A stretch of 34,464 nt of DNA from Thioalkalivibrio denitrificans (lineage in GTDB: Bacteria > Pseudomonadota > Gammaproteobacteria > Ectothiorhodospirales > Ectothiorhodospiraceae), in assembly GCF_002000365.1 (NCBI RefSeq), contig NZ_MVBK01000019.1, positions 1 to 34,464 of the forward strand, given 5' to 3'. Position 1 is the first letter of the stretch, and every line of letters starts with the position of its first letter. The notes beneath the pieces are model-generated. The model was given only the letters and a program-made list of their open reading frames with translations. It had not been told where the DNA came from and made no database searches. Positions 1 to 34,464 of the stretch are shown here, in pieces. The position numbers were made by a program, and so were the translations under genes.

Positions 1-54
1 CCTAAGTCCGACAGGCTCCGAGAGGTTCGAATCCGCCAACATGGGAGATGTCCG

Positions 55-420
55 ATGAGTTCCGACATGAACGAGGTTCTCAACCCCAGCGCCAGGACCT
101 ACGACGCGGCATTCAAGCACGCCCCGCCCGGATGGACCCGGGAAGACGCCATCCGCGAGGCGGAGGCGGACGGGCTGACGCTCACCAACGATCACTGGGA
201 GCTGATCAGAGCCCTGCAGGAATATTACGAACGCCACAAGGACAGCCGCATCAACCTGCGCGAACTACACGACGCCCTGGACGAGCGCTTCCACACCCGG
301 GGCGGCCGGAAATACCTGTTCGCACTGATGCCCAAGGGGCCCGTGGCCCAGGGATGCCGCATCGCCGGCCTCAAGCCGCCGGCCGGCACAACGGAATCGG
401 GGTTCGGCAGCGTCTCGTAA
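55..420 (+). CDS. DsrC/TusE-family sulfur-relay-like protein with one conserved Cys
   Basis: A 121-residue protein of the DsrC/TusE/DsvC family. The core GWTREDAIREAEADG, the LTLTNDHWELIRALQEYY segment and the C-terminal arm GCRIAGLKPPAG are visible. In the family, sulfur is carried on a penultimate Cys (CysA); true DsrC has a second Cys (CysB) about 11 residues earlier. Here CysB is present (C101), but the CysA position is Thr (T112) and eight more residues (ESGFGSVS) follow. It is therefore neither classical DsrC nor TusE; the family also contains regulatory-type members (RspA) lacking one or both cysteines, and that is my preferred reading. The ATG at 55 has a GGGA ribosome site about 8 nt upstream. 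It stands alone before a 330-bp gap. Family assignment is firm; function is inferred. Confidence 0.88.
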   Translation: MSSDMNEVLNPSARTYDAAFKHAPPGWTREDAIREAEADGLTLTNDHWELIRALQEYYERHKDSRINLRELHDALDERFHTRGGRKYLFALMPKGPVAQGCRIAGLKPPAGTTESGFGSVS

Positions 421-750
421 CGGGTCCGCCGCAAAACCCTCTCGAAACCGGTGCGTCGCGCCCCTGTCCCGCAGGGGCCGTGTCGTCGCGCACCTGATCC
501 CGCCGACCTCCCGGGACCGCGCCGCCCGCGGTCCACGTACCGGTGGTCAAACACCGCGTTTGCGGATAATGTGCGCAACGGAGCCGCAGCTGTCGGCCTG
601 AGCGTATCGCCGGGTCGTCAGATCCCGGCAGGGTGACGTACAGAGGCGCTCCGACTCACGGACGCCCTGTCCTGTACGAAGAGGCCCGAATCCACCGAGC
701 CCGGGATGGCACCGAAGTGCCGGGACCCCGGATCACATAGAGGACGAGGT
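421..750. other. Intergenic region upstream of the peptide-type ABC operon
   Basis: No convincing gene is seen in these 330 bases. They contain a short G+C-rich hairpin near 460-478, listed separately. TGCGGATAAT at 561-570 could serve as an extended -10 element, but no good -35 lies at the right distance, so a promoter here is only a guess. Confidence 0.5.
460..478 (+). terminator. Hairpin after the dsrC-like gene
   Basis: A 7-bp stem (GCCCCTG with CAGGGGC) encloses a 5-nt loop 40 bases after the stop of the dsrC-like gene. No T run follows, so it is at best a weak intrinsic terminator or a 3'-end stabilising hairpin. Confidence 0.3.
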
Positions 751-3291
751 TTGCGTCGATACACCGGATTGCTCCTGCCGTTGCTGCTGGTGGCCGCATT
801 GCTGGTCATCGCAGGCCTGCTGGCCGGCGGCCGGGGCGGACATACCGTCATCGTGGACCGGGGCACTCCCGCCACAGAACAGGACCTGCGCGAGCGGCGC
901 GGCCCCCTGGTGGACGAGGTGGTCTTCACGCAGCAGCAGGACGCGGGCCAGGTGGTGGGCCTGATCGAACGGGGCAGCCACCAGGTATTCGCCCAGGGCA
1001 TCAACCGCCCGGCGCTGTTCCAGCGCCTGCGGGATTCCGCCGCCACCGCCTACGACCTCTCCTACGGCACCTCGGTGGAACTGACGTTCAACCCGTCCGG
1101 TCCGGAATTCTCCGACGGCCGGCTCAACCCCTTCGCCGTGCCGGCCATGCGCGAGGCCATCAACTGGCTCATCAACCGCCGCCACATCGCCGAGGAGATC
1201 TACGGCGGCCTGGCGGTGCCCCGCTACCTGCCGCTCAACACCGCGTTTCCGGACTATGCACGTCTGGCGGAGATGGCCCGGGAACTGGAACTCCTGTACG
1301 GCCACGATCCGGCGCGCGCGCGCGAGGCCATCCGCAGGGAGATGCAGAACCTGGGCGCGGAATGGGTGCATGGCCGGTGGATGTACAACGGCCAGCCCGT
1401 GAGCCTGACCCTGCTCATCCGCAACGACGACGAACGCCGGCGCGTGGGTGATTATCTCGCCAACCTGTTGGAGGGCGAGGGCTTTCGTATCGAGCGCCTG
1501 TATCGTACGGCCGAGGAGGCCTCGCGCATCTGGATCGTCGGTGACCCGGCCGGCGGGCGCTGGCACATCTACACCGGCGCCTGGATCTCCACCCTCATCC
1601 AGCGCGACCAGGCGGAAAACTTCAGCTTCTACTACACGCCCCGGGGCCGCGCCGAGCCGCTCTGGCAGGCCTACCAGCCGGACCCCGATTTCGATGCCGT
1701 GGCCGACCGTCTGCAACGCCGGGAATACAGCGACTGGGAGGAACGTCAGGACCTCATGCGCCAGGCGCTGAGCCTGTCCATGACGGATTCGGCGCGCGTA
1801 TGGCTCGTGGACCAGCTCAACGTGTGGCCCCGCGCCCGGGACGTGACCCTGGCCGTGGACCTGGCCGGAGGCACCTCGGGCTCCAACCTCTGGCCCTACA
1901 CCCTGGGCTATGCCGGGCGCCAGGGCGGACGCGTGGTGGTGGGCATGCCCAGCCTGCTCACGGAGCCCTGGAACCCCGTGGCCGGCAGCAACTGGATCTT
2001 CGACCAGATGATCACCCGCGCGCTCAACGATCCCCCGGTGCTGCCCGACCCCTTCACGGGCCTGTTCCTGCCCCAGCGCATCGAGCGCGCCGAGGTGACC
2101 GTGCGCGAGGACGCGCCCGTGATCCGCACCCTGGACTGGCTCAGCCTCGACACGACCGAGGACATCGAGGTCCCCGGCGATACCTGGGTGGACTGGGACG
2201 GAGCGGAACAACGCTTCCTGACCGCCGACGAAACCGCACCGGAGGGTCTGTCCGCGCGCACCCGGGTGCGCGTGTACTACGAACCCGATTACCTGGAACG
2301 CCGCTGGCACGACGGCTCGCCCATGTCCATGGTGGACGTGGTGCTGCCGTGGATCATGCTGTTCGAGCGGGCCAACCCCGACAGCCCCCTGTTCGACGTG
2401 GCCCACGTGCCCGCCTTCGAGGCTTTTCAGCGCCACTTCCGCGGCTGGCGCATCGTCTCCGAGTCGCCGCTGGTCCTGGAGATCTACAGCGACCAGATCC
2501 ACCCGGACGCCGAGGCCATCGTCGCCAATCGCGTGCCCGGCGTCACCGCGTGGCACGTGCTCGCACTGGGCATCCTCGCCGAGCGCGAGGGCAGCCTGGC
2601 ATTCTCCTCCAACAAGGCGGACCGAATGCGCACCGACTGGCTGAGCCTTGTCTCCGGACCCAGCCTCCCGGTACTGGAGCGCCAGCTGCACCGCGCCAGC
2701 GAAATCGAATACCTGCCCTACGCGGAAACGCTGGCGCACTTCACCGACTCCGGCGAGATCGTCGCACGCTACCGCTCACTGGCCGACTGGTATGCGGCGC
2801 GCCGCCATTTCTACGTGGGCAGCGGCCCGTTCTTTCTGCAGTCGGTGCACCCGGTGGAGGGCAGCGCCGTGCTGCGCCGGTTCCCGGAATTCCCAGATCC
2901 CTCGGACAAGTGGCTGCGCTTCGCTGAGCCCGAGATCCCCGAGCTCACCCTGGACGGGCCCGTGGTGGTCACCCACGGGGAAACGGCCACCTTCCTGCTG
3001 GAGATCACCCTGGATGGCAAGCCCTACCCGGAGCAGGCCATACAGGACGTGCAGTACCTGCTGTTTGACGGCGACAACCGGGTCGCGCTTCGGGGCGGTG
3101 CGCAGTACCAGGGCGAAGGGCGCTGGCTGATCCGCATGGACGAAGAGGCGTTCGCCAACCTGCCGATGGGGGCCAACAGCCTGGAGGTGGCCGTCACCTC
3201 GGACCGGGTGGCGCTGCCCGCCTTCGCCTCGCACGCCTTCGCCACCGTGGCGGGCAGCGCACCGCCCGAACCGATCGAGGTCACGCCATGA
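751..3291 (+). CDS. ABC transporter substrate-binding protein, family 5 (peptide/Opp-Dpp type)
   Basis: A long (846 aa) extracellular solute-binding protein for a Dpp/Opp-type importer. Typical features include the AMREAINWLINRRHIAEEIYGG segment early and the hydrophobic leader RRYTGLLLPLLLVAALLVIAGLL at the N-terminus. I start it at TTG 751, because AGAGGA at 739-744 lies 6 nt upstream and the leader then begins at residue 1. An in-frame ATG at 706 has no ribosome site and would put 15 polar residues before the leader. It is larger than ordinary DppA/OppA (about 530-550 aa); the last ~110 residues look like an added beta-rich domain. It overlaps the next permease by 4 nt (ATGA). The leader has no lipobox, so the protein is either cleaved and periplasmic or held by its N-terminal helix. 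The substrate cannot be told from sequence. Confidence 0.85.
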   Translation: MRRYTGLLLPLLLVAALLVIAGLLAGGRGGHTVIVDRGTPATEQDLRERRGPLVDEVVFTQQQDAGQVVGLIERGSHQVFAQGINRPALFQRLRDSAATAYDLSYGTSVELTFNPSGPEFSDGRLNPFAVPAMREAINWLINRRHIAEEIYGGLAVPRYLPLNTAFPDYARLAEMARELELLYGHDPARAREAIRREMQNLGAEWVHGRWMYNGQPVSLTLLIRNDDERRRVGDYLANLLEGEGFRIERLYRTAEEASRIWIVGDPAGGRWHIYTGAWISTLIQRDQAENFSFYYTPRGRAEPLWQAYQPDPDFDAVADRLQRREYSDWEERQDLMRQALSLSMTDSARVWLVDQLNVWPRARDVTLAVDLAGGTSGSNLWPYTLGYAGRQGGRVVVGMPSLLTEPWNPVAGSNWIFDQMITRALNDPPVLPDPFTGLFLPQRIERAEVTVREDAPVIRTLDWLSLDTTEDIEVPGDTWVDWDGAEQRFLTADETAPEGLSARTRVRVYYEPDYLERRWHDGSPMSMVDVVLPWIMLFERANPDSPLFDVAHVPAFEAFQRHFRGWRIVSESPLVLEIYSDQIHPDAEAIVANRVPGVTAWHVLALGILAEREGSLAFSSNKADRMRTDWLSLVSGPSLPVLERQLHRASEIEYLPYAETLAHFTDSGEIVARYRSLADWYAARRHFYVGSGPFFLQSVHPVEGSAVLRRFPEFPDPSDKWLRFAEPEIPELTLDGPVVVTHGETATFLLEITLDGKPYPEQAIQDVQYLLFDGDNRVALRGGAQYQGEGRWLIRMDEEAFANLPMGANSLEVAVTSDRVALPAFASHAFATVAGSAPPEPIEVTP

Positions 3292-4406
3292 GCGATGCAC
3301 CGGAGATGGCACAGTCGGTCCGAAGCCGGGGCCTGTGGCGTGACGGATGGCGGCTGCTGGTGTTTTCCGGCAAGCGGCTGATCGCGCTGTTCCTGACGGT
3401 GCTGGTCGGCGTCTACCTGACCATCTTCATCGCCAACATGGGCGGCCAGGTGGACGAGCTTCGCCTGGTGCAGATCCGCGGGGTGGTGTCGGAGGCCGTG
3501 CGCGCAGACCCGGCCTTCCAGGACATGACGGCCCAGGAACGCAACGAGCTGATCGAACGACAGATCTCGCTGGAGGTGGAACGCCTGAATCTTGACCAGC
3601 CCTTCATCCTGCGCAGCTTCGACTACCTCTACCGGGCCATGATGCTGGACCTGGGCCGGGCCGAGCAGATGCACAGCGACGCCGGCTCGCGACAGGTCTA
3701 CGACATCATCGTCGAACGCCTGCCCGCCACCCTGCTTCTGTTCGGCACGGCCAATCTGCTGGTCTTCCTGGTGTCGGTGTGGGCGGCACTGCACCTGTCG
3801 AGACGCTACGGCAGCCTGCTGGACCGCAGCGTGGTGGCCCTCGCCCCGACCTCCGCGGCACCGGCGTGGTTCTACGGCATGTTTCTGATCCTGCTGTTCG
3901 CCTTCGTCCTGCCGGCCCTGCCCTCCGGTGGCATGGTGACGGCCCCGCCGCCGGAGAACCGTCTGGACTACCTGGCCAGCGTGCTGCGCCACATTACGCT
4001 GCCGCTGGTGGCCATGTTCATCTCGTCCATCTTCATCTCCATCTACTCCTGGCGCACCTTCTTCCTCATTCACTCCAGCGAGGACTACGTCGAGATGGCC
4101 CGCGCCAAGGGTCTGCCGGACCATCTGATCCGGCGCCGCTACATCCTTCGGCCGACGCTCTCGCCCATCGTCACCAGTTTCCTGCTCATGCTCATCGGCC
4201 TGTGGGGCGGGGCCATCATCCTGGAACAGATCTTCAACTGGCCCGGGCTGGGCACCCTGATCTTCCAGGCCATCGGCCATCGTGACACGCCGGTGATCAT
4301 CGGCACGGTGGTGATCTTCGCCTACCTGCTGGCGGTGACCGTGTTCCTGCTGGACATCCTGTACGGCATTCTCGACCCGCGCGTGCGCATCGAGGGGGGC
4401 CGATGA
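3288..4406 (+). CDS. ABC transporter permease, DppB/OppB type
   Basis: Inner-membrane subunit of the family-5 importer, 372 aa. A first membrane helix lies near residues 28-47. A long extracytoplasmic stretch follows (about 48-145), then a cluster of helices. The cytoplasmic EAA loop that docks the ATPases is clear at about residues 264-290, with EDYVEMARAKGLPDHLIRRR. The C-terminal helices have the usual GGAIILEQIFNWPGLGTL signature of DppB-type permeases. Its ATG lies in the 4-nt ATGA overlap with the binding-protein gene and its own stop overlaps the next permease the same way, so the genes are translationally coupled. The N-terminal half of the external region is more charged than in typical DppB. 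Confidence 0.93.
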   Translation: MSDAPEMAQSVRSRGLWRDGWRLLVFSGKRLIALFLTVLVGVYLTIFIANMGGQVDELRLVQIRGVVSEAVRADPAFQDMTAQERNELIERQISLEVERLNLDQPFILRSFDYLYRAMMLDLGRAEQMHSDAGSRQVYDIIVERLPATLLLFGTANLLVFLVSVWAALHLSRRYGSLLDRSVVALAPTSAAPAWFYGMFLILLFAFVLPALPSGGMVTAPPPENRLDYLASVLRHITLPLVAMFISSIFISIYSWRTFFLIHSSEDYVEMARAKGLPDHLIRRRYILRPTLSPIVTSFLLMLIGLWGGAIILEQIFNWPGLGTLIFQAIGHRDTPVIIGTVVIFAYLLAVTVFLLDILYGILDPRVRIEGGR

Positions 4407-5740
4407 GACGCTGGCTCGAAGGCCTCAAGCAGCTGCGCCGCTATCCCTCGGCGGTGCTGGGGATGCTGCTGATCCTGTTCCTGGTGGGCCTGTCCGTCTA
4501 CACCGTGGTGGCCATCCCCTACAGTCAGGCGCTGGACCTCTGGCGCGGCGGAGACCACTGGCGCATGCATCCGGTCAACGCCTCGCCGGTGTGGGCAGAT
4601 CGGCTGCGCGGCGGCGACCTGCCGGAGACGCAGATCATCTCCAGCGACGAGGTCACCGCCCGGGTACAGGAGTTCCCGGGCGGGCGCCGCCTGCAGATTC
4701 CGCTTGGCTTCGATTACCAAAGCAGCGCCTTCCCCAGCGAGCTCAATCTTTTCCTGCGCGTGCACGACACCGAGCGCCCGCCATTCGTGCGTTTCATCTG
4801 GCAGGCACCGGACGGCAGCGAGCAGGTGATCGGTGGCCGGCGCGTGGCGCGCGACGAACGGGTGTCCATCTCCCAGGACTGGGGGCTCGAGCGACGCCTG
4901 GGCCACGTGCCCCATGTGGGCCTGATGATGGACCCCGGATCCGGGAACCCTTCGCAGCCCGAGGTGCTCACGGGTATCCACACAATGCTGCTGGACGTGG
5001 TGATGTTCGACGAGGCCGGCAGCGTCAGCGCCGATCTGGTGGTCTACGGGCGAGTGCACGGCATTGCCGGCACCGACCACCAGCGCCGCGACCTGATGGT
5101 GGCGCTCATGTGGGGCACGCCGGTGGCGCTTGCCTTCGGCCTGATTGCCGCCGTGGGCACCACGGTGACCACGCTGGTGATCGCCGCCATGGGCGTGTGG
5201 TTCCGGGGCTGGGTGGACGCCACCATCCAGCGCCTGACCGAGGTGAACATGATCCTGCCCATGCTGCCCATTCTGGTGATGGTGGGCACGCTCTATTCCA
5301 CCAGTATCTGGCTCATGCTGGGCGTGGTGGTGGCGCTGGGCATCTTCAGCGCGGGCATCAAGATGTACCGGGCCATGCTGCTGCCCATCCGCGAGGCCCC
5401 CTACATCGAGGCGGCCAAGGCCTACGGGGCCGGCGATGCCCGCATCATCCTGCGCTACATGGTGCCCCGGGTGCTGCCGGTGCTGATCCCCACCTTCGTC
5501 ACCCTGATTCCCACCTTCGTGTTCCTGGAGGCCTCGCTGGCGGTGCTCGGCCTCGGCGATCCGGTCCTGCCCACCTGGGGCAAGGTACTCAACGACGCCC
5601 AGGAACAGAGCGCGCTGTACAACGGCTTCTATTACTGGGTGGTGTCGCCGGCGGCCTTGCTGATGCTCACCGGTCTGGGCTTCGCCATGCTGGGCTTCGC
5701 GCTGGACCGCGTCTTCAACCCGCGGCTGAGGAGTCTCTGA
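4403..5740 (+). CDS. ABC transporter permease, DppC/OppC type
   Basis: Second membrane subunit, 445 aa, well above the ~300 aa of DppC. Helix 1 is at about residues 15-40. It is followed by an unusually large soluble insert of roughly 180 residues (about 45-225) and then five helices. The EAA loop EAPYIEAAKAYGAGDARIIL begins at residue 331, and the FVFLEASLAVLGLGDP signature follows. The extra length is concentrated between helices 1 and 2, predicted to be periplasmic. It may contact the equally oversized binding protein; that is inference. It overlaps the upstream permease by 4 nt and is followed after 2 nt by the first ATPase gene. Confidence 0.93.
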   Translation: MRRWLEGLKQLRRYPSAVLGMLLILFLVGLSVYTVVAIPYSQALDLWRGGDHWRMHPVNASPVWADRLRGGDLPETQIISSDEVTARVQEFPGGRRLQIPLGFDYQSSAFPSELNLFLRVHDTERPPFVRFIWQAPDGSEQVIGGRRVARDERVSISQDWGLERRLGHVPHVGLMMDPGSGNPSQPEVLTGIHTMLLDVVMFDEAGSVSADLVVYGRVHGIAGTDHQRRDLMVALMWGTPVALAFGLIAAVGTTVTTLVIAAMGVWFRGWVDATIQRLTEVNMILPMLPILVMVGTLYSTSIWLMLGVVVALGIFSAGIKMYRAMLLPIREAPYIEAAKAYGAGDARIILRYMVPRVLPVLIPTFVTLIPTFVFLEASLAVLGLGDPVLPTWGKVLNDAQEQSALYNGFYYWVVSPAALLMLTGLGFAMLGFALDRVFNPRLRSL

Positions 5741-5742
5741 CC

Positions 5743-6711
5743 ATGACGCAACCCGCCCTGCTGCGCGTGGAGAATCTGCGGCTCGCCTATCGCACCGGGC
5801 GGGGCGTGGTGCGCGCGGTCGACGGCGTGGACTTCGACCTGCGCCGCGGCGAGGCACTGGTGCTGCTGGGGGAGAGCGGCTGCGGCAAGAGTTCCCTGGC
5901 CAAGGCCCTGCTGCGCCTGCTGCCGCGCAACGTGCAGGCCCACGAGGGGCGCGTGTGGCTGGACGACACGGACATCCTCGCCTTGCCCGAGGAGCGCTTT
6001 CGCCGGGATGTGCAGTGGCTGCGCATCTCCATGGTCATGCAGGCGGCCATGAATGCGCTCAACCCCGTGGTACGGGTCGGCGAGCAGGTGGCGGAACCGC
6101 TGATGGTGCATCGCGGGTGGTCCCGTGCCAAGGCCATGGAGCGGGCGGCCGAGGTCTTCGCACTGGTGGGCGTCTCCACGGACTTTCTCGGCCGCTACCC
6201 GTTCGAGCTCTCCGGCGGCATGCGCCAGCGGGTCGTGCTGGCCATGTCCCTGGTCACCGAGCCGGACCTGGTCATACTCGACGAGCCCACCTCCGCCCTG
6301 GACGTGCTGACCCAGGCGGGCATCATGAACGTGCTCAAGCGCATCAAGCGCGAACTGAACACCAGCTTCATCCTTATCACCCACGACGTGTCCACCTCCA
6401 GCGAGATCGCCGACCGGGTGGCCCTCATGTATGCCGGCCAGATCGTGGAACTGGCCGACGCCCGGCACTTCTTCACTGAACCGGCCCATCCCTACTCGCA
6501 GATGCTCATGGCCAGCGTGCCGCGCCTGCACCAGCCGGATCCGCCGCAACACATCCCGGGACAGCCCCCGGATCTGCTGGATCCGCCCGCGGGCTGTCGT
6601 TATGCGCCGCGCTGTCCGAAGCGGTTCGGGCGCTGCGACGAGATGCCGGATTCGATCACCGTCGGCGAGCGCCACCACGTGCGCTGCTGGCTGCACGGAG
6701 CCGGCCCATGA
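5743..6711 (+). CDS. ABC transporter ATPase, DppD/OppD type
   Basis: A 322-aa nucleotide-binding subunit. Walker A GESGCGKSS is at residues 43-51, the LSGGM signature starts at 156, and Walker B LVILDEPTSALD has its catalytic DE at 180-181. The H-loop is in LITHDVSTSS. The C-terminal oligopeptide-transport extension has four cysteines (GCRYAPRC, FGRC, VRCW); comparable residues bind an iron-sulfur cluster in some characterised Opp systems. The start ATG at 5743 lies 2 nt after the DppC-type stop; the preceding CTGAGGAG supplies a ribosome site inside the upstream gene. The end overlaps the next ATPase by 4 nt. Confidence 0.95.
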   Translation: MTQPALLRVENLRLAYRTGRGVVRAVDGVDFDLRRGEALVLLGESGCGKSSLAKALLRLLPRNVQAHEGRVWLDDTDILALPEERFRRDVQWLRISMVMQAAMNALNPVVRVGEQVAEPLMVHRGWSRAKAMERAAEVFALVGVSTDFLGRYPFELSGGMRQRVVLAMSLVTEPDLVILDEPTSALDVLTQAGIMNVLKRIKRELNTSFILITHDVSTSSEIADRVALMYAGQIVELADARHFFTEPAHPYSQMLMASVPRLHQPDPPQHIPGQPPDLLDPPAGCRYAPRCPKRFGRCDEMPDSITVGERHHVRCWLHGAGP

Positions 6712-7700
6712 ACCGCGACACCACCGCCGAGACCCTTCTGGAGGCCCGCGACCTGCACACCTGGTTCGAACTGCGTCAGTGGGGTTTCCTGCGTGCGGGT
6801 CACGTGCGCGCCGTGGACGGTGTGAACTTCGCCCTGCGCCGCGGCGAGGCCGTGGCCTTCGTGGGCGAGAGCGGATGCGGCAAGAGTTCGCTGGCGCGCA
6901 CCCTGCTTGGGCTGCACCGCCCCACCCGGGGCGAGGTGGTGTTCGAGGGCGGCCACCTGGAAGCACTGGACAAGCGCGGCCTCAAGACCTACCGGGCACG
7001 TGTGGGCTACGTCCAGCAGGATCCCTACGGCGCCCTGCCCCCCTTCATGGACGTGGGGCGCATCCTATCGGAACCGCTGATCATCCACGGGGTGCGCGAT
7101 CGGGAGACCCGGCAGGCACGGGTGCGGGCCGCGCTGGAGGAAGTGCGTCTGACGCCGGCGGAGAGCTACCTGTCCAAGTTCCCGCATCAGCTCAGCGGCG
7201 GCCAGCAGCAGCGCGTGGTGATCGCGCGGGCCCTGGTGCTGGAACCGTCCATGATCATCGCCGACGAACCCGTCTCCATGCTGGACGCCTCCGTGCGCGT
7301 GGAGATCCTGCGCCTGCTGCGCAATATCCAGGTGGAGCGGGGCCTGACGCTGGCCTTCATCACCCATGACCTCTCCACCGTGCGCCACTTCGCCGAGCGC
7401 ATCTTCGTCATGTACGGCGGACGGATCGTGGAGCAGGCGGAGGTCAACGAACTGCTCGACCATCCACAGCATCCCTACACCCAGGCCCTGCTGGCCGCCA
7501 TCCCGGATCCGGATCCGGACAACGCTGACCGGGAACACGCCGTGCCCGGCGGCGAACCCCCCAGCCTCGCCAACCCGCCGCCCGGCTGCCGGTTCCACCC
7601 CCGCTGCCCCGAGGCCATGGCCGGCCTGTGCGACCGCGACGAACCACCGGACTTCGAGCCCCGGCCGGTGCACCTGTCGGCGTGCTGGCTGCATCGCTGA
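6708..7700 (+). CDS. ABC transporter ATPase, DppF/OppF type
   Basis: The second ATPase of the importer, 330 aa, pairs with the DppD-type subunit as a heterodimer. Walker A GESGCGKSS is at 53-61, the signature LSGGQQQR starts at 162, Walker B reads MIIADEPVSMLD, and the H-loop is FITHDLSTVRH. The C-terminal extension again has four cysteines (GCRFHPRC, LCDRD, SACW). It is the last gene of the five-gene operon: 22 nt after its stop begins a perfect 29-bp inverted repeat that should end the transcript. All five components needed for import are present and intact. Confidence 0.95.
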   Translation: MNRDTTAETLLEARDLHTWFELRQWGFLRAGHVRAVDGVNFALRRGEAVAFVGESGCGKSSLARTLLGLHRPTRGEVVFEGGHLEALDKRGLKTYRARVGYVQQDPYGALPPFMDVGRILSEPLIIHGVRDRETRQARVRAALEEVRLTPAESYLSKFPHQLSGGQQQRVVIARALVLEPSMIIADEPVSMLDASVRVEILRLLRNIQVERGLTLAFITHDLSTVRHFAERIFVMYGGRIVEQAEVNELLDHPQHPYTQALLAAIPDPDPDNADREHAVPGGEPPSLANPPPGCRFHPRCPEAMAGLCDRDEPPDFEPRPVHLSACWLHR

Positions 7701-7722
7701 GCGGACCGTCCGAATCCTTCAT

Positions 7723-7803
7723 TAACCACGAAGCACACGAAGGGCACGAAGAAAAAGGTCTTGTTCCAAGAAACCTTCGTGCCCTTCGTGTGCTTCGTGG
7801 TTA
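7723..7803. repeat. Perfect 29-bp inverted repeat of CACGAAG units, probable two-way terminator
   Basis: Arms 7723-7751 and 7775-7803 are perfectly complementary over 29 bp, separated by 23 nt that hold a small CTTG-TTC-CAAG hairpin. Each arm is built of three 9-nt units ending in CACGAAG, so the element consists of two head-to-head copies of a repeat that recurs at 31787 and 33206. It sits in the 165-bp gap between the convergent peptide-ABC and TRAP operons. There is an A run on the inner side of the left arm but no T run after either arm. A terminator or mRNA-end-protecting role is inference from position and stem strength. Confidence 0.8.
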
Positions 7804-7865
7804 CAAACAGGCCGGTATCCGAAGCCACGGAGTGAATAGGGCGGGCCGTGCCCGCCGATCCGGGA

Positions 7866-9173
7866 TCAGGTCACCAGGAACAGCGACAGCGACGGCACGA
7901 ACGCCAGCACCAGCGCCACGGCCAGCATCGCCAGCACGAAGGGGAACGCCTTGGCCGCGATGGACAACACCGGCTGGCCGGTGATCCCCGAGATCACGAA
8001 CAGATTCAGGCCCAGGGGCGGCGTGATGAAGCCGATGCCCAGCGACGTGATCATGAAGATGCAGAAGTGGATCGGGTGCATGCCGATCTCCTGGGCCAAA
8101 GGCAGCATGATGGGCGCCAGGATGACGATATTCGGCGTGCTCTCCATGACCAGCCCGGCCAGGATGAAGATGCCCAGCATCATCAGGATGATCAGCACCG
8201 GGTTCTCGGTAATGGCCGTCACGGTGGCGATCAGGCTCTGGGGTACGTCGTTGATCGCGAACACCTGGGCGAGCGGCAGGGCCACGGCGATGATGGGCAC
8301 GATTACGCCGCAGACCTTCGCCGAGCCTTCCAGCGTGCCGGGGAAATCCCTGAGCCGAAACGTTCCCTGAAAAAGACCGATGGCAATGGTGGTCACCACC
8401 GCCACTGCCGCCGCCTCCGTGGGCGTGAAGATCCCCGAGTAGATGCCCCCGAAGATGATTGCCGGCACCAGCAGGGCATAGCGCCCGTCCCACACCGTCG
8501 CCAGCCAGTGGCGGAAGTTGAAACGCTGGCCCGCATGCTCGTAGCCGTTGAGGCGGTTCAGGATGGCATTGGTGATCATGGTGGACATCATGATCAGCAC
8601 GCCGGGCACGATGGCCGCCAGGAACAGGGTCGACGTGGAGATGCCGAGCACCATGCCGATAATGATGTAGGCGATGGACGGCGGAATCAGGATGCCCGTA
8701 CAGGCCCCCGAAGCCACCAGCGCACAGGCGTAGCCGGGCGGATAGCCCCGCTCGATGAGCCGCCGGATGGTGATGCGGCCCACCGCAGCGGCGCCGGCCG
8801 CATCCGAACCCGAGACACAGGCGAAGAAACCGCAGCCCAGCACCGTGGAGGTGCCCAGCCCCGAGCGTGTGCTGCCCATGGTGGCCTCGGCGATTCGGAG
8901 CAGCTTGACCGAGAGCCCGGTGCGCACCAGCACGTCGCCCGTGAGCACGAACAGCGGAATGGCGATCAGCGCAAAGGCATCCAGGCCGTGGAACACCGAT
9001 TCGCCCACCAGTTCGATGGGCAGCGTGCCGGTCAGCACCAGGATGAGCAGCGCGGTGATGCCCAGAGAAACCCACACGGGCACCGCCAGGGCAAACATGA
9101 TCAGCATGAGGATGATGGGGCCGAGGACCTGCCACCCCAGTTCGGCACTGCCGAAGGCCTCCGGTATGTACAC
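7866..9173 (-). CDS. dctM: TRAP transporter large permease, DctM family
   Basis: A 435-aa, about 12-helix membrane subunit of a tripartite ATP-independent periplasmic transporter, which imports organic acids using an ion gradient. Family features include ALIAIPLFVLTGDVLVRTGL, the GCGFFACVSGSDAAGAAAVG segment with the conserved S-x-S/G-D-type loop, and GACTGILIPPSIAYIIIG. The start is GTG at 9173, preceded by GGAGGG on the coding strand. It lies 9 nt after the DctQ stop. Length is normal for DctM. It is the last gene of the operon and faces the peptide-ABC operon across the 29-bp inverted repeat. Confidence 0.95.
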   Translation of the reverse strand: MYIPEAFGSAELGWQVLGPIILMLIMFALAVPVWVSLGITALLILVLTGTLPIELVGESVFHGLDAFALIAIPLFVLTGDVLVRTGLSVKLLRIAEATMGSTRSGLGTSTVLGCGFFACVSGSDAAGAAAVGRITIRRLIERGYPPGYACALVASGACTGILIPPSIAYIIIGMVLGISTSTLFLAAIVPGVLIMMSTMITNAILNRLNGYEHAGQRFNFRHWLATVWDGRYALLVPAIIFGGIYSGIFTPTEAAAVAVVTTIAIGLFQGTFRLRDFPGTLEGSAKVCGVIVPIIAVALPLAQVFAINDVPQSLIATVTAITENPVLIILMMLGIFILAGLVMESTPNIVILAPIMLPLAQEIGMHPIHFCIFMITSLGIGFITPPLGLNLFVISGITGQPVLSIAAKAFPFVLAMLAVALVLAFVPSLSLFLVT

Positions 9174-9182
9174 GTGCCCTCC

Positions 9183-9698
9183 TCAGTCGAACAGTTGTCG
9201 CGCGGGCCGGGGCGGTCGGCCGGCACGCAGATCGGAGATGTCGTAGAACAGGGACTGCATCACGCGCAGCATCAGCAGCGCGAACCCGAACGGAATGGCA
9301 AACAGCACCCAGGCACGCAGGACGCGCAGGCCGTCGGTGACCGAGCCGTACTGGATGGAACTCATGAACGGGCCGATGGAAAGATAGAAGATGACCGCCG
9401 CCAGGCCGGCCATCAGGATGTCGCCCAGCAGGATGATGGACGTGCGCACCCGCGGCGGGAGAAAGGTCAGCAGCACATCGATGCGTATGTGCGCACGATC
9501 GCGCACCGCGGCGGCCGCGCCGATCCACACCAGGTAGATGAATGCATAACGCGCCGTTTCCTCGCCCCAGATGGACGAGAAGTCGAGCACAAAGCGGCGC
9601 AGCACCTCGATGAAGATGACCGCGACGATATAGATGTAGAACACCAGGAGCAGCCAGCGCTCCCCGTCCCGGTCGATGGTGGCAAGCAGACGTTTCAT
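9183..9698 (-). CDS. dctQ: TRAP transporter small permease, DctQ family
   Basis: A 171-aa protein with four predicted membrane helices (around residues 15-35, 50-68, 88-108 and 130-150). The family-typical pattern VIFIEVLRRFVLDFSSIWGEE and YLVWIGAAAAVRDRAHIRID is visible. The small subunit pairs with DctM, 9 nt downstream. The gap to the DctP gene is 80 nt and contains a strong 13-bp hairpin. Only a short GGGA-like ribosome site precedes the ATG, in keeping with lower expression than the binding protein. Confidence 0.93.
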   Translation of the reverse strand: MKRLLATIDRDGERWLLLVFYIYIVAVIFIEVLRRFVLDFSSIWGEETARYAFIYLVWIGAAAAVRDRAHIRIDVLLTFLPPRVRTSIILLGDILMAGLAAVIFYLSIGPFMSSIQYGSVTDGLRVLRAWVLFAIPFGFALLMLRVMQSLFYDISDLRAGRPPRPARQLFD

Positions 9699-9730
9699 CG
9701 GCGTCCCGACGGCTCAGGGTTCGAGAACTC

Positions 9731-9761
9731 GGGCGGACACGGTCATGCCGTGTCCGCCCGC
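9731..9761 (-). terminator. Hairpin between dctP and dctQ
   Basis: A perfect 13-bp stem (CGGGCGGACACGG with its complement) and a 5-nt loop lie just after the binding-protein stop and before dctQ. No T run follows. Such intercistronic hairpins commonly protect the upstream message or cause partial termination, giving excess binding protein over permease. That role is inferred from position. Confidence 0.65.
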
Positions 9762-9778
9762 GGATTCACCTGCTGCGA

Positions 9779-10945
9779 TCAGACGTCGTGCACGTAGTAG
9801 TGCGAAGGGGTCTGGGCCGCCTCGCGCATCCGCTCGAAGCTGTCGAGCGATCCGGCCAGTTTCTCCTTGATGCCGTTCCACTCGGGCCGCTGGGCGCCGC
9901 ACGCCTCGACCCACTGGGCCAGTTCGTCGTCGGTGGGCGTGTAGAACTGCACCCCCGACCTGGCCATCTCGGCCATGGCATACGCCCGTGAGGCCGGCAC
10001 TTGCGCCAGGTTCTGCTGGAAGGTGATCTCGCTGGCGAAGTCGATCCCTTCCTGAACCGCCGGGGGCAGACCGCGGAACCATTCCAGGTTGCAGGAATAG
10101 ACCTGGGAATCGGGAACCGGCTTGTTGAAGGTGATCCAGGAGAGGATGTCCTTGAAGCCGTTGGAATACAGCGCGACGACGGCAGGATCCAGGGCATCGG
10201 CCACGCCCTGCTGGATCGCCGACGGCGTCTCGCCCCAGGCCACGGGGGTCGGATTGGCGCCTGCCAGCGAATAGAACTGCTGCAGGATCTCCGAGGCCGG
10301 CACGCGGAACTTCACACCGCGCAGGTCCGAAGGCGTCTTGAGCGGCGCACGCTGCATGCCCTTTCGCGCCGCCACCGTGCGCGGATCCAGTACCAGGTAG
10401 AGCAGGATCTTGAAGCCACGCTCCTCGGCCTTGGTATGCACCACGTCCTTCCAGGCATCCGAGGTCACGAGGTTGACGAACTCCTGGTTGTAGCCGCACC
10501 AGTAGGGGATATTGATCAGGTCCACCTCCGGCGCGAAGGGCGAGAAGTTGGAGATGGAATGCTGCGCCGCCTGGATGGTGTTGCTCTGCACGCCCTGGGC
10601 CAGTGCCGAACCCATACCCAGCTGGCCGGCGGGCGCAAGACGCACGTACACGTACCCGTTAGTGGCGTTCTGGATGTTCTCCTTGAGGTTGAGCTGCATC
10701 AGCGGGTACCAGCGGGTGGCGCCGATGCGGTACTCGGTGGCCAGCGTCATCCTCACCTCTGCCGCGCGTTCCCGCTCCCGCTCCTCCTGCGCGGTCTGTG
10801 CCGCGGCGGGCCTCGACAGCAGCCCGCCCGCGGCGGCCACCACCGCCGCGGTGAATCCGTACTTCGCCGTCAGTTCGAAGAACCGGCGCCGCTCCAGCGA
10901 CTCCGGCGTGTCGGTATCAGCGTGTTGCCCCTTGTTTGTTTTCAT
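9779..10945 (-). CDS. dctP: TRAP transporter substrate-binding protein, DctP family, Tat-exported
   Basis: A 388-aa periplasmic binding protein. The N-terminus carries a twin-arginine signal (ERRRFFELTAKYGF at residues 18-31, then an Ala-rich stretch ending near RPAAAQ at 45-50), so it is probably exported folded by Tat. The mature part has DctP features: GQLGMGSALAQGVQSNTIQ, LRGVKFRVP and the IQQGVADALD segment. I start it at ATG 10945, where GGAGGAGGAGGG sits 5 nt upstream. A longer reading to 11164 would only cover the preceding gene in another frame. It overlaps the small 2-TM gene upstream by 29 nt. The ligand cannot be assigned; Tat-dependent members include binders of alpha-keto and other organic acids. 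Confidence 0.9.
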   Translation of the reverse strand: MKTNKGQHADTDTPESLERRRFFELTAKYGFTAAVVAAAGGLLSRPAAAQTAQEERERERAAEVRMTLATEYRIGATRWYPLMQLNLKENIQNATNGYVYVRLAPAGQLGMGSALAQGVQSNTIQAAQHSISNFSPFAPEVDLINIPYWCGYNQEFVNLVTSDAWKDVVHTKAEERGFKILLYLVLDPRTVAARKGMQRAPLKTPSDLRGVKFRVPASEILQQFYSLAGANPTPVAWGETPSAIQQGVADALDPAVVALYSNGFKDILSWITFNKPVPDSQVYSCNLEWFRGLPPAVQEGIDFASEITFQQNLAQVPASRAYAMAEMARSGVQFYTPTDDELAQWVEACGAQRPEWNGIKEKLAGSLDSFERMREAAQTPSHYYVHDV

Positions 10946-11225
10946 GTCGACCCTCCTCCTCCGGTGTTTGTGGTTGTGTGACCGGCGCCCGGCCACCGGC
11001 CAGTCTCTCCGCAGCGAGCGCTGCGATGACAAAGAAGGTTGCCGAGGCGAACAGCAGCAGGAATTCCGGCACGCGGGCCAGGCGCAGGCCGGGGTCGAGA
11101 CCCAGCATCGGCGCGAAGCGCCCGTACAGGACGTTGAGCGCAAAGCCCAGGAAGGCGAGGCCACTCGCTGTCAGCGCCAGGGATCTGATCCAGGTCGTTG
11201 CTCGTCGCGTCGTATCGGAACGCAT
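10917..11225 (-). CDS. Small two-helix membrane protein heading the TRAP operon
   Basis: A 102-aa protein of no family I recognise. It has a basic N-terminus (MRSDTTRRATTW), two predicted helices (about residues 17-35 and 52-72) separated by a short loop, and a polar tail of about 25 residues. The ATG at 11225 has AGGAGA about 5 nt upstream; an ATG at 11240 lacks this. Its last 29 nt overlap the start of dctP, so translation is coupled and a functional link to the TRAP system is likely. It is not DctQ, which is present further down. It could be an accessory or regulatory membrane subunit; this is inference. Confidence 0.7.
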   Translation of the reverse strand: MRSDTTRRATTWIRSLALTASGLAFLGFALNVLYGRFAPMLGLDPGLRLARVPEFLLLFASATFFVIAALAAERLAGGRAPVTQPQTPEEEGRHENKQGATR

Positions 11226-11367
11226 GTCGTCTCCTGGCAACGGTTACCACCGGGCCGCGGTTGCCCCTCGGGTCTGCGATTGCCCGTCCGACAACGACCC
11301 TGTCCGCGAGGCAAAGTGACAAAATTTCAAAATTAGAATTACGGCGTTTCAGAAACAGGAAAATATC

Positions 11368-11382
11368 CCAACTTATAGTTGG
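11368..11382. promoter_or_regulatory. 15-bp palindrome in the TRAP/persulfide-dioxygenase divergent region
   Basis: CCAACT-TAT-AGTTGG is a perfect 6-bp inverted repeat with a 3-nt centre in the A+T-rich middle of the divergent intergenic region. TATAAG on the minus strand overlaps it and resembles a -10 element for the TRAP operon. It could be an operator, but nothing identifies the regulator. Confidence 0.35.
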
Positions 11383-11428
11383 TCCTTTCCACCTCTGCAA
11401 GCGACGCCGGAGCCCGTCACCATGGGAA

Positions 11429-11467
11429 CTTTCAGGTGAATACTTGACTAATATAGTAAGTTATTCA
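11429..11467 (+). promoter_or_regulatory. Promoter with 31-bp imperfect palindrome upstream of the persulfide-dioxygenase gene
   Basis: From 11437 to 11467 an A+T-rich palindrome begins TGAATA and ends TATTCA with inner ACTA/TAGT arms; 11 of 15 paired positions match. Its centre covers TATAGT (11452-11457), a good -10 element, with a weak CTTTCA -35 at 11429-11434 after a 17-nt spacer. The implied leader is about 35 nt. GGAGGA at 11489-11494 is the ribosome site. ArsR-type persulfide sensors (BigR, SqrR, YgaV) bind AT-rich palindromes upstream of genes of this kind, so this is a plausible operator. No such regulator gene is in the window. Confidence 0.5.
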
Positions 11468-11499
11468 CTCGCACCCGGAACCTTGACTGGAGGACCCGT

Positions 11500-12897
11500 A
11501 TGATCTTCGAACGCTTCATCGACCCCGGCCTCTCACAGCATTCATTCGTGGTGGGCTGCCAGGGAACCGGGGAGTTGGCCGTCATCGACCCCCGCAGGGA
11601 TGTGGATATCTACCTGGATTACGCCACGGAAAACGGCTATCGCATCACCCACGTCATGGACACCCATATTCACGCCGACTTCGTTTCCGGCGCCCGCGAA
11701 CTGGCGGCGAAGACCGGGGCCCGCCTGATGGTCTCGGGGCACGACGAGGGCGAACACTTCCAGGTGGGCTATGCCCACGAGGACCTGTACGACGGGGACA
11801 CCATCCGCATCGGCAACGTGCGCCTGGACGTGCGCCACGTGCCCGGCCACACGCCCGAGCATCTCATGTTCGTGGTGTACGACGGTGCGCGGTCCGATGA
11901 CGTGCCGATGGCGCTGCTGACCGGGGATTTCCTGTTCGTGGGCTCGCTTGGGCGCCCGGACCTGCTCGGCGAGGAGGCCAAGGACGCCCTGGCCCGGCAG
12001 ATGTTTCGCAGCGTGCGCGAGAAGCTGGCGGATCTGCCCGACGGCGTCGAGGTGCACCCGGGCCACGGCGCCGGATCGGCCTGCGGCGCGGGCATGTTCG
12101 GCCGACCGGTCTCGACCCTGGGCTATGAACGGCGCACCAACCCCTACCTGGATCCGTCGCTGGACGAGGAAGCCTTCGTGCGCAGACTGCTGGAGGGGCT
12201 GCCCGACATCCCGGATTTCTACCCGCGCAACAAGCGCATCAACAGCGAGGGCCCGGGGGACGTGCTGCCGCTGCCCGGCATGAAGGCACTGGATCCGGCC
12301 GGGGTCGCCCGGCGGGCCCGGGCGGGAGAGATCACTGTCATCGATCTGCGGGACCCGCTGGCCTTCGGCGGCGGGCATATCCCCAATGCCCTCGGTATCG
12401 GCATCCGGGGCGCGTTCGCCAACTGGGCCGGCTGGGTCACGCCCGACGACACGCCCATCGTGCTGGTGGATGCAGACGGGGATCCGGACACCATCGAGTG
12501 CGCCGTGCGCAGCCTGATTCGCACCGGGCGCGATTACATCGAAGGGTACGTGAAAGGCGGCATGGACGAGTACGTGCTGGCCGGCCTGCCCCTGGAGACG
12601 CTGGCCCAAATGGATGTCCACAGGGCCCAGGATGCCGTGGCAAGCGGCGACCTCAAGCTGATCGACGTACGCACGGGCGACGAGTTCGAGAGCGGCCATG
12701 GGGACGGCGCCGTTCACACGCCGGTGGCGCAGACCCGCGACGGCGTACCGGCCATCGATCCGGACACACCCGTGGCAGCGGTCTGCGGCAGCGGCTACCG
12801 TTCAACCGTGGCCGGCTCCATCCTCAAGCGCCGGGGCTATCGCCGGGTGCACAACGTCGTCGGCGGCATGATGGCCTGGCAGCTGCAGAACCTGTGA
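11500..12897 (+). CDS. MBL-fold persulfide dioxygenase-like protein with two rhodanese domains
   Basis: A 465-aa protein with a metallo-beta-lactamase fold (about 1-245) like ETHE1/BLH persulfide dioxygenases. The metal-site pattern THIHADF is at 55-61; HVPGHTPEH, TGDFLFVGSLGRPDL and HPGHGAGSACG follow. Two rhodanese-like domains come next, about 265-360 and 370-465. The second keeps the loop cysteine (C429 in AAVCGSGYRS). The first has an Asp/Ala stretch around residue 324 where the cysteine should be and is probably structural. Such fusions oxidise glutathione persulfide to sulfite and move sulfane sulfur. It is a single gene with its own promoter and good ribosome site. It stops 1 nt from the convergent sugar-ABC ATPase, leaving no room for a terminator. 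Confidence 0.9.
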   Translation: MIFERFIDPGLSQHSFVVGCQGTGELAVIDPRRDVDIYLDYATENGYRITHVMDTHIHADFVSGARELAAKTGARLMVSGHDEGEHFQVGYAHEDLYDGDTIRIGNVRLDVRHVPGHTPEHLMFVVYDGARSDDVPMALLTGDFLFVGSLGRPDLLGEEAKDALARQMFRSVREKLADLPDGVEVHPGHGAGSACGAGMFGRPVSTLGYERRTNPYLDPSLDEEAFVRRLLEGLPDIPDFYPRNKRINSEGPGDVLPLPGMKALDPAGVARRARAGEITVIDLRDPLAFGGGHIPNALGIGIRGAFANWAGWVTPDDTPIVLVDADGDPDTIECAVRSLIRTGRDYIEGYVKGGMDEYVLAGLPLETLAQMDVHRAQDAVASGDLKLIDVRTGDEFESGHGDGAVHTPVAQTRDGVPAIDPDTPVAAVCGSGYRSTVAGSILKRRGYRRVHNVVGGMMAWQLQNL

Positions 12898-12898
12898 G

Positions 12899-13990
12899 CT
12901 AATCGGAACGCCCGGCCCGCAGAGCATCGCCGGCCGCATCGAACCAGTGGACCCCCGAGAGGTCCACGGCCAGGCAGAGCGCATCCCCCGGCCGGCCGGC
13001 CGGGTCTCCGGTGACGCGCCCGGCACACAGGGCCGGGGACGGCACCTCCGCGTCCCGAAAATACACCAGCGTCTCGTGGCCCAGAGATTCCAGCGCCTCG
13101 ACCTGCACCGTCAGCGTGACGTCGTCCGCCTTTGCCGGCAGGCCGAAATCCTCGGGGCGGATCCCCGCGAAGCATGCCTTGCCGGGCGGTGCCTCCCCCA
13201 GATCCAGCCACTGTCCGGCAAGCTGCAGTTGATGGCGGCCATCCCGCGTACGCGCACGCACGGGAAAGATGTTCATGGGCGGGTTGCCGAGAAAGCCGGC
13301 GACGAAGCGATTGGCCGGCTCCCGGTATAGCGTCAGCGGATCGTCCACCTGCTGCACACGCCCGGCCTCCATCACCGCCACCCGCTGCCCGAGGGTCATG
13401 GCCTCCACCTGGTCATGGGTCACGTACAGGGTGGTCGTCCCGAGGCGCTTCTGCAGCGCTGCAATCTCGGTACGGATCTGCACCCGCAGGCGCGCATCCA
13501 GGTTGGACAGGGGCTCGTCCATGAGAAAGACCGCGGGCTCGCGCACGATGGCCCGCCCCATGGCCACACGCTGGCGCTGCCCACCCGACAGTTCTCCGGG
13601 CCGCCTGTCCAGCAATGCCTCCAGCCCCAGGACACCGGCCGCCTCACGCACACGCCGCTCGATCTCCGCGCGCTTCATGCCGCGCATGCGCAGCGGAAAG
13701 GCCAGGTTGTCCCGAACGCGCATGTGCGGATAGAGCGCATAGTTCTGAAACACCATGGCCACGTTGCGCGCCTGCGGCGAGAGGTCATTCACCACCCGCC
13801 CGTCAATGACGATCTCCCCCGCGCTCACCGACTCCAGCCCCGCCAGCAGGCGCAGCAGCGTCGACTTCCCGCACCCCGAAGGGCCCAGCAGCACCATGAA
13901 CTCGCCGTCCTGCACCCGAAGGTCGAGCGCGGGAATCACCACCTGCCCATCAAAGTCCTTCCTGACCCGCCTGAATTCCACCTTCGCCAT
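12899..13990 (-). CDS. Sugar-type ABC transporter ATPase, MalK/UgpC/MsmK family
   Basis: A 363-aa ATPase of the CUT1 carbohydrate importer class. Walker A GPSGCGKST is at 36-44, the signature LSGGQRQR and Walker B VFLMDEPLSNLDARLR follow, and the H-loop is YVTHDQVEAM. The C-terminal TOBE/regulatory region (from about 235) includes GFLGNPPMNIFPV and AGIRPEDFGLP. It is the last gene of the minus-strand importer operon, separated from the permeases by 177 bp that contain a REP doublet. A MsmK/UgpC-type subunit can serve more than one importer. Its 3' end abuts the convergent dioxygenase gene. Confidence 0.95.
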   Translation of the reverse strand: MAKVEFRRVRKDFDGQVVIPALDLRVQDGEFMVLLGPSGCGKSTLLRLLAGLESVSAGEIVIDGRVVNDLSPQARNVAMVFQNYALYPHMRVRDNLAFPLRMRGMKRAEIERRVREAAGVLGLEALLDRRPGELSGGQRQRVAMGRAIVREPAVFLMDEPLSNLDARLRVQIRTEIAALQKRLGTTTLYVTHDQVEAMTLGQRVAVMEAGRVQQVDDPLTLYREPANRFVAGFLGNPPMNIFPVRARTRDGRHQLQLAGQWLDLGEAPPGKACFAGIRPEDFGLPAKADDVTLTVQVEALESLGHETLVYFRDAEVPSPALCAGRVTGDPAGRPGDALCLAVDLSGVHWFDAAGDALRAGRSD

Positions 13991-14069
13991 CCCTTCACTT
14001 CCTCCTCAACTTCCACTTCCAGCCGCATCATCCTTCATCCGTAACTGCCACCCCTTCCCGGAACATGAT

Positions 14070-14138
14070 GTAGGTCGGGCTTCAGCCCGACTGGCGGGGC
14101 TTGCCGTGGCGCCGTTGTCGGCCTTAAGGCCGACCTAC
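14070..14138. repeat. REP doublet (BIME-like) between permease and ATPase genes
   Basis: Two inverted hairpin units face each other. The left begins GTAG followed by a GTCGGGC/GCCCGAC hairpin (14070-14091); the right is a GTCGGCC/GGCCGAC hairpin ending CTAC (14117-14138), with 25 nt between them. A GTAG head next to an imperfect hairpin is the hallmark of REP sequences mobilised by RAYT (IS200-like) transposases. No RAYT gene is in the window. Lying inside an operon, it may lower or stabilise the downstream ATPase message. Confidence 0.8.
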
Positions 14139-14167
14139 AGGGGGTGTCCAAATTCTCCCTCCTCAAT

Positions 14168-15004
14168 TCATCCCTTGACGCCCACCGACGCCACCCCCTG
14201 CACGAACCAGCGCTGGAACACCACGAACACCACCACCACCGGCAGCACCATGAGCACCCCGAACGCGAGGATGTCTCCCCACGCCAGCGGCGGCAGCGTG
14301 TGGAACGTGGCGATGCCCAGCGGCAGGGGGCGCACCGACTCGGACGTGGTCATCAGCAGCGGCCACAGGTACATGCCCCAGTGAAACAGGAACAGGACGA
14401 TGGCGACACTGGCAAAGGCCGCCGCGCTGTTGGGAATCACGATGGTGAAGAAGGTGCGCAGCACGCCGGCACCGTCGATGCGCGCGGCCTCTTCCAGCTC
14501 CCGGGGCAGCCCGAGGAAGAAACTGTAAAAGAGGTAGATGGCCAGCGGATTGGCCACGAAGGGGATCGCCTGCACCAGGTGGTCGTCACGCCAGCCGAGC
14601 CAGGAGAGCTGATAGAAGAGCGGCACGGCGATGGCCTCGAAGGGGATCACCAGCAATGCGAGCACCAGCACCAGCACCCCGTTGCGCCCCCACCAGCGCA
14701 GGCGTGCCAGCGCGTAACCCGCGAAGGCATTGACCATCAGCCCCAGCCCCACGATCAGCCCGTTGATGATCAGTGAACTGGCCAGGTAGCTCGCGAACGG
14801 CACCCGCTCGAACACCGAACGATAGTTGTCGAGGCTGACGGATTCCGGCACAAGGGCCCGCCAGGTCCCCGCCTCGGCGAGCACCAGTTCGTCCGGTTTG
14901 AGACTGCCCGACAGCATGAACAGCACCGGGCCGAAGAACACCGCCGTACAGGCCAGCAGCAGCCCGTAGGCCATCAGCACGCGCAGCCACGGCATATTGT
15001 TCAT
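14168..15004 (-). CDS. Carbohydrate ABC transporter permease, MalG/UgpE type
   Basis: A 278-aa inner-membrane subunit with six predicted helices. The EAA loop ELEEAARIDGAGVLRTFFTI and the terminal QRWFVQGVASVGVKG ending are typical of MalG-type CUT1 permeases. I start it at ATG 15004, overlapping the upstream permease by 4 nt (ATGA). A longer open reading back to 15859 only runs through the other permease in the wrong frame. It partners the MalF-type permease and, after the REP-containing gap, the ATPase. Confidence 0.94.
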   Translation of the reverse strand: MNNMPWLRVLMAYGLLLACTAVFFGPVLFMLSGSLKPDELVLAEAGTWRALVPESVSLDNYRSVFERVPFASYLASSLIINGLIVGLGLMVNAFAGYALARLRWWGRNGVLVLVLALLVIPFEAIAVPLFYQLSWLGWRDDHLVQAIPFVANPLAIYLFYSFFLGLPRELEEAARIDGAGVLRTFFTIVIPNSAAAFASVAIVLFLFHWGMYLWPLLMTTSESVRPLPLGIATFHTLPPLAWGDILAFGVLMVLPVVVVFVVFQRWFVQGVASVGVKG

Positions 15005-15897
15005 CGCACCGTCCCCTGCTGGCGCATGAGGCTGCGCAATGCCAGCGTCACAGCCAGCACGATCAGGAAGAACACCACGCTCATGGCCGCGGCCGGCGCC
15101 ACCTGCCCCTGGTCGAAGGCATGACGCACCACCTCGTGAATCACCGTGGTGGAGGCATCCTGGGGCCCGCCGCGGGTCATGATGCGCACCTGGTCGAACA
15201 CCCGAAACGAAAGAATGGTGGTGACGATCACCACGAAGATGAGCGGGTTGCGAAGGCCCGGCAACGTCACGTGCAGAAACCGGCGCAGCGCCCCGGCGCC
15301 ATCCACGGCAGCCGCCTCGTAGAGCTGGCGCGGGATCGCCTGCAGCCCGGCCAGCAGGATGACCATCTGAAAGCCCGCCCCCTGCCAGATGGACGTAACC
15401 ATGATGGCGGGCAACGCCCAGGCGGGATCGTTCAGGAAATCCCGCGGCTCCCATACGCCCAGCGTAAGCGCGCCGAGCACCGCGTTGAGTACCCCGTCCG
15501 GCCCGGGCGCGAAGATGAGCACCCAGACCACCGCCACCAGCGAGAGCGGAAACACCACCGGCATGAAGAACAGCGTGCGGAACAACCACCGGCCGTGAAA
15601 GCGGTTGTTGAGCATCACCGCCAGCCCGAGCCCCAGGGCGGTCTGCACGGGGACCACGATCAGCGCGAACAGGACGTTGTTGAAAAGCCCCTGACGAAAC
15701 GCCGGTTCCCCGAAGGCCAGGCGGTAGTTGTCCAGACCCACGAACGCCACCGGCAGCGGCGAGCCCATGCGCAGGTTGGTGAATGAGAGCATCACCGCCA
15801 GCACGAAGGGCAGCAGGATGAAGGCCGCCAGACCCGCCAGCGCGGGGACCGTGAGCCACCAGCCGACGCGGGCCTCGCTATGCCGCAAGGCGGTCAC
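15001..15897 (-). CDS. Carbohydrate ABC transporter permease, MalF/UgpA type
   Basis: A 298-aa permease with six predicted helices and the EAA loop QLYEAAAVDGAGALRRFLHV; RVFDQVRIMTRGGP, typical of UgpA-type members, follows. The start is GTG at 15897, overlapping the binding-protein stop by 4 nt (GTGA). The overlap with the next permease is also 4 nt. Substrate class (sugar, oligosaccharide or glycerophosphodiester) cannot be told apart here. Confidence 0.94.
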   Translation of the reverse strand: MTALRHSEARVGWWLTVPALAGLAAFILLPFVLAVMLSFTNLRMGSPLPVAFVGLDNYRLAFGEPAFRQGLFNNVLFALIVVPVQTALGLGLAVMLNNRFHGRWLFRTLFFMPVVFPLSLVAVVWVLIFAPGPDGVLNAVLGALTLGVWEPRDFLNDPAWALPAIMVTSIWQGAGFQMVILLAGLQAIPRQLYEAAAVDGAGALRRFLHVTLPGLRNPLIFVVIVTTILSFRVFDQVRIMTRGGPQDASTTVIHEVVRHAFDQGQVAPAAAMSVVFFLIVLAVTLALRSLMRQQGTVR

Positions 15898-17357
15898 AAC
15901 GGGCGGTCTCCCACGGTAACCCGGGGTCTTCCCTGTTCGCCCGTAGGTCGGCCTTCAGGCCGACAACATGGGGCCCCACACGGCCCGCCCTCTCGGCCTG
16001 AAGGCCGACCTACGTTCCAACCGGACACCCGATCATGCCTCCATGTAAACGTCGGTTCGTCCGAATCCTCGGCCGCGCCTACGACCGGGTAGAACCGGTT
16101 GACCGCCATCTCCCGGTCGATATGCCCGGCCGCGCGGGCAAGGGTCTCCTCGACGGGTGCGCCGTGCCTTATGTCGCGAAAGGCACGGGCAAAGGCCGCC
16201 GTGATCACCGGATAGGCCGGGGTGCGCGGCCGGGGTACGGCATAGCCCTCGTCGAGCTGGCGCACAAACAGGTGCAGCGGCCCACCCGGGCCGTATTCCG
16301 GTGATCGCTGCACCGCCCGGCGGGTGCCCGGCACGGCGCCGTTGGCCCGGCTCATCTCCAGCACCTCTTCCGGCTCCAGCAGAAATGCAAGCAGGGACGC
16401 GGCCAGGTCCGGATCCCGGGCCTCCCGGGTCACGGCCCACTGCCACGACCCCTGCCCCGTCACCATCCGAGGCCCGAAACGGGGCAGCGGCAGAAGCAGG
16501 AGATCGTCCCCGAGCGCGGCGCGATAGGCCGGGTAGTTCCAGTGCCCGCCCCAGGCGAGCGCCACGCGCCCTTGGACGAACGCCGCGTCATCCAGGTTGG
16601 GATCCACGTAGCCCGAGGTGATCCAGTCCTGTATCTCCCGCATGGCCCGCACGGCGCGCGGCGAATCCAGCATGCCCGAGGCACCGCGGCGGTCCTCACG
16701 GTGCACCAGGTCGGCGCCCGCCGACTGGATCAGGGGGGAGAAGGCATAGGTGAACCACTCGTCCGTGTAGTTGAGCTTGAGATCCAGCACCCGCCCGGTC
16801 CCGGACCGCCGGGCCAGTGCCCGCAGCACCCGCCGGAACTCCCCGTCATCCCAGGCATCGTCCGGCCCCTCGGGAACGCGCACGCCCGCCTCCGACAAGG
16901 CCCGCCCGTCCGCCCACAGCCCTAGCCCGGAGTCGAAAGTGCCCACGCCGAACAGCCTGTCCCGCCAGGTGCCCTGGGCAATCAGGGAGGGCAACAGGTC
17001 GTCCTGAATACGTTCATCGAGCAGGTCGTCCAGTGCCCGCAGGCGCCCCTGCCATGCGTAGCTGTACAGGTACGGTCCGTCCAGTTCCAGCACGTCGGGC
17101 AGGCGGCCGGCCAGCGCCGCGGCCTGCACCTGGCCGTTGTAGGATCCTTCGGGGATGAAGGTGAGCCTGATCCGCACATCCGCGTGCCGCGCCTCAAAGC
17201 GGCGCAGCTGTGCCTCCAGGGTGACCCGCTCCGACTCGCGTCCTGCGTGCGCCCAGACGCTCAGCTCCCGATACCCGGCGTCATCGCCGGGCCCCGTGCA
17301 GCCTGCGAGCAGCCACGTCACACCCACGATCCATGCGTTTAGCGGGGATGCCTTCAT
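15894..17357 (-). CDS. Sugar-type ABC substrate-binding lipoprotein with REP-encoded C-terminal tail
   Basis: A 487-aa family-1 solute-binding protein. The lipobox LLAGC at 16-20 predicts a lipoprotein anchored at C20. The core shows the SBP_bac_1 pattern (LSVWAHAGRESERVTLEAQL, LPDVLELDGPYLYSYAWQGRL, GRVALAWGGHWNYPAY, EEVLEMSRANGAVPGTRRAV). A normal protein would end around residue 440. Here the frame continues through a REP doublet that encodes about residues 449-472 (GRPSGREGG and CRPEGRPTGE repeats) before stopping in the GTGA overlap with the permease. The tail is probably a REP insertion that changed or replaced the original stop. The ribosome site is weak. Confidence 0.87.
   Translation of the reverse strand: MKASPLNAWIVGVTWLLAGCTGPGDDAGYRELSVWAHAGRESERVTLEAQLRRFEARHADVRIRLTFIPEGSYNGQVQAAALAGRLPDVLELDGPYLYSYAWQGRLRALDDLLDERIQDDLLPSLIAQGTWRDRLFGVGTFDSGLGLWADGRALSEAGVRVPEGPDDAWDDGEFRRVLRALARRSGTGRVLDLKLNYTDEWFTYAFSPLIQSAGADLVHREDRRGASGMLDSPRAVRAMREIQDWITSGYVDPNLDDAAFVQGRVALAWGGHWNYPAYRAALGDDLLLLPLPRFGPRMVTGQGSWQWAVTREARDPDLAASLLAFLLEPEEVLEMSRANGAVPGTRRAVQRSPEYGPGGPLHLFVRQLDEGYAVPRPRTPAYPVITAAFARAFRDIRHGAPVEETLARAAGHIDREMAVNRFYPVVGAAEDSDEPTFTWRHDRVSGWNVGRPSGREGGPCGAPCCRPEGRPTGEQGRPRVTVGDRPL
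15943..16013. repeat. REP doublet inside the binding-protein gene
   Basis: A left unit, GTAG plus GTCGGCC/GGCCGAC hairpin (15943-15964), and a right unit, TCGGCC/GGCCGA hairpin ending CTAC (15993-16013), are separated by 28 nt. It is the same family as the doublet at 14070 and lies entirely within the translated 3' end of the binding-protein gene. Confidence 0.82.
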
Positions 17358-17757
17358 GCGTTCAGGTTAACTCCAATGCTCGCCTCAGGGGACACAGGGA
17401 CAAGGAATGTTCTCTCGCAAAGGCGCGAAGCACGCGAAGAAGATCGGATCACCACATAGGGCGTCCCGTGGGCGCCGCCGCGCCAACATCCATCCCGGGA
17501 CCCGCAGGAATGGCGTCCCCGCCGCGAACATGCCCACGCTCGGGGTGCCAGCAACCCTTCGGCCCGGGGGCGGACCTCCTGCACCCGGCAACACAGGTAG
17601 ACCGCGGATCATGCCCTTGGTATCCAGCGCGTCTATGCTCCTATTCACAGTGACGGTGCGAGGCAGGGCCTCAGGGCGCCAGCCTCTTCTGATTCCGTAA
17701 TTGGTGAACCGGAATGATCCAGTCAACTCGCTAAATCCATCTCAGGCCCAACTCCGC
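17358..17757. other. Divergent intergenic region
   Basis: Four hundred bases separate the binding-lipoprotein gene from the exported unknown protein. I see no gene and no strong promoter. The only structure is a copy of the CGCGAAG repeat at 17412-17441. The in-frame TTG and GTG codons at 17701-17706 could extend the right-hand gene but lack a ribosome site. Confidence 0.5.
17412..17441 (+). repeat. Dispersed CGCGAAG repeat, partial copy
   Basis: Thirty bases match 31825-31854 at 29 of 30 positions (CTCTCGCAAAG, then two CGCGAAG units). It is the trailing half of the longer repeat seen at 31787 and 33206. Confidence 0.75.
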
Positions 17758-18666
17758 ATGCCACAGCCATCAAAGCCGATCGCCACGCTCCTTGCCGCGC
17801 TCATCACCATGTTCCTGCTGACGCCCGCAGGACAGCACGTCCTCGGGGCTGATCGGCTCACAGATATCGACAGAGCCCTTGAAGCCATTGCCGACAGTCC
17901 CTTCGACGAGCCTCTGCATCTCGAGTCCGTTGAGGAGGACGACGGGGTTCAGGGCGACATCCATGCCCTGATGAATATTCCCCATGAAGCCCTGGTTGCA
18001 GCCCTGGCCCGCGTCGAAACCTGGTGCGAGATTCTGTTCCTGCACATCAACGTCAAGGCATGCGTGCATGACGCGGATGATGGTCAACTGACACTGTTCA
18101 TGGGGCCCAGGCGCTACCAGGACCCGGCCGTGTCGGAGCAGATCCACTTCCGGTTCCGGGTTGACCATGCGGACGATGACAGACTGACCGTCTCGCTTGA
18201 TGCGGACCGCGGACCACACGGCCTGCGCGGGGTCAGCATGGAGGTACAGGCCGTCCCGATCGACGAGGACACAAGCCTCTTGCATATGCACTACGCACTG
18301 CGCTACGGGCGACTCGCACGAACGGTGCTTGCCGTGTACTTCGCTTTCCGTGGGCGAGAACTCATCGGCTTCACTATCGCGGAGACCGACGAGGCAGGCG
18401 ATCCCGTTTATGTGGACGGCCTGCGCGGCATGATCGAACGCAACACGGTGCGTTTCTATTTCGCGCTGAAGACCTACTTTCGGTATCCCGATCCGGATCA
18501 GCTTCAGGCACGCCTGGAACACTGGTTCGATCTCACCGAACGCCACCCCGATCAGCTCCGAATTCGCGACCGGGACGATTACCTGGCCCAAAAGGCCAGG
18601 GAGCGGCAGGATCAGGAGGATCTGCAGGCGACAGGGGGGCTTCCGGAAGCGACCGATCCCTGGTGA
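17758..18666 (+). CDS. Exported protein of unknown function
   Basis: A 302-aa protein I do not recognise. From ATG 17758 it starts with a plausible Sec signal (MPQPSKPIATLLAALITMFL, cleavage near VLGAD). The rest looks like one soluble alpha/beta domain, with NIPHEALVAALARVETWCE and a run of beta-type stretches around residues 130-215. A charged, Gln/Glu-rich tail ends it. This layout is reminiscent of START/SRPBCC-like lipid-binding folds, but that is only an impression. The open frame runs up to TTG 17701, giving 19 more residues; I prefer 17758 because the signal peptide then starts at residue 1, although its ribosome site is poor. It converges on the cytochrome gene with a 10-bp gap. Confidence 0.7.
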   Translation: MPQPSKPIATLLAALITMFLLTPAGQHVLGADRLTDIDRALEAIADSPFDEPLHLESVEEDDGVQGDIHALMNIPHEALVAALARVETWCEILFLHINVKACVHDADDGQLTLFMGPRRYQDPAVSEQIHFRFRVDHADDDRLTVSLDADRGPHGLRGVSMEVQAVPIDEDTSLLHMHYALRYGRLARTVLAVYFAFRGRELIGFTIAETDEAGDPVYVDGLRGMIERNTVRFYFALKTYFRYPDPDQLQARLEHWFDLTERHPDQLRIRDRDDYLAQKARERQDQEDLQATGGLPEATDPW

Positions 18667-18676
18667 CGGGTCTTCG

Positions 18677-18982
18677 CTACTCTGTCAGCTGATAGTAGCG
18701 CCGGTTCACGTAGCGCGTGACCAGCTCGATCTCCTCACTGGTCCACTGCAACCCGGCATGCACGCTCCAGGACGCCACCTGTTCACGCAGTCCGCCGAGG
18801 GTGGATACCCTGCGCCGCTCGCGGGTGTGCACCCACTGTTCGTGGCACTGCTGGCAATGATTCTGGTAAAGAGCCCGGCCCGGGTCGAAGTCCTGCGCCG
18901 CCAGCGGCGCAGAGATGATCCAGAACATGACCAGCCCCGCCAAAGGCATCGTTATCCGGATTGAAGCCCTTCTTCTCGTCAT
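18677..18982 (-). CDS. Small monoheme c-type cytochrome
   Basis: A 101-aa periplasmic cytochrome. A signal peptide covers about 1-29 (cleavage after APLAA). A single heme site CQQCH is at 43-47, within ALYQNHCQQCHEQWVHTRERR. After the heme site there is no methionine at all, so the usual class-I Met ligand is absent; His75 in the SWSVHAG segment is a candidate sixth ligand. The C-terminal helix EEIELVTRYVNRRYYQLTE is typical of small cytochromes of this group. The start at 18982 has GGAGGT close upstream; in-frame upstream sequence to 19114 covers the neighbouring gene. It lies 61 nt after the TVP38 gene and is probably co-transcribed with it. Confidence 0.85.
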   Translation of the reverse strand: MTRRRASIRITMPLAGLVMFWIISAPLAAQDFDPGRALYQNHCQQCHEQWVHTRERRRVSTLGGLREQVASWSVHAGLQWTSEEIELVTRYVNRRYYQLTE

Positions 18983-19043
18983 GATTCCCACCTCCTTCGG
19001 GGATGCCACGAAAACGAGCCGATCCACGCACTGGAAACGCGGG

Positions 19044-19721
19044 CTACCAGTCGCCCAACCAGGCCCATGCACGCCGTGTCGCCCACCACAGCAGGACCAA
19101 CGCCGCGAAGACAACCAACATGATCACAAACACCTCACCCGTTTCGGGCATGCGTTCAACCTGCAATACCAGTTGCGTGGCAGCCACCACGATCACCGTG
19201 GGCGGCACGATGCCGACGGCGGTACCCAGCAGGAAATCCCGGAAGCGGATGTGCGTGGTGCCGGCGGCCAGGTTGATCAGGGCCTGAGACACGATGGGCA
19301 ACATGTTCACCACGATCATGCTAACCACGCCCCGCCTGGCGATGGCGCGGCTCAGGCGCCTCATGCGCGGCCCGGACAGGCGCCGTACCGGTCTGCGTCC
19401 CACATAGCGACCGATCAGGTAGCCGATCACCGCACCTGCGAGCGTTCCGAAATAGCCCACCGCCAGCCCCCACCAGGGCCCCAGCAGGATCACCGCCACG
19501 GGCACCAGCAGGATCTGCGGGATCGCCACCTGCTGACCCAGCACGACGCCCGCGAACACCAGCCAGTGCAGCCACGGCCCCTCGGCCAGCTGCCCGGCCC
19601 GGGCCTGTATGTGCGCGGGCTGCCAGTCGCCCTCGTGCATGACGATGGCCCAGAACGCCGCCAGTACCAGCAACGCGGCGATGACCGACAGGAACAGAAT
19701 CAGCCGGAGCCGCGGCGTCAT
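19044..19721 (-). CDS. TVP38/TMEM64 (VTT-domain) membrane protein
   Basis: A 225-aa inner-membrane protein of the VTT (SNARE-associated/DedA-like) superfamily. The first helix is at about 7-28. The core has the family signature GLAVGYFGTLAGAVIGYLIGR, then MLPIVSQALINLAAGTTHIRFRDFLLGT and PPTVIVVAAT. VTT proteins are linked to lipid scrambling or membrane homeostasis, but the bacterial TVP38 role is not settled. It sits upstream of the small cytochrome on the same strand. Confidence 0.9.
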   Translation of the reverse strand: MTPRLRLILFLSVIAALLVLAAFWAIVMHEGDWQPAHIQARAGQLAEGPWLHWLVFAGVVLGQQVAIPQILLVPVAVILLGPWWGLAVGYFGTLAGAVIGYLIGRYVGRRPVRRLSGPRMRRLSRAIARRGVVSMIVVNMLPIVSQALINLAAGTTHIRFRDFLLGTAVGIVPPTVIVVAATQLVLQVERMPETGEVFVIMLVVFAALVLLWWATRRAWAWLGDW

Positions 19722-19894
19722 GACACGCTGAGGGCGTCCGCCGGCCGGGGCATGAACACGTGGGCCGGGTGGACGTCCGTCTCTGTATGCACCCGCAGAG
19801 CGCAGCGCACGTGCGCGACACGGGCAACCGGCACCTCACAGGAATCAGTCCCGCACAAGCAAACACACCGCCCGCAGACGCCCTGACCGGACCC

Positions 19895-20362
19895 TCAATG
19901 AACCACCAGCACCGGACACTTGGCGTGGTGCAGCACCCGCTGTGTAGTGCTGCCCATGAGGATCTCCTCGACCCGGGAAAGGCCCCGCCGGCCCATGACG
20001 ATCATCCCGCCCTTTACCGAACCGGAATGGTCCAGGATGGCGGCGGCCGCCTCCCCGGTGATGATCTTCTCCTCGACAGACACCGAGGAATCGCCCATGG
20101 CCTCGCGGGCCGATTCAAAGGCGGCCCCTGCCGTCTCGTCCCGCAGTTTCTCGAATCCGCCCGGAGAGTAATACTGCAGCTTTTCCGCCCGGTCGGTTTC
20201 CTTCGGCCACCCGAACATGTCCATAGGCGTTTCCGGGAACGCGAACAGCAGCTGCACGGGCACGCCCAGTTTCTCCGCCATCCGCGCCGCATAGGCTGCG
20301 GCGGCGCTGGCATTCTTGGAACCGTCAACAGGGACCAGAAGTACTTCTGGCATATCGCTCAT
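19895..20362 (-). CDS. Universal stress protein, UspA family
   Basis: A 155-aa single-domain Usp. LLVPVDGSKNA at the N-terminus and the ATP-binding pattern G124-x2-G127-x9-G137-S138 near the C-terminus are intact, so it should bind ATP like MJ0577-type members. The central MDMFGWPKETDRAEKLQYY insert is seen in proteobacterial Usps of this length. The ATG at 20362 has GGAGG 5 nt upstream. It is divergent from the signalling operon across a ~410-bp control region. Family is certain; the stress it answers is not. Confidence 0.94.
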   Translation of the reverse strand: MSDMPEVLLVPVDGSKNASAAAAYAARMAEKLGVPVQLLFAFPETPMDMFGWPKETDRAEKLQYYSPGGFEKLRDETAGAAFESAREAMGDSSVSVEEKIITGEAAAAILDHSGSVKGGMIVMGRRGLSRVEEILMGSTTQRVLHHAKCPVLVVH

Positions 20363-20416
20363 GTGGGCCTCCGGGAACAGTGAATGTCTGCAGTATCTTA
20401 CGGATTTTCCATCAAT

Positions 20417-20462
20417 CCATGAGCTTAGCCCATGAGCCGGGAAGTGGGTTGATATGGCTCAT
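20417..20462. promoter_or_regulatory. CCATGAGC repeat group
   Basis: CCATGAGC occurs at 20417-20424 and 20430-20437. An inverted GGCTCAT at 20456-20462 pairs with ATGAGCC at 20432-20438. This is 55-100 bp upstream of the usp start codon and may be a regulatory site for usp; no regulator can be named. Confidence 0.3.
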
Positions 20463-20654
20463 ACGGTCGCAGGACGCGTACAGGCAGGCGTAGCGACCGA
20501 ACCGCGGGACGCCGGGGCATGCGCACCGCGGATGGAGACACCGGCAAGCCTCCATATCCCATGTGGCCAAGAAAGAGTCAACACGAAAAATACCGCCTTC
20601 CCGCCTGATGCGGATTGGTTTTGCCCCATGCCCCCTTGCCGCTCCGGCCCAGGT

Positions 20655-20695
20655 TGTCGGGAACTGTCGGACATTTCCCGACAGAAACTGTCGGG
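20655..20695. promoter_or_regulatory. TGTCGGG operator-like cluster upstream of the signalling operon
   Basis: Four copies of a TGTCGG(G) half-site lie within 41 bp: direct at 20655, 20665 and 20689, and inverted as TTCCCGACA at 20675-20683. Two direct copies are exactly 10 bp apart (one helical turn). TGTCGG-N7-CCGACA (20665-20683) forms a dyad of the kind bound by dimeric regulators, including some sigma-54 activators. It ends 80 bp before the chosen kinase start. No -24/-12 promoter was seen. Confidence 0.5.
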
Positions 20696-20775
20696 TATGG
20701 ACGTACAGACGACTGGGCGGGTCTTTACCAGACTTTACACGAAGGGGAATGCTCCCCTGCCGACGGACCGCGCTC

Positions 20776-22992
20776 ATGTCATCGAGTGCAACACGCAGCA
20801 CCGGCGTCAGCGAGCCCATGGCATCCCTGACGGACACATGGAGCCGGCTACGAACCCGCGCCTTCGAGTTCCGCCTGCCTCGTGCCTCCGCCGTGATCGG
20901 CGTCATCGCGGCGGCGCTGGTGCTGGTCAGCTGGTGGCTCACGGACCAGGCGGTCACACGTCACGCCGAGGATCGCTTTGAGTTCCGCACGGCGCAGATC
21001 GAATGGCAGATCATCGAACGCATGCGCGCCTATGAGCAGATCCTGCGGGGTGGCGCCGCCCTCTTCGCTGCATCCGAGGAGGTCACGAGGGATGAATGGC
21101 GCGCCTATGTGCGAAAACTCGCCATACAGGACCGTTATCCGGGTTTGCAGGGCATAGGCTACACCCATCGCATCCCCCCGGAAGAACTGGAAGCCCACCT
21201 GATCCAGGTCCGTGCGGAAGGATTTCCCGATTACACCATCCGCCCGCGAGGGGAACGTGACGAGTATTTCTCCATCATCTACCTGGAACCCTTCGACTGG
21301 AGAAACCAGCGCGCCTTCGGATACGACATGTACACGGAAGAGACTCGACGAACCGCAATGGACAGGGCCCGCGACATGGGCCAACCGGCCATATCTGGCG
21401 TCGTGAAGCTGATGCAGGAAACGGAGAGTGACGTCCAGCCGGGATTTCTCATGTACGTGCCGGTCTACCGGGACGGCTTCACGCCCTCGGATGCTCGGCA
21501 ACGTCGGGATGCATTGGCGGGTTTCGTGTACAGCCCGTTCCGTGCACACAACCTGATGAACGACATCCTTGGGCCGGGACCGGCGGACATCGGTTTCGAA
21601 ATCCATGACCACCTGCCGGACCCCGACGGGGCTGTCATCTACACAAGCAGACCCGACCTCCACGACATCCACCCCAGACCGCGGTTCACACGCCACTCGA
21701 CGCTCGAGATCGCCGGACAGACCTGGCAACTGTGGTTTGCGTCCAAGCCGGCCTTTGAGTACCAGGTCCGCAGCGACACCCCGAACATGGTGCTGATGGG
21801 AGGCGCCGCGATCAGCCTGCTGCTGTTTGCCGTGGGCTGGACCATAGAGGCCGGCAAGCACCGGGCCACGGCCTTCCGACATGTGGTGGACTCCGCACTG
21901 GACGGCATCATTGCCATCGATCACCACGGACGGGTGCTCGAGTTCAACACGGCTGCCGAAGCCATGTTCCGGATTCCACGATCGGAGGCCCTCGGTCGGG
22001 AACTCGCGGATCTCATCATCCCCGAGGACCTGCGCGAAGATCATCGCCGGGCGCTGGCCGAGCGGATCCGAAGCGCAACCCCTCTCGGAAAGGGTCGACG
22101 ATTCGAAACCCGGGCCATGCGCGCGGACGGCTCCCAGTTCCCCGCCGAGATCTCCGTCACCCGTGTCGGCACCCGCAAGCCTGCGGTCTTCAGCGGCTTC
22201 GTGCGCGACATCTCGAGGCGAGTCCAGCAGGAAGGAGAGATCCGTCGCCTGAATGCCGACCTGGAGCGTCGCGTGGAGGAACGCACCGCGGAACTGCGCG
22301 TTGCAAACGCGGAACTGGAGGCCTTCGCGTACTCCGTCTCCCACGATCTGCGCGCGCCCTTGCGCGCCATCGACGGATTCAGCCTCAACCTGCTGGAGAC
22401 TTACGGGCCGCAGTTCGACGAGCAAGGGCGGCATTTCCTCTCCCGCGTCCGGGCCGGGGCGGGCCGGATGGGGGCCCTGATCGACGACCTGCTCAAGCTG
22501 TCCCGGGTCACGCGTGCGCCGCTTCGCCGGGAACCCACTGATCTCAGTGCGCTGGCCCACGAGATCATGGACACCCTTCGCGCAGAAGATCCGGGACGCG
22601 AGGCACGTATTTCGATCGCCGACGGCATGGTGGCCGCCGTGGACGCCCGCCTCATCCGGGTGGCGCTGGAAAACCTCCTGGGCAACGCCTGGAAGTTCAC
22701 CTCACGCGAGCGGGTCACGGAGATCGCGTTTGGCTGCACAAGCGCAGACGGCAGATCGCTCTACCATGTGCGGGACAACGGCGTCGGCTTCGACATGACC
22801 TATGCCGACAAGCTGTTCGCGCCCTTCCAGCGGCTTCACCTGGAGCGGGATTTCGAAGGCACCGGGATCGGCCTGGCCACGGTGCAGCGCATCGTTCGAC
22901 GCCATGGCGGAGAAATCCACGTCAGTGCGTCTTCGGGCGGAGGCGCCACGTTCACTTTCACACTCGAGGGCTCGGATCATGACGGCATCTAG
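20776..22992 (+). CDS. CHASE-PAS sensor histidine kinase
   Basis: A membrane kinase of about 738 aa. A first helix (ASAVIGVIAAALVLVSWWLT) precedes a periplasmic CHASE domain of ~260 residues (RYPGLQGIGYTHRIPPEEL; YEPV-like VPVYRDG), and a second helix (GGAAISLLLFAVGWTIEAG) follows. Next come a PAS domain (DSALDGIIAIDHHGRVLEFN), a short coiled coil, HisKA with the phospho-His in SVSHDLRAPLRA (H523 in this numbering), and a HATPase with ENLLGNAWKFTS, DNGVGFDM and GTGIGLATV boxes. The start is uncertain: ATG 20776 has GGA 8 nt upstream; ATGs at 20749 and 20818 are alternatives. It overlaps the receiver gene by 14 nt. CHASE ligands are unknown small molecules. Confidence 0.9.
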   Translation: MSSSATRSTGVSEPMASLTDTWSRLRTRAFEFRLPRASAVIGVIAAALVLVSWWLTDQAVTRHAEDRFEFRTAQIEWQIIERMRAYEQILRGGAALFAASEEVTRDEWRAYVRKLAIQDRYPGLQGIGYTHRIPPEELEAHLIQVRAEGFPDYTIRPRGERDEYFSIIYLEPFDWRNQRAFGYDMYTEETRRTAMDRARDMGQPAISGVVKLMQETESDVQPGFLMYVPVYRDGFTPSDARQRRDALAGFVYSPFRAHNLMNDILGPGPADIGFEIHDHLPDPDGAVIYTSRPDLHDIHPRPRFTRHSTLEIAGQTWQLWFASKPAFEYQVRSDTPNMVLMGGAAISLLLFAVGWTIEAGKHRATAFRHVVDSALDGIIAIDHHGRVLEFNTAAEAMFRIPRSEALGRELADLIIPEDLREDHRRALAERIRSATPLGKGRRFETRAMRADGSQFPAEISVTRVGTRKPAVFSGFVRDISRRVQQEGEIRRLNADLERRVEERTAELRVANAELEAFAYSVSHDLRAPLRAIDGFSLNLLETYGPQFDEQGRHFLSRVRAGAGRMGALIDDLLKLSRVTRAPLRREPTDLSALAHEIMDTLRAEDPGREARISIADGMVAAVDARLIRVALENLLGNAWKFTSRERVTEIAFGCTSADGRSLYHVRDNGVGFDMTYADKLFAPFQRLHLERDFEGTGIGLATVQRIVRRHGGEIHVSASSGGGATFTFTLEGSDHDGI

Positions 22993-23422
22993 ACGCATCC
23001 TGCTCGTCGAGGACAACCCGGATGACGAAGAGCTGACCCTCATGGCCCTTCGAAAGAACAACATCGTCAACGACGTGGCGGTGGCCCGGGACGGGGTCGA
23101 TGCCCTCGAGTACCTGTTCATGGAGGGCCGGTACAAGGATCGCGCGCCGGCCGATCTGCCGCAGGTGGTCCTGCTGGACCTCAAGCTGCCCCGGATCGGC
23201 GGCCTGGAGGTGCTCGAGCGCATGCGTGCGAATCCGCGCACGCGGGTGCTCCCCGTGGTGGTGCTCACCTCCTCCAGCGAGGAGGAGGACATCGTCTCCA
23301 GCTATCGCCTCGGCGCCAACAGCTATGTGCGAAAACCCGTCAACTTCAACGACTTCACCGAGGCAGCCCGACAGCTCGGCCTGTACTGGCTGCTGATCAA
23401 CCAACCGCCGCCGCACGACTGA
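22979..23422 (+). CDS. Single-domain response regulator, Rcp1-like
   Basis: A 147-aa stand-alone receiver. The acidic pair E11/D12, phospho-acceptor D67 (VLLDLKLP), T97 and K119 (RKP) are all present. The loop between the first strand and D67 includes the FMEGRYKDRAPADLP insert characteristic of Rcp1-type receivers that partner phytochrome-like or HisKA kinases. No output domain follows, so it acts by phosphotransfer or protein contact. The ATG at 22979 overlaps the kinase end by 14 nt, and the next gene starts 4 nt after its stop, so it is the likely partner of the CHASE kinase. Confidence 0.93.
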   Translation: MTASRRILLVEDNPDDEELTLMALRKNNIVNDVAVARDGVDALEYLFMEGRYKDRAPADLPQVVLLDLKLPRIGGLEVLERMRANPRTRVLPVVVLTSSSEEEDIVSSYRLGANSYVRKPVNFNDFTEAARQLGLYWLLINQPPPHD

Positions 23423-23426
23423 CCCG

Positions 23427-25973
23427 ATGTTCAGGACCATGGATACCAAGCAGTTCCGAATCCTCATCGTCGAGGACGTCCAGGACGACGCTGAACTCGT
23501 CCAGCGGCAAATGGCGGCCTCCGGGCTGGACGTGTCGAGCCTGTGGGTGGACAACGAGGTCGATTTCCGGAAACACGCAGACGAAGAATGGGACGCCATC
23601 CTCTGCGATTACACGATGCCGTCCTTCGGTGCGCACCGGGTGCTGCAGATCGTGGCGGAGCTGAAAATCAACACGCCGGTGATCATCGTCTCCGGAACCG
23701 TAGGCGAGGAGACGGCCATCGAGGCCATGCACTACGGTGCCGCGGACTACCTCATGAAGGACCGGCTCACCCGACTCGGCGCCGCCATCGAACAGGCGGT
23801 GGCCCGGCACCGGTTGCGGGCCGCCAAGCAGCGGGCTGAACTGGCCCTGGCGGAGAGCGAACGCCGCCTCAAGGCGATCGTCGAGAACGAGCCCGAGTGC
23901 GTCAAGGTAGTATCCGCCGAGGGACTTGTGACGGAGATGAACCCGGCGGGGCTGCGCATGATCGAGGCCTCGAGTCGCGGGGAAGTGATCGGCAAGCCCT
24001 TGGCGCGCCTGCTCCACCCCGACGATGTCGGCCCCTACTTCCAGCTCCATCGCAAGGTGCTGAGCGGGCACTCGGGCACCCTGGAATTCCGGGTCATCGG
24101 CCTCAAGGGAACCCTGCGCTGGATGGAAACCCACAGCGTGCCGATGCGGGACGACCACAAGAGCGTGTCGGTGTTGAGCATCACCCGGGACATCACCGAG
24201 CGCCGGGAGGCGGAGGCACGCTTTCGACAACTCGCCGACAATATTCGCGAGGTCTTCTGGCTCATTGACGCGTCCACATCCGAAGTCCTCTACGCGAGCC
24301 GCGCCTTCGAGGAGATCTGGGGTTACAACGCCGAGGCGCTCTACCGTGATCCCGACCTCTGGCTCAAGGCCATTCACCCGGATGATCGCCGAGAGGTGCT
24401 CATGCGCATGGGCGACAAGGCGTCCGAGCACGCTTTTGACTGCGAGTACCGCATCATCCGCCCCGACCAGAGCCAACGATGGATCCGTTCGCGGGCGTTC
24501 CCCGTCAGAAACGAACAGGGCGTCGTGTACCGGATCGCCGGGATCGCCGAGGACGTGACGGAGCGCCGCCGGGCCGAGGAGGAGTTGCGCTATCGGGCCA
24601 TGTTCGACCCGCTGACCGGCCTGCCCAACCGGCGGACTTTCGAACAGCGCATCGAGCAGGCCATCGGCTCCGGCCGCGACACGGCACGCAGCCTGTCCCT
24701 CCTGATACTGGACCTGGACCGCTTCAAGGAGATCAACGACACCCTCGGCCATGCCGCCGGCGATCAGGTACTCAAGCGTATCGCCGAGCGCCTCAGAAAC
24801 GTGGCCCCGGCCTCCGAGAACGCCTCGCGGCTGTTCGGCGCCACGTTTGCACTGCTGCTCACCGATACGCAAGATGGAACGGCGCCCGTGGATGTGGCAC
24901 AGCGCATCCTGGACATGTTCGCCGAGCCCCTGGTCATCGACGAACAGGAGTATTTCGTCAACCTCAGCATCGGGATCGCGAGCCATCCGGATCATGCCAC
25001 CGGTGCAACCGACCTGCTGCGCAAGGCCGATTCGGCCATGTGCCATGCAAAACAGCAGGGATCAGGCGGCTACCAGGTGTTCGATGCCGCACTGCATGCG
25101 GTCTCGCTGGAGAACCTGGCGCTGGAGGCAGGCCTGCGGCGCGGGATCGAACGCGGCGAGTTCCTGCTGCACTACCAGCCGCGTATCGCCACGGAGACCG
25201 GTGTGGTAGTGGGGGCCGAGGCCCTGCTGCGCTGGGCACATCCCCAGATGGGCATGGTGCCGCCCGACCGGTTCATCGCGCTGGCCGAGCGCACCGGCCA
25301 GATCATCCCGCTCGGCGACTGGGTGCTGCGCGAGGCGCTGAACCAGTTGCGCGCCTGGGACTCAGCCGGACTGCCTGGCCTGGACATCTCGGTCAACGTC
25401 TCTGCGCGCCAGCTCCGGCATCCGGATTTCGATCGGCGCGTCGCCCGCCTGCTGAAGGAGACGGGCATCGACGCGAGGCGACTGGAACTGGAAGTCACGG
25501 AAAGCGCACTCATGCACGACATCGACGAGACCTCCGCCCTGCTGGGACGCATCGGGGCCCTGGGCGTACGCATCGCCATCGACGACTTCGGCACCGGGTA
25601 TTCAAGCCTCAGTTACATCAAGCGTCTGCCCATCCAGAAGCTCAAGATCGACAAATCCTTCATCCGCGACCTGAGCACGGATTCCGACGACGCGGCCATT
25701 GTCACGGCCATCCTCTCCATGGCCGCAAGCCTCAACCTGGTCGTGACCGCTGAAGGCGTCGAAACCACAGAGCAGCTCGCGTTCCTGTCCGGCCGGAAGT
25801 GCCCGGAGTACCAGGGCTATCTGGCATGCAAGCCCGTTCCCGAGAAATCGTTCCAGGGCTTCGCCCGCCCCCGGCGCACGGCTTCCTCCGCCGGCCGCAC
25901 GTCCACGCGGGCTGCCCGGCACACGTCCAGAGCGCCCACAGAGGGCGCCGCAACAGGCAAGACGAGGAGCTAG
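23427..25973 (+). CDS. REC-PAS-PAS-GGDEF(degenerate)-EAL cyclic-di-GMP protein
   Basis: An 848-aa cytoplasmic protein. The receiver (about 10-130) has phospho-acceptor D61 in LCDYTMPSF. Two PAS domains with C-terminal DITER/DVTER caps follow (about 145-260 and 265-385). A GGDEF-type domain (about 395-560) has its signature changed to FGATF at 470-474, so it should not make c-di-GMP. The EAL domain has EAL at 598-600, DDFGTG at 719-724 and EGVET at 776-780, all intact, consistent with an active phosphodiesterase. Net output is therefore probably c-di-GMP breakdown controlled by phosphorylation. The C-terminal ~50 residues are basic and Ala/Arg/Thr-rich. It sits 4 nt after the Rcp1-like receiver and 1 nt before the next kinase. 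Confidence 0.94.
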   Translation: MFRTMDTKQFRILIVEDVQDDAELVQRQMAASGLDVSSLWVDNEVDFRKHADEEWDAILCDYTMPSFGAHRVLQIVAELKINTPVIIVSGTVGEETAIEAMHYGAADYLMKDRLTRLGAAIEQAVARHRLRAAKQRAELALAESERRLKAIVENEPECVKVVSAEGLVTEMNPAGLRMIEASSRGEVIGKPLARLLHPDDVGPYFQLHRKVLSGHSGTLEFRVIGLKGTLRWMETHSVPMRDDHKSVSVLSITRDITERREAEARFRQLADNIREVFWLIDASTSEVLYASRAFEEIWGYNAEALYRDPDLWLKAIHPDDRREVLMRMGDKASEHAFDCEYRIIRPDQSQRWIRSRAFPVRNEQGVVYRIAGIAEDVTERRRAEEELRYRAMFDPLTGLPNRRTFEQRIEQAIGSGRDTARSLSLLILDLDRFKEINDTLGHAAGDQVLKRIAERLRNVAPASENASRLFGATFALLLTDTQDGTAPVDVAQRILDMFAEPLVIDEQEYFVNLSIGIASHPDHATGATDLLRKADSAMCHAKQQGSGGYQVFDAALHAVSLENLALEAGLRRGIERGEFLLHYQPRIATETGVVVGAEALLRWAHPQMGMVPPDRFIALAERTGQIIPLGDWVLREALNQLRAWDSAGLPGLDISVNVSARQLRHPDFDRRVARLLKETGIDARRLELEVTESALMHDIDETSALLGRIGALGVRIAIDDFGTGYSSLSYIKRLPIQKLKIDKSFIRDLSTDSDDAAIVTAILSMAASLNLVVTAEGVETTEQLAFLSGRKCPEYQGYLACKPVPEKSFQGFARPRRTASSAGRTSTRAARHTSRAPTEGAATGKTRS

Positions 25974-25974
25974 A

Positions 25975-28269
25975 ATGGGAATCTACAACCCTTACTCCGG
26001 GGAAGCGGGTATGGCCGCATATCCCAGATTCCAGAGGCTCTTCGTGCCGCTGAGGACTGGATCGCTGCCCACCGTCATGACCGTGCTGATCATGATGATG
26101 GCGGCGGTGATCTTCCTGCTGGACCTCGCCGTGCCCCTGGGCAGCGGCATACCGTTTCTCTATATCCTGCCCGTGTTCCTGTCGCTCACACTGCGTTCCC
26201 AATGGCACACGTTCCTCACTGGGCTGGGCTGCGGCGCACTGACACTCCTGGGCTTCTGGTTCAGTGAACCCGGCGAACCGTTGCTGCAGGATCTGGCCTT
26301 CACCAATCGTGCCCTCAGCCTCGTGGGTATCTGGGGCCTGGTGCTTCTCGACTCCTCACGGCGCGGCGCCATGCAGGCCCTGCGGACAACACAGGAGGAA
26401 CTGGTCGACTTCCTGGAGAACGCCCCGGTGGGTATCCAGTTGATGGACTCGCAGGGACGCATCCTGCGCGCGAATCCCGCTCTGCTCACGAAACTCGGAT
26501 ACTCACGCCCGGCATTCGAGGGACACCGCATCACCGAGTTCTGCGCGGTACCGGACCAGGGGCACCGGCTGCTGGAAATGCTTGAGCGCGGCGAACCGGT
26601 CAAGAATCTGGAGATGGAGTTTGTGCACAACGATGGAACGATCCGATACCTGCTCGTCACCGCCAACGGTCACCATAAGAACGGCCGACTGGTTCACACC
26701 CGATGCTTCTTGCGGAACGTCACGCAGCAGAAGCTGGCCGAGAACGCCCTCAGGGAGAGCGAGTCGCGCTTTCGGATGCTCGCCAACTCGGCACCCGCCA
26801 TGATCTGGATGTGCGATGCCCAGGGGCAATGTACCTATTTCAACGATCAGTGGTGCAATTTCACCGGTCGCGGCTACGAGGAACACCTGGGAGATGGCTG
26901 GCAGAAGAGCGTGCACCCGAAAGACAGACCCCGTTGCCTCGCCGCATTCCATCAGGCGCTGCGGGCTCGCCGCCCCCTCAGCGTGGAGTATCGGCTTCAC
27001 CGGTGGGACGGCACGTATCGCTGGATCCATGATGACGCCACACCGCGTACCGACAGTGACGGAACCTTCCTCGGGTTCATCGGGAGTTGCACGGACATCA
27101 CCGACGCCAAGGAGGCGGAGCAGATCCTGCGGCGCAGCCATGAAACGCTCGAGGCGCTCGTGCGCCGGCGCACGGAAGAACTCGAACTGTCCAACGACGA
27201 CCTGCGCGCCGCTGAGCTGACGCTGCGCGGGCTGCTGGACAATCTGCCCATCGCCGTTTTCACGACGGACACACGCGGCCGGATCGAGACCTTCAACAAG
27301 CACGCGGCCGCCCTGTGGGGGCGTCATCCGACCGTCGATGAGCCGGCCGATACCTTCTTCGAGCTACATGGCATGTACCACACGGATGGCTCCCGGATGG
27401 CATTTCATGAAACCCCGATGGCGCAGGCGCTGCGCACCAACAGGCCTCTCTACAATCAGGAGCTCGTGGTTGAACGGCCGGACGGCAGCCGACGGGTGGT
27501 CGTGGTGAACGTCATCCCGCGGCAGGACGCCGAAGCGCGGCTCGTCGGCGCCATCCACTGCCTGACCGACATCACCGAACGCAAGTGGGCCGAGCAGGAA
27601 ATCACGGCCTATTCAGAGGCCCTGCGAACCCTGTCCCATCGACTGTCCTCGACCCAGGAGACCGAGCGGCGTCGGCTGCACGGGGAACTCCACGACAAGG
27701 TGGGGCAGAACCTGACGGCAATGGGCATCAATCTGGATATCCTGAGAGCCCGCATGCCGGAGGACGCACCGGAAGACCTGCTGCAACGGATCAACGACGC
27801 CCGCGGCATGGTGGAAGACACCACGGGCCGCATCACCGATCTGATGACCGAACTGCTTCCTCCCATGCTGGAGGATCTGGGCCTCGCCAGTGCCCTGCGC
27901 TCCTACGTCGGTCAGTTCACACGTCGGACGGGGATTGCCGTCACCATGCGCGGCCGGGATCCCAATCCCCGCCTGGATCCGGACATAGAGATCGCGCTGT
28001 TCAGGATTTTCACGGAAGCACTCAACAATATGGCAAAACACGCACAGGCGGGGCACGGGTGGGTCGAGCTGCAGGTGCGCCCCGGGAAGGTCAGGCTGAT
28101 CATCCGTGATGACGGCGTGGGCTTCGATCCCGACCGGAGCAATGACAGTACCCGCTGGGGCATGATGACCATGCGCGAACGCGCACGATCCATCGGCGGG
28201 GAGTTCCGCGTCATGTCTCATCCGGGGGAAGGCACCAGCGTGATCGTGGAAACCCGGAGGCCGTCATGA
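25975..28269 (+). CDS. NarX-type multi-PAS sensor histidine kinase
   Basis: A 764-aa kinase. The N-terminus has about four helices (residues 28-125) with almost no periplasmic loop, a MASE-like sensor. Three PAS domains follow (about 138-255, 262-385 and 415-540), each leading into a DIT-type cap. The HisKA_3 dimerisation segment ETERRRLHGELHDKVGQ carries phospho-His H573. A NarX-class ATPase domain shows EALNNMAKHA, DDGVGFDP and GMMTMRERARSIGG. GAGGAG at 25964-25969 gives a good start at 25975, 1 nt after the c-di-GMP gene. The last 4 nt overlap the NarL-type regulator, its cognate partner. Confidence 0.93.
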   Translation: MGIYNPYSGEAGMAAYPRFQRLFVPLRTGSLPTVMTVLIMMMAAVIFLLDLAVPLGSGIPFLYILPVFLSLTLRSQWHTFLTGLGCGALTLLGFWFSEPGEPLLQDLAFTNRALSLVGIWGLVLLDSSRRGAMQALRTTQEELVDFLENAPVGIQLMDSQGRILRANPALLTKLGYSRPAFEGHRITEFCAVPDQGHRLLEMLERGEPVKNLEMEFVHNDGTIRYLLVTANGHHKNGRLVHTRCFLRNVTQQKLAENALRESESRFRMLANSAPAMIWMCDAQGQCTYFNDQWCNFTGRGYEEHLGDGWQKSVHPKDRPRCLAAFHQALRARRPLSVEYRLHRWDGTYRWIHDDATPRTDSDGTFLGFIGSCTDITDAKEAEQILRRSHETLEALVRRRTEELELSNDDLRAAELTLRGLLDNLPIAVFTTDTRGRIETFNKHAAALWGRHPTVDEPADTFFELHGMYHTDGSRMAFHETPMAQALRTNRPLYNQELVVERPDGSRRVVVVNVIPRQDAEARLVGAIHCLTDITERKWAEQEITAYSEALRTLSHRLSSTQETERRRLHGELHDKVGQNLTAMGINLDILRARMPEDAPEDLLQRINDARGMVEDTTGRITDLMTELLPPMLEDLGLASALRSYVGQFTRRTGIAVTMRGRDPNPRLDPDIEIALFRIFTEALNNMAKHAQAGHGWVELQVRPGKVRLIIRDDGVGFDPDRSNDSTRWGMMTMRERARSIGGEFRVMSHPGEGTSVIVETRRPS

Positions 28270-28910
28270 GTATCTCCGTACTGGTGGCGGATGACCACGC
28301 GGTGGTCAGCGACGGACTGAGGCTGTTGCTCGAGTCCAATCCTATGCTGCACGTTGCCGGTCAGGCCCGGGACGGCCGCGAAGCGATCCGGCTGGCCGGC
28401 GAGCTGCAGCCGGACATCGTGGTCATGGATATCTCCATGCCCGACCTCAACGGCATTGAGGCCACGATAAAGATCAGGGAACGGCTGGAGAACACGCGGG
28501 TAATCATGCTGTCCATGCACCCCAATGTGGAGTACGTGGTTCGCGCACTGCAGGCGGGCGCGAGGGGGTACGTCCTCAAGGCCTCGGCGGGCACCGAGCT
28601 GATCGATGCCATCCTGGCCGTACACCAGGGCCGGCGTTACCTCAGCCGCAGGATCTCCGAAGAGGTGGTGGACGAGCACCTGCTCGCCCGGGACACGGTC
28701 CAGCCTGTGGACCGACTGAGCGTCAGGGAGCGCGAGGTTCTACAGCTCCTGGCAGAGGGCGGCACAGTGGCCAGCATCGCGACCACCCTGTCGATCTCGC
28801 CGAAGACCGTGGAAACCTACCGGGCGCGTATCATGCAGAAGCTGCATATCGGGGATCTCCAGGGGCTCGTGCGCTTCGCCATACGGCACGGGATGACATC
28901 GGTCGGGTAA
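28266..28910 (+). CDS. NarL/FixJ-type response regulator
   Basis: A 214-aa transcription factor. The receiver has D9/D10 and phospho-acceptor D55 (VVMDISMPDLNG) and a lysine in VLKASAG. The LuxR-type helix-turn-helix (about 149-210) reads LSVREREVLQLLAEGGTVAS through ISPKTVETYRARIMQKL. The 4-nt overlap with the NarX-type kinase marks them as a pair. It ends the five-gene operon. Its targets are unknown; the TGTCGGG cluster upstream of the operon is one candidate for autoregulation. Confidence 0.95.
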   Translation: MSISVLVADDHAVVSDGLRLLLESNPMLHVAGQARDGREAIRLAGELQPDIVVMDISMPDLNGIEATIKIRERLENTRVIMLSMHPNVEYVVRALQAGARGYVLKASAGTELIDAILAVHQGRRYLSRRISEEVVDEHLLARDTVQPVDRLSVREREVLQLLAEGGTVASIATTLSISPKTVETYRARIMQKLHIGDLQGLVRFAIRHGMTSVG

Positions 28911-28951
28911 GGGCCGCCCCTTCAGGACTGCGACGCGGATCGGGCGCCGCC

Positions 28952-28970
28952 AGGGGCTGCTGCCGCCCCT
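28952..28970 (+). terminator. Weak hairpin after the signalling operon
   Basis: AGGGGC and GCCCCT form a 6-bp stem with a 7-nt loop 41 nt after the regulator stop, followed by only two T residues. It is a possible terminator. Confidence 0.35.
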
Positions 28971-29046
28971 TTGGATACCGTAGACTGGCGAGACACACCC
29001 CGGGCTGACGAGCCACCGCCCGCACCACATCCCCATGGAGACGCAC

Positions 29047-29754
29047 GTGACCCACCGGATCGCTGGCATCCTCGGCGGCATGGGCCCCGAGGCCACCGTG
29101 GACCTGATGTCCCGGGTCATCCGCGCCACGCCGGCCAGGGACGACGCGGACCACGTGCGCATGGTGGTGGACAACAATCCCCAGGTGCCCTCGAGGATCC
29201 GTGCGTTGCTGGACGGCGACGGCGAGAGTGCGGGGCCCTGCCTGCAGGACATGGCGCGACGCCTGGAGGCCTGGGGCGCGGATTTCCTGGCCATGCCCTG
29301 CAATACGGCCCATTACTATTACCCGGAGATCCGCCGGGCGGTGTCCATCCCGGTGCTCAACATGCTGGACCTGTCCGCGGAAACCATCGCAAGGGAACAT
29401 CCCGACATCCGCACAGTCGGCCTGCTGGCCTCCAGCGCCATCCTCCGGCTCGGGCTCTACGAGGAGGCGCTCGCCCGGCAGGGCCTGGAGGCCGTCAGCC
29501 CGCGACCGGATGTCCAGGACGCCCTGATGGCCGCCATCAGGCGCATCAAGACGGGCCGTTACGGAAACGAGGTGGATGCCGCCCTGAACGCGGCGGCAGC
29601 ACAGTTGGCGGACGCCGGCGCGGGCGTACTTCTGATCGCCTGTACCGAGCTCTCCGTGGTGGCGGACAGACTGAATACACCCTGCCCTGTGGTGGATTCC
29701 GCCCAGGTGCTGGCCGAGGCCGTGGTGCACGAGGCACGCCGCGCGGGTCCGTGA
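29047..29754 (+). CDS. Aspartate/glutamate racemase family protein
   Basis: A 235-aa member of the Asp/Glu racemase superfamily. It begins THRIAGILGGMGPEAT and has both catalytic cysteines: MPCNTAHYYY (C85) and IACTELS (C199). These enzymes racemise amino acids by a two-base mechanism without a cofactor. Start: GTG 29047 has GGAG 6 nt upstream and gives the usual short N-terminus; ATG 29035 would add four residues but has no ribosome site. It stands alone and converges on the OsmC gene with 10 nt between stops. D-Asp or D-Glu cannot be distinguished. Confidence 0.9.
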   Translation: MTHRIAGILGGMGPEATVDLMSRVIRATPARDDADHVRMVVDNNPQVPSRIRALLDGDGESAGPCLQDMARRLEAWGADFLAMPCNTAHYYYPEIRRAVSIPVLNMLDLSAETIAREHPDIRTVGLLASSAILRLGLYEEALARQGLEAVSPRPDVQDALMAAIRRIKTGRYGNEVDAALNAAAAQLADAGAGVLLIACTELSVVADRLNTPCPVVDSAQVLAEAVVHEARRAGP

Positions 29755-29764
29755 TCCGGACCCC

Positions 29765-30265
29765 TCAGTTGAGGGTCGCGACCACACCCGGCGGATTGCG
29801 CAGGGTCTGCAGAACCACGCAGTAGCGCTCGGTGACCGTGATGATCTTTTCCAGGATCTCCCGGTCCGCGTCGGAGTCGATCTCGAAGCGAAGGCGAATC
29901 GCACTGAATCCGACCGGACAGTCCTTAGCCACCCCGAGGGTGCCGCGAAAATCCAGGTCGCCCTCCGCGATCACCCGGCCTCCGCGTACCTCCACGTCAA
30001 ACGCCGTGGCCACGGCGCGCAGCGTCACCCCGGCGCAGGCGGCAAGCGCCTCCAGCAGCATGTCGCCAGAGCAGGCCTGGCTGCCGTCGCCGCCGGTAGC
30101 CGGATGCAGCCCGGCCTCCACCAGTGCCCGGCCGGTGTCGACGCGACAGGCGATACCTTCACCCAACTCGCCCTGCACGCGTAGCGTGACCACTGCGCGC
30201 TCCGGGTCCTGCCTGTAGGCCTCCTTGAGCGGGGCCTGCAAGTCCTTCAGTTCCTGTCCTTTCAT
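29765..30265 (-). CDS. OsmC family protein
   Basis: A 166-aa OsmC-like protein. The two catalytic cysteines of this peroxidase fold are placed as expected: C77 in MLLEALAACAGVTL and C149 in TERYCVVLQTL. It resembles the YhfA/OsmC branch more than Ohr. Role: reduction of organic hydroperoxides or handling of reactive sulfur species; the latter would suit this genome but is inference. AGAGGT lies 5-6 nt before the ATG. The methyltransferase gene ends 12 nt upstream, so the two form an operon. Confidence 0.9.
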   Translation of the reverse strand: MKGQELKDLQAPLKEAYRQDPERAVVTLRVQGELGEGIACRVDTGRALVEAGLHPATGGDGSQACSGDMLLEALAACAGVTLRAVATAFDVEVRGGRVIAEGDLDFRGTLGVAKDCPVGFSAIRLRFEIDSDADREILEKIITVTERYCVVLQTLRNPPGVVATLN

Positions 30266-30277
30266 GTCTTACCTCTG

Positions 30278-31042
30278 TCAAAGTGCCTGGTCGGCCGTCA
30301 GCGCCACGCCGACGAACACCTGCATGGGATACTCGCCGTCCCCCATGATGAACCGATCGTAGGCGCCGTCCAGTACGGTCTGTTTCACGTCCAGGCCCGC
30401 ACCCCGCAGCACCGCCAGCCACTGCGCCTGGGAGAACAGGCCCAGCACGTGACGATCGGTGTAGACGCTCAGTTCTCCGCGCTGCCGGATCAGGTAGACG
30501 ATGGTTGCCTCGTAGGTGGAGGGGGCCTCTGCCGGGATGTAATTGTTCTCGAAGATGGTGATCTCCACGTCTTCTCGGGCGCCCGTATAGCAGAAGTTGT
30601 TCTCGAAGAACGCCTCGCGCGTCTTCGCCACCACCAGCAGCACCCCGCCGGGCTTCAGGTGCCGGCGCGCCGTCCCGATGGCCGCGTCCAGATCGGCCGG
30701 CGTCACCATGTAGTCGATGGAATCGGGAATGGCCACGGCGTCGAACTGCTCGCCCAGATCAATGTTGCGCATGTCGCCGTGCACATACGTGACCTCCGGG
30801 TTGAGCTTGCGGGCCACCTCGAGCATGCCTTCACTGATGTCGACACCGGTCACCCGGAAATGCCGCTTGAAGGTCCAGTCGTTGCATCCCGCACCGCATC
30901 CCAGGTGGAGCAGGGTCACCATGCTGTCTTGTGCATGCCTGCGCATCTGCCCGATGTAGAACTCGGTCTCCTCCGCGTACTCCTGGGGGGGTGCGATGAC
31001 AGGCTCCGTCCACGCGAGTTCGCCGTAGCTCAACCAGTTCAC
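30278..31042 (-). CDS. Class I SAM-dependent methyltransferase
   Basis: A 254-aa methyltransferase. Motif I LHLGCGAG is at 45-52, the acidic residue ending strand 2 is D68 (VTGVDIS), and GDMRNIDL and the LKPGGVLLVVAKT motif follow. I start it at GTG 31042 (NWLSYGELAW), with GGAGGA about 7 nt upstream; earlier in-frame starts to 31147 have no ribosome site. The substrate is unknown. It is co-transcribed with the OsmC gene and divergent from the zinc-ribbon gene. Confidence 0.86.
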   Translation of the reverse strand: MNWLSYGELAWTEPVIAPPQEYAEETEFYIGQMRRHAQDSMVTLLHLGCGAGCNDWTFKRHFRVTGVDISEGMLEVARKLNPEVTYVHGDMRNIDLGEQFDAVAIPDSIDYMVTPADLDAAIGTARRHLKPGGVLLVVAKTREAFFENNFCYTGAREDVEITIFENNYIPAEAPSTYEATIVYLIRQRGELSVYTDRHVLGLFSQAQWLAVLRGAGLDVKQTVLDGAYDRFIMGDGEYPMQVFVGVALTADQAL

Positions 31043-31164
31043 TGTATTTCCTCCCGCAGGGCGGCGCATCCGTGTAGCGAATTCGCATGGCGGTGCGCTG
31101 TCGAACTTGGTAGCCTCAACCATAACGGCAATCGTCCAACCCAACAAATCCCGGAGGACCCTCC

Positions 31165-31689
31165 ATGAGCGAGAAGCAGCACGACGAAAAGGTCAAGGAC
31201 CGCCTGGCCCACGCCTATGACAGGATGCTGGAGCGCGTGCGCCACGCGATGGAGACGGCGGAGCAGCGCGCAGCGCCGACGCTGGAGGAGGCGCTGAAGC
31301 ACGCGCGCGAGCGGGCCGTGGAAATGGGCGAGATCACCCGCGAAGAAGCGGAGAAGGTGGCCCATTATGTGCGCGAGGACCTGCACGACATGGCGGAGTA
31401 CCTCAACGAGACCAGCAAGGACTACCGGGACTGGTTCCGCATGGACCTGCAACTCATCGAGGCGAAGATCATGGACCTGCTGGGCTCCATTGCCGACCGC
31501 ACCCGCGTCGAGATCGCCGAGATCGCCGCCCGCGCGGCGATCCGTGAACGCCACACCGGAGAAATCGCCGGCCCCGGCGTACTCGCCTGTATCAACTGCG
31601 GCGAGGAACTGCACTTCAAGACCAGCGGCCACATTCCGCCCTGCCCCAAGTGCAAGGGCACGAAGTTCCAGCGTATCCGGGGGGAGTGA
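31165..31689 (+). CDS. Zinc-ribbon protein, DUF1451/YbeL family
   Basis: A 174-aa cytoplasmic protein. A long charged helical region (about 1-130, with ARERAVEMGEITREEAEKVAHYVREDL) leads to a C-terminal zinc ribbon C142-x2-C145 and C160-x2-C163. This matches the YbeL/DUF1451 family, whose function is not established. GGAGGA about 8 nt upstream supports the ATG at 31165. A long inverted repeat starts 5 nt after the stop and should act as the transcript end. Confidence 0.9.
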   Translation: MSEKQHDEKVKDRLAHAYDRMLERVRHAMETAEQRAAPTLEEALKHARERAVEMGEITREEAEKVAHYVREDLHDMAEYLNETSKDYRDWFRMDLQLIEAKIMDLLGSIADRTRVEIAEIAARAAIRERHTGEIAGPGVLACINCGEELHFKTSGHIPPCPKCKGTKFQRIRGE

Positions 31690-31693
31690 GCGG

Positions 31694-31774
31694 CTAGCCC
31701 GCATACCTCACCGGGATCGCGGTTCAGGCTCGTCTTCGCCTGCTCCCGCGATCCCGGTGAGATATACGGGCTAG
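31694..31774 (+). terminator. 81-nt inverted repeat after the zinc-ribbon gene
   Basis: Arms 31694-31722 and 31746-31774 pair at 27 of 29 positions, including an uninterrupted 16-bp block (CTCACCGGGATCGCGG) and an outer 8-bp block (CTAGCCCG). The 23-nt loop holds its own CAGGC/GCCTG hairpin. The geometry (29-23-29) is the same as the element at 7723 although the sequence is different. No T run follows. A 3'-end/terminator role is inferred from its place 5 nt after a stop codon. Confidence 0.7.
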
Positions 31775-31786
31775 ACCTGTTCCTGA

Positions 31787-31854
31787 ACCACGAAGCTCAC
31801 GAAGGACACGAAGAAAAAACATTCCTCTCGCAAAGCCGCGAAGCACGCGAAGAA
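31787..31854 (+). repeat. Dispersed CACGAAG/CGCGAAG repeat
   Basis: Three 9-nt units ending in CACGAAG are followed by an A run, CATT, CTCTCGCAAAG and two CGCGAAG units. The first 57 bases match 33206-33262 in reverse orientation at 55 of 57 positions, and its trailing 30 bases match 17412-17441 at 29 of 30. Confidence 0.85.
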
Positions 31855-31881
31855 AATTGGTCTGTCACCAGGAACTATCAC

Positions 31882-31969
31882 GTAGGTTGGGGTGAGGAAC
31901 GAACCCCAACACGCGGGGGTGCGGGAGACCTATGCCATGTTGGGGTTCGCTCCGCTCACCCCAACCTAC
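31882..31969. repeat. REP doublet, GTTGGGG type
   Basis: A left unit with GTAG head and GTTGGGGT/ACCCCAAC hairpin (31882-31910) and an inverted right unit ending CTAC (31939-31969) are separated by 28 nt. It shares the GTAG head and opposed layout of the doublets at 14070 and 15943 but has a different stem, so it is probably a second REP subfamily. Confidence 0.78.
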
Positions 31970-32449
31970 CACTGACGGCAAAAAAGGGGACGGAGGGATT
32001 TATTCCGTGGTCAAGAGTTAATCCCCGCTTTCTTGCGCTTTCTTGGGCCCGGCCCACCGCCCCCCATTTGGGAGGTGTGTCGGGTTTCAGAATCCGGAAC
32101 ACTCTCCCTGTGGCTGCCGGGCTCAGGTTCGCCACGCACACGGATCAGGGCATGACGTGCAGTCGCCGCCTGCATGATCCGCCACTCGCCCAGAGCGCGT
32201 GGAGTACCGTCATGAATCGACAAACCAAGACGATGAATGGTCCGGCTTGGACCACGAACGGTCAATGCAGTAATCGAACAATATAACTAACAAAGCACCA
32301 CCAACCAGACGAGATTTCTCCTGGACTGTTGCAAGCGGGTTGTCCCTAGCAGCTGGGAGCTGCAGCTGGGAGCTAATGATGCGATTCCTCCACACTCGCA
32401 TGCATTCCGAGGTGTTTTGAAGTGAAGCGGCATAACCGGGGAGAGTGCG
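31970..32449. other. Intergenic region without a recognisable gene
   Basis: No gene is convincing in these 480 bases. Short frames exist on both strands but lack ribosome sites and family features. It begins with AAAAAAGGGGACGGAGGGAT, which resembles a motif I have seen near REP/RAYT-type transposase remnants, and carries a 13-bp tandem duplication at 32349-32374. It is locally less G+C-rich around 32200-32330, which may mean foreign or degraded DNA. Confidence 0.5.
32349..32374. repeat. 13-bp tandem duplication
   Basis: GCAGCTGGGAGCT occurs twice in direct tandem (32349-32361 and 32362-32374). It may be a simple slippage product. Confidence 0.6.
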
Positions 32450-33025
32450 ATGGCGGCAAAGAAAATCGGCGAGGGCAAGGCGGCCCAGTTCACCTACGAG
32501 GTTTACGAACTCAGTGGCGAGGTCCAGAGCGAGACCACGCGCAGCGAGACCGAGGTCACCGGACAGATCCATGGCGGGGGTGGCCCCTATTCGTATGTGC
32601 AAGGGCGAATCAAGTCCAAGACCACCCGCTACCAGACGATCATGCTGCGCGAGGACGACGGGACGGAGCACGCGATCGAGCTGGTGAACATGGTCCTGCC
32701 GTGCACCGCAGGCCAGCGCGTCACGCTGTGGCGGCTCGGCGGGGGAGTCTGGTTCCGGGGCGTCAACCGTAACACGCAACAGACAGTCGCGCGCTCCGAT
32801 CTGGGGAAAGTGTTGTTCGCCTGGATCCCGGCCATACTGGCAGGAATCGGCACTTTTCTCGTGCTCCTGACCATGAACACGGCAGACGACACCATTGACT
32901 GGCTCGGGTTCACGGTATTTATGGCGGTCGGCGGCTACGGGGTTGGCTGGGTCGTCGGAACCGTCATGGGCTCCAAGCGCAAGTCCGCGATCCATGCGGT
33001 GGCGGCGCAGCGCGACGGCGGGTAG
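32450..33025 (+). CDS. Two-helix membrane protein of unknown function
   Basis: A 191-aa protein not assigned to a family. The N-terminal 115 residues are polar and beta-like (FTYEVYELSGEVQSETTRSE; GRIKSKTTRYQTIMLREDDG), probably a small cytoplasmic domain. Two membrane helices follow (about 121-141 and 151-173), then a short basic tail. GGGGAGA about 5-6 nt before ATG 32450 is a good ribosome site. The neighbours are repeats and a broken gene, so nothing in the context points to a role. Confidence 0.72.
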   Translation: MAAKKIGEGKAAQFTYEVYELSGEVQSETTRSETEVTGQIHGGGGPYSYVQGRIKSKTTRYQTIMLREDDGTEHAIELVNMVLPCTAGQRVTLWRLGGGVWFRGVNRNTQQTVARSDLGKVLFAWIPAILAGIGTFLVLLTMNTADDTIDWLGFTVFMAVGGYGVGWVVGTVMGSKRKSAIHAVAAQRDGG

Positions 33026-33095
33026 CGGGGGCCAGCCATCCGGCCGGGGTACAATGGCGGCACTACAAGCAAGAGAGAGCCGGAGAAGTGTCGTC

Positions 33096-33314
33096 ATGCG
33101 CCAGCGCCAGGATCCCGAGGGGCTTCGCCTGCCCGTCAAGCTCGATTCCACCAGCAACGGCGAGTTCGAGCCGGTGCCGCTGAATGATGGCTGTCCTCTT
33201 GTTCCCTTCGCGGCTTTGCGAGAGAAATGCTTTTTCTTCGTGTCCTTCGTGAGCTTCGTGGTCAATATCACCGCCCCCGCAGACGGTTCAGGTGCGGCAT
33301 CAGGGGGTCGATGA
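33096..33314 (+). pseudogene. Truncated gene: intact start, cut off at the CACGAAG repeat
   Basis: From ATG 33096 (GGAGAAG about 8 nt upstream) the frame reads a protein-like start, MRQRQDPEGLRLPVKLDST then SNGEFEPVPL, of about 29 residues. It then runs into the dispersed repeat, which it translates as FFFVSFVSFVV-type nonsense, and continues antisense into the end of dsrS before stopping at 33314. The real coding part therefore ends around 33190-33205. The N-terminus reminds me of uncharacterised amidohydrolase-like proteins, but this cannot be confirmed from 29 residues. It is best read as the 5' remnant of a gene whose body was lost by deletion or rearrangement at the repeat. Confidence 0.55.
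33206..33262 (-). repeat. Dispersed CACGAAG repeat, inverted copy
   Basis: The reverse complement of these 57 bases matches 31787-31843 at 55 positions. It begins 5 bases past the dsrS stop and interrupts the gene fragment from 33096. Confidence 0.88.
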
Positions 33315-34401
33315 CAGGCTCGATGCTCTGGCGCAGGGCGGGGCCGACGGAGTCTGACAGGCCGAAGATGGGGGCGATGAGCTGCTCGCCCACGCAGGCG
33401 CAGACCCGCAGGCTCTCCAGCAGCGGCAGGTCCTCTTCCGGCAACCGCGCCTTGAGTGCCGCCAGTTCGCGGCACAGGCGCGCATCGTTCACGCAGTCCT
33501 CGGGCTGGGCGCAGTATTGAAGCAGCGGCGTCATGTCGCGGTAGCGGACATCGGGCGGTTTGATGGGGGCAAAATAGGCCTCGATGGCCTCGAAGAGCTG
33601 AATCACCACGCCCTGGTCGGCGCATCGCCTGAACACCCCTTCCACGGTCTCCAGCCAGGCCTGCCCCGGCGCAGCCAGCACGCGCGCCAGCAGACGGGCG
33701 TGTTCATTGCCGGTCGCCGCCAGTTCGCCGAGAACAGGCTCCAGCGCCGCGAAGCGCGGGTGGGGCACCGCCTCCACGGGCAAGTCATCGGGCAGAGTCT
33801 TGAGAAAGCCCACCCGGTAGGCGGGCTTGCGCTGGCCACGGGCCCAGAGCTGAGTGCGGGTGGCATCGTCCACGAGTCCCGGTTGCAGCACCAGGCGAAC
33901 GGACTCCACCACCCTCTGGGTGTCCTCCTCGTAGGGTAGAAACTCCACCAGGAAGTCCGCCAGCACCTTGCCCATCTCGCCCCTTGCCACCTGTTCCCGG
34001 GCGAGCATGGCGCGCGCATGGTCCGGGGACTGGTCCACCCACCAGGCATGGCGGGCGATCTCGTCGGTCAGCCCCTCGGCGTGCACCACGGCGGCCACTG
34101 CTTCGGGCTCACCCAGACGCAGCAGCTTCGTGAGACTCTCGGCGCGCGCATGCCCCATGCGCGTCCAGCGGTGCATGAAGCGCGGATAGCCGTGGGGCGA
34201 ACCCAGCACGTGGTTGGAGATCATCTCGCGCACCTGACGCAGGTACTTCTCCTCGGCGCAGTTGGGGTTGAGCGGCACCTTCGCCTCGCCCCTCGGGGTC
34301 AGTCCCGTGACCAGCCGCTTGCCCTCGTCGATGCGCAGCGCGAACAGCTCCTGGTTGAGGAGCACGTTCAGGCGCAGGGCGTCTTCGGGGCTCAGGTTCA
34401 T
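33268..34401 (-). CDS. dsrS: Sulfur-oxidation accessory protein, DsrS-like
   Basis: A 377-aa soluble protein without membrane segments or a signal peptide. The N-terminal block MNLSPEDALRLNVLL, the segments RIDEGKRLVTGLTPRGEAKV and PLNPNCAEEKYLRQV, and VLGSPHGYPRFMHRWTRMGHAR match what I recall of DsrS, the cytoplasmic protein at the end of the dsr (reverse dissimilatory sulfite reductase) cluster of purple sulfur bacteria. Its precise function is not settled; it affects sulfur-globule oxidation. Start: ATG 34401 has AAGG 9 nt upstream; ATG 34407 and TTG 34425 in the same frame are alternatives. The rest of a dsr cluster, if adjacent, would lie beyond the right edge. Family recall is from memory, hence moderate certainty. 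Confidence 0.75.
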   Translation of the reverse strand: MNLSPEDALRLNVLLNQELFALRIDEGKRLVTGLTPRGEAKVPLNPNCAEEKYLRQVREMISNHVLGSPHGYPRFMHRWTRMGHARAESLTKLLRLGEPEAVAAVVHAEGLTDEIARHAWWVDQSPDHARAMLAREQVARGEMGKVLADFLVEFLPYEEDTQRVVESVRLVLQPGLVDDATRTQLWARGQRKPAYRVGFLKTLPDDLPVEAVPHPRFAALEPVLGELAATGNEHARLLARVLAAPGQAWLETVEGVFRRCADQGVVIQLFEAIEAYFAPIKPPDVRYRDMTPLLQYCAQPEDCVNDARLCRELAALKARLPEEDLPLLESLRVCACVGEQLIAPIFGLSDSVGPALRQSIEPVIDPLMPHLNRLRGR

Positions 34402-34420
34402 TTTCATGAACCTTCGCAGT

Positions 34421-34448
34421 GACAAGAGACAAGAGGCAAGAGAGAAGG
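34421..34448. repeat. 7-bp tandem repeat upstream of dsrS
   Basis: GACAAGA occurs twice, followed by GGCAAGA and GAGAAGG: four 7-bp units, the last two diverged, 20-47 bp upstream of the dsrS start. Short tandem repeats in this place could shift promoter spacing if copy number varies. Confidence 0.5.
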
Positions 34449-34464
34449 GAAACCACCCTCACCC

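Follow-up and report, generated by a model that had tools for sequence, protein, structure and literature searches.

Sulfur oxidisers often have several DsrC paralogues, all of which are annotated as 'sulfur relay proteins'. In DsrC and TusE sulfur is carried on a cysteine known as CysA, and in A. vinosum DsrC it is this penultimate cysteine alone that becomes persulfurated (PMC3397948). A functional DsrC is recognised by its penultimate CysA, by a second cysteine (CysB) eleven positions before it, and by a gene that lies in the dsr cluster, while TusE is recognised by a single penultimate CysA. That sulfur oxidisers have extra DsrC paralogues is known, though not explained (PMC3368242, PMC10892978): A. 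vinosum has four, none with an assigned role (PMC3368242), and the expression of such paralogues depends on the substrate (PMC11267869). Viral DsrC homologues without cysteines have also been discussed (PMC4164917, PMC8190135), and among viral DsrC-like proteins the second cysteine motif is kept in 112 of 141, the first alone in 1 (PMC8190135). Here we describe a DsrC-family protein of Thioalkalivibrio denitrificans that is an old, selected paralogue of the sulfur pathway, unable to carry sulfur in the way that DsrC and TusE do.

A DsrC-family gene at the edge of a contig

The window, by which we mean the whole stretch of 34,464 nucleotides analysed here, is one entire contig of the T. denitrificans genome (G000:C19), and the gene in question lies at its left edge. 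It occupies positions 55–420 on the + strand, begins with ATG, encodes 121 amino acids, and is preceded by GGGAG (43–47, + strand), a likely ribosome-binding site 7 nt 5′ of the start codon. The protein scores 62.9 bits against PF04358 (cut-off 24.9) and 59.5 bits against TIGR03342 (cut-off 53.5), which places it in the DsrC family, and its 50.3 bits against the TusE equivalog model, where the cut-off is 191, leave it outside TusE. When it is aligned to A. vinosum DsrC (1yx3), C101 (TGC, 355–357, + strand) falls at the CysB position, and Thr112 (ACA, 388–390, + strand), eleven residues further on, stands where the penultimate CysA should be. The chain then continues through T113–S121 (391–417, + strand), ending eight residues beyond the point where canonical DsrC stops. 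The earlier note had read all three features correctly, and its claim that the protein cannot carry sulfur in the standard DsrC or TusE way also stands, since CysA is absent here and column 112 holds Cys in 0 of 71 aligned orthologues. The protein thus has the CysB of a functional DsrC without its CysA, lacks the one cysteine by which TusE is known, and is encoded on C19, whereas the dsr cluster lies on C100 with a dsrC of its own.

That dsrC, about 2.5 kb downstream of dsrA, has both cysteines and is the canonical copy for which the earlier note had proposed to look; because it already fills the DsrC role, the window gene is no substitute for it. There are six DsrC-family genes in the genome. 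Besides these two, a cysteine-free paralogue (L002; G000:C100:8098-8406, − strand) is divergent from dsrA, starts the list about 2.4 kb upstream of it, and ends in PESRRKGGY; it is kept near dsrA in several relatives. The remaining three are a CysA-only, TusE-like protein on C40 (L003), a CysB-only protein on C70 that ends in WSTG (L004), and a long-branch protein on C14 with neither cysteine (L006). The genome also has a second dsrA–dsrB pair outside the main dsr cluster (G000:C99:4673-6942; locus L119 4646-7011), which scores 579 and 516 bits against TIGR02064 and TIGR02066, lies near a CBS-domain gene, and has no other dsr gene among the family matches in the examined part of its neighbourhood. 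Such a second pair also occurs in some relatives (G013, G042).

A predicted model of the window protein (mean pLDDT 82.8) gave VIA Z scores of 10.1 to 7syb, a member of the DsrC family, and 9.3 to 1yx3. The protein is accordingly predicted to have the DsrC fold. Residues 1–13 and 116–121 have low confidence, and the latter, with pLDDT under 50, are modelled as a loose arm end.

The C-terminal arm and its lineage

Searches of the genomes of the family, and of the contigs of named genomes, returned 91 distinct relatives, from Thioalkalivibrio, Thiobacillus, Thiocystis, Thiorhodococcus, a Halorhodospira MAG, Gallionellaceae, Parasulfuritortus and one Rhodoblastus; all belong to sulfur-oxidising proteobacteria. 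In every one of them the arm, counted from Gln99 to the end of the chain, has 23 residues, against 15 in canonical DsrC, and 82 end in FGSV-x. The tip itself, Phe117-Gly118-Ser119 (403–411, + strand), is close to fixed, with F and G in 71/71 rows of our alignment and S in 70/71, and only one of the 91 relatives departs from Phe (L116, with the tip IGS). Invariant across the alignment are W27, L71, A74, L75, E77, F79, G83, G84, P93, G95, P96, Q99, G105, P109, F117 and G118, while column 112 holds Ala (51 rows), Ser (11), Thr (6) or Val (3).

The earlier note had named two findings that could overturn its reading: a frameshift or sequencing error near 385–420, and relatives that all have both cysteines. 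The first is ruled out by conservation, with the same arm length and an F-G-S type of end in 91/91 relatives, and the second by column 112; the missing CysA (71 aligned) and the tail (91) are common property of the close relatives. A decaying paralogue or a sequence artefact might be suspected from the loss of the catalytic residue and from the position of the gene at a contig edge, and the same conservation refutes it. The arm recurs in 91 distinct proteins, and the gene is under purifying selection, with dN 0.107, dS 0.613 and a dN/dS of about 0.17 to the closest relative, so that we regard decay or artefact as next to impossible.

The cysteine is less constant than the tail. The C101 residue is Cys in 87 of the 91 relatives and Ala in four (68 and 3 of the alignment rows), one of these alanines being in genome G013, which has two copies of the gene. 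Because of these substitutions C101 is not the defining mark of the group, and the emphasis that the earlier note put on the retention of CysB was misplaced. A class-wide profile search brought up a second, sister group at about 84–116 bits, in which all 19 homologues have the same 23-residue arm, ending in F-G followed by S, T, I or A, and in which the CysB site is Cys in 7 and Ser, Asn, Leu or Met in 12. Since arm length and F-G are kept while the CysB residue varies among Cys, Ala, Ser, Asn, Leu and Met, it is the length and the tip that are constrained, and not the thiols. This bears on the idea of a single-cysteine carrier or redox sensor, in which Cys101 would accept a persulfide or form a mixed disulfide and the long arm would replace CysA in presenting it. 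The 87 relatives with Cys101 agree with such a protein, as does a tandem TusA gene that adjoins it at six loci (see below), but we consider it unlikely given the four alanines, the 12 sister homologues that have the same tail without the cysteine, and the restriction of persulfuration to the penultimate Cys in A. vinosum DsrC (PMC3397948).

In the tree, orthologues form one clade (support 100/97), with L021, one of the 91 relatives, placed in the sister group. When the whole C-terminal arm is removed, the tail-bearing rows still fall on one side of a branch (98/93) in trees that are limited by few columns and give the inner forks of the second group no resolution. The tail therefore marks a real lineage whose members have it in common, and is not the cause of their grouping. 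Beside the tail clade stands a DsrC-family protein of genome G335 (L180 / L187 6418-6777) with both cysteines and a short CIDFS end, a possible intermediate to that clade.

The relatives also differ from canonical DsrC in a surface helix. The ELHDALDE motif (residues 70–77; 262–285, + strand) is acidic in the orthologues where the canonical protein has the basic RVLTKAIGKKLG; helix 69–80 has a net charge of −2 or −3 in 88/91 relatives against +4 for that canonical segment, and its charge varies in the sister group. An acidic helix in place of a basic one may mean a changed docking partner. The DsrC family consists of helical proteins, some of whose helices are HTH-like, and the name RspA stands for 'regulatory sulfur-related proteins', said to be DsrC-like without CysA, although our literature search found no definition of it. 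A transcriptional or translational regulator of the dsr genes, bound to nucleic acid through the DsrC helices as the RspA idea would have it, could explain why the window-type gene stands alone, as many regulators do, and the DsrC paralogues of A. vinosum do differ in their response to substrate, by +2 to +4 fold and about −7 fold (PMC11267869). It is quite improbable for a set of proteins with a median net charge of −7, a pI of 5.2 and an acidic helix 69–80, and DNA binding would leave the fixed arm length and the F-G-S tip unexplained.

Distribution and gene neighbourhood

An orthologue (a match over 140 bits) is present in 40 of 369 genomes of the class. The dsrA gene is found in 38 of these 40 and in 79 of the other 329 (Fisher's p 4e-19, which overstates the independence of related genomes as the test ignores shared ancestry), and the same pattern holds within the family. 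Both orthologue genomes in which dsrA was not found are drafts (G231, 81% complete; G139, 90% complete), so the gene may simply have been missed there. Conversely, 79 of the 117 genomes with dsrA have no orthologue, so the protein is an accessory one, and the Dsr pathway runs without it.

ORF clustering over 80 orthologue loci and 14 sister loci found no general operon partner. In the genus of the window, the DsrC-like gene stands alone beside a divergent gene of 880 amino acids, presumably leuS. At 22 loci a GGDEF gene lies within 6 kb, but at distances so varied that this is likely common-gene noise. Six betaproteobacterial loci (L042, L073, L081, L082, L096, L112) have a tandem TusA gene directly upstream on the same strand (about 5375–5990, + strand), encoding a fusion of 2 x PF01206 with two CPGP motifs and ending 7–35 bases from the tail-bearing DsrC gene. 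Such tandem proteins are rare; the seven genomes that have them all contain dsrA and five contain a tail-bearing DsrC, and a search of the T. denitrificans genome found none. As a general partner the tandem TusA gene was therefore rejected, and its adjacency ties the clade to sulfur trafficking locally only.

These six loci could also be read as signs of an adaptor for another sulfur route, such as tRNA thiolation or a TusA branch, with the co-occurrence of dsrA being incidental, and G231 and G139 would then be genomes with an orthologue and no dsrA. The strong link to dsrA, the incompleteness of both drafts and the presence of a separate CysA-only, TusE-like paralogue (L003) make such a role very doubtful.

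The earlier note had also mentioned a DsrS-like protein, probably the 385-amino-acid product of window positions 33268–34425 (− strand). Its link to dsr holds up: of 25 dsrA genomes searched, 24 have it, nine of them on the same contig as dsrA. But it matches no Pfam or NCBIfam model, and its place relative to dsrA varies. In those nine genomes its distance from dsrA is roughly 9–24 kb, mostly upstream and divergent; in G061, however, the gene is on the same strand about 12 kb downstream of dsrA, the place expected of dsrS. In Thioalkalivibrio sulfidiphilus (L183/L037) the DsrC-like gene is followed within 5 kb by genes for a 321-aa protein, a DUF1451 protein and the 385-aa protein, while their window counterparts (17701–18663, 31165–31689 and 33268–34425) are spread over 34 kb, a partial synteny.

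Viral contigs scanned with the family of the window protein contained no relatives, and a viral origin or spread by phage was rejected on this ground. The Mor/HTH family PF08765 has no match in the genome.

Proposed role and comparison with known systems

Our preferred reading, tentative and at a probability of about 45%, is that the protein belongs to the oxidative Dsr pathway as a non-catalytic relative of DsrC and docks on a Dsr or Tus partner, as competitor or adaptor, by means of its length-fixed arm. The core would dock at the DsrC site of the partner (candidates are DsrAB, DsrEFH, DsrMK and a TusA protein), the flexible arm would enter the groove meant for DsrC, and the F-G-S tip would fill a fixed site within it. 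Once docked, the protein, itself no sulfur carrier, could limit or gate the access of DsrC or keep an assembly together, and Cys101, where it is kept, may tune binding by forming a disulfide or persulfide reversibly. An arm that has to reach a set site in a partner would be expected to keep its length and its tip; here the length of 23 residues holds in 91/91 relatives and 19/19 sister homologues, and F-G is kept. The predicted fold with its loose arm end, a dN of about 0.11 against a dS of about 0.61, the association with dsrA, the six tandem TusA neighbours and the coexisting canonical DsrC are likewise consistent with non-catalytic docking. On the other side, the partner is inferred only, most loci have no conserved operon partner, tandem TusA is absent from the T. 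denitrificans genome, 79 of 117 dsrA genomes do without an orthologue, and the docking face, with its acidic helix, may suit a different partner from that of DsrC. The carrier or sensor, the nucleic-acid regulator and the other-route adaptor are each less likely than non-catalytic docking. Of the regulatory or decoy, RspA-like paralogue proposed in the earlier note, the results support a DsrC paralogue lacking CysA, and the regulatory or decoy function is putative.

A bolder version of docking, which we hold to be rather unlikely, makes the tail clade a plug for the DsrC groove, with the arm putting Phe-Gly-Ser into the DsrAB substrate channel or the DsrEFH acceptor site and so either shutting down the oxidative flow of sulfur or keeping the enzyme in reserve. 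If this were true, reverse Dsr would be controlled at the protein level; we know of no description of such control.

One clade among the many DsrC paralogues now has a testable mark of its own, an arm of fixed length that is independent of cysteine and ends in F-G-S. Its members should be neither annotated nor counted as DsrC or TusE, and they suggest that a look-alike of the carrier controls the reverse Dsr pathway or helps to assemble it. No description of the clade was found in the literature searched, which left out most subscription papers and is thus weak evidence of novelty.

Three paralogues of the same genome (L002, L004 and L006) resemble the window protein as DsrC-family proteins without CysA, and differ from it in their arm ends and in the tree, where they fall in well-supported clades of their own or on a long branch. 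Phage and viral DsrC-like proteins (PMC4164917, PMC8190135) also lack the full cysteine pair, but mostly keep the second cysteine motif, which the window protein does not. TusE has the same fold and family and likewise misses one cysteine of the pair; it keeps CysA without CysB, whereas the window protein does the reverse and adds a tail. With canonical DsrC (A. vinosum Alvin_1256, 1yx3; the C100 copy) the window protein shares the fold, the family models, the CysB position, the P-x-G-P..Q and AGL motifs of the arm and the genomes in which both occur, and it departs from it in having no CysA, an arm eight residues longer that ends in F-G-S, an acidic helix 69–80, and the first 10 positions of the Pfam profile unmatched.
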